Source: Limnochorda sp. L945t (GTDB lineage Bacteria; Bacillota; Limnochordia; Limnochordales; Geochordaceae). From it: a DNA stretch of 64,000 nucleotides. The stretch is taken from the NCBI RefSeq assembly GCF_035593305.1, contig NZ_CP141615.1, forward strand, positions 62,001 to 126,000, written 5' to 3'. Under the pieces are notes generated by a model. The model did not search any database. It worked only from the letters and a program-made list of their open reading frames with translations, and was not told the DNA's origin. A program made the position numbers and the translations under genes. This document shows, in pieces, positions 1 to 64,000 of this stretch; the stretch's first letter is position 1, and each line of letters opens with the position of its first letter.

Positions 1-1185
1 CGAAATCACGCCGTGCCACGATCCGCCGGTCGTGTTGCCCACCACGTTCGGCGAGTCGAACTTGACCCAGCGATTATGCTCACGGTCCCACACTTCGAGG
101 GTACCGGGAAGCATGGCAGTGCCCAGCTTACCCTTGATGACCGAGCGACCTGGCTCCTGGACGAGCCCGCCCACGTCACCCCAGGAGAAGGTGAGCACGG
201 CTTTGCCGCGCATGAAGTAATCCCAGGCCTCACCCAGGTCCCAGCTGAGCTGTGCAGAAGGACCGAACTTGGCGAGCTGCAACAGGAGCTCCAGCGCGCG
301 AACGTGTCCGGGAGAGTTGATGAGAGGATTCATGTTTTCGGGATCGAACCAGTACACGTTGTGGTACCTGTCCACCGTCGGTCCGGGAAAGAGCACGAAC
401 GGAGCGGACAGGGAGGCGTAGTGGAACATTCCCTGCCCGCCAACCTTGAGGTGCATCACCATACCGGAATCGGGCTCGCCGTCTCCGTTCCAGTCCCAGC
501 CGTTGAAGAACTCGGCGATATCGCGAACCTGCTCCCACGTCTTGGGCGGTACGGGCAGGTCGTAACCGTACTTTGCCTTGAACCTCTGGCGGTACGAGGC
601 GTTGGTCAGGATGTCACGCCGGTAGTAGAGCACCTGGCCATCTGAATCATTGAGCACCCCATACCAGTGGCCTTGCCACGTGTGCAGTGCGACCTGCGAC
701 AGGGGCATGGCGGAGCGATCCCACTTCGGGAAGCGGGGATCGTTCAAATACTTGTCGATGGGGATGATGTAGTTTCCCGCTATCAGGTCACCGTACCAAT
801 CGGCGCCTGCCATGAAGATATCGTACTGGCCAGTGCCCGTGAGGAGGTCGGTCATAGCCTTCGAGTAATGCTCGGCGTAAGGAATGCCAACGATGTTCAC
901 CTTACCACCGGTGAGTTCCTCCCATGGCTTACGCCACTCGTGCAGCGGCCCCTCGATGGGCCCCTTCGGCCCGGCGACGTTGACGGTGATGGTGATGGTC
1001 TTTCCCGCGAAAGGCTTCTTCCCGTCCGTGATGATGGTGCCCAGGTCGCTCTTGGGTACGTAGACGGTATCTCCCGACAGGTTCTTGATGGGAACGAGGT
1101 CGGATGCGGCGTGCACGGACACGGCCATGGCCAACGTCGCGAGGACGACCCACACGAGGAGCGTCAACCGCTTGTGAGACTGCAT
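1..1185 (-). CDS. Extracellular sugar-binding protein of an ABC importer (partial, runs off left edge)
   Basis: A family 1-like (MalE/UgpB type) solute-binding protein for a sugar ABC importer, acting outside the cytoplasmic membrane. The first 395 codons are in the window and the C-terminus is cut off by the left edge. The ATG at 1183-1185 is preceded by AAAGGGG and opens a Sec signal peptide: basic MQSHKR, a hydrophobic core, and a probable cut after VHA near residue 26. Later segments such as AGADWYGDLI, YYRRDIL and WNGDGEPD are typical of this family. It is the fourth gene of the LacI/isomerase/aldolase operon, 70 nt after the aldolase, so it probably binds the sugar those enzymes use. 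The permeases should lie beyond the left edge. The ligand is unknown. Confidence 0.88.
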   Translation of the reverse strand, partial: MQSHKRLTLLVWVVLATLAMAVSVHAASDLVPIKNLSGDTVYVPKSDLGTIITDGKKPFAGKTITITVNVAGPKGPIEGPLHEWRKPWEELTGGKVNIVGIPYAEHYSKAMTDLLTGTGQYDIFMAGADWYGDLIAGNYIIPIDKYLNDPRFPKWDRSAMPLSQVALHTWQGHWYGVLNDSDGQVLYYRRDILTNASYRQRFKAKYGYDLPVPPKTWEQVRDIAEFFNGWDWNGDGEPDSGMVMHLKVGGQGMFHYASLSAPFVLFPGPTVDRYHNVYWFDPENMNPLINSPGHVRALELLLQLAKFGPSAQLSWDLGEAWDYFMRGKAVLTFSWGDVGGLVQEPGRSVIKGKLGTAMLPGTLEVWDREHNRWVKFDSPNVVGNTTGGSWHGVIS

Positions 1186-1255
1186 GATCTTACAACCCCT
1201 TTCCGTCTCGCTTTTCGTTGCGATGCCTGTCGTCAGCCTCCTTGACCGCCTTGCC

Positions 1256-2137
1256 TCACCTCCCCTGTCGCACCGCCTCGAAGAGGAGCGACAGCTTTGC
1301 CCGGGCGGACTCGTACACGCTCTCAACAGTCATCTGGCCGAGCTCGGCTGGATCCCGCGCGGGAGAAGCATGACAAAACTCGCGAATCGCACCGGTGTGC
1401 GCGGCGCGTAGCACGCTTCCAAAGTTGACTTTTCCCAAAGCCATGCCGATCGCGGCGCGTATGTCGTTTTCGTCTACTCCCGATCCCCCATGCAGCGCGA
1501 GCGGCACCCGCACCTGCTGGCTCAGGGCGCGAACCAAATCCAGGTCGAGGTGGGTCCGTGTCCCGGCCGCGTAGGCGCCGTGAGCGCTTCCCACCGGAAC
1601 GGCCACGAGGTCGACGCCGGTCTCCTGTACGAACAGGGACACCATCTCGACGGACACCCGATCCTCGGACGTGATGGCAACGCCGGGCTCACCTTGCCCT
1701 TTCGAGGGGATCCGTCCCACGGCTCCCTCGACGACGGCGCCTGTCGAGCGAGCGGCATACACCACTTCACGGGTCTTCTGGACGTTCTTTTCAAACGGAA
1801 GCTGCGACCCGTCGAACATCACGGAATCGAATCCGGCCGCGATGCACCGGATGACCTCCGCCAGGTCCCGACCGTGATCGAGGTGAAGATACACGGGGAC
1901 AGGCGCCTTTGAACGTTCCGAAGCGACCCACGAGGCCACTGCCTCCGGGCCCACGATGTCCAGGTCGGACCCTCCGCATGCGACGATGACCGGCACGCCC
2001 AGGTCGCTGGCCGCGCGGATGACAGCTCGGGTGACCCAAAAATCGTAGACGTTGAAGGCCGCCAGGGCGTACGGCCGGTCGAGCACGTCCTGAAGCAGCT
2101 CTTTCAGCGGTTGCCACGAGCGCCGGCTAAGGGTCAT
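1256..2137 (-). CDS. Class II fructose-bisphosphate/tagatose-type aldolase
   Basis: A 293-residue zinc-dependent class II aldolase (FbaA/GatY/KbaY family), a cytoplasmic enzyme that cleaves ketose 1-phosphates or bisphosphates to DHAP and an aldehyde. AAFNVYDF near residue 26 is the usual N-terminal signature. HLDHG at 85-89 carries a zinc His and the catalytic Asp, and HGGSG near 230 is the phosphate-binding motif. The start is the ATG at 2135-2137, which overlaps the stop of the isomerase gene (ATGA) and indicates translational coupling. The open frame extends 33 codons further upstream inside the isomerase gene and was rejected as the start. The true sugar substrate cannot be told from sequence. 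No sugar kinase is visible in this operon, so the phosphorylated substrate must be made elsewhere. Confidence 0.9.
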   Translation of the reverse strand: MTLSRRSWQPLKELLQDVLDRPYALAAFNVYDFWVTRAVIRAASDLGVPVIVACGGSDLDIVGPEAVASWVASERSKAPVPVYLHLDHGRDLAEVIRCIAAGFDSVMFDGSQLPFEKNVQKTREVVYAARSTGAVVEGAVGRIPSKGQGEPGVAITSEDRVSVEMVSLFVQETGVDLVAVPVGSAHGAYAAGTRTHLDLDLVRALSQQVRVPLALHGGSGVDENDIRAAIGMALGKVNFGSVLRAAHTGAIREFCHASPARDPAELGQMTVESVYESARAKLSLLFEAVRQGR

Positions 2138-3624
2138 GGACGTCCACCCTTCTGTTGCCTGGTATCCGTGATGGGCGATCCTGGCACGTCTCCATCTCCC
2201 AGCAAGATGGGGCGAGTCCCGGTGATCTCGCACCACTCGAGGAGCTCAGCGACCACGTTGCCGTAGACCCCATGGACGTGGTTGCAAGGGAACTCGGCCA
2301 GAAAACGCTCTGCAGGCACGCGGAGTCGCACGAACGCGTGCGGCCAGTTGTCCTGGACGAGGGCAATGCGGCGCGCCTCGTCTTCTGGTCCGAGCCTCAC
2401 GAATTCACCCCGCACGATGTGCATCCGGTACTCGCCCTTTTCACGGGTGAGCCGGGCCAGGGTAACATCGCCCGGGGCGGCCACGTGGAAGACCGAGGCG
2501 CCGCCGGCCGGGAAGTAGAAGCCTTGAGGCTTGAGCTCGACCCTCGGGAGGTTGTGCTCCGGCTCGAAACTGCGGCCGGCGAAGTAGGTCGCATGCTGGC
2601 CGGAGTTCACCAGGTCGAAGATGCCGAGGTCGGCGAAGTAGTGCCGCACGTCGGCGAAGAGCACCGGAGTGCCGGCGACGTGCTTGAAGACCTCCATCGT
2701 CAAGGCTGCGTCCATGTCCGCTTCGGTGGCACAGACGATGGGATCGTGCGGGCCCTCCCAGTCGTACGGGTCGTTGAGGAACGCTTCGGGCACGTCCGTT
2801 GTCACGAAGTGCTCGGTAAGCTCCGGCTGGCTCTTGATGCCGATGAAATCGAAACCGCGTTCATCGATGATGTCACGAAGGGCGTGATACGAGGCAATTT
2901 GCAGCTCCAGCTTCTCCGGAGTGAGCTGCTGGCCGTCGTAATGGACCTTGCGCACGTGCTCCTCCAGCCACTGCCGGGCATGGCGCACCCGATCCGTCCC
3001 GATGAACGCCTGCGAGCGTCGTACGACCTCCCACTGATCGACGTGCTCGACGTCGATCCCAAACTGGCTCACCCACTGATCCACCGGTGCCGTCGCCGTG
3101 TTGATGCCGATGGGCCGCCCTCCGAACAGCCCGAAAGTCTCGCCCTGCAGCCGATAGGCCGCATGGGCGCCGCGGGCCCATGCCACGACCCTGCGGAGCA
3201 CCTCCGCCTCCTCAATCTCGCCGAAGACCCGCCGGTAGCGGACGCCCATCTGGTCGAGCGCTCCGGCGGCCGCCAGCACCGAGACCATCCCGGGCCTGGA
3301 CGGATTGATCGGGCCGAAGAGCAGGATGGGGCGGGGTGCGAACCGGGCGGCAAGGGCCGTGAATTGTGGGAAAGCCCAGATCGCGTAGTGGAAGATGGTT
3401 GCCTCGCAACCCTCTCGGGCCAGACGCCGAGCCTCCTGCGCCGCCAGCTGGTTGGTCCAAACCAGTTCGCCGGTGACCACCTCGACGCCGGCGCCCTCGA
3501 GGGCGCCCCGTAGACGCCTCTCGAAGGCCTTGTTCTCTTCGATCAGCCGTTCGTGGGCGTAACGCCGGCCATCGGAAAAGGTGAGGATGCCAAGCTTGGG
3601 TCTATTCTGCACCACCAACACCAC
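2134..3624 (-). CDS. L-fucose/L-arabinose isomerase family protein
   Basis: A 496-residue member of the fucose/arabinose isomerase superfamily, which interconverts aldoses and ketoses with a divalent metal. Visible features are the N-terminal Rossmann-like part (LGILTFSDGR near residue 11), the GPINPSRPG and GIKSQPELTEHF segments, and the C-terminal CNHVHGVYGN stretch that resembles the family's metal- and substrate-binding end. The start is a GTG at 3622-3624 with AGGAGCAGGAC upstream; four GTG/TTG codons in a row make the exact start uncertain by a few residues. It sits 14 nt after the LacI gene and overlaps the aldolase by 4 nt. Isomerase plus class II aldolase plus ABC importer suggests a deoxysugar or pentose route. 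It is diverged from classical FucI/AraA, so the substrate is left open. Confidence 0.82.
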   Translation of the reverse strand: MVLVVQNRPKLGILTFSDGRRYAHERLIEENKAFERRLRGALEGAGVEVVTGELVWTNQLAAQEARRLAREGCEATIFHYAIWAFPQFTALAARFAPRPILLFGPINPSRPGMVSVLAAAGALDQMGVRYRRVFGEIEEAEVLRRVVAWARGAHAAYRLQGETFGLFGGRPIGINTATAPVDQWVSQFGIDVEHVDQWEVVRRSQAFIGTDRVRHARQWLEEHVRKVHYDGQQLTPEKLELQIASYHALRDIIDERGFDFIGIKSQPELTEHFVTTDVPEAFLNDPYDWEGPHDPIVCATEADMDAALTMEVFKHVAGTPVLFADVRHYFADLGIFDLVNSGQHATYFAGRSFEPEHNLPRVELKPQGFYFPAGGASVFHVAAPGDVTLARLTREKGEYRMHIVRGEFVRLGPEDEARRIALVQDNWPHAFVRLRVPAERFLAEFPCNHVHGVYGNVVAELLEWCEITGTRPILLGDGDVPGSPITDTRQQKGGRP

Positions 3625-3638
3625 CGTCCTGCTCCTGG

Positions 3639-4742
3639 CTATGTCACCGCAGGCCTCGCGAGGCTCCGCCGAGTAGAGCGGCGTTTACCGGGCGGCTCCG
3701 CCGCGTCTTGCCCGCCCCATGAAAGCGATGCCTCTGGGGGCGCCATGGCGGTCGATTGCCGTTTGACGAGGCTCGGCTGCAACGTGTAAGTCGTGGGCTG
3801 CTGCCGACCGGATTCGATCCGGCGCAAGAGCAGCTCCGCTGCCGTGCGCCCCATGTCGCCGACCGGCTGGGCCACGACGGTCAAGGATGGCCGCATCAGA
3901 CGCGCCCATCGGGAATCATCGAAGCAGACAAACGATACGTCTTCCGGGACGCTCAGGCCGAGCTCTCCGAGCGCTCGGATCGCTCCTGCAGCCATCTCGT
4001 TGTTGGCCACGAACAGCGCCGTCGGAAGGTTGCGGTTCGCGCTGTGCCCGAACAGCTCGAGGGTGGCACGGTAGCCCCCCTCTTCACGGAAATCGCCGAC
4101 GGCCACCATGGCTTCGTCGGGTGCCATTCCCCCGGCAGCCATGGCCTGCCGGTACCCCTCGAGACGCCGGGCGCCCGTGGTGAGATGGAGCGACCCGGCC
4201 ACGTGAGCCACCCGCCGATGCCCGAGCTCGAGCAGGTGCTCGACGGCCATGCGGGCACCGGCGCGGTTGTCGACCAACACCGCGTCAGCCTCCAGCCCCT
4301 CGATCACGCGGTCGACCTGCACTACGGGGATGCCCGTGCGGAGGCTTTCCTGGAGCAGATCCTGATTACGGCCGCACGGGGCGATGATGAGGCCCCGCAC
4401 TCGCCAGCTCAAGAGCGTCTCGAGAGAGGCTCGCTCGCGCTCCGAGTCCTCGTCGCTGTTGGACAAGATCACCGTAAAGCCGCGGGCTCTCGCAATCGCT
4501 TCCACAGCGCGAGCCAGCTCGGCGTGGAAGGGGTTGGTGATGTCGGCCAGTATGAGCCCAATCGTTTGCGAATTGCGGACGCGCAGGCTGCGTGCGATGG
4601 TGCTCGGCCGGTAGCGGTGGCGCCGGACGGCCGCCTCCACCCGGACTCGGGTTTCGGGTGCCACCATCTCAGGGTGGTTGAGGGCCCGGCTCACCGTGGA
4701 CGCCGAGAGCCCCAGTTTCGCGGCGATCTCCTTGATCGTCAC
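3639..4742 (-). CDS. LacI-family transcriptional regulator of the sugar operon
   Basis: A 367-residue LacI/GalR repressor. The DNA-binding helix-turn-helix is right at the N-terminus (TIKEIAAKLGLSASTVSRAL), followed by the hinge helix (RPSTIARSLR) and a periplasmic-binding-protein-like sensor domain (IGLILADITNPFH, VVQVDRVIEG, and a C-terminal FDDSRWA region). I chose the GTG at 4740-4742 because it puts the HTH at residue 2, as in the family; the frame stays open 54 codons further but encodes nothing family-like. The first gene of the operon is normally its own regulator's target, and two near-identical palindromes lie 44 and 134 bp upstream. The effector is probably the sugar, or a phosphate of it, handled by the downstream isomerase and aldolase. 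Confidence 0.92.
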   Translation of the reverse strand: MTIKEIAAKLGLSASTVSRALNHPEMVAPETRVRVEAAVRRHRYRPSTIARSLRVRNSQTIGLILADITNPFHAELARAVEAIARARGFTVILSNSDEDSERERASLETLLSWRVRGLIIAPCGRNQDLLQESLRTGIPVVQVDRVIEGLEADAVLVDNRAGARMAVEHLLELGHRRVAHVAGSLHLTTGARRLEGYRQAMAAGGMAPDEAMVAVGDFREEGGYRATLELFGHSANRNLPTALFVANNEMAAGAIRALGELGLSVPEDVSFVCFDDSRWARLMRPSLTVVAQPVGDMGRTAAELLLRRIESGRQQPTTYTLQPSLVKRQSTAMAPPEASLSWGGQDAAEPPGKRRSTRRSLARPAVT

Positions 4743-4785
4743 CGTGCATCCCACACCGCGGCAACGCAGCTGAGTCTCTCTTCCA

Positions 4786-4800
4786 TCACAATCGATTGCA
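4786..4800. promoter_or_regulatory. Candidate LacI-family operator 1
   Basis: The core CAATCGATTG at 4789-4798 is a perfect 10-bp palindrome with the central CG typical of LacI-family operators. It lies 44 bp upstream of the regulator's GTG start. A near copy (operator 2) lies 90 bp further upstream, which would allow loop formation. I saw no convincing -35/-10 pair nearby, so the position relative to the promoter is unknown. Confidence 0.55.
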
Positions 4801-4875
4801 TCCCCTGCTCCCCGTATACGACATAGGCGGCGCCACTCCTCCTGCCTGGATCGGAAATCGGTAAAATCGGCGGAA

Positions 4876-4890
4876 GAGCAATCGATTCCG
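4876..4890. promoter_or_regulatory. Candidate LacI-family operator 2
   Basis: CAATCGATTC at 4879-4888 matches operator 1 in nine of ten positions and keeps the AATCGATT palindromic core. The centres of the two sites are 90 bp apart. The rest of the 407-bp gap (4743-5149) between the regulator and the next gene shows no other gene or clear element. Confidence 0.45.
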
Positions 4891-5149
4891 ACTACCAGCC
4901 CCAAGGGGCCATCCGGTCCGAGTACTCGGTCGTAGCCCTCAGGAGGGACGGCACCGCGATCGCTATCCGCACGTGAGCCATCGTACGGGGCTTGCGTGAC
5001 GATCGGCCAGGGGTTGGCAATTAGCGAAGCGGTTCGTCAGGATCCGTCGTTGCGCGGGCATTCTGAAAACGTCGAGATCGCGTACACCTTGCGGTTTGCC
5101 GTGCCCGTCCCTACCCGTTTGCCGGCTCGACGAGTCCCTGGCCATCGTC

Positions 5150-5833
5150 TCAGCGCATGAAGATCCTGCCCGGCCTCCGCCCCACCCCTACCCAGGCCGG
5201 ACGCTTGCGCCTCGCCATCACCGCCAGGGCGACGACCAGGAGCCACTGCAGGAAGGCGCCGATGGTGAGCCGCTCCCACAGGCCCATCCACCCCGAGCCG
5301 GTCGCCGCACTCCACGCGGCCATGGCGCCGGTACCGAAAACCACCGTGACAGAGACGAACGAGTAAAGCCCGTAACCCGCCCATCGCCCGCTCCGGCTGA
5401 AGGCGAGCCCGGCGCTCGCCATGGCGACCATGGAGGCGAGCGAGACGAGGCCGGCCAACACCACGTGGCCGGTACCGGCCGGGGTAGCCTCGCTTCCGAT
5501 GGGATCCATGGGAAACCACAGGGTCATCACGCCGCCGAGTACCCCGACCATCGCGAGAACTCCGCCTGCGAAACGGCCCGCGCCCCGGGCGTGCCGATCC
5601 GTACGCGCCTCGAACGCCTGCGACAGAGCCACGCCGAACGTGACGACCAGGGCGTTGTACACCAGGAACCACGGGTCGAGGGAGGCCTTTGCGGGAGCAC
5701 CCGTCTGGATGAGTTCGCTGATGGCATTGCGGGCGTGGCTGTAACCCGGAGTGGCTGCGGCCCCGGCGACCACGGTGACGGCGTACAGGATGGGTGCGAC
5801 AATGCCTGCGACGATGCCGAGCATCCCAAACAT
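5150..5833 (-). CDS. DUF998-like multi-pass membrane protein
   Basis: A 227-residue integral membrane protein of unknown function. About six hydrophobic segments are visible (near residues 3-22, 51-68, 78-98, 117-138, 148-166 and 182-203). The early SHARNAISEL motif followed by a PxxxxFLVYNAL-like segment resembles the DUF998 family. The ATG at 5831-5833 has a strong AGGAGGAGG ribosome site; the frame remains open upstream but without a better start. It stands alone: the next gene on this strand is the LacI operon 407 bp away, and the neighbour on the other side diverges. No function is assigned. Confidence 0.78.
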   Translation of the reverse strand: MFGMLGIVAGIVAPILYAVTVVAGAAATPGYSHARNAISELIQTGAPAKASLDPWFLVYNALVVTFGVALSQAFEARTDRHARGAGRFAGGVLAMVGVLGGVMTLWFPMDPIGSEATPAGTGHVVLAGLVSLASMVAMASAGLAFSRSGRWAGYGLYSFVSVTVVFGTGAMAAWSAATGSGWMGLWERLTIGAFLQWLLVVALAVMARRKRPAWVGVGRRPGRIFMR

Positions 5834-5983
5834 GGGCAATGCCTCCTCCTCAGGGCCGGCGATTGGCGAAAGGCGCGTCCGGCATGGCCCGGTGCTCCTT
5901 TCCAGGCGCCCGCGGCCGTCCCCTGCCCTCCGGCCTCGATGCAACCCCCTTCCTGGTCATCGTCCGCAGGGTCCTTCGTCGTG

Positions 5984-6008
5984 AGCACGGCGGGCGCCGT
6001 GCTATGAT
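5984..6008 (+). promoter_or_regulatory. Perfect 20-bp palindrome touching a TATGAT box
   Basis: AGCACGGCG and CGCCGTGCT form 9-bp arms with a 2-nt centre at 5984-6003, abutting TATGAT at 6003-6008 in the 263-bp divergent gap between the DUF998 gene and the phosphatase operon. The layout suggests a repressor site over a promoter for the plus-strand operon. The sequence 17 nt upstream is not a good -35 box, and the palindrome could instead act as an RNA hairpin. Confidence 0.4.
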
Positions 6009-6096
6009 GGCTCCGACGCAGGAGGGGAGCTCTTGCGCGTGCAACCGTACCGATGAGTACCGGCGAGGCTCGCAGGGAAAGGAACGATGAGGCCGC

Positions 6097-7326
6097 ATGA
6101 GGCATCCCGTCGGGGTCGGTAGGGCGGCGGGTCGAACGGCCTGGGGCGCGCGGGTCGTCGCGATGGCCCTCCTGGCAGCGGTGACGCTGGGCGCGTGGAC
6201 GCCGCCGGGCGACGTGGCCCGGGGACAGCCGGCGACGCATCCGCTTCAGATCGTGCTGTTCATCGGGGATGGAATGGGACACCAGCACCTGGAGCTGTTG
6301 CGGGCGTACCGGCACAGCAAGCCGTTCGTGGACGAGCTCGAGCCTGCCGCCTCGCTTGCGACCCGTTCGCTTTCCGGCGTGACCGATTCGGCCGCGGCGG
6401 CGACAGCCCTGTCGACCGGCCACCCGACCGCCAACGGGATGGTGGCCATGGGCCCGCACGGAGAGCGATGGCCCACCCTGCTGGAGCGGGCCAAGCAGGC
6501 CGGCATGCGGGTAGGCCTGGTGAGCACGACCACCGTGACCGACGCGACCCCGGCCGCGTTCGCGGCTCACGTCGAGCGCCGCCAGGAGCACCAATCGGTC
6601 GCGCGCCAGTACCTGGATCTCGGCGTCGACGTGATCCTCGGCGGGGGGCGCTACCAGTGGGCGCATCGCACGCCGGACGGCGGCGGCCAAGCACTTCTGG
6701 AACGGGCTCGGTCGCTGGGTTATCTGGTCGTGCAGGCGAGCTCCGAGCTGCGTACGGTGGCTCAAAAGGCGGCAGAGCGGAGCCAGGCCGCAGGAGAGCA
6801 GGCGAAGCTGCTCGGCCTGTTTGCCGACGGCCCCATGGCCTACGAGGCCGAGCGGCCTCCTCACCAGCCTTCGCTGGCCGAGATGACCGAAACGGCGCTA
6901 CGGTGGCTCGACGGCGGGAGCGGGCAGCCGTTCGTGCTGGTGGTGGAGGCGGGCCGCATCGACCACCTCGGCCACGAGGGCCGGGTGGACATCCTCCCGC
7001 AGGAGATGCAGGCCCTCGACGAGGCCGTGGGAGTGGCGCTACGCTTTGCGGCAAAGCGGCCCGGCACTCTCGTCGTGCTCACGGCGGATCACGAGACGGG
7101 AGGTCTGGAGCGTTCGGCCGCCCGCATCTGGTACTTCCGGTGGCCGGGTGGGCACACGAGCCGGGAAGTGCCCCTGCGGGTCAAGGGCGCGGGGGCCGAG
7201 CGGTTCCAGGGGCTCCGGCACCTGACGGACGTGGGCGGGGTGCTCTCTCGGCTGGTAGAAGAGCGGACGGCCCTGACCGTCCATCAGAGCACAGGGGGGT
7301 GCGGAGTGTGGAGTGGCCTTTCATGA
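6097..7326 (+). CDS. Alkaline phosphatase (PhoA superfamily), secreted
   Basis: A 409-residue alkaline phosphatase that hydrolyses phosphate monoesters outside the cytoplasmic membrane. The N-terminus holds a signal segment (residues 20-44, ARVVAMALLAAVTLGAW). Family motifs in order: IGDGMG at 56-61 (metal Asp), VTDSAAAATAL at 96-106 with Ser98 as nucleophile, the DHLGHEG metal cluster near residue 290, TADHETGG near 330, and GGHTSREVPL near 350. It is the first gene of a three-gene operon whose next start overlaps its stop (ATGA at 7323-7326). With a nucleoside hydrolase in the same operon, a role in stripping phosphate from nucleotides is likely. The start is ATG 6097 by fit to the signal peptide; the ribosome site is weak. 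Confidence 0.93.
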   Translation: MRHPVGVGRAAGRTAWGARVVAMALLAAVTLGAWTPPGDVARGQPATHPLQIVLFIGDGMGHQHLELLRAYRHSKPFVDELEPAASLATRSLSGVTDSAAAATALSTGHPTANGMVAMGPHGERWPTLLERAKQAGMRVGLVSTTTVTDATPAAFAAHVERRQEHQSVARQYLDLGVDVILGGGRYQWAHRTPDGGGQALLERARSLGYLVVQASSELRTVAQKAAERSQAAGEQAKLLGLFADGPMAYEAERPPHQPSLAEMTETALRWLDGGSGQPFVLVVEAGRIDHLGHEGRVDILPQEMQALDEAVGVALRFAAKRPGTLVVLTADHETGGLERSAARIWYFRWPGGHTSREVPLRVKGAGAERFQGLRHLTDVGGVLSRLVEERTALTVHQSTGGCGVWSGLS

Positions 7327-8507
7327 CGGCGGCGTCCGGCCCGGTGGAGGTTACGGACGAGGTGCTGCGCGCTCAGTCGCGGCCGGTGCTCTACCACTAC
7401 GACCCGGCGTTCGTGGATTTCTTCGACCACACGTCCTCGCTGCTCAAGCAGGTCTACCGGACGCAATACGACGTCGTGATCCTGCAGGGGGAGGCGGTGC
7501 TGGGGCTCGAGGCGGCCGCAGCGTCGCTGCTCGACCCGGGCGACAAGGTGCTCAACCTGGTGTCAGGCGTTTTCGGCAAGTGGTTCGAGCTGTACGTCGA
7601 AAGGCACGGCGGGCAGGTCATCGAGCTCGCCGTGCCGTACAACGAGGCCATCGATCCGGCCGACGTGGAACGTACCCTCGACCGGCATCCGGACGTGAAG
7701 GTGCTCTCGGTCGTCCACTCGGAGACCCCCTCGGGCACGATCAACCCGGTCGCCGAGATCGGCCGCATCGCCCGGGAGCGAGGGGTGCTGACCGTCGTCG
7801 ATACCGTCTCGGGGCTGGGTGGCGAAGTGCTGAGCCCCGAGGAGTGGAACATCGACGTCGCCGTCGCCGGCCCGCAGAAATGCCTGGGGGGGCCGCCCGG
7901 GCTTTCGCTCATGGCCGTCAGCCCGGCCGCGTGGGAGGCCATGCAACGCCGTAAGCCGCCGCTCCGGTCGAGCTTCCTGTCGCTGCTTGACTGGAAGGAC
8001 ACGTGGCTCGAGCAGAGGCGGTTCCCGTACACGCCCTCGGTGAGCCTGATCTACGCGCTCGAGTCCGCGCTGCGCCACGTGCTCGAGGTCGGCGTCGAGC
8101 CGTACGCGGCGCGCCACGCTGCCATCGCGCGGGCATGCCGGGAAGGCGTGAAGGCTCTCGGGCTGCGGCTGTGGCCGGCCCGGGAGAGTATCGCCGGCAA
8201 CGCCGTGACGGCGGTGCACGTGCCGGACGGTATCACCGACGAGCAACTGCGCGGCCACATGCGCAGCCGCTACGGGGTCATGATCTCGGGAGGCTACGGG
8301 GAACTGGCAGGCAAGCTGTTCCGGCTCGGGCACATGGGCAAGGCGGCGCACCCGGCTTACCTGGCGGCCCAGCTTGCCGTCCTGGAGCGCAGCCTGGCCG
8401 ACCTGGGGTTCCCCGTCAAGCTCGGCGCGGGGGTCGGCGCCGCGCTCGAAGCGCTCGGCGACTGGCCGCCCGGTGGGTGCTCGGAGGGCAGGTCGAGAAG
8501 GCCATGA
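7323..8507 (+). CDS. PLP-dependent aminotransferase, alanine/serine/ureidoglycine-glyoxylate family (PucG/AGXT-like)
   Basis: A 394-residue class V fold-type I aminotransferase. The Schiff-base lysine is K186 in AGPQKCLGGPPG, the PLP-ring Asp is D160 in VVDTVSGLGG, and HSETPSGT near 132 is the phosphate/substrate loop; this pattern is that of the AGXT, SgaA and PucG group. PucG transfers the amino group of ureidoglycine in purine breakdown, so a purine role would fit the neighbouring nucleoside hydrolase. Alanine-glyoxylate or serine-glyoxylate transamination is equally possible from sequence. The ATG at 7323 overlaps the phosphatase stop, with GGAGTGG upstream, and the stop overlaps the next start (ATGA at 8504). 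Confidence 0.9.
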   Translation: MTAASGPVEVTDEVLRAQSRPVLYHYDPAFVDFFDHTSSLLKQVYRTQYDVVILQGEAVLGLEAAAASLLDPGDKVLNLVSGVFGKWFELYVERHGGQVIELAVPYNEAIDPADVERTLDRHPDVKVLSVVHSETPSGTINPVAEIGRIARERGVLTVVDTVSGLGGEVLSPEEWNIDVAVAGPQKCLGGPPGLSLMAVSPAAWEAMQRRKPPLRSSFLSLLDWKDTWLEQRRFPYTPSVSLIYALESALRHVLEVGVEPYAARHAAIARACREGVKALGLRLWPARESIAGNAVTAVHVPDGITDEQLRGHMRSRYGVMISGGYGELAGKLFRLGHMGKAAHPAYLAAQLAVLERSLADLGFPVKLGAGVGAALEALGDWPPGGCSEGRSRRP

Positions 8508-9469
8508 CGCCGGCGCCGGGCCCCACCCGGCTCATCCTCGACTGCGACCCGGGCCATGACGACATGGTGGCCCTGATCCTGGCGGCCCGTCACCCGTCGC
8601 TCCGGCTCGAGGCCGTGACGACGGTGGCCGGCAACGCTCCCGTGCGAGACACGACCCGTAACGCGCTGCGCATCCTGCGCGCCATCGGCAGCCGCGTGCC
8701 GGTCTACCAGGGCGCCGACCGGCCTCTGATGCGAACGCAGCAGACCGCCCAGGGCTTCCATGGGGAAAACGGGCTGGCCTCCGCGGGCGCCGAACTGCCC
8801 CCCTGCGACGAGGCGCCGGCGCCGGGCCACGCGGTCGAGGCCATCATCCGCCTCGTGGAGGCGTCGCCCGGGGAGATCACCGTCGTGACCACGGGCCCGA
8901 TGACCAACCTCGCCCTTGCCCTTCGCCTTCGGCCGGAGCTCGCCCGCCGGGTGCGTCGGATCGCGTTCATGGGAGGCTCCACGGGGGCCGGCAACGTGAC
9001 GCCGGCGGCGGAGTTCAACATCTGGGCGGACGCCGAAGCGGCCCGCATCGTGCTCGAGTCGGGGGCGCCGCTTGCGATGTTCGGCTTGAACGTGACCCAC
9101 CAGGCCCGGCTCACCCCGGCCCACGTGGAGCGCGTGCGGCGCTCCGGTGGGCGGCTCTGCGAGCCGCTGGCGGACCTCCTGACCTTCTACCTGGAGACCA
9201 GCGCCCGCCATTTCGGGGAGCGAGAGCTCGGGGCTCCGCTGCACGATCCGTGCCCCGTGGCCTATCTGGCCCGCCCCGAGCTGTTCGAGATGCAGGCGTT
9301 GCCGGTGCAGGTCGTGACGGACGGGGGCAGCGCCTACGGCATGACTCTGTGCGACACCAGGGTGCTTCCGCCGGAACGGGACGACCGCAAGCGCAACGTC
9401 GAGGTGGCCGTGAGGGTCGATGCCGCGGGCTTTGCGGAACTCGTCCTGGGCGCGCTGGAAGGGTTGTGA
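8504..9469 (+). CDS. Inosine/uridine-preferring nucleoside hydrolase
   Basis: A 321-residue nucleoside N-ribohydrolase that splits nucleosides into base and ribose. The calcium-binding DCDPGHDD motif is at residues 13-20 (Asp13, Asp15, Asp19, Asp20). GPMTNLALAL near 133, FMGGSTGAGNVTPAAEFN near 155 and the C-terminal LHDPCPV with the last calcium Asp complete the family pattern. The ATG at 8504-8506 overlaps the aminotransferase stop; the longer open frame upstream is a shadow of that gene. The preferred base is not predictable. Being last in an operon after a phosphatase suggests sequential use of nucleotides. Confidence 0.94.
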   Translation: MTPAPGPTRLILDCDPGHDDMVALILAARHPSLRLEAVTTVAGNAPVRDTTRNALRILRAIGSRVPVYQGADRPLMRTQQTAQGFHGENGLASAGAELPPCDEAPAPGHAVEAIIRLVEASPGEITVVTTGPMTNLALALRLRPELARRVRRIAFMGGSTGAGNVTPAAEFNIWADAEAARIVLESGAPLAMFGLNVTHQARLTPAHVERVRRSGGRLCEPLADLLTFYLETSARHFGERELGAPLHDPCPVAYLARPELFEMQALPVQVVTDGGSAYGMTLCDTRVLPPERDDRKRNVEVAVRVDAAGFAELVLGALEGL

Positions 9470-9528
9470 GGGACGAGCCGGGCTGCGCTGCGGCCTGGTG
9501 TTCCCGCCGCTGCCCGGGGACGCCTGAC

Positions 9529-10383
9529 CTACGGCCCGGCGGCTGCCCGGACTCCGCCGGGCCGCAACGAAGTTGCCGCCCGCGCGGCTGCGAAGATGGC
9601 CGTGTGGGCCAGGACGATGGCCGGCCCCGACGGGATCGAGAGGTAGTAGGAGGCGTACAGGCCCACGACGGACGCCCCGATGCCGATCGCGACGGACGCC
9701 AGCGCCATGGGAGTGAGCCGGCTTGTCAGCAGTCTCGCGGTCGCGCCCGGGATGACCAGGATGGCCAGGCTCATGGTGACGCCCACCGTCTGCAGTGCCA
9801 GCACGGTGGTGACGGCGATGAGGGCGAGCAGCCCGCACTGCAAAGCCCCGACCCTGAGCCCGATGGTCGCTCCCAGCACCGGGTCGAAGGAGACGATGGA
9901 GAACGGCCGCCACAGCGCCACCGTGACCGCAAGGGTGGCCGCGCCGAGCACGGCCGTGCGCACCAGGTCTTCGGGCCCCACCCCCAGGATGTCGCCGAAA
10001 AGGACGTGGGAGAGGTCCACCGCATACGTCCTCTGCGTGGAGATGATGGCCACCCCCAGCGCGAGGGCCGCCGCCATGACGATGCCGATGGCGGTCTCTT
10101 CCCGGACGCGGCTTTCCCGGGCGATGCCGTACACTGCCCACGACGCCAGGAGGGCTGCCGCCAGTGCTCCCCAGAAAAGCGATGCCCCGCTCGCCCCCCA
10201 CCACACGAACGCCAGCGCCACCCCCGGCAGCACCGCGTGCGCCAGCGCGTCCGCGAAGAAGGCCATCCCCCGTACCACCGTGAACGTGCTCGTGAGCCCG
10301 CTCGTTACGCCCAGGATCAAGGCAGCCATCAGGGCCGTCTGCATGAAGCCGTACTGCAACGGGTCGGCCAGCCAGTGCCACAT
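9529..10383 (-). CDS. Metal ABC transporter permease (ZnuB/MntB family)
   Basis: A 284-residue ABC-3 family permease for zinc or manganese import, with about eight hydrophobic helices. Family markers are GMAFFADALAHAVLPG near residue 40, REETAIGIVMAAALALG near 93, and the C-terminal AILVIPGATARLL. The ATG at 10381-10383 shares one base with the stop of the ATPase gene (TGATG). It is the last gene of the minus-strand regulator/binding protein/ATPase/permease set. A 59-bp gap separates it from the convergent nucleoside hydrolase gene, with no strong terminator visible. Confidence 0.93.
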   Translation of the reverse strand: MWHWLADPLQYGFMQTALMAALILGVTSGLTSTFTVVRGMAFFADALAHAVLPGVALAFVWWGASGASLFWGALAAALLASWAVYGIARESRVREETAIGIVMAAALALGVAIISTQRTYAVDLSHVLFGDILGVGPEDLVRTAVLGAATLAVTVALWRPFSIVSFDPVLGATIGLRVGALQCGLLALIAVTTVLALQTVGVTMSLAILVIPGATARLLTSRLTPMALASVAIGIGASVVGLYASYYLSIPSGPAIVLAHTAIFAAARAATSLRPGGVRAAAGP

Positions 10384-11228
10384 CAGGCCGTACCCCCGTC
10401 GCGGCTTTCGGACGGAGCCGACGAGGCCCACGCGGCCCAGCGAGCCGGTTGGGCCCACCGCACCATGGACGGGCTGCCCGTGGCGGAAGGCCGGCCGCAG
10501 ACCTGTTGCGGCGGGCCGAAGGCGAGGATGCGCCCGTTGAGCACCATCACCCGGTCGAACCAGTCGCTCCCTGCCACGAAGTCCAGGTCGTGGGTCGAGA
10601 CCAGCAGCGCGACGCCGCGCTCGCGCAGCCTCGACAGCGCCTCGATGACCGCGGCTTGCGCTCCTTCTTCGACGGCGTTGAACGGCTCGTCGAGCACCAC
10701 CAGGCGCGCCCGCTGCGCCAGCGCCCGGGCCAGGAAGACCCGCTGCTGCTGGCCGCCCGAAAGGTCCTGGATGGGGGAGCGGGCGAGGCCGGCCATGCCG
10801 ACCTGCTCGAGCGCTTCGGCCACGGCTTCGCGGTCTTCGGGGCGGGGGCGGCGCCACAGCCCGTAGTACGGGTAGCGGGCCATCATGACCACGTCCCAAA
10901 CGGTGGCGGGGAAATGCCAGTTGACGGCCTCCCGCTGCGGGGCGTACGCGACCGGGCCGCCCTGTACCCGCACGGCCCCGGCGAGCGGGCGCAGGACGCC
11001 CGCGACGCACTTGAAGAGCGTCGACTTGCCGGCCCCGTTGGGCCCCACCACGGCCACCCGCTGGCCGGCCTCTACCGTGAAGCTCACGTCATGGAGCACG
11101 ACCCGGGTGCCGTATCCGGCCCGAAGCCCCGCGACCTCCAGGAGTGGCCGGGCCGACCCCCCCGGCGCGGGCGCAGGGCCGGCCACCTCTCCGTCCGGCA
11201 GCACGGCTACTTGCCGCTCAGCGACCAT
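10383..11228 (-). CDS. Metal ABC transporter ATPase (ZnuC/MntA-like)
   Basis: A 281-residue ABC ATPase. Walker A GPNGAGKST is near residues 61-69, the signature LSGGQQQR near 153, Walker B VVLDEPFNAVE near 176, and the switch His in VSTHDLDF near 206. A 28-residue Pro/Gly/Ala-rich N-terminal extension and a similar C-terminal tail are not part of the core fold, so the true start may be internal. It overlaps the binding-protein gene by 11 nt and the permease gene by 1 nt, which marks it as the energizing subunit of this importer. Confidence 0.93.
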   Translation of the reverse strand: MVAERQVAVLPDGEVAGPAPAPGGSARPLLEVAGLRAGYGTRVVLHDVSFTVEAGQRVAVVGPNGAGKSTLFKCVAGVLRPLAGAVRVQGGPVAYAPQREAVNWHFPATVWDVVMMARYPYYGLWRRPRPEDREAVAEALEQVGMAGLARSPIQDLSGGQQQRVFLARALAQRARLVVLDEPFNAVEEGAQAAVIEALSRLRERGVALLVSTHDLDFVAGSDWFDRVMVLNGRILAFGPPQQVCGRPSATGSPSMVRWAQPARWAAWASSAPSESRDGGTA

Positions 11229-12330
11229 CGGACATCGCCTCCACGATGCGGGTCACGTTGGTGCGCATATAGCCGACGTAGCTGTCGGCACCGGATCCGG
11301 CGGGGCCCAGGGAATCCGAGTAAAGGGCCACGACCCTCACTCCTGTCTCCTGGGCAAGCCGCCGGGCGAGCACCGGCGAGACCGTTGCCTCCACGAAGAT
11401 GGCGGGCACGTTGGCTCGCCGGATGGCGTCCAGCAGCTTCGCCGTCTCGGCCGCCGTCGGCTCGGCGAGCGTGCTCACCGACGGGATGACGGCCCCCACC
11501 ACGGTGAATCCATACTCTCGAGCGAAGTAGTTGAGCGTCTCGTGATTGGTGACGAGCACACGGCGCTCTCTCGGAACGCGGTCCACCTGCCGGCGCACCC
11601 ACGCGTCGAGCTCCCGCAGCTGGGCGAGGTAGCGCTCGGCGCGCGCCGCGATGGAGGCCTTCCCTGCCGGGTCGAGGCGCTCGAGGGCCGAGGTAATCTG
11701 CTGCACCATACGCATCGCGTTGGGCACGCTCGTCCACACATGGGGGTCGAGGTCGCCGTGCGACGCCTCGTGCGCGTGCGTGCCGGGCTCATGCTCCGAC
11801 GGGCTCTCATCCTGCGAGGAGCTGCCTTCGTGCGCCGAGACGCCCTCCGAGCGTACCGCGAGCTGAGGCGCCAGCTCGATCACCTGGGCCTGCACAGCCG
11901 CCGAGCGAACGAGGCGGGTGACGGCCGGCGGCTCGAGGCCGGCGCCGACCAACACGACGAGCCGGGCCCGCGCCAGCAGGCGGGCGTCCTGGGGAGTGGG
12001 CTCGAACGCGTGAGGGTCGGCCCCGAGGGGCATGAGGGAGACGACCTCCCACCGGTCGCCGGCGACCTGCCGAGCCAGGTCTGCGGTGATGCTGGTGCTG
12101 GCCACGATGAGCCCCTGCGAGCCCGACGGCGAGCGGGCGACCTCCCCGGCGGGAGCGCTCGCGCCGCCGGGCGCGGCTGCGGTGGCCGGCACCGGCCCGG
12201 TTTGCTGTCCGGCGAACGTGCCCGGGATGGCACCTGCCATGAGCATGACGCCCGCGAAGGCGATGATGAGACACCGTATCACAAAACTCGCCGTTACCCT
12301 GTGCCCGTCGATTCGCTTGCCCTCGTTCAT
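11218..12330 (-). CDS. Zinc/manganese-binding protein of the metal ABC importer (ZnuA-like)
   Basis: A 370-residue cluster A-I metal-binding protein with an N-terminal signal segment (residues 12-40). Likely metal ligands are in DPHAFEPTPQD near residue 107, DPHVWTS near 200, TNHETLNYF near 262 and the acidic SDSLGPAGSGADSY near 340. Between the first two lies a His/Glu/Ser-rich loop (about 165-195, including HEPGTHAHEASH), a feature of zinc-binding ZnuA proteins that favours zinc over manganese. Residues 41-70 are a low-complexity Ala/Pro linker, consistent with an extracytoplasmic tether. It starts 46 nt after the Fur-family gene and overlaps the ATPase by 11 nt. Confidence 0.92.
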   Translation of the reverse strand: MNEGKRIDGHRVTASFVIRCLIIAFAGVMLMAGAIPGTFAGQQTGPVPATAAAPGGASAPAGEVARSPSGSQGLIVASTSITADLARQVAGDRWEVVSLMPLGADPHAFEPTPQDARLLARARLVVLVGAGLEPPAVTRLVRSAAVQAQVIELAPQLAVRSEGVSAHEGSSSQDESPSEHEPGTHAHEASHGDLDPHVWTSVPNAMRMVQQITSALERLDPAGKASIAARAERYLAQLRELDAWVRRQVDRVPRERRVLVTNHETLNYFAREYGFTVVGAVIPSVSTLAEPTAAETAKLLDAIRRANVPAIFVEATVSPVLARRLAQETGVRVVALYSDSLGPAGSGADSYVGYMRTNVTRIVEAMSDGR

Positions 12331-12376
12331 CCGGTCACCCCTCCGATGGCCCGGTCACCGCCGGGATTGCCGGCCT

Positions 12377-12826
12377 TCACATGGCGGCCAGGCACGAACG
12401 GCACAATCCGTAAAACTCCAGCAAGTGCCCCTGGATGCGGACGCCGAGGCGCTGCTCGATGTCGCCGACCATACCCGCCGCCGTACACTCGTCGAACTCG
12501 ATGACCCGGTGGCACCTGTTGCAGATGAAGTGGTGGTGGCTCCCCTGGTCGGCCGCGCTGTAGTGGGCCCGGGTGGTGCCCAGGAGCGACGGCTGCACTG
12601 CGCATACCTTGCTGAGGATGGCGAGCGTCCGGTAGACCGAGGCCCTGCCGACACCGGGATGCCGGCGCCGCACCTCCTCGACCACTTCCCTGGCGCTGCG
12701 GTGCCCCGACGACTGCATCGCCTCGACCACGGCCCTCCGGGCCGCCGTGACCCGGTACCCGGCCGCCTTGAGCGCCTGCAGCATGCTGGAGACGGTCTGC
12801 TCGTGAGCCTTTCCGTCATGGGCCAT
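12377..12826 (-). CDS. Fur-family metalloregulator, probably Zur
   Basis: A 149-residue Fur superfamily repressor. The winged helix contains YRVTAARRAVVEAMQ and GRASVYRTLAIL. The dimerisation half has the HHHFICNRCHRVIEF motif with one structural Cys pair (CNRC) and the second pair CRSC close to the C-terminus. The immediate downstream genes encode a ZnuABC-like importer, so zinc sensing (Zur) is most likely; Fe or Mn sensing cannot be excluded. I chose the ATG at 12824-12826 as the family-like start. Just upstream lies a tandem 16-bp repeat that could be its own operator. Confidence 0.9.
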   Translation of the reverse strand: MAHDGKAHEQTVSSMLQALKAAGYRVTAARRAVVEAMQSSGHRSAREVVEEVRRRHPGVGRASVYRTLAILSKVCAVQPSLLGTTRAHYSAADQGSHHHFICNRCHRVIEFDECTAAGMVGDIEQRLGVRIQGHLLEFYGLCRSCLAAM

Positions 12827-12828
12827 TC

Positions 12829-12859
12829 GATACACCGTCTCAGTGATACACCGTCTCAG
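12829..12859. repeat. Tandem 16-bp repeat directly upstream of the Fur/Zur gene
   Basis: GATACACCGTCTCAG occurs at 12829-12843 and again at 12845-12859, one base apart, beginning 3 bp before the regulator's start codon. The junction contains GTGATACAC, an imperfect palindrome. Position and metal-regulator context make it a candidate Zur operator, but a simple recent duplication is also possible. The whole gap 12827-12910 before the next gene contains nothing else. Confidence 0.6.
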
Positions 12860-12910
12860 AACACCTGTCAAGCCGGCCCCCCCCCCGAGGAGGCCGGCCG
12901 GTCCACCGGC

Positions 12911-14121
12911 TCACTCGTACCGCAGCGCCTCGACCGGGTCGAGCCGGGATGCCCGTCGTGCCGGATACAGCCCGAAGATCATACCGACCGCCGTCGAAAA
13001 GCCGATCGCCACGATCACCGATTGCACCGACACCACGAAGGGGAAGCTCAACGCCCCGGACAGCACCCACGCCCCGAACCACCCGACCAACAGCCCCACG
13101 ACGCCGCCGATCAGGCTGAGCGCGCCGGACTCTGCCAGAAACTGTCGTGCGATGTCCCGCCGCCTCGCCCCGATGGCGAGCCTCACGCCGATCTCCCGCG
13201 TGCGCTCGGCCACCGCCACGAGCATGACGTTCATGATGCCGATGCCGCCGACGACCAGCGCCACCCCTGCGATGGCCGACAGCAGCAGCGTCATCGTGCC
13301 CGTTGCCTGGTTGACCGCCGACAGGATGGCCTGCTGGCTCGTCACGTTGACCAGGCCCTCGCCTCCGAGCTTGCGGGCGAAGAAGAACTCGATCTGCGCG
13401 ATGCCTTCCTCCACCGAAACGCCGTCCCGCACGCGAGCAAGGTACTGCCCGACGCGGTCCCGCACGATGCCCCGGGCCACCATGGACTCGATGGGCACGT
13501 ACACCTGGTTGTCGAAGTTGGAGAAGAAGGCGCTGCCTCTCGGCTCCATGACCCCGACCACCACGCCCGGCACGCTGCGCCCCCCGAACACCAGCATCAC
13601 CGGCAACCCCACGGGCACCTCGGAGCCGAAGAGCTGGGTCGCCACCTGGTACCCGAGCACCACCGCCATGCTTCGAGCCTGGCCGTCCCGCTCCTGGATG
13701 AACCTCCCGACCAGAGGGTGGTAGTTGAGGATGGAGTCGTAATAGGCGTCCACGCCCATGACGGATACGTTCAAGTTGGAGGCGCCGGCCACCACCGTGG
13801 CCCGGGTCTGCACGACCGGCGTCACGTCGGCCACCGCCGGTACGTTTTCGCGCAAGGACGCCGCCACGTCGACGGTCAAGTCCTGCGTCGCCTCCGCCGA
13901 CACCCGGCCGCCCGACCCAACCCGAAATGCCGGGGACACCGTCACCAGATTGGAGCCCAGCTCCGTGAGCTGCGCCGTGATGCGCAGGCGTGCCCCTTCT
14001 CCCACGGACACGAGGGTAATGACCGCCGCGACACCGATCACGATGCCCAGCGCCGACAAGAACGACCGCATCCCGCCGCTCTTCACGCTGTGCCATGCCT
14101 CTCGCAACAGTTCCGCCGTTC

Positions 14122-14125
<4 letters not shown>
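12911..14125 (-). CDS. MacB/FtsX-type ABC permease
   Basis: A 404-residue permease of the MacB family: one N-terminal membrane helix (SFLSALGIVIGVAAVITLVS), a large extracytoplasmic domain of about 220 residues, then three helices. Hallmarks are SVGEGAR near residue 44, GGIGIMNVMLVAVAERTREIG near 290 and the terminal YPARRASRLDPVEALRYE. The GTG at 14123-14125 overlaps the stop of the ATPase gene (GTGA). Together with the ATPase and MacA-like adaptor it forms a tripartite exporter for a peptide, lipid or antibiotic; the substrate is unknown. It is the last gene of the envelope island on this strand. Confidence 0.94.
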
Positions 14126-14879
<754 letters not shown>

Positions 14880-14883
<4 letters not shown>

Positions 14884-16151
14884 CGGGACCGGTTATCCCC
14901 TCGGGACGGGGCTTCGGTGCGGATCCGTTGCCCCTGCGTCTGGCCCGGCGACAACCGGAAGAAGAATGGGTTGCTGCTCTGGCGACCCGCCGCCCCCGCT
15001 TCCTGGCCGCCCGTGAGCCGCCGGTAGACCGCGTAGTTGGTGGCGAGCACCAGGTCACCCTCCTGAAGCCCGCTGCGCACCTCGACGAAGCTGCCGTCGC
15101 TCACGCCGAGCTCTACCCTCACCGGCTGGAGGGAGTCACCGACGACCCGGCTGACCAGCGTCTCGCCGTTGACCTCGGCCACCGCCTCTTCGGGGACGGC
15201 CAGGACGTTGCGGGCGTTTTGCACCTCGACCAGGGCCGTGGCCGACATGCCGGGTCGCAGCCGGGGGTCACCCCGGTCGAGCTTCACCACCACGTCGAAC
15301 AACACCACGTCGCCCTGCGCCCGCCCTGCGGCGGCGATGCGGTCGACGTGCCCGGGGATGGCCAGGTCGGGATAGGTCTTCACCGTGACGGTGACGGCCT
15401 GCCCCGGCTTGACGTACGCCAGGTCCACCTCGTCGACGGCCACGTGGGCTTCGAGCGAACCCATGTCGACCAGCCAGGCCACCTCTTGCGCGGCGTTGAC
15501 CTGATCCCCGGGTCGAACGCCGAGGCGGGCGACGACGCCGTCGAACGGCGCCACCAGGCGCGTCGCCTCGAGGTCACGGCGCGCCTTTTCGAGGGCGAGG
15601 CGCTTCTCCTCGACCTGGGCCGGCCCCTGTTCGAGTCGGGCGGTTTCGTACTCGTTGCGCGCCTTGGTGTAGGCGAGCTGCTGGTCGTCGTCCCGCAGGG
15701 TGGCGAGCACGGTGCCGGCTTTGACGGTGGCCCCCTCTTCGACGGGCACCGTGGCGACCCGGCCGGCGATGCCGAAGGAGAGGCTTTGTTCACGGGCTGC
15801 CGCCAGGGTCCCCGTGGCCTCGACGTGGCGCTGGATGTCCATGCGGCGCACGGGCACAGCCCTGACGCCGGCCTGTTGGGAAAGCCGCATCAGCGTGCGC
15901 CCTTCGGCCTCGAGCGCGGTACTGAGGGCAGGCGCGCCCCGCCCAGGCGAGGCTCCATCGCGGGACGGCGCCCGCTCCTGGAACGCATTGCTCCCGGAGG
16001 CAGGTCGCTGCCAGGGCGCTGCCCCGAACACCCCTGCCGCTACGAGGCCGGCGCCTGCCACCACTACGACGAGAAGCCCGCCGATCAAGGCGTGGCGCTT
16101 GTTCCATCGCACGGCGTCACGCGAGCCCCCTTTTCCTTGAAGATGGCCCAC
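14880..16151 (-). CDS. Periplasmic adaptor (MacA/HlyD-type membrane fusion protein)
   Basis: A 423-residue membrane fusion protein that links an inner-membrane ABC exporter to a TolC-like channel. One membrane anchor is near residues 21-42. A lipoyl half-motif follows (GIAGRVATVPVEEGATVKAG), then a short hairpin (RNEYETARLEQG to EKARRDLEATRL), the second half-motif (VAPFDGVVARLGVRPGDQV), a beta-barrel domain and a C-terminal membrane-proximal domain. The start is uncertain: GTG at 16149-16151 gives 423 residues, while GTG at 16110-16112 gives 410 and keeps the anchor. Residues 42-75 are a low-complexity linker. It is followed by the MacB-like pair and preceded by two TolC-like genes, a full export set. 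Confidence 0.92.
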
Positions 16152-16242
16152 TCAACACGCTACGCCCGGTTACGCCCGGTACCGGGCACCGGCCGCCGGT
16201 ACCGCGCGTCCCGCATGTCCCACTCCTGCGACGCAACGCACC

Positions 16243-17865
16243 TTAGTTGCCGGCGGCAGATGCGCCGTCATTCCCGGCCGCGATCCCACCCGCGACCCCC
16301 TGGAGCCGGGCGACGAACTGCTCGGTCTCGTGCCGCAGCGTAGCGGCCCCCTCGATGACATCCAGGGCCGCCAGATCGAGCGTGCGCCGGGCTTCGTCCA
16401 CCTCCGTTTGCGAGGCAGCGCCTCCCCGGGCCCGGGCCTGGGCCGTCCGCCACGCGAGTTCTGCTTGATCCATGGACGCAAGGGCAGCGTGCAGGTTGAG
16501 GGCTGCACTCGCCACGGACTGCCACCGGCTGGCCACGTCGTTGGCCACCGTTCGCTCGGCATCGGCAAGGGCGGCCCGGGCGTCGTCGACGGCTTGCCGT
16601 GCCTTTTCGACGTCGAGGCGCCGCGCTCCGCCGTCGAGCAGGGAAAGCCCGGCCGCGACCCCGGCGAACCACGTGCCCTCACCAATCAGGCTCGAGCCGC
16701 CGGACGAAGTCTCGATGGGGGCCCGGACGCCGCCGGAGAGGCTCACGGTGCCCCACCTGGCCTCGACGGCCCGCTGCTGGCGGACCGCAAGATCGAGACG
16801 GGCCTTCGCCAGCGTAACCTCCGGCGCCCGGCGCAGGGCGGCAACGACGAGCCCGTCAGGCAGGGGCCGAACGGAAGTTGCAAGCCCGCGCCCGTCGGGC
16901 GGGCCGACCGGAAACTGCCCGCCCGGGAAGCCGGCGGGCGAGAGCGCTGCGGCAGCTGCCTGCCGGGCGGCCGCGACCAGAGCGTCACCGGTGGAGAGCG
17001 CCGGTAGCCGGGAGGCGGGGAAGCCCAGGGACTGCTCCAGCGAGGCGAGGGATGCGACCTCTTTCTGGAGCGCTGCCGCAGCCTGCTGGGCAGCCTGGCG
17101 AGCCTGCGCGACCACGTCTGGCCCTGCCAGGCCGGCTGCCTGCCGGGCCCTGGCCCGATCCAGGGCCTCTTCGGCCGACCTCAGAGCGCTTTGACGGACG
17201 GAGACCCGGGCTGCGGCCGCCTGGACCTGCACGTAGAGCAGGCGTGCCCTGGCCGCTGCCGCACTCTCTGCCTCCCGGAGCGCGGACGTCGCGTCCTGCA
17301 GGGTCACCGAAGCGCTCAGAGCCTGGAGAGAGCGGTCCGAAGCGCCGGGCGGCGGCCAGAGCGTCCAGGTCGCCTGGAAAGACGCGATGCTCTTCTCCGC
17401 CTGCGTGGATGATGTCGCCGGCGTGGTGCCCTTCGGGGGTTCCTGCCGGTTGGCGACGTGTACGGTGCCGGACAGCGCCAGAGGGTCGACGGGTGACCAC
17501 TGCAGTGTGAGGTCTCCGGCTGTCGCGCCCTCCGAGCCGCCGAGATTGCCGCCCGGGGGCACTCCCCACTCGGCCGATCCGGAGACGTCGAACCGGGGGG
17601 CAGCCGCCACTCCGGTCGCCTTCTGATAGTTGATCCGGGCCGTCTCGTAATCGGTGCGGGCCTTGCGCACGGCCGCGTCCCCCTCGACGTAGGCGGCGAC
17701 GGCCTCTTCGAGGGAGACGGGGGAGGCGGGGCCCTGCGCGGCGACAGGCGCCGCCGCCCGTGCGGCTCCCCCTGCTGCTGTCAGGGCCCCCGCCATCATG
17801 AGCAGCGCGGCCACGAGCCGCACGGCCGGAAGCCGTGTGCCCGGCCCACTACGGCGGTCGTTCAT
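16243..17865 (-). CDS. TolC-like outer-membrane efflux protein (first of two)
   Basis: A 540-residue TolC family protein, longer than the typical 420-490. A signal peptide (ALLMMAGALTAAGGAARAAA) is followed by two repeats of long Ala-rich helices, such as EAVAAYVEGDAAVRKARTDYETARINY near 55 and DDARAALADAERTVANDVASRW near 455, with strand-forming segments in between. The ATG at 17863-17865 overlaps the stop of the neighbouring TolC gene (ATGA). It probably provides the outer-membrane duct for the MacAB-like pump 91 nt downstream. A TolC homologue makes sense only in a cell with an outer membrane. Confidence 0.86.
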   Translation of the reverse strand: MNDRRSGPGTRLPAVRLVAALLMMAGALTAAGGAARAAAPVAAQGPASPVSLEEAVAAYVEGDAAVRKARTDYETARINYQKATGVAAAPRFDVSGSAEWGVPPGGNLGGSEGATAGDLTLQWSPVDPLALSGTVHVANRQEPPKGTTPATSSTQAEKSIASFQATWTLWPPPGASDRSLQALSASVTLQDATSALREAESAAAARARLLYVQVQAAAARVSVRQSALRSAEEALDRARARQAAGLAGPDVVAQARQAAQQAAAALQKEVASLASLEQSLGFPASRLPALSTGDALVAAARQAAAAALSPAGFPGGQFPVGPPDGRGLATSVRPLPDGLVVAALRRAPEVTLAKARLDLAVRQQRAVEARWGTVSLSGGVRAPIETSSGGSSLIGEGTWFAGVAAGLSLLDGGARRLDVEKARQAVDDARAALADAERTVANDVASRWQSVASAALNLHAALASMDQAELAWRTAQARARGGAASQTEVDEARRTLDLAALDVIEGAATLRHETEQFVARLQGVAGGIAAGNDGASAAGN

Positions 17866-19154
17866 GAGGCCGGCTCCTCGAGCAGCTTGTCCAGGGCGCC
17901 GGCCGGCCCCCACCCGGGTGCCTCGCCCAGCTGCTTGTGCAGGTCGACCAGCGCGGTGAGGTAGGTCTTGACGGCGTTCGCGTAACTCTGCTGCGCCTTG
18001 GCCACCGCCGCCTGCGCAGCGGTCACGTCCTGGTCGGTCTTGAGGCCGAGCTTGCGCTGCTGCTGTACGCCGTCGAGCCGCCGTTGCTCGAGCTCCATCT
18101 GAGCCCTGGCCACGTCAACGCCCCGCCGCGCCACCTGCACCTGCCCGAGCGCCCCTCGCACCGCTGCCTCCACGCCGCGTTCTGCCTGCCGGGCGGCCAG
18201 CTGGGCCTGGCGCAAGTTGGCGTGTTGCACCTGCAGCTCGAGAGGGGATGCCTTTTCGGCTTCGGCTTGATCGAGCTGTTTTTGAGCGATGTCGACCGCT
18301 TCCCGCCGCCACTTGACGTCTCGGCTGGCGGCGAGCGCCTTTTGCAGAGCTTGCTGAGCGGTGATGCCCGGCACCGGCGGCAGCTGGGCGGGAAGCGCCA
18401 GCGCGTCGGCCTGTGGCATCTGCTCCGGGTAGCCGAGAGCCTGGGCGAGGCGATCCATCGCCTGGTCCAGGGCCAGTTGCGCCCGGGCGAGATCGGCCTC
18501 CGTGGACTGCAACTGGTTTTCGGCGTCCTGCAACTCGAGGGGACCGAGGGAGCCCGCCGCGGCCTTTTGCCGGGCCGTGTCACGGGCCTGGCGGGCGTTC
18601 TGTGCTTGGAGGGTCGCGGCCTGCAGCCCGTAGCGGGCTGCGACCACGTCGACGTACGCCCCGACGGTCGAGGAGACCGTCTGGTGGTAAGCGTCGACGA
18701 GCTGGTTTTGCGCCTGGACGAAGGTGTGTCGCGCGAGCTGTTCGGCGAACGGCGACGGCGAGGCGGCGTTGGCGGCGATGGCCTGCTGGTACTCGAGGCG
18801 AGCCTTTTCGAGCGCCAGCCGGGCCTGCTCGAAGTCGGCACCCTGGAGCGCGACCGCGACGGCGTCATCCAGCGTGAAGGCGCCCGGCGACGAGGCCGCG
18901 GAGGTTGCGGAAGCCTGCTTGGCCCCGGCAGCCGGAGCCGTGCCACCGGCTGGAGCCGCACCGCCGGACGGCGGCGTGCCGGAAGCTGCCCTGGCCACGT
19001 CAGGAGCGATCGCCAGCAGAGCGGCCGTCCACGCTACCAGGAGAGCCACCGCCGGCACGAAAGCCACGTGCCAGGCCGGGACTCGTCCAACCATGCGACG
19101 ACGGCCCCCTGCACCCCGCCTCACGCCCCTGTGTCCCTTGGGGTCGGTTGCCAC
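17862..19154 (-). CDS. TolC-like protein (second of two)
   Basis: A 430-residue TolC family protein consisting almost wholly of Ala/Gln-rich helices (for example QALQKALAASRDVKWRREAVDIAQKQLDQAEAEKA) after a signal segment. The first 20 codons from the GTG at 19152-19154 are highly basic; an ATG at 19092-19094 would give a shorter and cleaner signal peptide. A Gly/Pro/Ala linker fills residues 58-90. It has fewer predicted strand segments than the neighbouring copy, so it could be a periplasmic helical partner rather than a full barrel. The tandem pair suggests either a hetero-trimeric duct or two channels serving different pumps. Confidence 0.8.
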   Translation of the reverse strand: MATDPKGHRGVRRGAGGRRRMVGRVPAWHVAFVPAVALLVAWTAALLAIAPDVARAASGTPPSGGAAPAGGTAPAAGAKQASATSAASSPGAFTLDDAVAVALQGADFEQARLALEKARLEYQQAIAANAASPSPFAEQLARHTFVQAQNQLVDAYHQTVSSTVGAYVDVVAARYGLQAATLQAQNARQARDTARQKAAAGSLGPLELQDAENQLQSTEADLARAQLALDQAMDRLAQALGYPEQMPQADALALPAQLPPVPGITAQQALQKALAASRDVKWRREAVDIAQKQLDQAEAEKASPLELQVQHANLRQAQLAARQAERGVEAAVRGALGQVQVARRGVDVARAQMELEQRRLDGVQQQRKLGLKTDQDVTAAQAAVAKAQQSYANAVKTYLTALVDLHKQLGEAPGWGPAGALDKLLEEPAS

Positions 19155-19265
19155 GTGCTGCTGCCCCCTCCAGGTGGCCCGCCTTGCCGGAGACCACCCT
19201 CACCCATCATAGCCACCGACTGGACGCCGATGATGAAGACTCCACGGAGAAAATGTGAACCCCCT

Positions 19266-20234
19266 TCACATGAGCGCCGCCTCAGCGGCTTGGTCCGGCG
19301 GTCGCGGCAGGGTGCGCTCGCCAGGGCTTTCCACGTAGCTGAGGAAGATGGCCTCGAGGTCGAGGTCGTAGACGCCTGCCACCCGCACGCCGGGGATCTG
19401 CCCGAGTCGCGCGGTGAGTTGTGCAACGCTTTCCGGGCCCGCACCCCCACTGGCCGTCACGGTCAGGAGGTACCCGTGGGCCTCCCGTTCGACGAGGCGC
19501 ACTCCGGGTAGGCGCAGCTGCTCCTCGGGCAGTTCTCGTTCGCACGTGACCCGCACGCGCTTTTCCGTCTCGTAGAGCGCGTCGAGGGGGCTTTCTCGTA
19601 ACGCCTGCCCCCGATGGACGAGGCCCACGGTGTCGGCGAGCCGCGACGCCGCGTACAGGTCGTGCGTCGACAGCATCACCGTCCGCCCGAACCGGGCGTT
19701 TTCCTCAAGCAGCAGCTGCATGTACAGGCGCCGGTGTACCGGGTCGAGCCCGACGAAGGGGTCGTCGAGGAGCAACAGCTGCGGGTCGTGGGCCACCGCC
19801 AGGCACAGGCTGAGCATGGCCAGCTGCCCCCGGGAGAGCTGGCGCACCCTGGCCGTGAGCGGGAGGTCGAAGGTCTCGAGGTACGTTCGAGTGCGGCGCT
19901 CGTTCCAGCGAGGGTACGAGCTTCGGGCAAAAGCCAGCACCTCGCTCACCCGCATGGCGGGGTAAAGGCCAGGCCGTTCCGGGGCGTAACCGATCCGGGC
20001 CCGCAAGCGGGACGTGGCTCGCGGCGTGAGGGCGTGCCCGAGGACGGCCGCCTCGCCCCCGTCGGCGCGCAGCATGCCCATGAGAATGCGCAGCGTCGTG
20101 GTCTTCCCTGCGCCGTTTCGCCCGACGAGCGCATAGACGCTGCCCGCCGGCACCGTGAGCGATAGGCCGTCGAGTGCCACCGTCCCGCCCGGGTATCGCT
20201 TGACGAGCTCCCGGATCTCTACCGCTGCCGTCAC
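19266..20234 (-). CDS. ABC-2 type exporter ATPase
   Basis: A 322-residue ATPase of the drug/bacitracin-type exporter class. Walker A GRNGAGKTT is near residues 38-46, the signature is LSRGQLAML (the usual LSGGQ has become LSRGQ), Walker B is LLLLDDPFVGLDP, and the switch His is in STHDLYAASRLAD. Its C-terminal 90 residues form the extra domain common in this class. The GTG at 20232-20234 overlaps the GntR gene stop (GTGA). DDPF in place of DEPF leaves an Asp where the catalytic Glu normally sits, as in a subset of YtrB-like ATPases. Confidence 0.9.
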   Translation of the reverse strand: MTAAVEIRELVKRYPGGTVALDGLSLTVPAGSVYALVGRNGAGKTTTLRILMGMLRADGGEAAVLGHALTPRATSRLRARIGYAPERPGLYPAMRVSEVLAFARSSYPRWNERRTRTYLETFDLPLTARVRQLSRGQLAMLSLCLAVAHDPQLLLLDDPFVGLDPVHRRLYMQLLLEENARFGRTVMLSTHDLYAASRLADTVGLVHRGQALRESPLDALYETEKRVRVTCERELPEEQLRLPGVRLVEREAHGYLLTVTASGGAGPESVAQLTARLGQIPGVRVAGVYDLDLEAIFLSYVESPGERTLPRPPDQAAEAALM

Positions 20235-20761
20235 GACTCGGGCACCCCTTTTCGACCCACATTTGAACTGCCCGCCTCGTCGGGCCCCCCTGCGTCGTCC
20301 TGCCGGCCCGCGTGGCCCTGGCCCTCCTGCCCCGGGCTCCACCGTTGTTGCAGGCGCTGGTCGACCAGGCGCCTCAGTTCGCCAGTCGAATACCCCAGCG
20401 CGACCGCCTGCGCCACCAGATGGTCGATGGCTTGCGCCAGGAGCCGCCAGCGTTCCTCGTCCGAAAAGCGCCGTCCCGCTGTCGGCCGTACGAAGACCCC
20501 TTTGCCGTGCACCGTCTCGAGCAGCCCCTCGTGCTCGAGTTCCTGGTAGACCTTGAAGACCGTGTTGGGATTGACCGTCAGTTGCAGCGCTAGCTCCCGC
20601 ACGGACGGAAGCCGGTCTCCGGATCGCAGCACGCCTGAAGCCACGGCTGCCCGCACCTGATTGCGCAGCTGCACGTGGAGCGGAACCCCGCTCGCCGGGT
20701 CAAGGTGGAACCACAGGCGTTGGCCCGCCGCATCCTGCCGCCGGTCCGGAGAACCGCTCAA
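20231..20761 (-). CDS. GntR-family regulator (YtrA type)
   Basis: A 176-residue regulator with an N-terminal GntR winged helix: GVPLHVQLRNQVRAAVASG, then LPSVRELALQLTVNPNTVFKVYQELEHEGLL, then GKGVFV. There is only a short helical C-terminal tail rather than a large effector domain, which is the YtrA subfamily pattern; these usually repress an adjacent ABC exporter and respond to cell-wall-active compounds. I chose a TTG start at 20759-20761 because it overlaps the permease stop (TTGA) and leaves a normal N-terminus. The frame upstream is a shadow of the permease gene. It lies between its probable target permease and ATPase. Confidence 0.88.
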   Translation of the reverse strand: MSGSPDRRQDAAGQRLWFHLDPASGVPLHVQLRNQVRAAVASGVLRSGDRLPSVRELALQLTVNPNTVFKVYQELEHEGLLETVHGKGVFVRPTAGRRFSDEERWRLLAQAIDHLVAQAVALGYSTGELRRLVDQRLQQRWSPGQEGQGHAGRQDDAGGPDEAGSSNVGRKGVPES

Positions 20762-21549
20762 GAGTAGACCTCCCGCCGCTCGACGCGGATGAGGGCGAGC
20801 CCCGTGAAGATCACGAAGAACACCACCACCACCGCCAGGTCGGCCCAGGGAAATCCACGCCCCCATAGGGCATGGAACACGTTGACGTTGCTGAGCGGGT
20901 TCCAGAGCGCCAGCTGGCGAAGCGGGCCCGAGCTCGGCGCTGTGAGGTTGAAGAGACAAACCGCGACGATGATCAACATCGCCGTGACCACGGCCTTCGA
21001 GTACTCGGAAAAGAAGGTGCCCCACCATAGGGCGAAAGCGGCGAGCGAGAGATTGACGGCGTACGCCACCAAGAATGCCCGCAGGTAGGCGGCCACCTCG
21101 AGCGGCTGCCCCAGGACTACCACGGTGCCCTGTACGGCCCCGTAGACCACCGCGTGCACCACCGCCGACTGCATCGCGACGGCCCCGAGGCGTGCCAGAA
21201 CGATGCGCCATCGGGGAAATGGGAGCGTGAAGAGGAACTCGGCGGTTCCCTGCTCGAGCTCCCGGGTGTAGATACCTGCCGCCAGCGCTACGGCGAAGTA
21301 GGCGAGCAGGAGCTGAAGGTAACTGAGGAGCTCGATCTGCACCCAGGCTTTCATCGAGGGCCACTCCGGTATCGGGCCCGCCATCGCGCGTAGCCATGAG
21401 GGATAGTGGCTGAGCCAGGCGGGCAGGTCGATGCTGGCGGCCGTCGACGGATAGACCGAGGCGATCCAGGCGGCTATGAGGCCCATCACGGCGGCCCAGA
21501 CGATGACCGTGCCCCGTTCGGCTTTGAAGAATTGCCAGAAGATGGCCAT
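20758..21549 (-). CDS. ABC-2 type exporter permease
   Basis: A 263-residue membrane protein with about six hydrophobic helices, including VIVWAAVMGLIAAWIASVYP at the N-terminus and LAVVVVFFVIFTGLALIRVE at the C-terminus. RELEQGTAEFLFTLPFPRWRI near residue 97 is the usual ABC-2 cytoplasmic motif (EQGTxExLLTxPxSR-like). It is the first of the permease, GntR and ATPase trio, and starts 64 nt after the beta-barrel gene. The substrate is unknown. Confidence 0.85.
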   Translation of the reverse strand: MAIFWQFFKAERGTVIVWAAVMGLIAAWIASVYPSTAASIDLPAWLSHYPSWLRAMAGPIPEWPSMKAWVQIELLSYLQLLLAYFAVALAAGIYTRELEQGTAEFLFTLPFPRWRIVLARLGAVAMQSAVVHAVVYGAVQGTVVVLGQPLEVAAYLRAFLVAYAVNLSLAAFALWWGTFFSEYSKAVVTAMLIIVAVCLFNLTAPSSGPLRQLALWNPLSNVNVFHALWGRGFPWADLAVVVVFFVIFTGLALIRVERREVYS

Positions 21550-21613
21550 GTTTCCGGAACGTGGTCCTCCTTCGTCGGCTCGTTTCTGCCCGGTTCATCG
21601 CCCTCAGGCGCGC

Positions 21614-22825
21614 TCAAAAGGTGTAGCGCGCTCGCGCTATGGCCACCACGTCGGGCACGGGACCGCCAAACGTCCCAACAGCGTCTGGCAAGAGGCCCCA
21701 GCCCGTCAACGAGGAGAGAACCTTTTCCTTCGGGCCGGCGGGAAAGCCGGCGCCGAGCTCGACCCGCAGCCGATCATCGACGGCTACCTTCAAGGAAGGT
21801 TCAACCCACGCGGCGCGGCCGTCCAGGTCGACCACGACGCCGGCGTCGAGGCTCGTGAACTCATCCAGTGAGTAGGCGGCGTGCGCGGCAAGGTAGCGGG
21901 CGGGTGACGGGAGGGAGCCGCCGGCTACGTACCGGTATTCGGTGAGAGTGAAGAGCCGGCCGTCGAGCAGGCTACGCTCGAGGCCGAGCACGGCCTGCCA
22001 CCGGTCGCCGCCCGTCGCCGCGTTCGCACCGGCTCCGGCAAGAACCCTACTGCCCCAGGGCCTCTCGTGGAGAATCTCTCCGTGCCAGCCCAGGCTCCAG
22101 CCGGCGGAGCCGAGGTCGCCCCGGGCCGCTGCCCCTATCTTGTGGTAACCGTCTGCCCCGTCGGACAGGTAGGCGGCGCGAAGGTCCGTCTCGCCCACGT
22201 GCTCGCCGTAGATCGCCCCGACCCGGGGACGCCCGGATCCCTCAGAGGCGCCGGGACCCGGGGGTGGAAGGGCGGCGACGAGCGACCAGAACGAAAGCGG
22301 CCCGGTGCTTCGGCGCACGACCAACGCGTCGGCTCCGACCCTCGGCCCGGTCGGATCGAGCGGGTTGGGCGGGTTGAACAGGTCCATCGGGCTGAAGGCG
22401 TACCCGACGCCCCAGGCGATGCGCTGGCGACCAAGGGTCACGCGGGTGGCACCATCGTTCCACTGCACCGCCACCCGGTCCACCCGCATCGGCGGTGCGC
22501 CCGGCGGGGATGGGCTCCCCGTCTGACTCGCCGACGAGAAGGCCAGCTCTCCCTGCATGCTGGAGCCCGCTCCGGGGTCAGGGGCTGCCCTCAGCCCGAT
22601 GCGGAGCTTTTCCCGGACAGCCCAATCCCACGTCCCGCCGGTGCCGGAGGCGGCCACCTCCGTCATGAGCTCGCCCGTTACCTCCAGGCCGCTCCCCGTG
22701 GCTGCTGGCGCCACGGGGCCAGCCAGCGCCGCAACGACCGCCCAGGCGGCCGCGAGGAGCCATGTCCCCGTCCACGCTTTCCGGCATCCGCGCTCCTGTT
22801 GGCGATGCGTCCGCACGGCCTTCAC
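21614..22825 (-). CDS. Probable outer-membrane beta-barrel protein (DUF1302/porin-like)
   Basis: A 403-residue exported protein that I read as an outer-membrane barrel. After the signal peptide (KAWTGTWLLAAAWAVVAALA) the chain is made of alternating amphipathic strands. GRQRIAWGVGYAFSPMDLFNP near residue 125 is the hallmark of DUF1302/alginate-export-like porins, and the chain ends in RARYTF with a terminal Phe, as outer-membrane barrels do. The GTG at 22823-22825 overlaps the LolA-like stop (GTGA), so barrel and carrier are made together. Function is inferred: perhaps the outer-membrane acceptor or exit for whatever the upstream ABC permeases and LolA-like protein move. Confidence 0.75.
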   Translation of the reverse strand: MKAVRTHRQQERGCRKAWTGTWLLAAAWAVVAALAGPVAPAATGSGLEVTGELMTEVAASGTGGTWDWAVREKLRIGLRAAPDPGAGSSMQGELAFSSASQTGSPSPPGAPPMRVDRVAVQWNDGATRVTLGRQRIAWGVGYAFSPMDLFNPPNPLDPTGPRVGADALVVRRSTGPLSFWSLVAALPPPGPGASEGSGRPRVGAIYGEHVGETDLRAAYLSDGADGYHKIGAAARGDLGSAGWSLGWHGEILHERPWGSRVLAGAGANAATGGDRWQAVLGLERSLLDGRLFTLTEYRYVAGGSLPSPARYLAAHAAYSLDEFTSLDAGVVVDLDGRAAWVEPSLKVAVDDRLRVELGAGFPAGPKEKVLSSLTGWGLLPDAVGTFGGPVPDVVAIARARYTF

Positions 22826-23655
22826 CGTCCCGTCAGCCGCTGGAGCGAAAACGTGCCGGCCGGGATCTCCACGCCCATGTCCAGCCGCGTGATGGTCATG
22901 GTGGTCCTGGTGCCCCGGCGCAGCAAGTTCTCCATGATGGCCTCGGCCGGGTAGTAGCGTTCGCCGGCGCGCCGGACGTCGCGCGCGCTCAGGCGCTTGA
23001 GGATCTTGCCGCTGGGGGCGTACAGTTCCTCTTTCAGGGCCACCCACTCCGCCTGGCTCACCCAGACTTTGCGCCGGTAGTAAGAGACCTCACGGCCGGG
23101 CTTCGCGGTGAGTTCGAGGACGTAGCACGCCTTGCCGTCGACGAGCTCCTCGCCCGCGAGGCTGGCGTCGTAGAGCATTCGCAGTTGCTCGGACTCGAGC
23201 GCGTCCTGGTAGGAGAAGTCACTGCCCATCATGCCCTGGCGCAGCATGTGCCCGGAGATCCTCACCACCTCCTCCGCCTCGGGGGAGTAGATCCACATTT
23301 CGCTTCCGACCTTGAGGTAGCGTGTCCCCCGGTCTCCGGGGTTGGTGAACTCGACGAGCGCCTTGCTGCCGTTGCCCTCCTCCCAGATCCGCATGGTCTT
23401 GGTCATGCGCCGCCCGCCCGACTCGATGACCAGCGACGCCTCCATGTAGGCAGTGGGCATGCGGGCGTTGGCGTCCACCCGCTCGAGGATGGTGGCGGCG
23501 TCCACGGGCGAGCCTGCCGATCGGGCCGCCGCACCGCTGGCGATCGCCCGGACTGCGCTGCCGGTTGTCCACGCCGTGCTGCCCGCAAGCACTGCTGCGG
23601 CTACGGCCGGGATCACCGCTCCTACTGCTGCCGCTGCCGCCGCTCGAATCCTCAC
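22822..23655 (-). CDS. LolA-like outer-membrane lipoprotein-sorting protein family
   Basis: A 277-residue exported protein of the COG2834 (LolA-related) family, a half-barrel periplasmic carrier of lipid or lipoprotein. The GTG at 23653-23655 is preceded by AGGAGG and opens a hydrophobic leader (AVGAVIPAVAAAVLAG). The body has the family pattern RYLKVGSEMWIYSPEAEEVV, RISGHMLRQGMMGSDFSYQD and GKACYVLELTAKPG. There is no lipobox Cys, so it should be soluble in the periplasm. Two FtsX-type permeases and an ATPase lie upstream and a beta-barrel gene overlaps its stop. Together they could form a route from inner to outer membrane. Confidence 0.85.
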   Translation of the reverse strand: MRIRAAAAAAVGAVIPAVAAAVLAGSTAWTTGSAVRAIASGAAARSAGSPVDAATILERVDANARMPTAYMEASLVIESGGRRMTKTMRIWEEGNGSKALVEFTNPGDRGTRYLKVGSEMWIYSPEAEEVVRISGHMLRQGMMGSDFSYQDALESEQLRMLYDASLAGEELVDGKACYVLELTAKPGREVSYYRRKVWVSQAEWVALKEELYAPSGKILKRLSARDVRRAGERYYPAEAIMENLLRRGTRTTMTITRLDMGVEIPAGTFSLQRLTGR

Positions 23656-23713
23656 ACCGTTCGCCTCCTCCTGGCGTTCCGCCCTCACTCTGGTGCATTC
23701 CGTGGCAACGCCC

Positions 23714-24973
23714 TCACACGCTGCGCAGGGCCTCCGTGGGCCGGGTGCGGGTCGCCGTCCACGCCGGGCTCAAGGTCGCCAGCACCGTGATGGCCCATCC
23801 TAGACCGAAGGCCACCGCGGTCGTCTCCCAGCTCTGCACGGGGTAGAGCACGGGGAAGTACAGGAGATCTTTACCGGCGGCCCGGACGTACGAGCTGACG
23901 TCGAGCCCTGCGTGGGCGAGCCACTCGTTGACGCCGCTTCCCACCGCTGCCCCCACCGCGCTGCCCACCAGGCCGATGAGCCCTGCCTCGGCCAGGACGA
24001 GCCGCAGCATGTCGCTCGGCGTGAACCCCAGCGCGCCCAGCATCCCCAACTCCCGCCGCCGCTCGTTGACGATCATCCAAAACGTGTTGAACACCACGAA
24101 ACAGGCCAGCATGATGACGAGCCCGTACACGATGGAAAAGACGACCTGGACGGTGGTCAGGTAACGGACCATGGCGTTGTGCTGTTGCCACGGGATGGCC
24201 AGGTAGGCCTCGGTGGCCCCTTTCTCCCGGAGGACAGCCCGCACCTCCGAAGCGATGCTCTGGGCGCTTCCCTGCGTCGCCCCGAACACCACGACCTCGG
24301 TCACCGCCCCCGGCATCGACAGAAGGGCCTGCGCCCGATCCAGCGGGAGATAGGCGCTACCCTCGTCTAGGAGGCGCAGACCGCTTCGCATGCGCCCGGA
24401 GACGGTGAAAGTCGCCGCCCGCAGCGCGCCGAAGGCATCATGGAAAAGGAAAGTGACCCGCCCGCCCACCTGCAGTCCCAGACTATCCATCAGATCCTTG
24501 CCGAGGAGCACCTCTTTCTCCCCCGGCTTCGGAAGCCTCCCCTCATCGACGAACCGGGAAAGGTGTGCCACGCGGTCTTCGGCAGCCAGGTCGGTGCCGA
24601 TCACCATGATCCCTCGAGTCCTTTCCCCTTTGGAGAAGAGGGCTCCAAAGCGAATCCGGCCGAACGCTTCCGTGACGCCCGGCAGCCCCCGCGTGGCCTC
24701 CACCACGGCCTCGAATCCCTCGCCGTGGAACCCCTCGACCGGGTAGGCGAGCGACAGGAGCCGCTCCTTCTGGCGGTACTCGGGGCGGATGATGCGTACG
24801 TGGCCCGAGGTGAGCCGGATGGTGTTGCCGAGCACGGTGTCGACCGAGCCGTCGACGAACCCCTTCAGCAGGATCACCACGGCCACCCCGGCGGCCACTG
24901 CCCCCACGCTGAGCAGGGTGCGAGCCCGGTTGCGCGACAGGTTGCGCCAGGCCATCCGCACGACGTACGGCAT
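23714..24973 (-). CDS. FtsX/LolC-type ABC permease 1
   Basis: A 419-residue permease with an N-terminal helix (LLSVGAVAAGVAVVILLKG), an extracytoplasmic domain of about 240 residues, and three C-terminal helices (VVFSIVYGLVIMLACFVVFN and others). NERRRELGMLGALGFTPSDML near 315 is the FtsX coupling motif and SPAWTATRTRPTEALRSV the usual C-terminal end. The ATG at 24971-24973 has AGAGGAC upstream. It follows a second permease and an ATPase, so the active pump is probably a heterodimer like LolCE. MacB-like export remains an alternative reading. Confidence 0.9.
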   Translation of the reverse strand: MPYVVRMAWRNLSRNRARTLLSVGAVAAGVAVVILLKGFVDGSVDTVLGNTIRLTSGHVRIIRPEYRQKERLLSLAYPVEGFHGEGFEAVVEATRGLPGVTEAFGRIRFGALFSKGERTRGIMVIGTDLAAEDRVAHLSRFVDEGRLPKPGEKEVLLGKDLMDSLGLQVGGRVTFLFHDAFGALRAATFTVSGRMRSGLRLLDEGSAYLPLDRAQALLSMPGAVTEVVVFGATQGSAQSIASEVRAVLREKGATEAYLAIPWQQHNAMVRYLTTVQVVFSIVYGLVIMLACFVVFNTFWMIVNERRRELGMLGALGFTPSDMLRLVLAEAGLIGLVGSAVGAAVGSGVNEWLAHAGLDVSSYVRAAGKDLLYFPVLYPVQSWETTAVAFGLGWAITVLATLSPAWTATRTRPTEALRSV

Positions 24974-25007
24974 GCTCGTCGTCCTCTCAAGAAAGAGCTC
25001 CCATGGC

Positions 25008-26276
25008 TCAAAGGTTCCTGAGCGCGGCTGCGGCATCCAGCCGGGCGGCACGTCGAGCCGGTAGGGCGCTGGCGACCAGGCAGACGGCGACGCCGAACAG
25101 GAAAGCGCCGGCCATCGTGACGGGGTTCCAGGCGCCCGTGAAGACCCCCGACAGGGGATAGCCGACATCCACGTCCCGGAGAAGCGGGGTCAGGTCGAGC
25201 CCGTAGTTGACGAACCAGAACTCCGTAGCCATGGCCGCTGCCACCCCCGTTACGCCGCCCAGCACGCCCACCAACCCCGCCTCGGCCATGAACACCCCCG
25301 CGATCTCCCGGGTCGTCATCCCCATCGCCTTGAGGGTGCCGATCTCGCGCGTGCGCTCCAGGGTGGCGAGGAGCACCGTGTTGACGACTCCGACGAGCGC
25401 GATGACGAAGACCAGGGCGAGGAACACCATGTCATAGGCGCGTTCGGCCTGAATCATGGCCAGGACGTCCTGGGCCATCGCCTGCCACGCGTGAACGCTC
25501 AGAGCCGGCTGCGCCCTGGCGCCCACCGTTTGCTCGATCTCGCTCTGGAGCGCTGCAGCGTGGCCTTCGCCGGTCCCGCGGATGTCGACCTCCGTGGCGG
25601 CGTCTCCGACTCCCAGCGCCAGCTGGGCGGCCTGGAGCGGCAGGTAGACCGTGCTCGCGTTGACCCCAGGGTGGGGGCTGTCGAGGAGGCCTGCTACTTG
25701 CAGGTCGATGGCCTGCATCGCGCCGCTCCTTGTGCGCGTGACGAGCGTAAAGGTGTCGCCCACTCCGAGACCCATGAGCTCGGCCACCGCTTTACCGAGC
25801 ATGGCCTGGGCGACACCCGGCCCCATGGCCTCGTCATGGGGCTGGGGCCAGCGGCCTTGGACCACGTACTTTTCCAGGGAGAAGACCCGGCCGTCCGCCT
25901 GCGGGTCGATACCGACCGCCGTGACCGGGAGCTCGTCGACGCCATTGTTGAGCTGCGCGGCGAAGACCAGGCGGGGGGTAGCGCCCTCGACGCCAGGCAC
26001 GGCAGCGACCCGGCGCACGATGTCGCGAGGCCGCTCGATGAGGGGGTCGAGTGGAAGTTCGTCGCGCTTGTCCCAGTATCCGGCGGCGTGGATGCGGACG
26101 TGGGACGTTTCCAGTTCCACGAGGTTGCGCACCGAGTCGCGCCCAAGCCCCTGCAAGAAGGAGTCCAGGAAGATGAAATACCAGAGCCCGACCGCGACGG
26201 CCAGGAAGGTCAGCACCGTGCGGCGGGGCCGGCGCCAGAGGTTGCGGGCGGCGAGGCGCAGGAAGTAACGTACCAT
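25008..26276 (-). CDS. FtsX/LolE-type ABC permease 2
   Basis: A 422-residue permease of the same layout as its downstream neighbour but only distantly similar to it: N-terminal helix (LTFLAVAVGLWYFIFLDSFLQ), large external domain, then three helices. LERTREIGTLKAMGMTTREI near 300 is the coupling motif and LPARRAARLDAAAALRNL the terminal signature. It starts 5 nt after the ATPase stop. Having two different permeases points to a LolCDE-like heterodimeric complex rather than a MacB homodimer. Confidence 0.91.
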   Translation of the reverse strand: MVRYFLRLAARNLWRRPRRTVLTFLAVAVGLWYFIFLDSFLQGLGRDSVRNLVELETSHVRIHAAGYWDKRDELPLDPLIERPRDIVRRVAAVPGVEGATPRLVFAAQLNNGVDELPVTAVGIDPQADGRVFSLEKYVVQGRWPQPHDEAMGPGVAQAMLGKAVAELMGLGVGDTFTLVTRTRSGAMQAIDLQVAGLLDSPHPGVNASTVYLPLQAAQLALGVGDAATEVDIRGTGEGHAAALQSEIEQTVGARAQPALSVHAWQAMAQDVLAMIQAERAYDMVFLALVFVIALVGVVNTVLLATLERTREIGTLKAMGMTTREIAGVFMAEAGLVGVLGGVTGVAAAMATEFWFVNYGLDLTPLLRDVDVGYPLSGVFTGAWNPVTMAGAFLFGVAVCLVASALPARRAARLDAAAALRNL

Positions 26277-26281
26277 GGCCC

Positions 26282-26968
26282 TTACCGCCTCTCGTCCTTC
26301 TCAATGCGGCCGTCGCGCAGCTCGATGAGCCGCCGGGCGTGCTTCATCACGCGGGGGTCATGCGTCGAGAAGACGAAGGTGACGCCCCGGCGGGCGTTGA
26401 GCGTACGCATGAGGGAGAGCACGGCCTCGCCGTTTTCGGAGTCGAGGTTGGCGGTGGGTTCGTCGGCCAGAACGAGCTTGGGCGCCTTGACGAGGGCGCG
26501 GGCGATGGCGACCCGCTGCTGCTGCCCGCCGGAGAGGTCGGCAGGGCGGCGGCGTTCGAGTCCCGCGAGGCCTACCTCGGCGAGCATGGTAAGAACGCGG
26601 CGGCGGATCTCGGCGTCAGAGAGGCCCCCGGCGAGCCGCAGGGGGAGCTCCACGTTTTCGTACGCCGTCAGCACCGGGATGAGGTTGTAGGACTGAAAGA
26701 CAAAGCCGACCTCCCGGCGGCGGATGTAGGCCAACCGGTTGGCGTCGAGCGAGGCGAGCTCGCGCCCGTCGAGGCGAATGCTGCCGGCCGTCGGCGTATC
26801 GAGGCAGCCGATGAGGTTGAGCAACGTCGTCTTGCCCGAGCCCGACGGCCCGGCGATGGCGACAAACTCGCCCGGGTCGATGGCCAGGTCGATGCCCCTC
26901 AGGGCCGCAACCTCGGCGCGGCCGTGCAGGTAGACCTTTGTGACGCCGTGCAGCTCCAGGATGTGCAT
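26282..26968 (-). CDS. LolD/MacB-type ABC ATPase
   Basis: A 228-residue ATPase, the usual LolD length. Walker A GPSGSGKTT is near residues 40-48, the Q-loop in FVFQSYNLIPVLTAYEN, the signature LSGGQQQR near 143, Walker B LVLADEPTANLDSENG near 163, and the switch His in STHDPRVM. The ATG at 26966-26968 has AGGCAGG upstream. It heads the long minus-strand island and is followed 5 nt later by the first of two permeases. A well-formed promoter lies about 70 bp upstream. Confidence 0.95.
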   Translation of the reverse strand: MHILELHGVTKVYLHGRAEVAALRGIDLAIDPGEFVAIAGPSGSGKTTLLNLIGCLDTPTAGSIRLDGRELASLDANRLAYIRRREVGFVFQSYNLIPVLTAYENVELPLRLAGGLSDAEIRRRVLTMLAEVGLAGLERRRPADLSGGQQQRVAIARALVKAPKLVLADEPTANLDSENGEAVLSLMRTLNARRGVTFVFSTHDPRVMKHARRLIELRDGRIEKDERR

Positions 26969-27039
26969 ACCAGCTTGCCTGCCTTTCGACGGGGTGCACC
27001 ACTTGCAGTCGCTGGCCACGCCGGCCGCGCGCGTGTTGC

Positions 27040-27069
27040 ACAGTACTAGTACAGCGTGCAGTTTGTCAA
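27040..27069 (-). promoter_or_regulatory. Sigma-70-type promoter of the envelope island, with a palindrome at the -10 end
   Basis: On the minus strand TTGACA (27064-27069) is followed after 18 bp by TACTGT (27040-27045). GTACTAGTAC, a perfect 10-bp palindrome, lies within the spacer and touches the -10 box, a good place for a repressor. The ATPase start codon is about 70 bp downstream. No matching regulator gene adjoins it, though the GntR-type regulator is encoded in the same island. Confidence 0.6.
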
Positions 27070-27199
27070 TCCTTCGGTACGGGGAAACCAGCTCGCCACA
27101 GGCAGGACGGAGGGAGATCCTTCGCGTGAGTCGCCGAGGCGTTCGGAACCGGTCTCCAGTAACAGGCCTGGCATTCGGTCCATAAGTTTCCGCGGATGG

Positions 27200-27229
27200 T
27201 AAGTAATGGACGTTGCTTACGGTTACAAT
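27200..27229 (+). promoter_or_regulatory. Inverted repeat and -10-like box upstream of the cupredoxin gene
   Basis: TAAGTAA and TTGCTTA at 27200-27219 form 7-bp arms (one mismatch) around a 6-nt centre, followed by TACAAT at 27224-27229, a good -10 box. The -35 region would overlap the left arm and is poor, suggesting an activated or repressed promoter. The gap 26969-27256 serves two divergent promoters and contains no other gene. Confidence 0.45.
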
Positions 27230-27256
27230 GTGATCCGAGAGGGGGGTCCCACAGGC

Positions 27257-27775
27257 ATGACGGAGGTCGAAGTGCCGAGGCCGGGCATCCGGGGGATGGG
27301 CATCGTGGCGGCGGCGGTCACGGTGGTGCTGGGGCTCGCAGCAGGGGCGCTGGCCGCGGAGAGCGGCCACTCAGACGAGCCGTCCGCGGGCGCCGGGGGC
27401 ACGACGTTGGTCCTGGAGATGGGGGATTACCACTTCACGCCGTCCCGCATCACACTGAAACCCGGGCAAACCTACCATCTGGTGGTCCGCAACCGGGGTA
27501 CGACAGAGCACGAGCTGATGATCGGCCGGGGATTGGTCACCTCGGGGGGCACGCATAGCTTTCGCACCAACTTCTTCAGCGGCGTGGAGGTCTTGTTGAA
27601 GGCGGGCGAGGCGGCCGCGGAGGTCGAGGATCTGGGGGAGCTGGAGGTCGAACCCGGCGGGGAGGCCAGCCTCGACTTCACGGTGCCTGCCGACCACCAG
27701 GGCGATTGGGAGATGGCCTGCCTGGTGCCCGGCCACTACGAACTCGGGATGCACGGTACGGTGACCGTTCGCTAG
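27257..27775 (+). CDS. Cupredoxin-domain (blue copper) protein, exported
   Basis: A 172-residue exported protein with one plastocyanin-like domain. A signal or anchor segment (GIVAAAVTVVLGLAAGALAAES) is followed by the fold: MGDYHFTPSRITLKPGQTYHLVVRNRG, the first copper His in TTEHELMIG, and the C-terminal ligand loop CLVPGHYELGMHG (Cys, His, Met). The gap between the first His and the Cys is long because of an insertion of about 45 residues (FRTNFFSGVEVLLKAG onward). The ATG at 27257 has GAGGGGGG upstream. It could carry electrons or hold copper, possibly for the nos system in this window, but nothing links them directly. Confidence 0.88.
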   Translation: MTEVEVPRPGIRGMGIVAAAVTVVLGLAAGALAAESGHSDEPSAGAGGTTLVLEMGDYHFTPSRITLKPGQTYHLVVRNRGTTEHELMIGRGLVTSGGTHSFRTNFFSGVEVLLKAGEAAAEVEDLGELEVEPGGEASLDFTVPADHQGDWEMACLVPGHYELGMHGTVTVR

Positions 27776-27806
27776 ATCCGTGTCGAGCAACTCAGGGCGG
27801 AGTCGG

Positions 27807-27837
27807 GCGGCCCTGCCGATCGAGCGGGGCCGCTTCT
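27807..27837. terminator. Possible hairpin terminator between convergent genes
   Basis: GCGGCCC (27807-27813) pairs with GGGCCGC (27827-27833), followed by TTCT on the plus strand. It sits in the 101-bp gap between the cupredoxin gene and the convergent fusion gene. The stem is only 7 bp and the T-run is poor. Confidence 0.3.
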
Positions 27838-27876
27838 CACCGGAGTGGAGCCGAGCGACGTTTCCACGGCGAACGG

Positions 27877-29415
27877 CTACGGGCGAGCCAGCGGCTTGGC
27901 GGCTAGCAACACGGTCCAAAGCCGGTGCACCACGGGCCCGCCGGCCGCGGCCGGCCGGGGGGATACGATGCGACCGACCACAGCCGCATCGGCCTGTTGG
28001 ATGAGCCGTGCGGCGGCCTTGCCTTCCGGGCTGTCCGGCGAGATGGGGGCGAGCCACTGTTCCCACGGCACGTCGGCCGACACCGTCTCCAGGTGCGTCA
28101 CCTCGAGGCCTGCGCGAGTCACGAGTTCCCGCCATTCACCTGGCGTATAGGCCCTTGCGTGAGATGAGTCGCGTGCGAGTTCGAGCGCGTTCAACAGGGC
28201 GGCCGCGCCCGGATCCTCCGGAGGGCTCATGTCGGCGATGCCGAGCCTTCCACCGGGACGCAGCACCCGGGTCATTTCTGCCAGCGCCCGCCGGATGTCG
28301 GCGAAGTGGTGCGGTGCCCGGCGGGAGACCACCACGTCGAACGCGCCGTCCTCGAAGGGCAGGTGCTCCGCATCCCCGACGTGGAACCGCACGTTGTGGA
28401 GCCCGTGCTCCCGGGCCGTTCGCTCGAAGGGGTCACGCATGGCCTCGGTCAGGTCGAGCCCGATCACCTCGGCAACGTGATTCGCCAGGCGGAAGGCCGT
28501 GTGGCCCCCGCCGGTGGCGACGTCCAAAGCCCGCTCGCCGGGCCGGGGGCGCAGCATCTCGATGAGGCGCTCCAGGTCGGAGCCGTGCCGGTGGCCGGCG
28601 CTCGTGCCGTAATGGGCCGCGTACCGGCCGAAAAAGGACCGCACCCGTTCCTTGGTGCCCGGGAGGCGCTCCAGATTGCGCCGGCTGATGGCGAGGCTCT
28701 CCAGGGGCGGGCGGCGGCAGACGTCTTGCTCGACCACGTACCACTCGACCCCGGCCTCCTGGCATGCGCTCAAGATGGCCGGCCACTCCAGATTGCCTTC
28801 ACCGACCTCGGCCATGGCCTGCACACCGTCGAGGATGGTCATGTCCTTGAGGTGCACGGCCGGCAGCTTGCCCGCCGCCCGCCGGATCCAGGCGGCCGGG
28901 TCAGCGCCGCCGTGCTGCACCCAGTAAGTGTCGAGTTCGAGGGCGTAATGGGTGGCCTGGTCGAGCAGGATCTGCATCCCGCTCCGCGCACCGAACCGCT
29001 CGAACTCGAAGCTGTGGTTGTGATAGGCCAGGCGGACGCCCTCCCGGGCATACTGGGCGGCGAGCTCGTTGAGTTCGGCGGCGAACCGGTGGTAGCCGGC
29101 CTCGTGCCGGTAAGAGGGCGGCATGGAAGCGACCGCCGTGTACGTGGCGCCCCACAGGCGAAGTTCCCGCAAGACGGCCTCGGGCTCGGCACGCAGGCGT
29201 TCCCAGGAATTGTGCGTCGAGCAGACGGCCAGGCCTGCCGCCTGCAGCATGTCCCGCAAGTGTTGGGGGTCCACAGGGCCCAGTCCGGAGAGCTCCACGA
29301 CATCGTACCCCGCCGCTTTGACCTGCCGGAGGATCTGCCCGATCTCCTCCGGCGTCCGGAGCATCTCGCGCAACGTGTAAAGCTGGGCAGCGATGCGCGT
29401 CGACACGGCCCCCAC
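27877..29415 (-). CDS. Fusion of a sugar isomerase/epimerase-like TIM barrel and a SAM methyltransferase
   Basis: A single 512-residue frame with two domains. Residues 1-250 form a xylose-isomerase-like TIM barrel (IolE/hydroxypyruvate isomerase type). Candidate metal ligands are in HNHSFEFERF near 133, ALELDTYW at 158-165 (Glu160), VHLKDMT near 187 (His188) and VVEQD near 228 (Glu229). Residues about 255-512 form a class I SAM-dependent methyltransferase of the UbiE/Methyltransf_11 type, with motif I ALDVATGGGHTA at 296-307, DAEHLPFEDGAFDVVVSRRAPHHF in the middle and LRPGGRLGIADM after it. The joint is continuous, with no stop or frameshift. Start is GTG 29415 or GTG 29406. I know of no characterised protein with this pairing, so the function is open. 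Confidence 0.85.
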   Translation of the reverse strand: MGAVSTRIAAQLYTLREMLRTPEEIGQILRQVKAAGYDVVELSGLGPVDPQHLRDMLQAAGLAVCSTHNSWERLRAEPEAVLRELRLWGATYTAVASMPPSYRHEAGYHRFAAELNELAAQYAREGVRLAYHNHSFEFERFGARSGMQILLDQATHYALELDTYWVQHGGADPAAWIRRAAGKLPAVHLKDMTILDGVQAMAEVGEGNLEWPAILSACQEAGVEWYVVEQDVCRRPPLESLAISRRNLERLPGTKERVRSFFGRYAAHYGTSAGHRHGSDLERLIEMLRPRPGERALDVATGGGHTAFRLANHVAEVIGLDLTEAMRDPFERTAREHGLHNVRFHVGDAEHLPFEDGAFDVVVSRRAPHHFADIRRALAEMTRVLRPGGRLGIADMSPPEDPGAAALLNALELARDSSHARAYTPGEWRELVTRAGLEVTHLETVSADVPWEQWLAPISPDSPEGKAAARLIQQADAAVVGRIVSPRPAAAGGPVVHRLWTVLLAAKPLARP

Positions 29416-29575
29416 CGTCCTTCCGGGTGGCGTCTACTCAGGCGGACAGCGCAAGGATTGGCGCCGGTGCCGGGCTCTCCTGCATTGAGTGCCGCGTGGG
29501 CCCACGGTTTGGTGGGGATCTGACAACCGGGCGCATTGCACGGCTGAGATACAATCACGTTCGTGCATAGACATG

Positions 29576-29605
29576 TTGACTTCGTATCGGTTGCCGTGCT
29601 ACCCT
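29576..29605 (+). promoter_or_regulatory. Promoter of the SIS/PfkB/ABC operon
   Basis: TTGACT (29576-29581) and TACCCT (29600-29605) with an 18-bp spacer lie 23 bp before the ATG of the SIS gene. A 6-bp inverted repeat TGCACG/CGTGCA (29537-29567) is just upstream. The rest of the 212-bp divergent gap holds nothing else I can name. Confidence 0.45.
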
Positions 29606-29627
29606 CCGGCTCGGGGGGGTTGCAGGC

Positions 29628-30533
29628 ATGACCTTCACGGAGGCCGAGATTGCGAGCCAGCCGTCGGCGTGGCGGAAAACGCTGGAGTCGGTCAGCCGTT
29701 GGGAGCCCGTCTTCCGGGAGCTTTTCGGCACAGGGCGGGTTGCTCTGGTGGGAGCCGGCTCGTCCTACTACGTCGCCACCGCGGCAGCGGAGTATGCGCG
29801 AGAGTCCCTTGGCGTGGCAGCCCGGGCGGTGGCCGCTTCCGTGTACCGCCCCAATCCCGGAGAGGCCGTGCTTTTCATCAGCCGCAGCGGTACCACGACC
29901 GAGGTGCTGGAGGCGGCCCAGGCGGCCGATCGGGCGGCGATCCGGCCCCGGGTCTCGGTCACGTGTGACCCCGGCAACCCCCTGGCCACACGCGTGGACC
30001 ATTCCATCCTGCTCGAGTGGGTGCGAGAGCAAAGCGTCGTGCAGACCTCCTCGGCGACGAGCGCTCTGCTGCTCTTGCGGGCAGCCGTGGATCGCCTGGC
30101 CGGTCGGCCGTTGCCGGGAGAGCTGCCGGATCTGCTCGAGCGGGTCATGACGAGCCCCCTTCCGGCTGAAGGCGTGGACCACCTGGTCGTCCTGGGCTCG
30201 GGCTGGCGCTTCGGGGTAGCGTGCGAGGCGGCCCTCAAGGCGCAGGAGATGGCACTGCTGTGGACCGAGCGTTACGTACCGCTGGAGTACCGCCACGGGC
30301 CCATGAGCTGCGCCGGCCCCTCCACGCTCGTCGTGATCCTCGACCCCTCGGACGAACGGATGGCCGCCCTGGCCCGCGACATCGGGGCGCTCGGGGCACG
30401 GGTCGTGCAGGCGGAGCACGACCCCATGGTGGAGCTCGTCCGCTTGCAGCGGCTGGCGTATGCGATCAGCCTGCGCAAGGGGCTCGACCCCGACCACCCG
30501 CGTCACCTGCGGCGCTCGATAGAGCTTGGGTGA
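29628..30533 (+). CDS. SIS-domain sugar isomerase/deglycase (FrlB/AgaS/GlmS-C-like)
   Basis: A 301-residue cytoplasmic protein of two SIS domains, the same make-up as the isomerase half of GlmS without the glutaminase. VALVGAGSSYYVATAA near residue 38 and FISRSGTTTEVLEAAQ near 83 are the first phosphosugar site; VLGSGWRFGVACEAALKAQEM and EYRHGPMS near 190-225 belong to the second. With the kinase and importer downstream, the closest known arrangement is the frl operon, in which FrlB splits fructosamine 6-phosphates into glucose 6-phosphate and an amino acid. Amino-sugar isomerase/deaminase (AgaS) is the alternative. It is 10 nt from the kinase start. Confidence 0.85.
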   Translation: MTFTEAEIASQPSAWRKTLESVSRWEPVFRELFGTGRVALVGAGSSYYVATAAAEYARESLGVAARAVAASVYRPNPGEAVLFISRSGTTTEVLEAAQAADRAAIRPRVSVTCDPGNPLATRVDHSILLEWVREQSVVQTSSATSALLLLRAAVDRLAGRPLPGELPDLLERVMTSPLPAEGVDHLVVLGSGWRFGVACEAALKAQEMALLWTERYVPLEYRHGPMSCAGPSTLVVILDPSDERMAALARDIGALGARVVQAEHDPMVELVRLQRLAYAISLRKGLDPDHPRHLRRSIELG

Positions 30534-30543
30534 GGCCGGGCGC

Positions 30544-31509
30544 ATGAAGCAAGCATCGGACGTTACGGTGCTCGGCGAGCTCAACCCGGACATCGTCCTC
30601 AGCCGGGTGCAGGGCAAGCCGGCTCCCGGGCGGGAGCGGGTGGTGGAGGACGCGATCATCACGATTGGGAGTTCGTCGGCCATCTGCGCTACCATCCTCG
30701 CCCGTCTTGGGATCCGGGTACGGTTCGTGGGGATGGTCGGGGCCGACTGGTTCGGCCGGTTCATGGTGGAGGCGTTGAAAAACGAAGGGATCGCGACCTC
30801 CGTGAAGGTCGACCCGTCAGTGAAGACGGGCGTCACGGTCGCCATCACCGGAACGGACGAACGTATGCTCATCACCTTCCCCGGGGCCATGGCCGCCATG
30901 AAGGGCAGGGATGTCGACCTCGAGGCGGTGTTGGGCTCGCGTCACCTCCATGCCGGCTCTTTCTTTCTCCAGACCGCGTTGCAGCACGACCTGCCCGTCA
31001 TCCTGCGTACGGCGGTGGAAGCGGGGATGACGACTTCCCTCGACCCCGGGCACGATCCGGCAGAGAGATGGGCGGGCCTCGAGAACGTGCTTCCCTGGGT
31101 GACGGTGCTGATGCTCAACGAGGTGGAGCTCCTGGGAATTGCTCGTACGCTCACCGGCGACGTGGGCATCCAAAACCCTCATGACGCGGCGCGGGCAGTC
31201 TGCGAGACGGTACGCGAAATGGTCGTCGTGAAGCGCGGGAAGGATGGGGCCTTTGCCGTGAGCCGTGACGGAAGGCTCGTCGAAAGCCCGCCATTTCGTG
31301 TCGACCCGGTGGATACGACGGGAGCCGGGGACGCTTTCGATGCAGGCTTCATCGTGCAGTGGCTCGCCGGGGCACCGGTGGAGAGCCGCCTGGCCTTTGC
31401 CAACGCGTGCGGGGCGATCGCGACGACCTATCCGGGCGGTACACCTGGCTTCCCGTCGTTGGAACGCGTGATGGAGTTCATGGCGCAGCGTGGACGGGGC
31501 ATACGCTGA
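30544..31509 (+). CDS. PfkB-family carbohydrate kinase
   Basis: A 321-residue ribokinase-family kinase that phosphorylates a sugar or sugar derivative. The N-terminus LGELNPDIVLS, the glycine-rich IGSSSAICATILARLG, FVGMVGADWFG and the C-terminal DTTGAGDAFDAGF (anion hole and catalytic Asp) are visible. I used the ATG at 30544 with GTGAGG upstream; a TTG 18 nt earlier is in frame. Its stop shares a base with the next start (TGATG). Beside an SIS deglycase it resembles FrlD, the fructoselysine 6-kinase, but the substrate is unproven. Confidence 0.9.
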   Translation: MKQASDVTVLGELNPDIVLSRVQGKPAPGRERVVEDAIITIGSSSAICATILARLGIRVRFVGMVGADWFGRFMVEALKNEGIATSVKVDPSVKTGVTVAITGTDERMLITFPGAMAAMKGRDVDLEAVLGSRHLHAGSFFLQTALQHDLPVILRTAVEAGMTTSLDPGHDPAERWAGLENVLPWVTVLMLNEVELLGIARTLTGDVGIQNPHDAARAVCETVREMVVVKRGKDGAFAVSRDGRLVESPPFRVDPVDTTGAGDAFDAGFIVQWLAGAPVESRLAFANACGAIATTYPGGTPGFPSLERVMEFMAQRGRGIR

Positions 31510-32402
31510 TGAAGCGGAGTTGGCTGGATCGCCAGGGCAGCCTCGCCGGGGTACTGGTCTTGCCCGCCGCTCTACTGGTGGCGGCTGTGTTGGCATACCC
31601 CATTGTGAGAGCGGTAGCCATGAGCCTGACTGGGCTAGTGCTTTCCGATCCCTCGAGTGGCACGTGGGTGGGCCTGGCCAATTACCTCCGAGCCTTTCGC
31701 GACCCGGAGTTTCGCATGGCCCTTACCCGGACCCTTTACTTCGCTTTGGCGACGGTACCGGTTGAAACCGTGTTGGGGTTACTCATCGCTCTACTCCTCA
31801 ACCAGCGGTTTCCTCTTCGCAACGTGGTTCGGGGTCTCGTTCTCCTGCCATGGGCCCTGCCGTACGTCGTCAACGGCACCATGTGGAAGTGGATATACGA
31901 TGCGAACTACGGGGTTCTGAATGCTCTGCTCGTTCAAACCGGTCTGGCAAAGGACTATCAGATCTGGTTGGGGCAGCCTACCACTGCCTTCCTGGCAGTG
32001 GTAGCGGCCAACGTATGGAAGGAGACCCCCGTCGCGGTCATCCTTCTCCATGCGGCTCTACAGACCATCCCATCGCAGCTGTACGAAGCGGCGATGGTAG
32101 ACGGAGCGACTGTGTGGAGGCGGTTTACAGCCATCACGTTGCCCATGCTGAGGCCGGTGATTGCCGTCACGCTCGCGATCAAGACCGTCTGGGCCATCAA
32201 GGAGTTCGACCTTGTCTACATCATGACTCGAGGAGGCCCGGCGAACGCGACCAATCTGCTCACTTACTACACCTACCTGACGACTTTCAAGTTCCTTCGG
32301 TTCGGATACGGGTCGGCCCTCGCCATCTTACTCGGGATCGTGGCCTTCGTTGTGGCCGTGATATACGTCCGGACCCTCGGCTCGCAGGAAGTGGAGGCGT
32401 AG
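31509..32402 (+). CDS. Sugar ABC importer permease (MalF/UgpA type)
   Basis: A 297-residue binding-protein-dependent permease with six helices, the first at residues 13-35. The coupling motif EAAMVDGATVWRRFTAITLPMLRP near 193 is clear, and YPIVRAVAMSLTGL and LTYYTYLTTFKFLRFGYG are typical of MalF-type subunits. The ATG at 31509 overlaps the kinase stop (TGATG). It pairs with the next permease. No ATPase gene is in this operon, so an ATPase of the MsmX/MsmK type must be supplied from elsewhere. Confidence 0.93.
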   Translation: MKRSWLDRQGSLAGVLVLPAALLVAAVLAYPIVRAVAMSLTGLVLSDPSSGTWVGLANYLRAFRDPEFRMALTRTLYFALATVPVETVLGLLIALLLNQRFPLRNVVRGLVLLPWALPYVVNGTMWKWIYDANYGVLNALLVQTGLAKDYQIWLGQPTTAFLAVVAANVWKETPVAVILLHAALQTIPSQLYEAAMVDGATVWRRFTAITLPMLRPVIAVTLAIKTVWAIKEFDLVYIMTRGGPANATNLLTYYTYLTTFKFLRFGYGSALAILLGIVAFVVAVIYVRTLGSQEVEA

Positions 32403-32405
32403 GAG

Positions 32406-33293
32406 GTGGCCGAGAGAACTCCGAGGGGGCGTCGCGGCAGGATGCGGCGTCATGTCGCCCAGGCGGGTGTCCTACTGGCCGTCGCGGGGTTGTGCGCGTG
32501 GATTCTTGCTCCGTTCGCGTGGCTGGTCATCAGCAGCGTATCCACTCGCATCGAGCTGACCAGTGTGCCGCTCAGATGGGTGCCGGAGCGACCCCATTTC
32601 GAGAACTACGTGTGGATCCTCACGGGCGGGCCTGGCGCCACGAGCGTACACCGGAGTCTGCAGCGCAGTGCGGTCAACAGCCTGACCGTGGCGGGAGGTG
32701 CCACGATCGTCTCGCTCGTCGCCGGCGCGATGGCGAGTTATGCGTTCGCTCGGCTACGCTTCCGGGGCAGGGACCTCGCCTTGGGCGGGCTGTTGATGAC
32801 CCAGCTACTACCTGCAGTGGTAATCATCGTACCCATGTACGCCGCGGTACGCGCACTTCACTTGCTGGATACCCAACTCGCGCTCGCACTGGCTGATGTG
32901 GCCTTCATCCTTCCGCTGACCACCTGGGTCCTGACAGGGTACTTCGTGAATATTCCGCGGGAGTTGGAGGATGCGGCCAGGGTGGACGGCTGCACCAGAG
33001 CAGGAGCACTGGCCAGGGTGGTCCTACCGCTGGCGACCCCTGGAATCGCTGCCACGGGGATCTTTGCCTTCATCATCGCGTGGAACGAGTTTTTCTCCGC
33101 GTTCATACTGAGCTCGACGCTGAGATCCAAAACGATGAGCGTCGTCATCGCCGAGTTCTCGAGTAAGCTGGGCGTGGACTACGCGGCCATGGCCACGGCG
33201 GGGGTGCTCACGAGCTTGCCTCCGGTCATCCTCGCCATTGCCTTCCAGCGTTACATCGTCCAGGGACTTACCGCGGGAGCCGTCAAAGGCTGA
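32406..33293 (+). CDS. Sugar ABC importer permease (MalG/UgpE type)
   Basis: A 295-residue second permease subunit. The first helix is near residues 16-36, the coupling motif ELEDAARVDGCTRAGALARVVLPLATPG is near 185, and AFQRYIVQGLTAGAVKG is the standard MalG-type C-terminus. The GTG at 32406 lies 3 nt after the previous stop, with GTGGAGG upstream. This and the neighbouring MalF-type subunit should make one channel for the sugar delivered by the binding protein downstream. Confidence 0.93.
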   Translation: MAERTPRGRRGRMRRHVAQAGVLLAVAGLCAWILAPFAWLVISSVSTRIELTSVPLRWVPERPHFENYVWILTGGPGATSVHRSLQRSAVNSLTVAGGATIVSLVAGAMASYAFARLRFRGRDLALGGLLMTQLLPAVVIIVPMYAAVRALHLLDTQLALALADVAFILPLTTWVLTGYFVNIPRELEDAARVDGCTRAGALARVVLPLATPGIAATGIFAFIIAWNEFFSAFILSSTLRSKTMSVVIAEFSSKLGVDYAAMATAGVLTSLPPVILAIAFQRYIVQGLTAGAVKG

Positions 33294-33310
33294 GTAATAA
33301 GGAGGGGGTA

Positions 33311-34615
33311 GTGAAAGTGGCCCGGAACGGATGCTTTCGATGCAGCCTCATGGTAGGCACCTTGGTTGCAGTACTGTCGGCCGGTGCGCTGAGCGGTAGC
33401 GTCCTGGCCGCGGATCGGATTACCGTGATCATGCCTCGCCATGAGATGGACCTGGTGGGCATTTGGGAGAAGCAGACACGGGAATTCGAGCAAGCCACCG
33501 GTATCCAGGTAGAGTTCATCCAGATGTCGTGGGACGAGGTGGCCGACAAGGTACTCACGGACATGGCCACCGGCGGCGGAACGTACGACGTCATCGAGTT
33601 CGACAACGGATGGGTCGCGAAGTTTGCCGAGGCAGGCTGGGTCGAGCCTCTGGAACGGTATGCGAGCAAAGCATATCTGGACGAATTGGTGCCCGGGTTG
33701 CTGAAGACCTTCACGCAGGGAGAGCACGTCCTCGGCATTCCGTGGAACAACGACACCCGGTTCTTCTTCTACAACAAGGCCATGCTGGACAAGGCTGGGC
33801 TCGCGGCGCCCCCGCGCACGTGGGACGAGGTAGTCGCGCAGGGCAGGAAGCTGCAGCAGGCCAAAGTGGCGGAGTACGCGTCAGCCGAATACTGGAACCA
33901 GGAATGGGCGTTGGGCAACTCTGTGGCCTTTTATCTGTATAGCTTCGGCGCCAACTACTTCGACCGGCAGCAGGGAACGGTGACGATCAACCGTCGGCCG
34001 GCGTTGGACGCACTGGAGTTCATGACCAAGATGCTCCGGGATTACAGGATCGTGCACCCCTCAAGCGTGACGCTGTCACAAGAGGCGGCGGCTGACCTCT
34101 TCTACCGCGGGTCCACAGCGTTCTTCTTCCAGGGACCTCCGGTGACGTACAGCTATGCCAACGACCCGTCGCGCTCGCGCGTAGTCGGACAGGTCGAAGT
34201 GGCCCGGTACTTGCCTGCCAAGGAAGCTTCTCAACAGGCCACGCTGACGCTGCCCGAGGCGTTTGCTATTCCCAAGACGAGCCGCCACAAGGATGCGGCT
34301 TGGCGCTACATTCAGTTCATGATCTCGAAAGAGCGGGATCGCGAGCGAGCTATGACTATTGGGAGCCTACCGCTGTTCAAGGAACTCTACAACGACCCTG
34401 TGCTCCTCAAGAAGTATCCGTATTGGAGCCAATTCGGGGCACAGTCTGCGGTGGCGCGAGCGCTGCCCCAGGTGACCTGGTATGACGAATTGGTGCAAAC
34501 GACCATCGTGGCCGTCCAGAAGGCGCTGCTGGGACAAGTCTCTCCGAAGGCAGCAGCTGACGAAATTGCTGCCTTCATGAAAGGAAAGCCGGTCAACGGT
34601 AAGCTGCTCCGGTAG
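33311..34615 (+). CDS. Extracellular sugar-binding protein
   Basis: A 434-residue family 1-like solute-binding protein. The GTG at 33311 has a strong AGGAGGGGG ribosome site and opens a signal peptide (LMVGTLVAVLSAGALSGSVLA, with cleavage near LAA). ITVIMPRHEMDLVGIWEKQT, YDVIEFDNGWVAKFAEAG and GIPWNNDTRFFFYNKAMLDKAG show the usual fold. It ends the SIS/kinase/permease operon and probably sets its specificity. A strong hairpin follows 25 nt after the stop. In the frl model it would correspond to FrlO. Confidence 0.92.
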   Translation: MKVARNGCFRCSLMVGTLVAVLSAGALSGSVLAADRITVIMPRHEMDLVGIWEKQTREFEQATGIQVEFIQMSWDEVADKVLTDMATGGGTYDVIEFDNGWVAKFAEAGWVEPLERYASKAYLDELVPGLLKTFTQGEHVLGIPWNNDTRFFFYNKAMLDKAGLAAPPRTWDEVVAQGRKLQQAKVAEYASAEYWNQEWALGNSVAFYLYSFGANYFDRQQGTVTINRRPALDALEFMTKMLRDYRIVHPSSVTLSQEAAADLFYRGSTAFFFQGPPVTYSYANDPSRSRVVGQVEVARYLPAKEASQQATLTLPEAFAIPKTSRHKDAAWRYIQFMISKERDRERAMTIGSLPLFKELYNDPVLLKKYPYWSQFGAQSAVARALPQVTWYDELVQTTIVAVQKALLGQVSPKAAADEIAAFMKGKPVNGKLLR

Positions 34616-34639
34616 GCACCGGCTGGGAGCGCGATCCCA

Positions 34640-34681
34640 GCGGATTGGGGATGGGGCCAATTGGGCCCATCCCCAATCCGC
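34640..34681. terminator. Bidirectional stem-loop between convergent operons
   Basis: Two perfect 16-bp arms (34640-34655 and 34666-34681, GCGGATTGGGGATGGG and its complement) flank a 10-nt loop. There is no long T-run on either side. It lies between the binding-protein gene and the convergent GH20 gene, so it can stop or stabilise transcripts from both sides. Confidence 0.7.
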
Positions 34682-34723
34682 TTCATGCAGCACTTCCGTA
34701 GCTTCTACCAGGCGGGCCCTCTC

Positions 34724-36787
34724 TCACTTGATCGTGCTCGGCGTGGCGACCCTGGCGTAATGCACTTCCGGCAGCGTGCCCGGGGGAGACTCCATGGGCC
34801 TCTCCAGCTTGACCTCGAGTTCGGGGATGGCGTCGAGCTCGTCGTTCAGGTAGCCGGCGATCCGGTCGGCCAACGTCGCCAGCCGCGCCTGCAGGCCGCC
34901 GTACCGCCTCTCGATCACTTCCCATCCGAACGGCTTGTACGTGGCCATCCACGTGTCGCGGTGGACTTTCCACAGATCGTCGACGGCTGCCTGCAGCGCG
35001 GGGATGTCGGTGGCTGCCATCTGCCGCAGCGTGGCCCGGTCATCCTTCGCGTAGGCCTCGGCCAGCCGCCGGCGTAGCTCGCTCTTCAGGGCCAGGGCGT
35101 GCGCGAGGTAGGCGGGGAGGAGGAGCCGCCGGCCCCAGTTGAAGCCGCGGTCCGTCTCCGCTCGGGTCGCTCTGCCGTCCTCCTGCCGTCCGTCGTCTCT
35201 CGCGCCGCCCTGCCTCTTGCTCCGGCTCGCTTTCTCTGCCGCCGCAAACAGCGCCCGTGCCAGCCTCTCATAGTGCTCCCGCAGCGGCAAGCCCTCCACC
35301 AGCGGGTCCATCACGGCCAGCAGGGGATCCTGCCACAGCAGCCACTTGCCGGGGTTGGCGTGGCTCTTGCCCGGGTCGTCGACGCCTGGCGGGGCGTCGA
35401 CCTCACTCGCCTTCACCCAGTCGTCGAAGTCGGCATCGGCCCCGCACGCGCCCCGGAAGTTGAGGCGCAGCAGGTGCTGGTCGACCGCCTCCCCCGCTGT
35501 ATAACCGTGCTCGGCGAAAAACTGGATCCCCGGCAGAGCGCTCAAGACATCGCACTCCATGCCGTCGTCGCCCCACATCGTGACGAACGCCTCCCGCAGA
35601 CCCTTCTGCTTGCACGCCCGCATGCAGGCGTCCGTCGTCGTGAACGAAAACGGCAGCGAAGCCCACAACCGATCCCACGTCCAGACGCCGCCTGCCATCA
35701 CCGGGTCGGACCCCAGCTCCCGGTGGCGATCGATCCACTCCGCGTAAAAGCCGGGGTCGAGGTGGTAGTAGTCCCAGTAGACCAGATCGACGTCTTTGGG
35801 AATGGCCCGCTTGACGTCCTCGGGGATGACGGTATCCCTGTCGTAGTAATCGTGAGTCTTGGAACCGAGCCGGAAGTACATGTCGCTCCAGATCATCGGC
35901 CGCAGACCGTGCCGCCGGCAGATCTCCCGCACCCTCCCCAGGTGGGCGTTGAGAACGTCAAAGGGACGCCTTTCGCCATGGAACTCCTTGTAGCGCCCGG
36001 TGGCGATCCCCCACGCCTCGTCCATTCCCACGTGAATGCGCTTGGTGCGGAAGGGGCTGCTGGCGGCCAGGATCATCTCCTCCACGAGCTCATAGGTCTT
36101 CTCGTCTTCGGCCAGGAGCACGCTGGCCGTGTCCCGGACCTCCTGGAAAGCCGGCCACTGCAGAACCTGTTCGAGGTGGGCCAGCGTCTGGATACAGGGG
36201 ATCATCTCGATGCCCAGGTCGAACGCGTAGTCGTCGAGCTCCTCGAGCTCGTCGCGGGTGTAGCGCCCACGCAGGTACCCGAAGAAGGGCCGCCCCGGCA
36301 CCTCGTAGGTGTCCTCGGTGTAGAGCATGCACGCATTGATGCCCATCAGCGCCACGTGGCGCAGCAGCCGCTTGGCGACGTCGACCCGCAACACGCCGTT
36401 GCGGGACGCGTCGACCATGATCCCCAGGGTATCGAACCGGGATCTTTCGCGGAACGGCGAGATGGCGACGCCGTCGCCGTTGCCGGAGACGAGCTGGCCG
36501 AGCAGCCGCCCCAGCGCCCGGAACGCTGCCGCCTTCTGCCCGTAGGCGACCCGTACCTCTCGGCCATCCTGCTCCACGTCGACCGCCAGCGACAGCCTGT
36601 CCTGCAGCGCTTCATCCCGAGCGAAGGTGAGGTCGATAGGGGTGCACTGGTCGTCACGGCACGCGCAGCCGGTCGGCTCGCCCGCCACACAGAAGTGCTC
36701 GGGACGATCGGCGATGATCGCCTTCAACCCTGCTCGCAGCTCCTCGGGGAGCGTACGGAAGTCCACCCTCAGCCTCGCGCCGGCCAT
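34724..36787 (-). CDS. GH20 beta-hexosaminidase-like glycoside hydrolase
   Basis: A 687-residue glycoside hydrolase of family 20 (exo-beta-N-acetylhexosaminidase type), probably cytoplasmic because no signal peptide is visible. An N-terminal alpha/beta domain (residues 1-115) precedes the TIM barrel. The catalytic Asp-Glu pair is D256-E257 in RIHVGMDEAWG, with MLYTEDTYEVPGRPFFGY, VYWDYYH and GGVWTWDRLW as other barrel motifs. The long C-terminal helical part (about 450-687) has a charged low-complexity insert (GARDDGRQEDGRATRAETDR). It diverges from the GH42 gene and may act on short amino-sugar oligomers brought in by the importer nearby. The exact glycan is unknown. Confidence 0.87.
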   Translation of the reverse strand: MAGARLRVDFRTLPEELRAGLKAIIADRPEHFCVAGEPTGCACRDDQCTPIDLTFARDEALQDRLSLAVDVEQDGREVRVAYGQKAAAFRALGRLLGQLVSGNGDGVAISPFRERSRFDTLGIMVDASRNGVLRVDVAKRLLRHVALMGINACMLYTEDTYEVPGRPFFGYLRGRYTRDELEELDDYAFDLGIEMIPCIQTLAHLEQVLQWPAFQEVRDTASVLLAEDEKTYELVEEMILAASSPFRTKRIHVGMDEAWGIATGRYKEFHGERRPFDVLNAHLGRVREICRRHGLRPMIWSDMYFRLGSKTHDYYDRDTVIPEDVKRAIPKDVDLVYWDYYHLDPGFYAEWIDRHRELGSDPVMAGGVWTWDRLWASLPFSFTTTDACMRACKQKGLREAFVTMWGDDGMECDVLSALPGIQFFAEHGYTAGEAVDQHLLRLNFRGACGADADFDDWVKASEVDAPPGVDDPGKSHANPGKWLLWQDPLLAVMDPLVEGLPLREHYERLARALFAAAEKASRSKRQGGARDDGRQEDGRATRAETDRGFNWGRRLLLPAYLAHALALKSELRRRLAEAYAKDDRATLRQMAATDIPALQAAVDDLWKVHRDTWMATYKPFGWEVIERRYGGLQARLATLADRIAGYLNDELDAIPELEVKLERPMESPPGTLPEVHYARVATPSTIK

Positions 36788-36886
36788 GGCCCCATCGCCT
36801 CCCGGCGAAGGGCTTCGTCTCAGGCGTTTGGCCTCCTCCTATCCTCACTCTTGCAATCGGTGGCAGGATCCTGGTGCGCGAGGTCG

Positions 36887-36900
36887 AACAACCTGTTGTT
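36887..36900. promoter_or_regulatory. Candidate operator between GH20 and GH42 genes
   Basis: AACAAC and GTTGTT form perfect 6-bp arms around CT in the 203-bp divergent gap 36788-36990. An AT-rich patch with TATATT (minus strand, about 36907-36912) lies beside it and could be a -10 box. No regulator gene is nearby, so the protein is unknown. Nothing else is seen in this gap. Confidence 0.4.
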
Positions 36901-36990
36901 ACATCAATATATCTGCCCTCGCGTATCCAGTTCCTGCCAATCCTCCCGCGACGCAGGGGCAGCTGAGAACGACGAAGGAGGCAGGCGGCA

Positions 36991-39414
36991 GTGACGAACG
37001 GTTCCGCCCTACCCCGGCCTTTCTTGCCCGTGGCGGCGTGGTACACCGCAGGCCCCTCCCGGGCGACCATGGTCGAGCCCCTGGGGCCCGACGGGGACGA
37101 CATCGTTCGCCGGGACCTGGCTCACCTCCGGGAAGCGGGCTTCAATACGGTGCGGGGCTGGATCGATTGGGCCTCGGGCGAGTCGTCCCCGGGGGAGTAC
37201 CACTTCGAGGCGCTCGACCGGCTGCTGCGCCACGCGGGCGAGATGGGGCTGCGGGTCGTCCTGCAGCTGTACCTGGATTCGGCACCCGATTGGATCCTGC
37301 AGGAGTTCCCCGACGGCCGGTACGTCTCCCAGGGCGGGCAGGCCATCGATTCGCAGGGGTCTCCCGGCTTCTGCTACGACCACCCCGGGGTGCGCCAGGC
37401 GGCCGAGCACTTCATGCGGGCCGTGGCCGAGCGCGTCAAAGACCACGCGGCCTTTCTGGCCTACGACGTGTGGAGCGAGCCCCACATCGTCCAGTGGGCG
37501 TACTTCGATTACCTGCCGCAGCCGGCCCTCTTCTGTTACTGCCACCACTCCAAGCAGCGGTTCCGCCGGTGGTTGAAGGGCCGCTACCAAGACCTGGCGG
37601 CGCTCAACCGGGCATGGTACCGGGGGTTCGTCAGCTGGGAGGCCGTGGACCCGCCCCGCTTCATTTCGCTCATGACCTACACCGACTTCATCGACTGGCA
37701 GCGGTTCATCATCGCCAAGATCACGGAAGACCTGGCCTGGCGAGCCCGGACCATCAAGTCGGTCGACCCCGTCCATCCCGTTACCAGCCACTCCGCGGTG
37801 CCGGCGGTGATGGTGACGCCTCTGGTCGAGCAGGGCGAGCCGGACGACTGGGCGGTGACGAAGGTCGTCGACATATGGGGCACCTCGTTTTACCCCAAGC
37901 ACGTCGGGGCCAAGGAGACCGCCGATCCCGCCGTGCGCGGCGCATACCTCGACAGCACGCGTTCGGCGTGCGCCTCGGTGGGCAAGCCCTTCTGGCTCGG
38001 CGAGCTCCAGGGAGGGCACGGTTACGTCGGGACGTTCGCAGAGCCGGTGACCGCTGCCGATATCCGGGCGTGGACATGGGGGCCCATCAGCCACGGGGCC
38101 AAAGGGCTCAACTTCTACGCATGGCGCCCGATGAGCCGCGGCTACGAGTCGGCCGGCTTCGGCTTGACCCATCCGGACGGCTCCCCGACGGAGCGCTCGA
38201 AGGCCGCGGGGGAGGTGGCGCGCCTCGTCGACCGCTACGCCGACCTCTTCGCGGCCGCGCAGGTGCCCCAGGCGGACGCCGCGATCCTCTGGAACAACGA
38301 CGCCAACATCCTCTGGGGCTGCCTGCGGGAGAAGTCGCCGTACGTCCCCTCGAGGGCTCTGTTGGGGGTGTACCGGGCGCTTTTCGAGCGCCACTACCCC
38401 GTCGACTTCGTCCACCCCGACCAGATCGCCGGGGTTGCCGGCGGGGCACAGGGCCGTGCTGCTCGCCCTGTCCACGAGGAGGTCGGCCATGCGGGCGCGG
38501 GCGGCGACGCCGGTTGGGCCGGCCATGACGTTGGGCCCGGCGCCGCGCTCGGCCTCGCTCCCGGGCCGGAACCCATCGAGGTGGGCCGCTACCGCGTGAT
38601 CTACATGCCCTTTTCCATCATGGTGCGGCGAGACGTGGCGAGAGGGCTGGCCGCCTTCGTCGAGGGCGGCGGCACCGTCGTGGCCGAGGCCCGCACGGGG
38701 TGGAACGACGAGGCCGGCGTGGTCGACCGGTCGGTACCCGGCTCCGGCCTGCGCGAGCTCTTCGGAGCCCAGGAGCACTGGACGGCCGGGCGGCGAGATC
38801 TCCAGGAGCCGGTGGTGCTGTTCGTCGACCCGGCGCCCGGGGTCTCCGGCTTCGAAGGGGGGAGGGTCACCGGGGCGTTCTACCAGCAGGCGCTGGAGCC
38901 GCTCGAGGCCGAGGTCGTCGGCCGTTTCCAAGATGGAGAGCCGGCCGTGACGGTGCGCCGGGCCGGCCGCGGGCAGGCCGTACTGGTCGGGAGCTGGGTG
39001 AGCCTGGCTTACCACGTACAGCGGGACCCGGCGTCGGGTGCCTTCCTCGCCGGGTTCGCACAGGCGGCCGGGGCCAGGCGGCCCGTGCTGGTCGAGGGAG
39101 CTTCACCCGGACAGGTGGAGGCCCGGCTCTCGAGGGGCGAGACCAGGGAACAGGGGCCGTTCGGCATCCTGTACGTGTTCAACCACTCCGCCGACGAGCT
39201 GGCGGTGCGGCTGGCCGTCGACCCGCCGGCAGGGGCGGGCCGGTTCGAGCTACGAGAGCTGACGGCGCAAGACGGGCGGCCGGGCGCGCTCGGCAGCGGC
39301 AAGGTGCATCAGGCGGTGGTATGGCCCGGGCCGGACGGGCGGCCCCGTATCGTGCTGGACGACGTGCGGCTCCTTCCCTGGGCCGTGGCGGTGGTGCTGA
39401 TCCGGCCGGAGTGA
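36991..39414 (+). CDS. GH42 beta-galactosidase-like enzyme
   Basis: An 807-residue cytoplasmic glycoside hydrolase of family 42. The GTG at 36991 has GAAGGAGG 13 nt upstream. The catalytic TIM barrel covers residues 15-400: acid/base Glu163 in AYDVWSEPH and nucleophile Glu338 in WLGELQGG, with GPISHGAKGLNFYAWRP downstream. FCYDHP near 127 and FCYCHH near 181 recall the Cys cluster of some GH42 enzymes. A trimerisation-like domain (about 415-640) with a Gly/Ala-rich insert (495-520) and a small C-terminal beta domain follow. It precedes a sugar importer 59 nt away. The usual Asn before the acid/base Glu is Ser here, so it may act on something other than lactose. Confidence 0.88.
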   Translation: MTNGSALPRPFLPVAAWYTAGPSRATMVEPLGPDGDDIVRRDLAHLREAGFNTVRGWIDWASGESSPGEYHFEALDRLLRHAGEMGLRVVLQLYLDSAPDWILQEFPDGRYVSQGGQAIDSQGSPGFCYDHPGVRQAAEHFMRAVAERVKDHAAFLAYDVWSEPHIVQWAYFDYLPQPALFCYCHHSKQRFRRWLKGRYQDLAALNRAWYRGFVSWEAVDPPRFISLMTYTDFIDWQRFIIAKITEDLAWRARTIKSVDPVHPVTSHSAVPAVMVTPLVEQGEPDDWAVTKVVDIWGTSFYPKHVGAKETADPAVRGAYLDSTRSACASVGKPFWLGELQGGHGYVGTFAEPVTAADIRAWTWGPISHGAKGLNFYAWRPMSRGYESAGFGLTHPDGSPTERSKAAGEVARLVDRYADLFAAAQVPQADAAILWNNDANILWGCLREKSPYVPSRALLGVYRALFERHYPVDFVHPDQIAGVAGGAQGRAARPVHEEVGHAGAGGDAGWAGHDVGPGAALGLAPGPEPIEVGRYRVIYMPFSIMVRRDVARGLAAFVEGGGTVVAEARTGWNDEAGVVDRSVPGSGLRELFGAQEHWTAGRRDLQEPVVLFVDPAPGVSGFEGGRVTGAFYQQALEPLEAEVVGRFQDGEPAVTVRRAGRGQAVLVGSWVSLAYHVQRDPASGAFLAGFAQAAGARRPVLVEGASPGQVEARLSRGETREQGPFGILYVFNHSADELAVRLAVDPPAGAGRFELRELTAQDGRPGALGSGKVHQAVVWPGPDGRPRIVLDDVRLLPWAVAVVLIRPE

Positions 39415-39473
39415 GGGGTCTTTGGCCTGTGTGAGCCATGGGCGATGAGCAGGGGAAAGGGGTGTTTCGACCA

Positions 39474-40796
39474 ATGAGCAACAGGCGGTGGTGGCGCCGG
39501 TCGGTGATGGTAGTAGCGGTCTCTGTGGCAGCCGCGATGGTGTGGTCGGCGGTCGCGCTCGGAGCGGCCAGGAAGCGCATCGTGTGGCAGGTGCATTGGA
39601 GCGACTTCCAGATCGAGGGGATCTACAAGGACAAGGAACTGGTTGCCAAGGGCCTGCGCCAGTACGTTCAGGAGTATCAGAAGAGCCATCCCGACGTCGA
39701 AATCGAGCTCCAGAGCGTACCCATGGAGGAATACCTCAACAAGCTCCTGGTTGCCCAGGCAACCGGCACCGGGCCGGACATCATCAGCGTCCTCAACACC
39801 TGGGGGCCCCAGCTGGTGCAGGACGGCGTGCTCGATCCCGTGCCTGCCGACCTCGTCAAGGACGTGAAGGCCAACTACATTCCCGTGGCCGTCCAGGGCG
39901 CTACCGTGGACGGGGAGATTTGGGGTATTCCCTTCGAAGTCGGCAACTACGCCCTCGTGTACAACAAGAAGCACCTCGCGGAGGCGGGGTTCGGGGCGCC
40001 GCCCAAGGTCTGGTCGGAACTGGTCGACATGGGTGCCAAGCTTACCAAGCGCAGCAAGGACAAGACCATCGAACGCTACGGTTTCGCCTTCCTGGCCGGC
40101 TGGGAGTCGGCGGTCGTCCACCCGTATCTCGGCCTGTTGTGGAGCTGCGGCGGCGAGTTCCTCGCTCCGGATTTCAAGAAGGCGATGTTCAACAGCCCCC
40201 AGGGAGTCCAGGCGCTCGAGGCGGAGCTCGATCTGTTCCGCAAGGGCGCGACGGACGTCTCCGGGAGCGTCTGGGAGTTTCCGCAGGGGCGCGTCTCCAC
40301 CATGATCATGGCCTCCTGGTATGAGTCGACGCTCGTGCAGAGCTTCGGTAAGGAGTACGAGGCCACCGTTGGCGTAGCACCGGTGCCGGAGCTGTGTGGC
40401 AAGTCCATCAATGCCGCCTATTCGTGGTGGCTGGGCGTCAACGCCTCCAGCCGGGTACGGAAGGAGGCGTGGGACTTCATCCGGTGGTTCGCGGCCCAGC
40501 CGCTCAAGAACGGCACGACGTTGATGGGCACGTACCAGGCGACCAACATCGGCAGCATCCCGCCGCGGAAAGGGGACTTGAACGGCCACCCGGCCCAGCT
40601 CAACGACCTGTACACCCGGGTCTTCGTACAGGAGCTCGCCCATGCCCGCCACGAGCCCAACGTGCTGCAGGGCGCCGAAATCAAGAGCGTGCTGTGGCAC
40701 GAGATCGTGGAGGCGTGGCACGGCAGGAAGACCAGCCAGCAGGCCCTTGGCGACGCGGCGAGGAAGATCGACGGGATCCTGAAAGAGCTGTACTGA
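39474..40796 (+). CDS. Extracellular sugar-binding protein
   Basis: A 440-residue family 1-like binding protein of the glycan importer. The ATG at 39474 has GGGGAAAGGGG upstream; an in-frame start 36 nt earlier is less likely. A signal peptide (SVMVVAVSVAAAMVWSAVAL) leads to YVQEYQKSHPDVEIELQSVP, GTGPDIISVLNTWGPQLVQDG and IPFEVGNYALVYNKKHLAEAG, all typical. The C-terminal half carries NAAYSWWLGVNASSRVRKEAWDFI. It stands between the GH42 gene and two permeases, so it probably binds an oligosaccharide that GH42, GH20 or GH4 then degrades. Confidence 0.93.
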   Translation: MSNRRWWRRSVMVVAVSVAAAMVWSAVALGAARKRIVWQVHWSDFQIEGIYKDKELVAKGLRQYVQEYQKSHPDVEIELQSVPMEEYLNKLLVAQATGTGPDIISVLNTWGPQLVQDGVLDPVPADLVKDVKANYIPVAVQGATVDGEIWGIPFEVGNYALVYNKKHLAEAGFGAPPKVWSELVDMGAKLTKRSKDKTIERYGFAFLAGWESAVVHPYLGLLWSCGGEFLAPDFKKAMFNSPQGVQALEAELDLFRKGATDVSGSVWEFPQGRVSTMIMASWYESTLVQSFGKEYEATVGVAPVPELCGKSINAAYSWWLGVNASSRVRKEAWDFIRWFAAQPLKNGTTLMGTYQATNIGSIPPRKGDLNGHPAQLNDLYTRVFVQELAHARHEPNVLQGAEIKSVLWHEIVEAWHGRKTSQQALGDAARKIDGILKELY

Positions 40797-40891
40797 GCCG
40801 GTCGAGATCCGTCCGGTGCGGGGCGGCGCCGGGACCAGGAGGGGCTCCCGCGCTTCCCCAGCCCTCGCACTACGAGAGGCGGTCGGATGGC

Positions 40892-41806
40892 ATGGCCCTT
40901 TCCCGGCGGGCCCGGCAAACCATCACGGGGTACGCGTTCTTGTCGCCGGCGCTCCTGTTTTACGCCGTCTTCCTGCTGATCCCCGTGGGGATGTCGGTGT
41001 ACATTTCGTTCACCAACTGGAACTTGCTCACGCCGCTCGAGCGAGCGCGCAAGGTCGGGTGGAGCAACTACCTCTACCTGTTGCAAGAGGACGACATGTT
41101 CGGCGCCGCGCTGCGCAACACCGTCATATACGCCCTTGGCACCGTGTTCATCGGCATGGCCGTGGCGCTGTTGATCGCGCTCCTGATCAACAATGCCCGG
41201 GGCGGGCCGTTGTGGCGGTTCCTCATCTTTGCCCCGGTCGTGACGCCGGCCATTGCCGTAGGGCGTATCTGGGGCGGCATCTACCACCCGGCGCACGGGT
41301 ACCTCAACGAGATCCTGCGCCTGGTGGGGCTGCCGCCGCAGCAGTGGCTCGCGAGCGCCGAGCGCGCCCTTCCCTCCATCATGGCGACTGCCATCTGGGC
41401 CGGCGTCGGGGCCACGGTGATCGTCCTCATCGCGGGCCTGCGCAACGTGCCGGCCCAGTACTACGATGCGGCGCGCATCGACGGCGCGGGGCCGTGGCAC
41501 GAGTTCTGGCACGTGACGCTGCCGATGCTGCGGCCCACGGTGCTCTTCCTGTCGGTCACGGGGCTCATCGGGGCATGGCAGGTGTTCGACCTGGTCTATG
41601 CCATGGCGGTCGGCGGCACGGAGTCGGGGACGACCCCGGCGCGAGCGGTCATGGTCGTGGCGCTTTACCTTTACACGACTGCGTTCCGCAACCTCCGGGC
41701 AGGACGGGCGACGGCCGGTGCGCTGTTATTGTTCGTGATCATCTTCGTGGTGACCCTCATCCTGCTGCGCGTGCTGCGCCGGGGAGGTCTCGAAGCCTAT
41801 GAGTGA
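40892..41806 (+). CDS. Sugar ABC importer permease (MalF/UgpA type)
   Basis: A 304-residue permease with six hydrophobic helices beginning GYAFLSPALLFYAVFLLIP. The coupling motif YYDAARIDGAGPWHEFWHVTLPMLRP near 190 identifies the family. The ATG at 40892 follows GAGAGGCGG; the frame upstream is a shadow of the binding-protein gene. It overlaps the next permease by 8 nt. No ATPase gene accompanies it. Confidence 0.94.
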   Translation: MALSRRARQTITGYAFLSPALLFYAVFLLIPVGMSVYISFTNWNLLTPLERARKVGWSNYLYLLQEDDMFGAALRNTVIYALGTVFIGMAVALLIALLINNARGGPLWRFLIFAPVVTPAIAVGRIWGGIYHPAHGYLNEILRLVGLPPQQWLASAERALPSIMATAIWAGVGATVIVLIAGLRNVPAQYYDAARIDGAGPWHEFWHVTLPMLRPTVLFLSVTGLIGAWQVFDLVYAMAVGGTESGTTPARAVMVVALYLYTTAFRNLRAGRATAGALLLFVIIFVVTLILLRVLRRGGLEAYE

Positions 41807-42779
41807 CCCATCAACGGTCGCCGGCCACGGTCGCATCGGCGCGGCTCGCACGCAGGCAGGCGCCGTCACGGCGCTGCGTGGGAAGCTGCCGCCACACCGG
41901 CGGGCCGGCCGGGTAGCGCTCGGCGTGGTGCGCTACGGCGTCATCGCGCTGGTGGCTGCGGCCATGTTCCTGCCCTTTTTCTGGATGATCAGCGCCTCGC
42001 TCATGACCTACCAGGAGAGCATCCGCATCCCGCCCGTCTGGTGGCCGGAGGTGCCACAATGGCAGCACTACGCCGAGGTCCTGCGGGATCCCAACGTGCC
42101 TCTCGGGCTGTACTTCGCCAACAGCGCGATCGTCTCGTCCGCCGTGACGCTCCTCGTGCTGGCGACGAGCTCGCTCGCCGGCTATGCCCTCACGAAGCTC
42201 CACTTCCCCGGCCGGGACGCCATCTTCGCCTTCTTCCTGTCGACCATGATGTTCCCGGCGTTCCTGTTTCTCGTGCCGGTCTACTACATCCTGAAGCGCC
42301 TGCCGCTCATGGGCGGCAACGACTGGCTGGGCATGGGCGGGGTCGGCGCGCTGCAGTCGCACATGGCCCTCATCCTGCCCTTCGCCGTCAGCGCGTGGGG
42401 GATCTTCCTCATGCGCCAGTTCATGATGAGCGTCCCGGACGAACTACTGGACGCAGCCCGCATCGACGGCGCCTCCGAGATCGGGATCTGGGCCCGGATC
42501 ATGCTGCCGCTCACCCGGCCCGCGCTGGCGACGGTCGCCATCTTCACGTTCATCGGGCAGTGGAACTACCTCTTGTGGCCCCTCATCGTCACGACGTCGG
42601 CTCCGCACCTCATGACCGTGCCCGTCGGCATCCGGATGATGGCGACGGCCTACTCCACGGCCCTCAGTGCGGGCCGGCTGCAGGCCGCGACGGCCATGGC
42701 GGTGGTGCCGACGATCTTGGTTTTCCTGGCCATGCAGCGCCACTATATCCGGGGCTTCGCCCTCACCGGATTCAAGTGA
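41799..42779 (+). CDS. Sugar ABC importer permease (MalG/UgpE type)
   Basis: A 326-residue permease with a 45-residue basic N-terminal extension before the first helix (YGVIALVAAAMFLPFFWMIS). ELLDAARIDGASEIGIWARIMLPLTRPA near 213 is the coupling motif and AMQRHYIRGFALTGFK the family C-terminus. The ATG at 41799 overlaps the previous gene. It completes the transport set of the glycan locus. Confidence 0.94.
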   Translation: MSDPSTVAGHGRIGAARTQAGAVTALRGKLPPHRRAGRVALGVVRYGVIALVAAAMFLPFFWMISASLMTYQESIRIPPVWWPEVPQWQHYAEVLRDPNVPLGLYFANSAIVSSAVTLLVLATSSLAGYALTKLHFPGRDAIFAFFLSTMMFPAFLFLVPVYYILKRLPLMGGNDWLGMGGVGALQSHMALILPFAVSAWGIFLMRQFMMSVPDELLDAARIDGASEIGIWARIMLPLTRPALATVAIFTFIGQWNYLLWPLIVTTSAPHLMTVPVGIRMMATAYSTALSAGRLQAATAMAVVPTILVFLAMQRHYIRGFALTGFK

Positions 42780-43081
42780 GACGGTGGGCCGGCAGCGGAG
42801 GACGCGCGGCTCGGGGGGGACCGGCCGGGCCGCGCACGCACCTCAAGGCGCTTCGCCTGACGCGACAATAGCGAGCGTTTTCAGAATCACGGCACCCGAG
42901 ACCTACCATGGCCGTCGCTGTTGATTACCGACGAGCCTCTGCCCATGGTAGACGCTTCGCTCAAGGGCGATGGAGGCTTGCAGGGGGGTCAAGCCGCCGC
43001 GCGTCGAAGTGGACGGCCGGCAAGTCCTGTGCCATCTTTACGGCCCGGGCCAGGGCAGGCAAGAGGGAAAGGGGTAGGGGC
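42780..43081. other. Intergenic region of 302 bp with a spaced inverted repeat
   Basis: No gene is supported here. CTACCATGG (42903-42911) and CCATGGTAG (42943-42951) form 9-bp arms 31 nt apart, which could be a stem or paired half-sites ahead of the GH4 gene. The first 80 bp after the permease are GC-rich and can form weak hairpins, without a clear terminator. Confidence 0.35.
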
Positions 43082-44443
43082 ATGGCCAAGGTCGCCATCG
43101 TCGGGGCTGGTAGTGTCATCTTCTCGATGCGGCTCGTCCGGGACTTTTGCGTGACCCCCGGGCTGGCAGGCACCACGCTTGCACTCATGGACATCAGCGA
43201 GGAGCGGCTGCAACGGATCTACGACCTGGCGTCGCGCTACGTCGCCGAGACCGGAGCCAGGCTGCGCTTGGAGAAGACGACCCACCGGCGGGAGGCGCTC
43301 GAAGGCAGCGACTTCGTCATCAACACGGTCAAGGTCGGGGGCTACGCCGGCATGGAGGCCGAGCGCGCCATCGCCGAACGTCACGGCTACTACCGGGGCA
43401 TCGATGATCCCGTGAGCGACTACTACGGCGGGTTTGCGGCCTACCACCAGCTCGCCTTCTTCCTCGAAGTTGCCCGGGAGATGGAGGCCGTCTGCCCTGA
43501 TGCGTGGTACCTGCAGGTGGCCAATCCGGTCTTCGAGGGTAGCACCCTCGTGGGCCGGGAGTCGAAGCTGAAGGTCGTGGGGTTTTGCCACGGTTTCAAC
43601 GAGTACGAGGAGATCGTCCGCGCCCTGGAGCTCGATCCGGCCGGGGTCGAGGTACAGGTGGCGGGGTTCAACCACGCGATCTTCCTGACCCGATTCCGGT
43701 ACCGGGGCGAGGATGCCTATCCGCTCCTGGACGAGTGGATCCGCTCGAAGGCCGAGGCCTACTGGGAGAGCCCTGCCTACCTGTACGAGCCGTGGGCGAC
43801 CCAGATGTCCCCGGCGGCGGTGGAGATGTACCGGCTCTACGGGCTGTTTCCCATCGGCGATACGGTGCGCAGCGTATCGCCGTGGTGGTGGCATCGGGAC
43901 CTGCAAGCCAAACGGCGGTGGTTCCCGGCGGGAGGGCCGGACTCGGAGGTGGGGTGGACCTTTCACCTCAACCGGCTGCAGCGAGGGCTGGAGACCATCC
44001 GTGCGGCAGCCGCCAACCCGGAAGTGTCCCTTACCCGGGAGTTCCCGCCTGCGCCGAGCGGGGAGGCCATCGTGCCCTTCATCGACGCGGTCGTCAACGA
44101 CAAGCCGGCGCGCCTGGTCATCAACATTCCCAACCAGGGGGCCATCGCCGGGATACCCGACGACGTCTTCGTGGAGGTCGCGGCCACGGTGCGCGGCCTC
44201 CGGATCGAGCGCGAGCCTGTTGACCGGCTGCCACGCAGGCTGTTGCTCCACGTCTTGCTGCCTCGATGGCTGCGCATGGAGCGGGTTGTACAGGCTTTCC
44301 GGGAGGGCGACCGGACGAGCCTCTTCCTGGCGCTCATGGACGACCCCCGCTCGAGCACGCCGCAACAGGCCGAGGGCCTCATCGAAGAGATCCTCGCCGC
44401 TCCCTGGAACGCCCGGTTGAAGGAGCACTACCGCGCCGGCTAG
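43082..44443 (+). CDS. GH4 family NAD-dependent glycosidase (alpha-galactosidase/6-phospho-glycosidase type)
   Basis: A 453-residue family 4 glycosidase, which uses NAD and Mn for an oxidation-elimination mechanism in the cytoplasm. The dinucleotide fold starts AKVAIVGAGSVIFS, with an acidic residue at the end of the second strand (LALMDISEERL). QVANPVFE near 145, GFCHGFNE (Cys169) and AGFNHAIFL (His198) supply the Mn ligands. The ATG at 43082 is preceded by GAAAGGGG. The AglA-like pattern without an obvious phosphate pocket favours a non-phosphorylated alpha-galactoside or glucuronide, but that is a guess. Its TAG stop overlaps the TAG of the convergent esterase gene. Confidence 0.9.
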   Translation: MAKVAIVGAGSVIFSMRLVRDFCVTPGLAGTTLALMDISEERLQRIYDLASRYVAETGARLRLEKTTHRREALEGSDFVINTVKVGGYAGMEAERAIAERHGYYRGIDDPVSDYYGGFAAYHQLAFFLEVAREMEAVCPDAWYLQVANPVFEGSTLVGRESKLKVVGFCHGFNEYEEIVRALELDPAGVEVQVAGFNHAIFLTRFRYRGEDAYPLLDEWIRSKAEAYWESPAYLYEPWATQMSPAAVEMYRLYGLFPIGDTVRSVSPWWWHRDLQAKRRWFPAGGPDSEVGWTFHLNRLQRGLETIRAAAANPEVSLTREFPPAPSGEAIVPFIDAVVNDKPARLVINIPNQGAIAGIPDDVFVEVAATVRGLRIEREPVDRLPRRLLLHVLLPRWLRMERVVQAFREGDRTSLFLALMDDPRSSTPQQAEGLIEEILAAPWNARLKEHYRAG

Positions 44444-45408
44444 GCTCCGAGCGGGCGGTGGCCCAGCTTCCTGGCGAGCCACCGGATCTTGGCCGTCTCG
44501 TGGGCCGCAGGCACCTCGTGGTAGGCGAACGGGTAAAACCGGAGCTCCTTCTCGCCCCCGGCGTGGTGGAAGGCGGCCATGGTGGTCGACGGCGGGCAGA
44601 CGTTGTCGTTGCCGCCGATCGACCACAACCCCGGCTGCCGGATGCGGCTTGCCAGGTTGACGCCGTCGAAGTAGGAGAGGGTGGCCCACACCTGCTCCTG
44701 CTTCTCCGGCCATCGGCGCAGGTACTTCTCGATCTCGAGATAGGGGCCTTCCGTGGCGATCCGCACGGCCCGCTCGAAGTGGCACAAAAAGGCGATGTCG
44801 GGCGCATAGGCGCAAAGGCGCGGCTCGAGGGCGGCCGTCGCAATGGAGAGGCCGCCTCCCTGGCTTGCGCCGGTGGCGGCCACCCGGGCCGGATCGACGA
44901 AGTCGAGGCTCGTGACGAGATCGAACGCCCTCACGCAGTCCGCGTACGCGCCACGGTAGTAGTACGTCTGCTTCTCCTCGACGCCAATGGTCATCCAGCC
45001 GTGAACGTGACCGCTCGGGTCTTCGGAGGGGTTGGAGGACTCGCCGGCCTGGCCTCGAGTGTCGATGGCGAGGGCGCACCAGCCGAGGTCGGTGTACTTC
45101 AGGAGCTCCCACGGCTGGGGCTTGGAGCCCCCGTACCCGTGGAAGACCAGCACGCAAGGGGCCTTCTCGTCGAGGTGGCGAGGGCGGGCGAGGTACCCGG
45201 CGATCCGGGCGCCTCCAAGGCTCGTGTAGCGCACATGGTAGAAGGCCGTATGACCCCGGGGGAGGTCGAGGGGAACCATCTCCGGGTCGAGCGGGGTAGC
45301 GCGAAGCTCTTGGAGCGTGGCTTCCCAGAACGCGTCGAAATCCGCCGCTTTCGTGAGCGGAGGCTTGTAGGCCCGCAGCTGCTCGAACGGCATGTCGATC
45401 GAAGGCAC
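44440..45408 (-). CDS. CE7 acetyl xylan esterase / cephalosporin-C deacetylase
   Basis: A 322-residue alpha/beta hydrolase that removes acetyl groups from sugars. The catalytic Ser182 lies in ATGASQGGGLS, the Asp in IGGNDNVCPP near 277, and the His in FAYHEVP near 306; HGYGGSKPQPWE at 90-101 is the oxyanion region and DTRGQAGES at 116-124 a CE7 hallmark. The GTG at 45406-45408 gives the usual family N-terminus (xxxxDMPFEQLRAYKPP) and follows GGGAAGGGAGA; upstream in-frame codons are unlikely. Having no signal peptide, it should deacetylate imported oligosaccharides. The nos-operon terminator lies just upstream. Confidence 0.92.
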   Translation of the reverse strand: MPSIDMPFEQLRAYKPPLTKAADFDAFWEATLQELRATPLDPEMVPLDLPRGHTAFYHVRYTSLGGARIAGYLARPRHLDEKAPCVLVFHGYGGSKPQPWELLKYTDLGWCALAIDTRGQAGESSNPSEDPSGHVHGWMTIGVEEKQTYYYRGAYADCVRAFDLVTSLDFVDPARVAATGASQGGGLSIATAALEPRLCAYAPDIAFLCHFERAVRIATEGPYLEIEKYLRRWPEKQEQVWATLSYFDGVNLASRIRQPGLWSIGGNDNVCPPSTTMAAFHHAGGEKELRFYPFAYHEVPAAHETAKIRWLARKLGHRPLGA

Positions 45409-45477
45409 GGACGGGCGTCTCCCTTCCCGAGGCAAGGGGGTTCGGGGGAAGGCGACGGGCTCCTGTCGGGATCCGGC

Positions 45478-45540
45478 AAAAAGAGCCCCGGGGCAGGGGG
45501 TCGCCGCTCACCGCCGCCGTGCCCCGGGGCGAGTCCGGTT
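45478..45540 (-). terminator. Rho-independent terminator of the nos operon
   Basis: On the minus strand TGCCCCGGGGC-type arms (45530-45540 and 45485-45495, 11 bp, perfect) close a 34-nt loop that can fold further, and TTTTT follows (45478-45482). It is 19 nt after the stop of the last nos gene and correctly oriented to end that operon before the esterase gene. Confidence 0.75.
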
Positions 45541-45558
45541 GGGGAGGTGCCGGTGTCC

Positions 45559-46074
45559 CTACTTGCCGTGCTCGGTAGCGCTTCCCATGCGCTTGGCCCG
45601 TTCGGTCATGACATAGTGAGTGGCCTGCTGGAGGTCGAGCAGTTCGCCGCCGTTTTGCGCACGGTAGCTTCGTGCCTCGTCGGCGCTTGCGAAAGCGATG
45701 AGCCCGTAGCGCATCGGCGTGCGGATCTCCGTACGCACGTACGTGGCGGTGCGGGCGTCGGTCCACTCCCCGCTGGGCCAGTCGTGCACGAACGCTCGCA
45801 GGATCTCCTCGTTTTCGGCCACCTTGGTCTTCATGTAGACCAGCAGGCAGCCGATGTCGCAAAACGTGAACTCCCCTGCGCTCGTCACGAGGCCTGCCGA
45901 GTGTTGGACGTCCTTGATGATCATCTGGCACGGGTAGTTGGCACAGCGGCTTTCGCCGGGCACGATCTCCGGGGGCCGGACTGCCTCGCCCACCGCCAGG
46001 GCGCCACCGCTCACCCCCAGCATGAGGATGGCGAGCCCGAGCACGAGCATGCGTCGATCACGAAGCGTTGGCAT
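45559..46074 (-). CDS. nosL: NosL-like copper chaperone (intact copy)
   Basis: A 171-residue NosL family protein, which delivers copper for the NosZ CuZ centre. An N-terminal membrane or signal segment (MLVLGLAILMLGVSGGALA) is followed by CANYPCQMIIKD, a variant of the NosL CxxCGM copper motif with four residues between the Cys, then FTFCDIGCLLVYM and the conserved end DARTATYVRTEIRTPMRYGL. No lipobox Cys is visible, unlike proteobacterial NosL lipoproteins. It is the last nos gene, 27 nt after nosY. A second copy two genes upstream has a nonsense codon, so this one probably carries the function. In this copy the canonical Cys spacing is altered. Confidence 0.85.
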   Translation of the reverse strand: MPTLRDRRMLVLGLAILMLGVSGGALAVGEAVRPPEIVPGESRCANYPCQMIIKDVQHSAGLVTSAGEFTFCDIGCLLVYMKTKVAENEEILRAFVHDWPSGEWTDARTATYVRTEIRTPMRYGLIAFASADEARSYRAQNGGELLDLQQATHYVMTERAKRMGSATEHGK

Positions 46075-46101
46075 GGCCGGATACGAACCTCCTTTTCCGT
46101 T

Positions 46102-46929
46102 TCAGAAGTCCTGCTGTTCGAAGCTGCGACACGCTACGAACAGCGGCAGCACCAACCACAGTCCCACGGCGAGGGGCAAGAGGACCCAACCGCCGACGTC
46201 GCTGAGGGTCGCCGACAGGACGGCGCCGGGCGCACCCAGGCTCGCCCTGGCTCCGATGAGCAAGAGGCCGAGCACGCGCACCAGGTCGACCGGGTTGGCC
46301 ATCACCATCGACAGCAGGAGCGGCCGGACGACCTCGCCGCTCAGCATCACGCTGAGCCCCATCGCGACCAGGTCGTACAGCACGACGAGCAGGCCCCACA
46401 CGATGATGGCGCCGCCGAGGGCCCGGCTACGATCCCGGGAGGTGATCCCGAGGAGCACCCCTATTCCCAGGGAAATGGCGACGAGCAGCACCGACAGGCC
46501 GACGATCCCCAGATACCGCAGCCATCCCTCGGTGCCCGCCCGCATGGCGATGACGAAACCCGCGGCGCCGAAGGCGACCAGGGTCGAACCAGCCAGCGCC
46601 GCACCCACGCCCAGGTAGCGGCCCACCACCACCTCGCTGCGTGTGACGGGTTGGGCGAGTATCAGGTGGTGGCCCTCCCGCTCGCCCGAAAAGAGCAGCG
46701 AACCGACTGCAAGGGCGACCAGCGGCAGCACCAGGGTGATGACACTCAGAAGGCTCATCGATGTCCTGACGAACCCGACGAACCCGCTGAACCCGGTGTG
46801 GAACATCCCGAAGTAGGAAAGGGAAAGCGCCAGTGCGGCGAACACGATGGCGAAAACCCCGGACCACCGTGCCCGGCTCACCACCCGGAACTCCCAGCGG
46901 GCGACGTCTCGCAGCGTAGCGGCTCTCAC
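46102..46929 (-). CDS. nosY: NosY-like ABC permease
   Basis: A 275-residue ABC-2 type membrane subunit of the NosDFY complex, which is needed to assemble the copper centre of NosZ. Six helices are visible, the first near residues 24-44 (VFAIVFAALALSLSYFGMF). FSGEREGHHLILAQPVTRSEVVVGRYLG near 81 is the conserved cytoplasmic motif and SFEQQDF the C-terminus. The GTG at 46927-46929 overlaps the TGA of the preceding nosL frame (GTGA), which shows that frame was once translated to its end. Confidence 0.9.
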   Translation of the reverse strand: MRAATLRDVARWEFRVVSRARWSGVFAIVFAALALSLSYFGMFHTGFSGFVGFVRTSMSLLSVITLVLPLVALAVGSLLFSGEREGHHLILAQPVTRSEVVVGRYLGVGAALAGSTLVAFGAAGFVIAMRAGTEGWLRYLGIVGLSVLLVAISLGIGVLLGITSRDRSRALGGAIIVWGLLVVLYDLVAMGLSVMLSGEVVRPLLLSMVMANPVDLVRVLGLLLIGARASLGAPGAVLSATLSDVGGWVLLPLAVGLWLVLPLFVACRSFEQQDF

Positions 46930-47414
46930 CGCCGCGCCTCCTCTCGCAGGAGGTCCATCGCGGCCACCTCGTCATAGGTCATGACCCGGCCGCCGTGCTC
47001 CCGGGCCATCGCCTCCGCCTCTCCACGGTCCCGAAGGGTGACCAGGCCGTAGAGCATGGGAGTCTTGTGATGCGTGGTGACCCACCATGCGGTACGGGCG
47101 TCCAGCTACTGCTGGGTGTTCCAGTCGGGCACGTAGGCGGCGCGTACGCCTTTCCAATCGGGATGGTGGCGGAGTTGGTAGACCACCAGGCAGCCGACGT
47201 CGCAGAACTTGAGGACCCGATCGGTGGTGATCATCTGCGCGGCCGAGCGCGGGTCGGTCAAGACCATGCCGCACTCGACGCAATCGTCCACTCCGTAGAG
47301 CACCTGGGCCGGAGGCGGTGGGCCCTGGGAGCGCGTCGCCAGCCCCACGGCGACGGCGCCGGCCGCCAGTGCGATACCCGCCAGGATCACGGTGAGCTTC
47401 CCCCGCCCTGTCAC
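46926..47414 (-). pseudogene. nosL: Second nosL copy interrupted by an in-frame TAG
   Basis: A NosL-like frame of 162 codons broken by a single TAG at 47106-47108 (codon 103). Before the stop: signal segment, CVECGM (the canonical NosL copper motif, Cys near 44), FCDVGCLVVYQ and VPDWNTQQ. After it the same frame continues with LDARTAWWVTTHHKTPMLYGL and another 40 codons, ending exactly on the nosY start (GTGA). Aligned to the intact copy, the TAG sits where that copy has Trp (SGEWTDART), so one TGG to TAG change explains it. Either a recent nonsense mutation, a sequencing error, or readthrough. Truncated at 102 residues it would still hold the copper motif. Confidence 0.85.
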
Positions 47415-47420
47415 AGCCGC

Positions 47421-48398
47421 TCACCTCGCCTTTCCGTTGGTCGGTACCTCGCCGGCCTGGGGGGATGCGGCCGGCTGGACCCGGCCCATGTAGGCAGTGA
47501 GGAGTTCTTCGAGGCTCGTCCGGCCGGTCCGGAATTCGCGCGGGGCGTACCCGGCGCGGTGGAGTTCGCTCAAGAGCTCCAGGGCCCGATCCGCCGTGCA
47601 GGACAGCACCAGCTGCCCGCCCGAGTTGGTGCCGACCCGTATCCCGAGCCGCTCCAGGTATCCCCGGGCTCCCGCGACATCGTCGACGGTCACGTGGAGA
47701 CGGCTCTCGAGGCGCCCGGCCACGGCGTGCGCCGACTCGTCCGCCACGACCCGTCCCGACTCCAGGATGACGATGCGGTCCGCGCTGTGCATGGCATCCT
47801 CGAGCAGGTGGCTCGAGACCAGTGCGCACCCGCCCCGCTGCCGTACCTGGGCCAGGATGTCGCGCAGGCGCTGGCGGCCTTCCACGTCGAGGTTGAGGGC
47901 GGGCTCGTCGAGCAGCAGCACCCTCGGCTCGCCGAGCAGCACCTGCGCCAGCGCGAGGCGCTGGAGCATACCCCCGGACAGCTCCCGCACCAGGCGAGTC
48001 TCCAGGCCCGCCAACCCCACGGCCTCCAAAGCGGCGGTGATCACGCCGGACACGTCCCGCAGGCCCGGCAACCGGAGCGTGGCGAAAAACTCCAGGACTT
48101 CCCAAAGCTCCATGGTCTCACCGAGGAAGACCCGTTGAGGCAGGAAGCCGAGTTGTTGCTTGGCCGGCAGCGACCCGGCGGGGTGCCCCAGCACCCAGGC
48201 TCTCCCTTCGGATGGCCAGGTCAGACCGGCCAGCACCTTGAGCAGGGTGCTCTTGCCGGCGCCGTTGGGTCCCACCAGGGCCACGATCTCGCCGGGCCCC
48301 ACCGTGAGGGACACGTGGTCGAGCGCCACGACCTCGCCGTAACGCTTGGACGCCCCCTCCACGTGGAGCAGGGGAACGTCCTCATGGGACGTGTTCAT
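47421..48398 (-). CDS. nosF: NosF-like ABC ATPase
   Basis: A 325-residue ATPase of the NosDFY maturation complex. Walker A GPNGAGKST is near residues 43-51, the signature LSGGMLQRLALAQ near 139, Walker B VLLLDEPALNLD near 157, and the switch His in SSHLLEDAMHSADR. A C-terminal domain of about 95 residues follows, as in other NosF proteins. The ATG at 48396-48398 overlaps the nosD stop (ATGA), and its stop is 6 nt before the second nosL copy. Confidence 0.93.
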   Translation of the reverse strand: MNTSHEDVPLLHVEGASKRYGEVVALDHVSLTVGPGEIVALVGPNGAGKSTLLKVLAGLTWPSEGRAWVLGHPAGSLPAKQQLGFLPQRVFLGETMELWEVLEFFATLRLPGLRDVSGVITAALEAVGLAGLETRLVRELSGGMLQRLALAQVLLGEPRVLLLDEPALNLDVEGRQRLRDILAQVRQRGGCALVSSHLLEDAMHSADRIVILESGRVVADESAHAVAGRLESRLHVTVDDVAGARGYLERLGIRVGTNSGGQLVLSCTADRALELLSELHRAGYAPREFRTGRTSLEELLTAYMGRVQPAASPQAGEVPTNGKAR

Positions 48399-49798
48399 CC
48401 CCGTCGTCCCCCTCTCCGCCTGCGTCCTCCCGCCCGAAGGATCCCGAAGCCGGCCACACACGCTGCCACGGAGACGGTCGCACTCCACGCCACGGGTTGC
48501 TGCGCTTCAGAGGCACCCAGGCGATCCAGGAGGTCCCGGGGCACCGGGCGAGGCCGCATCACCGGGTAGCGGTCGAGCGCCTGAGGCCGGTCGAGCAGAG
48601 GAAAGGCGCGCTCGGCCAGGGCCACCGCCGCCACCGCCGGGCTCTGGAAAAACAGCTTGAGCTCGGGGTAGCTCTCGACCAGGTGGCCGAAGACCTCGCT
48701 GGCGTCGAACGGGACGTCGCCCACCCCGTTGCCGTCGAGGTCGTACCCGCGGTACTGGCTCCAGTAGTTGCCCCGGCCGACGCCGTCGTCCCATCGCTGC
48801 CGGTGGTTGCCGGGGCTGAGGTAGACGCCTTCCCCGTTGGCCGCGAAGGTATTCGCGACGAAAACGTTGTCCTGAGAACTCGCCAGGATGCGCGCGGCTA
48901 TCTCGTTGGCCGCCACGAAGTTGTTGCGCAGCGTGCACCGGACCGCGAAGTCGAGGGAGAGGCCGGTCTCGTTGGCGAGCACCAGGTTATCTTCGACCAT
49001 GGCCCCGTCGGCGTCTTTCAAGAAGAGCCCGTAAGCCCCGTAACCGTAGCTCTTGGCGAAGACGTTGCGCCGCACCACGAGCCGCTTGGAGTACATGATG
49101 GCCGAGGCCACGCCGTTGCCGACGAAGACGTTCTCTTCGAAGACGTTGTCGTCGGAGAACATGTAGTGCAACCCAATGCGGCCTCTCTCGATGCGGTTGG
49201 ACGCAATCCGGTTATGGGAGGCGAACTCGACGTAGATCCCGTCGCGCGGCGTGATGATGTGGTTGTGTTCGACGACGTTGCCGTTGGAGTTGTAGAGGCG
49301 GATGCCGTCACCTCGGTCGTGCTCGATCAGTTCGGCCAGGCCTTCGATGCGGTTGTGCCGGATGACGTTGGCATGACCGCCCCACACGTGAATTCCGAAG
49401 AGCACGCGACGCAGCGTGTTTCGCTCGATCACGTTGTCGTTGCCCAGCACCTTGATGCCCGATTCGTCCCGCCAAAGGCGGTGCCCGCCTCCCACGACGG
49501 TCATACCCCGTACCGTGACGCCGTTTGCTTTGATCGTGATCACGTCGCCTTCGGGGCCGCCGTCCACCACGGCCCCGGGGAGCCCCTCCAGCACCACGCG
49601 CTTGTCGATGATCACGTTCTCCCGGTAAACGCCGGGGTGGACTCGGATGACGTCCCCGTTGGACGCGGCGTTCAAGGCAGCAGAGATGGTGGGGTAGGTC
49701 GTGGCGCTGCCGACCTCCAGCACGGCGGCGCCGGCGCGCTCGAAGCCCGGGGCGAGCGCCGCCAGGACGCAACACGCTACGGTAGCCCAGCGCCTCAC
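48395..49798 (-). CDS. nosD: NosD-like periplasmic beta-helix protein
   Basis: A 467-residue exported beta-helix protein needed for CuZ assembly. A signal peptide (VACCVLAALAPGFERAGA) leads into TYPTISAALNAASNGDVIRVHPGVYREN, then repeated coils of the NxIxxN kind (DNVIERNTL, ANVIRHNRIEG, HNRIASNRIERG, DNVFEENVFVGNG). The NYWSQYRGYDLDGNGVGD motif near 360 is a NosD hallmark. A C-terminal hydrophobic segment plus Arg/Gly tail (ACVAGFGILRAGGRRRRGG) probably anchors it to the membrane. The GTG at 49796-49798 overlaps the nosB stop. Confidence 0.93.
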   Translation of the reverse strand: MRRWATVACCVLAALAPGFERAGAAVLEVGSATTYPTISAALNAASNGDVIRVHPGVYRENVIIDKRVVLEGLPGAVVDGGPEGDVITIKANGVTVRGMTVVGGGHRLWRDESGIKVLGNDNVIERNTLRRVLFGIHVWGGHANVIRHNRIEGLAELIEHDRGDGIRLYNSNGNVVEHNHIITPRDGIYVEFASHNRIASNRIERGRIGLHYMFSDDNVFEENVFVGNGVASAIMYSKRLVVRRNVFAKSYGYGAYGLFLKDADGAMVEDNLVLANETGLSLDFAVRCTLRNNFVAANEIAARILASSQDNVFVANTFAANGEGVYLSPGNHRQRWDDGVGRGNYWSQYRGYDLDGNGVGDVPFDASEVFGHLVESYPELKLFFQSPAVAAVALAERAFPLLDRPQALDRYPVMRPRPVPRDLLDRLGASEAQQPVAWSATVSVAACVAGFGILRAGGRRRRGGRRG

Positions 49799-50436
49799 GG
49801 CTTTGTCGCTCCTGCCTTTGGGGCGTGCAGGTGCTCGGTGAGGGACGCGCTGCGAGACTGGCGGGCGGGGGCCGACGTGATCCAGGCGTAGAAGACGAGC
49901 GCCATGCCCGCCAGGAAAAGGATGGCCCCCCAGTTGAAGTAGCTGAGGGTGGTGAAGTTGGCCAGGCGGTTCCATCCGATGACGGGGGGCATGAAGGGAT
50001 CGATGCGAATGGGAGCCTTCGGATCGAGGTCGTGCCCGTACCGGTACAACCAGCGGTAAAGGTCGTACAGCAGCAGGAGGAGCGCAGGGCTGGCCGTGAC
50101 GAGGGCCCCGGCGAGCCAGCGGCGCCGCGTGAGCGCTGCCACTAACATGATCGCCGCCACCGCGACGAAAGCCGGCGGCAGGTAGCGAAACTCGGGGAAG
50201 TCGGCGGCGTCGATGGGCTTCATCCCGATGTAGTGATTGAGGCTGTTGATGACGTCGATCCGCCCGCCGAGTTTGTGGGCGTAGACGTGCAGCTTGAGCC
50301 CCTCCGGGTACTGGGGAGCCCCGAGTCGTAGCGACCACAAGGGTCCCAGGAAGGAAAGCGCCACGCACAGAGCGGCCAGTAACATCGCCAACCGAGCGCG
50401 CCGGTCCAGCGTACCGGCGAACAGCCATCGGCCCAT
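49795..50436 (-). CDS. nosB: NosB-like membrane protein of clade II nos operons
   Basis: A 213-residue membrane protein with about five helices (near residues 15-33, 85-103, 110-128, 163-180) and a conserved-looking external loop (APQYPEGLKLHVYAHKLGGRIDVINSLNHYIGMKPI). Its place directly after nosZ and before nosD is that of nosB, a gene typical of clade II nos clusters whose role in N2O reduction is unknown. The assignment rests on position and topology more than on a motif I can recall. It lies 107 nt downstream of nosZ, on the same strand. Confidence 0.7.
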   Translation of the reverse strand: MGRWLFAGTLDRRARLAMLLAALCVALSFLGPLWSLRLGAPQYPEGLKLHVYAHKLGGRIDVINSLNHYIGMKPIDAADFPEFRYLPPAFVAVAAIMLVAALTRRRWLAGALVTASPALLLLLYDLYRWLYRYGHDLDPKAPIRIDPFMPPVIGWNRLANFTTLSYFNWGAILFLAGMALVFYAWITSAPARQSRSASLTEHLHAPKAGATKP

Positions 50437-50543
50437 GGTTTCGGGGTACGCCTCCTGTCAATGGGATCAGGACGGGGCAGCCCGGCTGCCGGCGGGCCGT
50501 GCCATCACCTCCCGCCGCCGGCAGCCGCATGGCGTGGTGTCCG

Positions 50544-52382
50544 TCACTTCTTGGGTTTGACCAAGAACCACCCCTGCATCTCCTGGTGCAACGCGGAGCA
50601 GAAGTTGGTGCAGTAGAACGGGTACACTCCGGGTTTGGTAGCCTTCACGTGAAGCGTCTTGGTTTCGCCCGGCTCGACCTGCATGTCCACGTTGTAGAGC
50701 GGGATGCCGAAGCCGTGGGTGATGTCCTGGTCCATGTCGTTGTTGGTCAGGTGGAAGTAGACGTCGTCGCCCTCGTTGACTTCGACCCGGTCCGGGATGA
50801 ACCGGCTGCGAATCGCGACGATGTACGCGTCCACGCGGTTGCCCTTGCGGACGACCCTGGCATCCTTCGGATCCCAGACGGAGTTGGGGCGCTTCACGTC
50901 CTTGTAGAAGACCACCTCGGGCTTGATCTTGTCTGCCTTGATCATCTGGGCGTAGTGCGGCTCCGGATCCACGGGCGATTCGTAGACGAGCTTCATCTTG
51001 TCTCCCGAGATATCGATGAGCTGCAGGTTCTCGGGGTGGCTGGGGCCGACCGGCAGGAAGCGGTCCTTGGCCATCTTGTTGAGGCTCACCAGCCACTTGC
51101 CGTCCGGGGAGGTGGTGTCACCCTCGGCGGCGCACAGGTGGCCGACGTTGTAGTGGACGTCCACTTTGTCGATGACTTTCCACTCGCCGATCTTCCACTT
51201 GACGATGGCGGAGTCGATGAAGAGGCTGGTGTAGGCGTACCCCTTGTCGTCGAACTGGGTGTGGAGCGGCCCGAGCCCCACGGGCACTTCGGCGACCCGC
51301 ACCGCCTCATAGTCCAGGATGGGAAGCCCGCGCTCTTCGCCGGCGAACTTCTTCGCCTCGATGGCCGACTTGATCTTCTCGAAGTCATAGACGGTGACGG
51401 TCGGTTGGAGCTTGCCTGCCGCCGCAATGTGCCGGCCGTCCGGCGCGACGTCCACGCCGTGAGGGCTCTTGGCCACGGGCATGAGGTAGACGATACCCGG
51501 CACCTTGACCGGGTCGATCACCTTCGCGCCGGCGATGGTCTGGAACTTGCCGGCAGCAGCCGCCTTCTCCGCCTCTTTCCAGTTGACCATCACGATGAAG
51601 TCCCGGTCCCGAGCGGAGGCGCCGACCTCCAGGGTCTCGTACGCTTCCTCGGTGTTGTACGTCGTGAGGAAGTACCAGCCGTCGCTGACCTTCTTACCGG
51701 CGTCGCCGAGATCGAAGGACCACGGAGGCAGCAAGAGCTCCCAGGCGAGTTCCATGTGGCCCGACTTGGGATCGATCTTCACGCCCGCGAGCACGCCGTA
51801 GTACTTGCTCTTGAACTCCTGGATGGGAACGTAGGTGCCCGCGGGAACGGGCGTGGCAAACCGGGACCCCATGAACAGGTACTCCGTGTTGGGCGTCACG
51901 AAGGTGGCGGAGTGGGGGCCCATGATGTTGGGAACGGGCCCGAGGATCTGTTCGGTGTAAAACGTCTTGAGGTTGATCCGGGCCACCCGGTTGTTGGCGT
52001 TGTCGTTGACGAACAGCCACCGCCCGTCATACTCGCCGTTGGTCTCCGACAGCGCCGGGTGGTGAACGTCTCCCCAGGTGAGCCCTCCCAGCATCGCCTT
52101 GGTCTCTTCGTCGTAGCCGTACCCCCAGGCGGGGTCGGGCGTGAAGACGGGGATCGTGCGAATCCGCCGCATGGACGGCACCCCGTAGACGAATACCTGC
52201 CCCGAGTGCCCGCCCGAAGCGAAGAGATAGTACTCGTCCAGCTTGCCCGGTGGGACGAGCGCCTTGCTCGCATCCCCGCCGGGGGTCTCCTTGCCGCCGA
52301 ACAAGGAGAAGCCGGACAGGAGGGTGACGAGCACGAGCGCCGCCAGGCCCCAGACTACGTGCTTCAGATGACTTCGACGCAT
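50544..52382 (-). CDS. nosZ: Nitrous oxide reductase NosZ, Sec-dependent clade II type
   Basis: A 612-residue N2O reductase that reduces N2O to N2 outside the cytoplasmic membrane. The leader MRRSHLKHVVWGLAALVLVTLLSG has no twin-arginine motif, so export is by Sec, the mark of clade II. The seven-bladed propeller carries the CuZ histidines in DVHHP, MGPHSATF, SPHGVD, GPLHTQFD, NVGHLCAAEG and EPHYAQ. The C-terminal cupredoxin domain binds CuA through YCTNFCSALHQEMQGW (Cys591, Cys595, His599, Met602). All key ligands are present, so it should be active. Genes upstream encode CuA-type proteins and a polyferredoxin, and genes downstream the maturation factors. Confidence 0.97.
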   Translation of the reverse strand: MRRSHLKHVVWGLAALVLVTLLSGFSLFGGKETPGGDASKALVPPGKLDEYYLFASGGHSGQVFVYGVPSMRRIRTIPVFTPDPAWGYGYDEETKAMLGGLTWGDVHHPALSETNGEYDGRWLFVNDNANNRVARINLKTFYTEQILGPVPNIMGPHSATFVTPNTEYLFMGSRFATPVPAGTYVPIQEFKSKYYGVLAGVKIDPKSGHMELAWELLLPPWSFDLGDAGKKVSDGWYFLTTYNTEEAYETLEVGASARDRDFIVMVNWKEAEKAAAAGKFQTIAGAKVIDPVKVPGIVYLMPVAKSPHGVDVAPDGRHIAAAGKLQPTVTVYDFEKIKSAIEAKKFAGEERGLPILDYEAVRVAEVPVGLGPLHTQFDDKGYAYTSLFIDSAIVKWKIGEWKVIDKVDVHYNVGHLCAAEGDTTSPDGKWLVSLNKMAKDRFLPVGPSHPENLQLIDISGDKMKLVYESPVDPEPHYAQMIKADKIKPEVVFYKDVKRPNSVWDPKDARVVRKGNRVDAYIVAIRSRFIPDRVEVNEGDDVYFHLTNNDMDQDITHGFGIPLYNVDMQVEPGETKTLHVKATKPGVYPFYCTNFCSALHQEMQGWFLVKPKK

Positions 52383-52418
52383 GGCCTTCCATGTCCCCCC
52401 AATGTCAGGATTGCGGAC

Positions 52419-52850
52419 TCACGGTTTGACGACGAGCTGGCCCACCATGTTGCGGTGTAGCGCACTGCAGCGCACGTTGCACTGGAACGGGAACGTCCCT
52501 GCGCGATCGGCGACGAACTCCACGACCCGCGAGGTCCCTGGGAAGATGGGGCCCGTGTCGATACCGAAGTCGAGGAGCTGGAAGCTGTGCGTTACGTCGT
52601 AGCTGGTAAGCTTGATCCGTACCCGATCTCCCCTGCGCACCTCGAGGTAGGACGGCTGGAATCCGCCATCCTCGAAGATGCGGATGACGATGTGGAACTC
52701 GTTGGGCGCCGCGAGCGCCGGTCGCACCGCCCTTTCGTACCCGAAGATGGCGAGGGGCGCGCCGACGACGGCCAGGAAGACCAGGATGCCGGCCATCACC
52801 TCCTGACGAGCGCTTTTCCTGCCGTCTCCGCGAGTTGCCAACCGTCCCAC
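52419..52850 (-). CDS. Membrane-anchored CuA-type cupredoxin (COX2-like) 2
   Basis: A 143-residue protein with one N-terminal helix (VMAGILVFLAVVGAPLAIFGY) and a subunit-II-like cupredoxin domain. CuA ligands are complete: His in VTHSFQL near 88 and CNVRCSALHRNM near 124-135 (CxxxCxxxHxxM). The end of the domain closely resembles the CuA loop of the NosZ encoded 36 nt downstream. No oxidase subunit I gene is nearby, so this is probably an electron carrier or copper donor for NosZ rather than an oxidase part. The matching protein two genes upstream has the same ligands. Confidence 0.87.
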   Translation of the reverse strand: MGRLATRGDGRKSARQEVMAGILVFLAVVGAPLAIFGYERAVRPALAAPNEFHIVIRIFEDGGFQPSYLEVRRGDRVRIKLTSYDVTHSFQLLDFGIDTGPIFPGTSRVVEFVADRAGTFPFQCNVRCSALHRNMVGQLVVKP

Positions 52851-52872
52851 CGCCTGTCCTCCCCCGGTGCTT

Positions 52873-54348
52873 TCAGCCGAGGTACAGCCAAAGGAAAAGC
52901 TCCGCCAATCCCGTCAGGTACACGGCCAACGGCACGGACGCCAGGGCCGCGGCCCGGGTGTCGCCCTGGAAGTCGGATCGTAAGATGCGAAAGCCGCTCA
53001 GCACGCCCCATCCGAGCCCCACGAGCAGCACGGGCAACTGCAGGAAGGGCACCCAGCCCGGCACATAGGGCGTCCAGGGATAGGATGCGGTGCCGAGCAG
53101 GTTCCAACCCCAACCGAAGGGGTCCGAGATGGTGGGGACCGCGTAGGAGAGGTTGGGCAACACGAAAGAGAGGCTGAAGGCGATCCAGGCCATCAGCCCG
53201 AAGGGCACCAGCGCGTACGAAGCGTCGACGAAGAGCTCCTTGAGCGGGATGCGATGCCCCAAGCGCCCCGCAATCCAGCGGCCCAGCACCGTGGCTACCA
53301 GGTGGAGCAGGGGACCGGCCACGAGCGTGGTCAACAAGAACCCGGCGGCGTACACGACGAACCCTTCCGGTTGCCTGAGGCTGGCCCAATCCTTCAAGAA
53401 CCCGTGGGGCCCGAGCATCACGAGCGAGTAAGCGAGAGCGCTGCCCAGCATGATGAACGCCTTGTAGGCCTCGTCGATCTTGCGCCCCTTCTGGACGTAC
53501 AGGTCGAGACCGAAGGGGCGAGCGTTGATGGTGATGTTGTCGTACGGGCAGGCCTTGATGCACTCGGTGCAAAGGATGCAGTAGTTGTTGCGCTCCATGG
53601 GGGCGCCCGGGAACTCCGACATGGGACACGGGTATCCGCCCTGCCCGCCCACTGCGAGACTCTCGGCGGTGCTGCCACGGAAGCACGACTTGAACTTGCA
53701 TGCCAGGCAGGTCTCTGCGCTGCGCCGCCGGAGCTCCACGGGCGCAACCATGGAGTAGAGGCCGAGGAAGCCCCCCACGGGACAGAGGTAGCGACAAAAG
53801 GCGCGCCGCTCGTAAACCGGGTGCATGACGATGGCGAGCACGAACAGCCCCAGGAGCAGGGCGCCGGTCACCACCGGGCTGGTGGTCACGATAGCACTGA
53901 AGAGCGCGATGGAAAGGAACCCGAAGTTGGCGAGCCACAGATTGCGCAGCCGCCTCGGCCAGCGCCGGTTGAGGCCCCGGGGAGCGCCGTCGTGATGGCC
54001 GATGAACCGGCGGCGAGCCAACCACTCGCCCAGGGAGGGGATGGGGCAGGCGGTGCACCAGACCCGGGCCCCGAAGGGGACGAGCAGCATGATGAGCAGG
54101 GCCCACCAGACGATCCAGACGAAGACGACGGCGAAGTTTTTCGCGCCGATGGGGATACCGAAAAGCCCGCTCGCGATGATGACGACGAAGGCCAGTAGCC
54201 CGGGCCACATCAAGGCGAACTGGAACCAGCGCTGATGCAACAGCCGCGACAGGCGCGGCCAGCGCCGGAGGAGATCCCGTTTGAACACGCCGCGCGGCAG
54301 CGGGCGGGCTGTGACGGCAGCGGCTTCGGACGTTCCGGCAGGTCCCAT
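52873..54348 (-). CDS. NapH/NosR-like membrane polyferredoxin
   Basis: A 491-residue membrane protein with iron-sulfur motifs, likely passing electrons from the quinone pool toward NosZ. Two membrane helices lie at the start (WFQFALMWPGLLAFVVIIASG and the next), then VWCTACPIPS, two more helices, AFCRYLCPVGG (the NapH/NosR CxxxCP motif), CLACKFKSC, and a typical [4Fe-4S] ferredoxin motif CILCTECIKACPYDN; four to five helices follow. It lacks the FMN-binding periplasmic domain of full NosR. Start is ATG 54348, or TTG 54363, which would overlap the upstream stop (TTGA). It sits between two CuA-type genes. Confidence 0.88.
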   Translation of the reverse strand: MGPAGTSEAAAVTARPLPRGVFKRDLLRRWPRLSRLLHQRWFQFALMWPGLLAFVVIIASGLFGIPIGAKNFAVVFVWIVWWALLIMLLVPFGARVWCTACPIPSLGEWLARRRFIGHHDGAPRGLNRRWPRRLRNLWLANFGFLSIALFSAIVTTSPVVTGALLLGLFVLAIVMHPVYERRAFCRYLCPVGGFLGLYSMVAPVELRRRSAETCLACKFKSCFRGSTAESLAVGGQGGYPCPMSEFPGAPMERNNYCILCTECIKACPYDNITINARPFGLDLYVQKGRKIDEAYKAFIMLGSALAYSLVMLGPHGFLKDWASLRQPEGFVVYAAGFLLTTLVAGPLLHLVATVLGRWIAGRLGHRIPLKELFVDASYALVPFGLMAWIAFSLSFVLPNLSYAVPTISDPFGWGWNLLGTASYPWTPYVPGWVPFLQLPVLLVGLGWGVLSGFRILRSDFQGDTRAAALASVPLAVYLTGLAELFLWLYLG

Positions 54349-54359
54349 GGCGCTTGTGT

Positions 54360-54863
54360 TCAACCGCCCTTTCTCCACCAGGCGTAAGCAACTGCCCCGA
54401 GGCCGACGATGGCGGCCAGCACACCGCCCGTGTGGAAGAGCCGGTTGGGTTGAACGACGATCTCTCCCACCATGAACGGGTGCAAGGGCCCGCAGATGAC
54501 GGAACACCGGTAGCGCAGCTTACCCGGGCGATCGGCCACGAAAGAGACGACGCCTTCCTCCATCGGCGGCACTCGGATGTTGATCCCGTAGGCGTCGAGG
54601 TAGAGGCCGTGGGTGATGTCGAGCGAGCGCACCCTCAACGTGACCCGGTCCCCGAGGTTGACGTAGATGCGAGGAGGATCGAACGCGAACTGCCGGGCGG
54701 TGATGACGAACTCCCGCTCCTGTCCTCCCGCGGAGCCGGCGAAAGAGGGAAACAGCCAACTGACGGCCATGATCGCCGCGATGATGGCCGTGATCCCGAT
54801 TAGCTTTGCCCGCCTGGGGGCGGGACGCTTCCGGCCCGCGGTCCGGGTGAGGCTCGACTTCAC
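54360..54863 (-). CDS. Membrane-anchored CuA-type cupredoxin (COX2-like) 1
   Basis: A 167-residue protein with a helix at each end (LIGITAIIAAIMAVSWLF and LAAIVGLGAVAYAWW) and a cupredoxin domain between. CuA ligands are His in ITHGLYL near 84 and CSVICGPLHPFM near 121-132 (CxxxCxxxHxxM). The GTG at 54861-54863 has GGGAGGG upstream. It is the first gene of the nos operon and resembles the second CuA-type protein encoded after the polyferredoxin. Two such proteins flanking a polyferredoxin suggests a short electron path to NosZ. Confidence 0.87.
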   Translation of the reverse strand: MKSSLTRTAGRKRPAPRRAKLIGITAIIAAIMAVSWLFPSFAGSAGGQEREFVITARQFAFDPPRIYVNLGDRVTLRVRSLDITHGLYLDAYGINIRVPPMEEGVVSFVADRPGKLRYRCSVICGPLHPFMVGEIVVQPNRLFHTGGVLAAIVGLGAVAYAWWRKGG

Positions 54864-54956
54864 GCGGATGCCCTCCCGGGTACCAGGCTACAGGGAGGCG
54901 GGCAAGGCGTCTGTCGGGCGAAAGCCCAAATTCGTGGCTACCGATCCGCGAGGATT

Positions 54957-55004
54957 TGCAACGTTTCCTCGCGATCGACGCGAGCGGTGCAACGAAATGT
55001 TGCA
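54957..55004. promoter_or_regulatory. Cluster of inverted repeats upstream of the nos operon
   Basis: TGCAAC and GTTGCA form perfect 6-bp arms with a 5-nt centre at 54988-55004; a further TGCAACGTTTC at 54957-54967 faces TGCAACATTTC read on the other strand (54994-55004). CTCGCG/CGCGAG (54968-54984) lies between them. The gap 54864-55045 lies between the Fis-type regulator gene and the first nos gene, so these are the best candidates for the regulator's target. No FNR-type or sigma-54 promoter was found. Confidence 0.5.
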
Positions 55005-55045
55005 GGGCGCAACCCGCCTGCAGCGTCCCGGAACGGCCCGGGTTC

Positions 55046-56392
55046 TCATGAAGCCCGGGGTCGCTGTAAGCCGAACCGCTTCATGCGCCGCCAGAGCGTG
55101 GTCCGGTTGATGCCGAGCGCCCGGGCGCACTGGCCGATCTGCCAGTGGTGGGCTTCGAGCGCTTGCAGGAGCTGCTCGCGCGAAAGCGCCCCCGCGTTGG
55201 GCGCAAGCGCCGGGTCGGGGGAAGCGGGCGAGCGAGGGTGGGGGAGAACCAGGTGGGGCGCATCGATGGCCGGCCCCTGAGCCAGGATGGCGGCAGCCCT
55301 CAGGACCCTTTCCAGTTCCCGGACGTTGCCGGGGAAGGGGTACGACATGAGGCGGGCCAGGGCGGCACCTGTCAGCTGGGGGAGGGGCTGGGCCTGCGGA
55401 GTCATGTCGGCCAGGATCTTCTCCGCCAGGAGGGGGATGTCGTCCAACCGGTCCACGAGAGGCGGCAACACGACCCGCCGCTGCTGCAACGCTGCGGCCA
55501 GGCCTTTGTCGAAGCTGCCCGTGACGACCAGATCCTCCAGGCGGTGGTGCGTGCCGGCGACGATCCGAACGTCGGGCCATTGACCGGGGCGCCAGGCGTC
55601 GAGGTGGCGGGCCAGCGCGGCCTGGCAATCGGCGGGGAGGTCCGCGACGTCCTCCACGAACAGCGTGCCTTCATGAGCGAGATGCAGCGCGCCCACCGGC
55701 GCATGGCCATGGGCGCCGGAGTGGTCCCGATCCCCGAGCAGCCGCTCCCGCACTGTGACAGGGGGGAGGCCTTCGGTGAGCACGGGCACGAAGGGGCCTG
55801 CCGACCGGATGCCGAGCTCGTGGAGAGTGAGGGCTACCCAATCGGTCTCCGTGCCCGGGGGGCCTTGCACGAGAATCGGCCACTCGCTGTCGCGCAGCGC
55901 CTCGAGCGCCTCGTACAGCCGGAGCATGGGGCGACTCGCCCCGACGAGGCGCCCGTAGCCCTTGCACCGATCCCGTTCCCGTTGGTCCACCCCCGGGCGA
56001 CTTCCGAGCTCTGCAGTGACGTCCCGCAAGATGCGGACCGCGGCCAGGATGCGGTTACCGCGCCCCGTGAGCGGGACGGTACGGACTCGGACCAGCCGCA
56101 CGCGCCCGTCCTTGGAGAGTACCGGGCTTTCGAAGTCCTCCGGCGGCCGCCGGGTGGCGAACAACCCCTCGATGTCGCACACCCTGCGGCAAAAACGCCC
56201 GGCGCACACCTCGAAACAGCGGCTCCCCAGGGCCTCCTGGCGGGTGAATCCGGTCAGCTTTTCGGCGGCGCGGTTGAACGCGACGATGCAGAGATCCTCG
56301 TCCACCACCATGACCGCATCGTCGAGGGCGTCGAGCGCCGCTTCCAGGTGCTCCAGGCGCTCATCGGACCAAAACGGCAAGCTCGTCAGCAC
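55046..56392 (-). CDS. PAS/degenerate AAA+/Fis-type regulator, probable nos regulator
   Basis: A 448-residue protein built like a sigma-54 activator. Residues 15-125 are a PAS domain with four Cys evenly spaced (CFEVCAGRFCRRVC, Cys59, 63, 68, 72), which could bind a metal or Fe-S centre. Residues 145-375 are an AAA+ domain, but Walker A reads GPPGTETD with no Lys, and the GAFTGA loop is replaced by SGAHGHAP near 225-232; Walker B-like TLFVEDV and the R-finger region FPGNVREL remain. The C-terminus is a Fis HTH (LEAHHWQIGQCARALGINRTTLWRRMKR). It overlaps the response-regulator gene. Start is near GTG 56392. It probably controls transcription without sigma-54. Confidence 0.85.
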   Translation of the reverse strand: MLTSLPFWSDERLEHLEAALDALDDAVMVVDEDLCIVAFNRAAEKLTGFTRQEALGSRCFEVCAGRFCRRVCDIEGLFATRRPPEDFESPVLSKDGRVRLVRVRTVPLTGRGNRILAAVRILRDVTAELGSRPGVDQRERDRCKGYGRLVGASRPMLRLYEALEALRDSEWPILVQGPPGTETDWVALTLHELGIRSAGPFVPVLTEGLPPVTVRERLLGDRDHSGAHGHAPVGALHLAHEGTLFVEDVADLPADCQAALARHLDAWRPGQWPDVRIVAGTHHRLEDLVVTGSFDKGLAAALQQRRVVLPPLVDRLDDIPLLAEKILADMTPQAQPLPQLTGAALARLMSYPFPGNVRELERVLRAAAILAQGPAIDAPHLVLPHPRSPASPDPALAPNAGALSREQLLQALEAHHWQIGQCARALGINRTTLWRRMKRFGLQRPRAS

Positions 56393-57048
56393 TCCTCCTG
56401 TACGAGGCCCCTGCACAGCGCATACCGTACCAGGTCGGACCGCTCGCGCAGGCCGAGCTTTTCGCAAATGCGGCTACGGTACGTATCGACCGTCTTCACG
56501 CTGACGCCCACGCGCCTGGCTATCTCCTGGCGCGAGTAGCCGAGGGCGAGGAGCCGCAATACGTGCCATTCCCGATCGGAGAGCTCGGCACGGCCTCGCG
56601 GGCCCGGCAGCTGGGGCGAGAGCCCGCAGACCTGCGCCACATCCGGGTCGACGTAGAGCGCGCCGCCCGCCACCGTGCGCACCGCCCTGCACAGCTCGCT
56701 GGCGGGGCTCCTGGCGAGGAACAAGCCGCACGTCCCGGCGCGAACCAGCTCCCGGAGCAGGCTCAGCTCCGAGTGCACCATCAAGACCAGCGTGGCAACC
56801 GAAGGGCGGCGACGCGAGAGCCATTCGATGGCCTGGGTCTGCCGGGCACGGTGACACGTGCCGAAGAGGACCACGTCGGGCCTGAAGCCGTCGACCACCG
56901 CCTGCAGGTCACCGGCATCCGGCAGGTCGGCGACCACCTCCATGTCGGGCTGCCGCTCGAGGATGAGCCGTAGCCCCGTACGGAACACCTCGTGCGCCTC
57001 CACGACCACGATGCGGATGCGGTCACGAGCCGGCCGAACACCGCTCAC
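56386..57048 (-). CDS. NarL/LuxR-type response regulator with an atypical receiver
   Basis: A 220-residue protein with an N-terminal receiver fold and a C-terminal LuxR-type HTH (LSDREWHVLRLLALGYSRQEIARRV then SVKTVDTYRSRICEKLGL). In the receiver the phosphoacceptor Asp after PDVVLF is Gly63, and the usual acidic pair near the start is replaced (VVEAHEVF). It therefore should not take phosphate the normal way. No histidine kinase gene adjoins it. It overlaps the next regulator by 7 nt and both lie upstream of nos on the same strand, so they probably act together. Cys65 sits next to the lost site. Confidence 0.88.
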   Translation of the reverse strand: MSGVRPARDRIRIVVVEAHEVFRTGLRLILERQPDMEVVADLPDAGDLQAVVDGFRPDVVLFGTCHRARQTQAIEWLSRRRPSVATLVLMVHSELSLLRELVRAGTCGLFLARSPASELCRAVRTVAGGALYVDPDVAQVCGLSPQLPGPRGRAELSDREWHVLRLLALGYSRQEIARRVGVSVKTVDTYRSRICEKLGLRERSDLVRYALCRGLVQEEC

Positions 57049-57104
57049 CCCCCGGGGTGCCGTCGCGCGGCGGGACCCCTACCGTCCCGGTTGGGGGGTT
57101 CACC

Positions 57105-57941
57105 TCAGGGGCCTTCGAGTCCTGCTGCGGACGCCGTTGAATAGGGCCGGGCAGGGCCGGGGGCCGAGCCGTCGGCTCGGAGCTGTTGCCAGGACCGCAC
57201 CGCGGCGAGGGCCATGTCGGGAGCGTCGGTGGTGGCGCCGTCTGCCCCGGCCTCCCACGCCCGTCGCAGGAGCCTCAGGTCGCTCTGCACGCCCCACACC
57301 CGCACCTGCAGGCCCTGCCGGCGAGCCGCCTCTACGGCATGAGGCGTGATGCTGCGGGCGCTCGGGCAGATCTGGTCGGCGTTCAAGCGGCTGCACGTCT
57401 CCAAAGCGGCGAGCTCGACCACCCTTGTCAGCAGGCCGATGGCGACGGCAGGCATGAGCCGGCGGGCTCGTTCGAGCAACGCCGGGTCGAAGCTCGTGAT
57501 GACCAACCGGTCGGGGGAGAAGTCTCCGTTGCGGGCGCCGAGGGCCCGGTGGACGGCCTCGGGCGTGCCCGGGGCCTTGAGTTCGAGGACGACCACAGGT
57601 GCGTGCCCCTCCTCGGTAGGGGCCAGCAGGTAGCGTTCCAGGAACTCCTCCAGCCGCATGATGCCCGGCGGTTCGCCCTGGGCAGGTTGCAGGCGCTCCG
57701 GGCCGTCGGGCCACCGTACGTGCAGGCGGAGGAGCTCTGCCCATGGGAGGCGGTCGACCGGGCCCCGCCCGTCGGTGACCCGGTCGACCGTCGCATCGTG
57801 CATCAAGACGGCGACCCCGTCGGCCGTCAGCCGCACGTCCGTCTCCAGGGCGGAGCAACCCATCTCGAGGGCGAGGTCGAAGGCGGCCCTGGTGTTTTCA
57901 GGAGCGTACCGGGATGCTCCCCGGTGGGCGATGATCTGCAC
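57105..57941 (-). CDS. Glycerophosphodiester phosphodiesterase (UgpQ-like)
   Basis: A 278-residue cytoplasmic GDPD that cleaves glycerophosphodiesters to glycerol 3-phosphate and an alcohol. HRGASRYAPENT at 6-17 has the catalytic His-Arg, METDVRL-like ALETDVRLTADGVAVLMHD at 31-49 supplies the metal residues and the second His, and VLELKAPG and the C-terminal WGVQSD and GADGATTDAPD complete the TIM barrel. There is no signal peptide. It comes 60 nt after a binding protein and two permeases of Ugp type, the ugpBAE-Q arrangement. The C-terminal 20 residues are a Pro/Ala tail. Confidence 0.93.
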   Translation of the reverse strand: MQIIAHRGASRYAPENTRAAFDLALEMGCSALETDVRLTADGVAVLMHDATVDRVTDGRGPVDRLPWAELLRLHVRWPDGPERLQPAQGEPPGIMRLEEFLERYLLAPTEEGHAPVVVLELKAPGTPEAVHRALGARNGDFSPDRLVITSFDPALLERARRLMPAVAIGLLTRVVELAALETCSRLNADQICPSARSITPHAVEAARRQGLQVRVWGVQSDLRLLRRAWEAGADGATTDAPDMALAAVRSWQQLRADGSAPGPARPYSTASAAGLEGP

Positions 57942-57971
57942 GGACGTGCCGGCACTCCTCTCCGGGCCGTT

Positions 57972-57998
57972 CGGCGGCCGGGCGGCAACAGGCCGCCG
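57972..57998 (-). terminator. Hairpin just after the binding-protein gene
   Basis: CGGCGGCC (57972-57979) and GGCCGCCG (57991-57998) form a perfect 8-bp stem with an 11-nt loop, three bases beyond the stop of the binding-protein gene. There is no T-run. Such hairpins often protect binding-protein messages or weaken readthrough into the next gene. Confidence 0.4.
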
Positions 57999-58001
57999 CG
58001 C

Positions 58002-59309
58002 TCACGGGTGCGCCGAGCGGTAGCCTTCCATGAAGACTTCGACGTCGCTCTGCAGCCGTTCGAGAGCGGCTCGGGGCTCTACGGCGGCGCTCGTCTGCAC
58101 CTGCTCCACGGCCCGCAGAAGGCCCCGCCAGATCAGGGCGTCGGCCGGGTGGATGGGGTGGTCCTTGACCAGCGGCAGCTGGTCGTAGATGATGCGGGCC
58201 CGTTCGTTCTGGCGCAGGAGCTGCTGGACGGCGGGCGATTGTACCGCGGAGCGCCGGATGGGGACGTAGCCGGTCTCGGTGGCGATCTGGACCATCCGCT
58301 CCGTCGCGGTCAGGTACTGGACGAGCCGCCAGGCCGCCCGCTCGTGCTCGGGATCGGAACGGAAGATGGCCAGCGCGTTGCCGCCGAGGCCCACGGCCTG
58401 CTCCTTCTCCTTGGGCATGGCCGCTACGCCCAGCTCGAACTGCGAGCCAATCTCCTTCTCGTAGTATCCCCGTACGGAGGTGGAGCAGAAGAGGAGCGCG
58501 TACCGGCCGCTGATGAAGTCACGCTCCGCCGTCTGGTGGCCCATGGGAGGCTCGGCGTGGTACGTGTGCACGACGTCCCTGAAAAAGCCGAGCGCCTTGA
58601 CGGCGGCCTCCGACGTGAGCTGCGGCCGGCCCGCCTCGTCGAACAGGGTGCCCCCTGCCTGCAAAACCATCGGCCGCACGTACCACGGCACGTCCGCGCA
58701 CGACCCGAACCCCCACCGGTCCGGCCGCCCGTCGCCATTGGTGTCGGCGGTCAGCCGCTGGGCCATGCGCAGGAGTTCTTCCCAGGTGGCCGGGGCGGCG
58801 GCCGGGTCGAGGCCCGTCTGTCGCAGTGCGGTGCGGTTGATCCAGAGCCCCGGGGTGCTCGGCTGGAAGGGGATGACCCAGCGCTGGTTCTTGTACGTGT
58901 ACCGGCTCCAGAGGCCCGGGATGATGTCCGCGAGATCGACCTGGCTCAAGAAGCGCTCGACCGGCACGAGCGCGTCGGCGTCGACCAGCTGCGGGATGCC
59001 GTGACGCTGGCCGAGCTGCGCGACGTGCGGCGGGGTGCGCCCGGCGACGGCCGCCAGGAGCTTTTGGGCCATCTCGTCGTAGTTGCCCATGTACTGGGCC
59101 TCGACGCGGATGTCCGGGTTGAGGCGCTCGAACTCCTTCACCCAGCCGTCCATTGAGCCGCCGGGGGCCGACGTGGTCCAGAAGCGGAGGGTCACGGGGG
59201 CCGCCTCCGCAACGCCTGCCACCGGGCCTGCGAGGGCCCCTGCCCAGGCCATCCATCCTGCCGCTGCGAGGACCATGGCCACGAAGATGCGACGTACTTG
59301 GGGGTTCAT
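58002..59309 (-). CDS. UgpB-like extracellular binding protein
   Basis: A 435-residue family 1-like solute-binding protein. The ATG at 59307-59309 with AAGGATGG upstream opens a signal peptide (IFVAMVLAAAGWMAWAGALAG). TLRFWTTSAPGG, EWVKEFERLNPDIRVEAQYMGNYDE-like WVKEFERLNPDIRVEAQYMG near 55, PHVAQLGQRHGIPQLVDADAL and PFQPSTPGLWINRTALRQTGLD match UgpB more than maltose-binding proteins. With the GDPD gene next to it, glycerol 3-phosphate or glycerophosphodiesters are the likely ligands. Other sugars cannot be excluded. Confidence 0.9.
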   Translation of the reverse strand: MNPQVRRIFVAMVLAAAGWMAWAGALAGPVAGVAEAAPVTLRFWTTSAPGGSMDGWVKEFERLNPDIRVEAQYMGNYDEMAQKLLAAVAGRTPPHVAQLGQRHGIPQLVDADALVPVERFLSQVDLADIIPGLWSRYTYKNQRWVIPFQPSTPGLWINRTALRQTGLDPAAAPATWEELLRMAQRLTADTNGDGRPDRWGFGSCADVPWYVRPMVLQAGGTLFDEAGRPQLTSEAAVKALGFFRDVVHTYHAEPPMGHQTAERDFISGRYALLFCSTSVRGYYEKEIGSQFELGVAAMPKEKEQAVGLGGNALAIFRSDPEHERAAWRLVQYLTATERMVQIATETGYVPIRRSAVQSPAVQQLLRQNERARIIYDQLPLVKDHPIHPADALIWRGLLRAVEQVQTSAAVEPRAALERLQSDVEVFMEGYRSAHP

Positions 59310-59430
59310 GGTATGCCCACCATCCTTTCCGGATGTTGAATCCCTAGATGCCGGGGTTTCCAGGCGCCAGGGCCCAGCGATGCGGGAGCTTCGCGACGGG
59401 GAACCGCCCCGGCGGGCGGAGGCGGCCGCT

Positions 59431-60318
59431 TCACCCCCGGACCGCCCCCGCGGCAAGCCCTTCGATGAACTGCCGCTGGGCTGCCAGGAACGCGACGACC
59501 GTCGGCACGGCCACCAGCACCGAGCCTGCCATGAGCAACGCCCAGTCGTTGCCCAGTTCCTGGTTGATGAAGTAGCGCAGCCCGATCTGGACGGGCCGCA
59601 GCGCCTCGCTGTTGGTTACGATGAGCGGCCACAAGTAGCTGTTCCACTGGCCGAGGAAGGTGAGCAGCGCGAGGGTCGCCATGGTGGGGCGGCACAGGGG
59701 CGCCGCGACCCGCCACACGAAGGTCCACCGGCTGGCGCCGTCCATGAAGGCGGCATCCTCGAGTGCCCTCGGGAGAGCCACCATCGCCTGGCGCATCAGG
59801 AAGATGCCGAAGGCGCCGGCCAGGTTGGGGACGATGAGGGCCAGGTAGGTGTCCACCCAGCCCAGCTCCCTCATGAGCAGGTAAGCGGGGAGGAGGGTGG
59901 CCTCGCCGGGGATCGCCATGGTGGCCAGGATGGCGGCCAACACGGTCTGGCGCCCGCGGAAGCGCATCCGGGCCAGCGCGTACCCCGCGAGGGTCGCCGT
60001 AACGATCTGCCCGGCGACGGAGGCGCCCGCCACCACGGCCGTGTTGAGGAAAAACCGCCCGAACGGTGCCGCCTGCCAGGCGCGGGCGTAGTTGTCCCAG
60101 CGCCACTCCTGGGGGATCCAGCGCGGCGGGATGGCCATGAGCTCGCCCGGCCCCTTGAGCGACGTGATCAGCATCCATGCGAAGGGCACGAGGACCGCCA
60201 CGGCCCCTGCCACCGCGAGGGCGGTGACGAGGGCGCCGATGGCTTCCCGCCCGGCAGCCCCGGTCCGCCAGCGGGAGAAGCCAAGGGCGGAGTGGCGTAG
60301 AGCCGGCGCACCGTTCAT
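59431..60318 (-). CDS. UgpE-like ABC importer permease
   Basis: A 295-residue MalG/UgpE-type permease. The first helix is near residues 31-50, the coupling motif ALEDAAFMDGASRWTFVWRVAAPLCRPT is near 185, and LAAQRQFIEGLAAGAVRG is the C-terminus. The ATG at 60316-60318 overlaps the previous permease stop (ATGA). A 121-bp gap with small GC-rich hairpins separates it from the binding-protein gene. Confidence 0.93.
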   Translation of the reverse strand: MNGAPALRHSALGFSRWRTGAAGREAIGALVTALAVAGAVAVLVPFAWMLITSLKGPGELMAIPPRWIPQEWRWDNYARAWQAAPFGRFFLNTAVVAGASVAGQIVTATLAGYALARMRFRGRQTVLAAILATMAIPGEATLLPAYLLMRELGWVDTYLALIVPNLAGAFGIFLMRQAMVALPRALEDAAFMDGASRWTFVWRVAAPLCRPTMATLALLTFLGQWNSYLWPLIVTNSEALRPVQIGLRYFINQELGNDWALLMAGSVLVAVPTVVAFLAAQRQFIEGLAAGAVRG

Positions 60319-61331
60319 CCCTTGAACACCCACCGTCCCGAGAGGCGCAACTGCCAGACCGTGAGGGCGACGATGGCGGCGAAGAGCACGTACGCCACCG
60401 CGGACGCATAGCCCATCTGGAAGAGCTCGAAGGCCCGGTAGTAAAGGTAGTAAACCACGACCTCGGTGGCGCCGGCCGGCCCTCCCTGGGTCATGACGTG
60501 CACCTGGGTGAAGACCTGGAGGCTATCGATGATGGAGATGATGAAGACGAACAGCGTGACGGGGCTCAGCATGGGCCACGTCACGTGCCGGAAGACCCCC
60601 CAGGAACCGGCGCCGTCGATGCGGGCAGCCTCCTGGAGCTCCCGGGGGACGCCCTGGAGGCCCGCGAGGAACAGCACCATGGTGTAGCCCGCCGAGCGCC
60701 AGACGGACATCAGCGCCACCGCCGGCATGGCCCAACGGGGATCGGCCAGCCAGGGGATGGGGCCCGTGCCGAAGACGCGGTGCAGCAGGTCGTTGAGGAG
60801 CCCCACTTCAGGGTGGTAAATCCACATCCAGACGGCCGAGGCGGCCACCGTGGACGTGACGACCGGCGAGAAGTAGGAAGTGCGGAGCACCGTGCGCAGG
60901 CGCCGGGTGCGGTGGAGGGCGAGGGCAAGGCCGAGCCCGAGCGCCATGTTGGCCGGGACGGTGAGCAGGGCGTACTCGAGCGTGTGGGCGGCTGCCGTCC
61001 AAAACTGGCCATCGCGGGCCAGCCGGGCGTAGTTGGCCCACCCGGCGAAGCGGCGAGCGGGGCTCATCAGGTCCCAGTCGTGAAGGCTCAGATAGAAACT
61101 GTAGGCGGCCGGCCAGGCCACGAAGGTCGCGAGGATGGCCAGGGCCGGAAGGAGGAAGAGCCAGGCCTGCACGGCTTCCGAACCGAGCAGCCGGCCTGCG
61201 CGCTCGAGCGAGGCGCGCAGGCGGCTTCCTGAAAAGCCCGGCCGGTCCGGTAGAGACCTCTCCGGGAAAGGCGGCGCTGCGGTGGAGAAAACAGCCGGCG
61301 ACGGCACTTTGGGGGTCATCGCCCGGTGCAC
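60315..61331 (-). CDS. UgpA-like ABC importer permease
   Basis: A 338-residue MalF/UgpA-type permease with a 50-residue Pro/Ser/Arg-rich N-terminal tail before the first helix (AWLFLLPALAILATFVAWPA). ELQEAARIDGAGSWGVFRHVTWPMLSP near 235 is the coupling motif. The start may be GTG 61331 or ATG 61319; neither has a good ribosome site. It is the first gene of the Ugp-like operon. No UgpC-type ATPase gene is present. An upstream pair of direct repeats may be regulatory. Confidence 0.92.
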   Translation of the reverse strand: MHRAMTPKVPSPAVFSTAAPPFPERSLPDRPGFSGSRLRASLERAGRLLGSEAVQAWLFLLPALAILATFVAWPAAYSFYLSLHDWDLMSPARRFAGWANYARLARDGQFWTAAAHTLEYALLTVPANMALGLGLALALHRTRRLRTVLRTSYFSPVVTSTVAASAVWMWIYHPEVGLLNDLLHRVFGTGPIPWLADPRWAMPAVALMSVWRSAGYTMVLFLAGLQGVPRELQEAARIDGAGSWGVFRHVTWPMLSPVTLFVFIISIIDSLQVFTQVHVMTQGGPAGATEVVVYYLYYRAFELFQMGYASAVAYVLFAAIVALTVWQLRLSGRWVFKG

Positions 61332-61371
61332 GGCCAGGGCCCACCCCGCTTCCGTGGGATAGGTCTACCGG

Positions 61372-61403
61372 TGCCGCGTTACAGGCGAGCCATGCCGTGT
61401 TAC
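61372..61403. promoter_or_regulatory. Direct repeat upstream of the Ugp-like operon
   Basis: TGCCGCGTTAC (61372-61382) and TGCCGTGTTAC (61393-61403) are direct repeats 21 bp apart, two helical turns, 41 bp before the first permease start. This is a suitable spacing for a dimer bound on one face of the DNA. A phosphate-responsive regulator would suit the operon, but the motif matches no Pho box I know. Confidence 0.35.
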
Positions 61404-61485
61404 GGGGAGGTTGACGCTTTGTTGTGTGCGGGTGAACCGGGGGCACGGGCTGCACGGGCCCGACCCCCGGCTCGCCCCTGACATG

Positions 61486-63750
61486 TCAGCGCGTCACGGA
61501 CTGCAGGATGTGCTGGACGGTGGCTTCGTCGACCCGGCCGCCGGTGACGTGCGGGAGTTTCTTGAGCGGGTAGTTGCGAAGCACCCGGCGCATGACGGCA
61601 GGCTGCTCCCGGTACCGGCGCATGACCTCGTCGGGCACGAAGCGCTCGAGAGCCTCCCTGCCCCTGGGATCGTCGAGCCAGGCCTGGATGGATGACTCCG
61701 CGGTGAGACGGGTATCGGCCAGCACGCCGCCGGTCAGGACGACCGTTGCCTGCACCCGGATGTCCTGGGACGAAGCCCCGATGAGCAAGTCGTACGTCCC
61801 CGGCTCGGCCACCCAGCCCCCGCGCTCGGGGTCGTAGTAAGAGAAATCCCGGATGGTCAGCCGGAAGCTGGCCGGACGGGTCTCTCCGGGAGCGAGCGCC
61901 ACCCGGGCGAACCCCTTGAGCTCCTTGACCGGCCGCGGCAACTGGGAGCGGTGCGGCCGCACGTAGAGCTGCACGATCTCTTCACCGTCGCGGCTGCCGG
62001 TGTTGGTCACCGGCACCTGTACCTCCAGCGAGTCGCCGGGTGCGATGCTGGGGCGGCTGAGGCTGGCCTGGCCGTACGAGAAAGTGGTGTACGAGAGCCC
62101 GTGGCCGAACGGGAACAACGGCTGCACGCCCCGAGCTTCGTAATAGCGGTACCCGATGAAAAGCCCCTCGCCGTAAAAGACCTTGCCGTTCTCGCCGGGG
62201 AAGTTGAGGTACGACGGGTTGTCCTCCAGCCGCACCGGGTACGTCTCCGCCAGCTTACCCGAGGGATTGACCCGGCCGAAGAGGATGTCGGCGACGGCAC
62301 CCCCGGACGCCTGCCCGGCGAGCCCCGCCAGCAGTACGGCCGGCACCCGGTCGATCCACCCGGCCATGGAGACGGGCGCCCCGTTGTGGAGCACGACGAC
62401 GGTGCGGGGCTGGACCGCCGCGACGGCCTGGATGAGGGCGACGTGCCCGGGCGGGAGCTCCATGTCGAGCCGGTCGTACCCTTCCGACTCCACGCCGTCG
62501 GGAAGCCCGGCGAAGATGAGCGCGGCGTCGGCTGCCTCGGCAGCCCGGGCAGCCGACCGGAGCAGGGCATCGTCGGGCTCGCCGCTTTCCAGGTAGCCCT
62601 GGTAGTACGTGAGGGCCACCGAGCCGGCAGCGGCCCGCAACTCGTCGAGCGGCACGTCGACCCGGGTGGGCTGGACCCGGGAGCTGCCGCCGCCCTGGAA
62701 CTGTGGGGCGACGGCCATGTGGCCGAGGACGGCGACCGAGCGCAACCGGGCCGGGTCGAGGGGCAGCACGCCGCCGTCGTTCTTGAGAAGCACCATGCAC
62801 CTGGCCGCGGCCCGCCGGGCGAGCCGGTGATGCGCCTCGACCTCGGGCGCCTGCAGGCCGCGGGCCGGATCACGCGCTCCCGGCTGGGCCAGCGCGCGCT
62901 CGACGAGGGCCAGGATGCGGGTCACGGCGCGGTCCAGCGCCTGCTCGTCCAGCCGGCCCGACCGTACGGCCTCGACGATGCGACGGTCGTTGCACGGTGA
63001 CGGACCCGGCATCTCCAGGTCGAGCCCCGCCTCGATGCCTGCGACTCGGTCGTCGACGGCGCCCCAGTCCGATATCACCGCGCCCTCGAATCCCCACTCG
63101 TCCCGCAAGATCTCGGTGAGCAGGTGGCGGTGCTGGGAGGCGTAGGTGCCGTTGATGCGGTTGTACGAGCACATGACGCTCCACGGGCGAGCCTGCGTGA
63201 CCACCCGCTCGAAGGCGGCCAGGTAGATCTCCCGCAGCACCCGCTCCGGAATCTCCGCGCTGATGCTCAGGCGCTCGCTCTCCTGGTTGTTGGCGGCGAA
63301 GTGCTTGAGGCAGGTACCCACGCCGGTCGATTGGACGCCCTCCACGTACGCAGACGCCAGCTCCCCGGCCAGGTAAGGGTCTTCCGAATAGTACTCGAAG
63401 TTGCGCCCGCAAAGCGGTGTGCGCTTCATGTTGACCCCCGGCGCGAGCAAGACGTGGACGCCCAGCGCCCGGGCCTCGACGCCCAGCGCCTCGCCGACCT
63501 CCCGCAGCAGGTCGCGGTCCCACGAGCATGCCAGGGCCGAGGCCGTGGGAAAGCAGGTGGCCGGGATGCTCCGGCCGATCATGTCCGCTTGCTCGATGGG
63601 CCGCCGTAGGCCGTGGGGGCCATCCGAAACCGTGATGGAATCGACGCCGAGCCGGGCAAGGGGTTTGGTCGTCCAGGGGGTGGCTCCTGAACAGAGGGCC
63701 GCCTTCTCTTCCAGGCTCATCTGGCGGACGAGGGCTTCGATGTCGTGCAC
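61486..63750 (-). CDS. GH3 beta-glucosidase-like glycoside hydrolase
   Basis: A 754-residue family 3 glycosidase, likely cytoplasmic as no signal peptide is present. The GTG at 63748-63750 has GGAGGAGG upstream; the frame continues 61 codons further without family features. Domain 1 is the TIM barrel (VSDGPHGLRRP at 41-51, KHFAANNQESER at 149-160, nucleophile Asp228 in AVISDWGAVDDR). Domain 2 is the alpha/beta sandwich (VLLKNDGGVLPLDP near 318, FAGLPDGVESEGYDR near 415). It ends in a fibronectin-III-like domain (LSYTTFSYGQASLS, VPVTNTGSRDGEEIVQLY) and a tail of about 80 extra residues. It probably hydrolyses beta-glucosides or beta-xylosides. Confidence 0.94.
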   Translation of the reverse strand: MHDIEALVRQMSLEEKAALCSGATPWTTKPLARLGVDSITVSDGPHGLRRPIEQADMIGRSIPATCFPTASALACSWDRDLLREVGEALGVEARALGVHVLLAPGVNMKRTPLCGRNFEYYSEDPYLAGELASAYVEGVQSTGVGTCLKHFAANNQESERLSISAEIPERVLREIYLAAFERVVTQARPWSVMCSYNRINGTYASQHRHLLTEILRDEWGFEGAVISDWGAVDDRVAGIEAGLDLEMPGPSPCNDRRIVEAVRSGRLDEQALDRAVTRILALVERALAQPGARDPARGLQAPEVEAHHRLARRAAARCMVLLKNDGGVLPLDPARLRSVAVLGHMAVAPQFQGGGSSRVQPTRVDVPLDELRAAAGSVALTYYQGYLESGEPDDALLRSAARAAEAADAALIFAGLPDGVESEGYDRLDMELPPGHVALIQAVAAVQPRTVVVLHNGAPVSMAGWIDRVPAVLLAGLAGQASGGAVADILFGRVNPSGKLAETYPVRLEDNPSYLNFPGENGKVFYGEGLFIGYRYYEARGVQPLFPFGHGLSYTTFSYGQASLSRPSIAPGDSLEVQVPVTNTGSRDGEEIVQLYVRPHRSQLPRPVKELKGFARVALAPGETRPASFRLTIRDFSYYDPERGGWVAEPGTYDLLIGASSQDIRVQATVVLTGGVLADTRLTAESSIQAWLDDPRGREALERFVPDEVMRRYREQPAVMRRVLRNYPLKKLPHVTGGRVDEATVQHILQSVTR

Positions 63751-64000
63751 GGGGTCTTTGCCTCCTCCGGCGTGGAGAGCTCGGGACGTACCGGCAACCG
63801 GTATTCGACGGGTACCATCCCGATCCTGCCCGGGGACGTTAACGGCCACGCGATGGGGAACGGAAGGTCGCGACGACCCGCGCCGAGAGCGCAGGCCATA
63901 CAAACGTGAAGTAATTCTCATGATCCTTGACACGACGAGCTTTGAGGGGGTGCGCGCGGTCCCGAGAGCACTCGGCAGGAAATCCGGTTACAGGAGCAGA
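63751..64000. other. Right-edge intergenic region without a recognisable gene
   Basis: These 250 bp upstream of the GH3 gene contain no supported coding region. TTGACA occurs on the plus strand at 63927-63932, but no -10 box follows at the right spacing. The area around 63895-63925 is less GC-rich and may hold the GH3 promoter. Confidence 0.4.

Follow-up and report, generated by a model that had tools for sequence, protein, structure and literature searches.

The nos operon studied here raises the question of how electrons travel from the quinone pool to nitrous-oxide reductase (NosZ) when the genes preceding nosZ encode two CuA-type cupredoxins and a membrane polyferredoxin, and with it the question of what NapH/NosR-type polyferredoxins do. 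The operon lies in a 64-kb stretch of DNA (the window) from a heat-loving subsurface bacterium whose 3.31-Mb genome forms one contig. Its genes are all on the minus strand, in the order CuA1, pFd, CuA2, nosZ, nosB-like, nosD, nosF, short NosL, nosY, nosL. An earlier note had placed the first three genes, here called the trio, directly before nosZ, and its coordinates proved exact. CuA1 (54360..54863; 167 amino acids; Pfam Cupredoxin_1/COX2) is followed by the NapH/NosR-like membrane polyferredoxin pFd (52873..54378; 501 amino acids; 38.7 bits on TIGR02163), the first 19 bp of which are shared with the 3' end of CuA1. The CuA cupredoxin CuA2 (52419..52850; 143 amino acids) comes next, and nosZ (50544..52382) begins 36 bp after it. 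NosZ is a Sec-type clade II enzyme with its own CuA domain and scores 911.6 bits on TIGR04246, the Sec/clade II model, against a cut-off of 625.

Directly 3' of nosZ lies a nosB-like membrane protein gene (49795..50436), which has no Pfam or NCBIfam match and a position-matched homologue in nearly all nosZ loci compared. It is followed by nosD (48395..49792, start approximate; TIGR04247, 398.8 bits) and by nosF (47421..48488), assigned as the ABC ATPase from ABC_tran and operon position, whose real start is probably downstream of the open reading frame start. The ABC-2 permease gene nosY (46102..46929; PF12679) and nosL (45559..46074; PF05573, 50.1 bits) complete the operon. Besides the full nosL, the operon has a second, truncated gene of this type, for a NosL-like copper chaperone of 102 amino acids (47106..47414; PF05573, 26.9 bits), which separates nosF from nosY. 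On the 5' side of the trio, also on the minus strand, lie genes for a PAS, sigma-54-interaction and Fis-type regulator (55046..56416) and a LuxR/NarL-type regulator (56386..57048); a related regulator pair precedes the trio of another locus (L070).

The pFd of the window shares 98% identity with its counterpart in the Limnochordaceae MAG Bu05 (L069), which has been assigned to one species with Carboxydochorda subterranea L945T (PMC11456536); the window probably comes from this species, which appears to be in culture. Strain L945T is reported to encode two cytochrome c oxidases and a cytochrome bc complex besides reductases for nitrous oxide and nitric oxide, and not to use nitrate or nitrite (PMC11456536).

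Both cupredoxins carry complete CuA ligands, including the upstream histidine, as had been claimed. CuA1 consists of an N-terminal membrane helix, an extracytoplasmic CuA cupredoxin (His + CSVICGPLHPFM) and a C-terminal membrane helix, and CuA2 of an N-terminal anchor and a CuA cupredoxin (His + CNVRCSALHRNM), with no heme domain. In each, the C-x3-C-x3-H-x2-M motif is accompanied by the upstream histidine in a D[IV]TH context. The two proteins match the Thermus CuA domain (2CUA) at 48 bits (CuA1) and 49 bits (CuA2), and they also match the CuA domain of NosZ. With this ligand set in a cupredoxin fold, both are predicted to bind copper as CuA electron-transfer domains. All ligands are retained in 68 of 68 CuA1 orthologues and in 67 of 72 CuA2 orthologues. 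On the CoxB model for oxidase subunit II, CuA1 and CuA2 reach 38.3 and 31.5 bits, below the cut-off of 147.7. A recent origin of either protein by duplication of the CuA domain in NosZ is not supported, the three forming separate groups in a weakly resolved domain tree.

The polyferredoxin contains 11 cysteines that are invariant among 41 sequences (CxxCP, CxxxCP and seven ferredoxin-type cysteines); no histidine is invariant in this set. Its 38.7 bits on TIGR02163 (NapH/MauN) are far under the cut-off of 213, and all 41 relatives match the same model, which suggests a family related to NapH/MauN/NosH yet separate from it. On the NosR model (NF046105), whose cut-off is 1000, pFd reaches 17 bits, and the N-terminal FMN domain is absent; CcoG/RdxA (TIGR02745) gives 19.7 bits against 316.7. 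An AF2 model of the window pFd was obtained with pLDDT 88 and pTM 0.87, and AlphaFold predicts a natural CuA1-pFd fusion as one confident unit (pLDDT 90, pTM 0.87). A comparison with solved folds returned no convincing resemblance to pFd, and plasmid records held only distant relatives. Because its Fe-S loops are rich in arginine, the ferredoxin domain probably lies on the cytoplasmic side, and we infer that the conserved SDPFGWGW loop faces the outer side.

The earlier note had further described the operon as devoid of cytochromes. We found no CX2-4CH motif in any operon protein or in open reading frames of at least 60 amino acids in the 44-58 kb part of the window, and across all frames of the window the sole CxxCH-coding site (12509-12523) falls in a small protein about 33 kb from the operon. 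Besides pFd, none of the operon proteins scanned is a Fer4 protein, and with no CX2-4CH motif either, both NosG and NosC are missing from the operon; the three COX1-family genes of the genome all lie elsewhere. The claim that NosH is missing holds for canonical NosH only, since pFd is itself NapH-like (TIGR02163, 39 bits). Likewise, "cytochrome-free" describes the operon and not the cell, because pattern and family searches, together with selected stretches, revealed c-type cytochromes elsewhere in the genome. These comprise a b6-type complex with a Rieske protein and a diheme cytochrome c (the b6c complex), a monoheme cytochrome c, and five-heme and seven-heme cytochromes. A genome-wide CxxCH search gave 118 sites, the first 100 of which were listed, a total not above that of a reversed-pattern control. 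The genome also encodes two oxidases, one aa3-like and the other ba3-like, both having their own adjacent CuA subunit, and a third COX1-family enzyme, which is qNOR-like. Directly 5' of the b6c genes is a gene for a plastocyanin-type (type-1) blue copper lipoprotein (G000:C1, about 2160700-2161194; L033:6701-7195), a possible rival soluble donor for NosZ. The missing nosC by itself carries little weight, as absence of c-type genes is common at Chloroflexota nos loci: among 18 such loci taken at random, most have no adjacent cytochrome c gene. Gram-positive nos operons without NosGH have been reported before (PMC3475470).

To place the trio in a wider context, we scanned the pFd alignment against 84,980 species genomes, which yielded 502 relatives, and read the best 80 loci. 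CuA1, pFd and CuA2 occur together in nearly all of these best 80 of 502, in over ten phyla and usually without nosZ. The phyla include Chloroflexota, Rokubacteria, Planctomycetota, Acidobacteria, Actinomycetota, Neomarinimicrobiota, Kapabacteria, Myxococcota and Bacillota, and a Nitrososphaeria archaeon is represented as well. Such conservation across phyla places the trio far from a chance arrangement. CuA1 is an N-terminal fusion to pFd in nine proteins, and 58 of the 72 motif-bearing CuA2 proteins carry a fused cytochrome c domain that contains one or two CxxCH motifs. A search of the open-access literature, with subscription papers and preprints outside its scope, found no account of a CuA1-pFd-CuA2 trio.

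The surroundings of the trio vary. Recurrent neighbours in the Chloroflexota loci (L073-L141) are genes for a histidine kinase, NarL-type regulators, PCYCGC, DUF1573 and DUF305 proteins, a P-type ATPase and propeller-multicopper oxidases; in other phyla, P-type ATPases, multicopper oxidases and PCYCGC/DUF305 proteins are found. In one locus (L050:6132-9700), a CuA1-pFd fusion and a CuA2 with leucine replacing the axial methionine adjoin a MauG/cytochrome c peroxidase-like diheme protein, possibly another acceptor. In four Rokubacteria loci (L117:8632-9579, L131:8638-9579, L132:7279-8253 and L135:8632-9579), a seven-bladed propeller is encoded directly 5' of a CuA1-pFd fusion and CuA2. This propeller has seven histidines in total. 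In three copies six of these occupy the hub position, each in a different blade, and in L132 the same pattern finds five; a propeller from the window genome (L045:10719-11747) has no hub histidine. On the L-NosZ model the Rokubacteria propellers reach about 103-113 bits, which is under the cut-off, and they may represent a split copper enzyme of NosZ type.

Linkage of the trio to nosZ is infrequent but recurrent. The trio is followed directly by nosZ in the window and in three further loci (L069, L070 and L088). In one more genome (G019), nosZ is divergent and about 5 kb from a trio that continues on a second contig; in another (G383), genes linked to the trio are nosF, nosY, nosL and one for a cytochrome c, and nosZ lies on a separate contig. 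The search of other genomes called for by the earlier note thus recovered the arrangement elsewhere, but it also revealed a trio-bearing nos region (L118) that does contain a cytochrome c gene. All four nosZ-linked CuA2 proteins tested are heme-free, compared with 10 of 68 others (Fisher p = 0.001, with only four cases), and the contrast between heme-free CuA2 beside nosZ and heme-fused CuA2 otherwise argues for an electron carrier. In quick trees, the linkage label changes at least three times on the pFd tree and at least four times on the NosZ tree, which indicates that trio and nosZ came together repeatedly, at least three times. Genomes of Chloroflexota with the trio carry nosZ more commonly (10/29) than random Chloroflexota do (19/300; p = 4e-5, a comparison that ignores lineage and genome size; the random draw comprised 300-301 genomes, 19-20 with nosZ). 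Conversely, a trio-level pFd occurs in 1 of the 19 random nosZ-bearing Chloroflexota tested, the L088 genome itself, and the pairing is therefore rare.

The best evidence for a function in electron supply comes from the position of the trio. The window NosZ is sister to the nosC-type NosZ of Gram-positives; together with the L070 NosZ, it groups as sister to the enzymes of G187 and G203. Immediately 5' of nosZ, the operons of these two genomes (L186 and L187) have the gene series cytc-Rieske-b6-IV-cytc, which encodes two cytochromes c with Rieske, b6 and subunit IV between them, at the place of the trio in the window. This suggests a module swap, in which the trio stands in for a set of electron-supply genes. 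Two other arrangements were observed at nosZ loci. In a Chloroflexi operon (L088:11477-12783), pFd and nosZ are separated by genes for a small plastocyanin-like lipoprotein and for a DUF3341-like protein, the latter presumably similar to ActD of alternative complex III. In other Chloroflexota and one Acidobacteria locus (L248, L249, L230:3-560 and L251), a lone small cupredoxin or CuA-like protein stands beside nosZ, with no polyferredoxin.

Taken together, we assign a probability of roughly 0.58 to the reading that CuA1-pFd-CuA2 is a membrane electron-transfer unit that gives electrons to the CuA site of NosZ in this organism. By analogy with NapH, menaquinol would reduce the Fe-S clusters of pFd, from which electrons would cross the membrane to CuA1, held against pFd. 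CuA1 would pass them to CuA2, both being anchored at the outer face, and CuA2 would dock on NosZ and reduce its CuA site; the trio would serve catalysis and not maturation. We infer the reductant, the sequence in which the carriers act, the passage through the membrane, the docking and the catalytic role alike, and electrons may reach NosZ by a largely copper route. The suggestion that CuA proteins replace cytochromes here is strengthened by the existence of a real unit, by its independence of any oxidase, by the heme-free nosZ-linked CuA2 and by the positional swap; it is weakened by the cytochromes of the genome, by the little that a missing nosC says, by the earlier reports of Gram-positive nos operons without NosGH and by the cytochrome c gene of L118. 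The weak point of the proposed route is the path to the outer CuA sites, as pFd has no conserved histidine and its Fe-S loops look cytoplasmic. Further against it, the genome holds other possible donors, namely the b6c complex with its diheme cytochrome c, the monoheme cytochrome c and the blue copper protein.

Since most trio loci have no nearby nosZ, the general partner of the module must be something else. A broader and doubtful proposal is that the trio is a portable quinol-to-copper module, repeatedly captured by beta-propeller copper enzymes, that it is the sole route to NosZ here and that the Rokubacteria propeller is a split NosZ-like enzyme. Electrons would then normally pass to the fused cytochrome c, and the N2O respiration branch of the window organism would operate without any c-type cytochrome.

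An unlikely alternative is that the trio acts as a NosR-like system for activation and maintenance, in which occasional reductant keeps CuZ and CuA active and the catalytic electrons come from the b6c complex via cytochrome c or blue copper. All of these carriers are encoded in the genome, and in L118 a cytochrome c gene accompanies the trio. The role of NosR, a membrane Fe-S protein, is itself debated (regulatory, donor or maintenance) and not well understood (PMC7660919). However, the missing FMN domain and the score of 17 bits set pFd apart from NosR, the corresponding position in the sister lineage of NosZ is held by genes for catalytic electron supply, and CuA2 is elsewhere, away from nosZ, fused to an electron-carrying cytochrome c.

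Less probable still is a role in copper handling, with pFd reducing Cu(II) and the CuA-like proteins passing copper to the CuA site of NosZ. The P-type ATPase and multicopper oxidase neighbours in other phyla leave room for it, as does the weak similarity of pFd to CcoG (19.7 bits). CcoG is thought to reduce Cu(II), and NosZ requires copper. But a chaperone would not need the full CuA ligands that are so consistently kept, the heme fusions of CuA2 point to electron transfer, and the operon is already equipped with NosD, NosF, NosY and two NosL-like proteins. That CuA1 and CuA2 belong as subunits to a heme-copper oxidase or an NO reductase and lie beside nosZ by chance is very improbable, although their domains resemble cytochrome ba3 subunit II. 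The two oxidases of the genome have their own CuA subunits, the third COX1-family enzyme is qNOR-like, and oxidase subunit I occurs in 1 of 82 trio loci within the flanks read, about 7 kb away. An oxidase role, which the earlier note had named as one finding that would overturn its proposal, is thus essentially excluded.

A polyferredoxin and two CuA proteins in place of Rieske, b6 and cytochrome c beside a closely related NosZ make both of the questions raised at the outset testable. A cytochrome-light N2O sink, if true, would also be relevant to the mining of metagenomes for N2O reducers.

Among known systems, NosGCH, NosR and nosC with Rieske/b6 share with the trio either the task or a distant polyferredoxin, and their defining features were not found in it. 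NosR of clade I resembles pFd as a transmembrane polyferredoxin with CXnCP motifs that has been proposed as an electron donor to NosZ, but pFd lacks the periplasmic FMN domain and has CuA proteins as partners. The CuA site itself is that of oxidase subunit II and of the caa3 CuA-cytochrome c fusions, which many CuA2 orthologues parallel; unlike in cytochrome c oxidase, the partner here is a polyferredoxin and not subunit I. The clade II system of Wolinella succinogenes (NosG-NosC1-NosC2-NosH with NosB) likewise has a NapH-like membrane polyferredoxin beside nosZ and a NosB-like protein 3' of it, and both polyferredoxins are assumed to oxidise quinol. In contrast to that system, the window operon has two CuA proteins instead of a NosG-like Fe-S protein and cytochromes c, and pFd is longer and far under the NapH/MauN cut-off. 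The nearest NosZ sequences are found in the Gram-positive nosC-nosZ operons (Bacillus azotoformans; PMC3475470) and in those of G187 and G203, which share the downstream NosB, NosD, NosL, NosY and NosF genes. These operons carry a cytochrome c gene 5' of nosZ, joined in G187 and G203 by Rieske, b6 and subunit IV, at the place that the trio occupies in the window.
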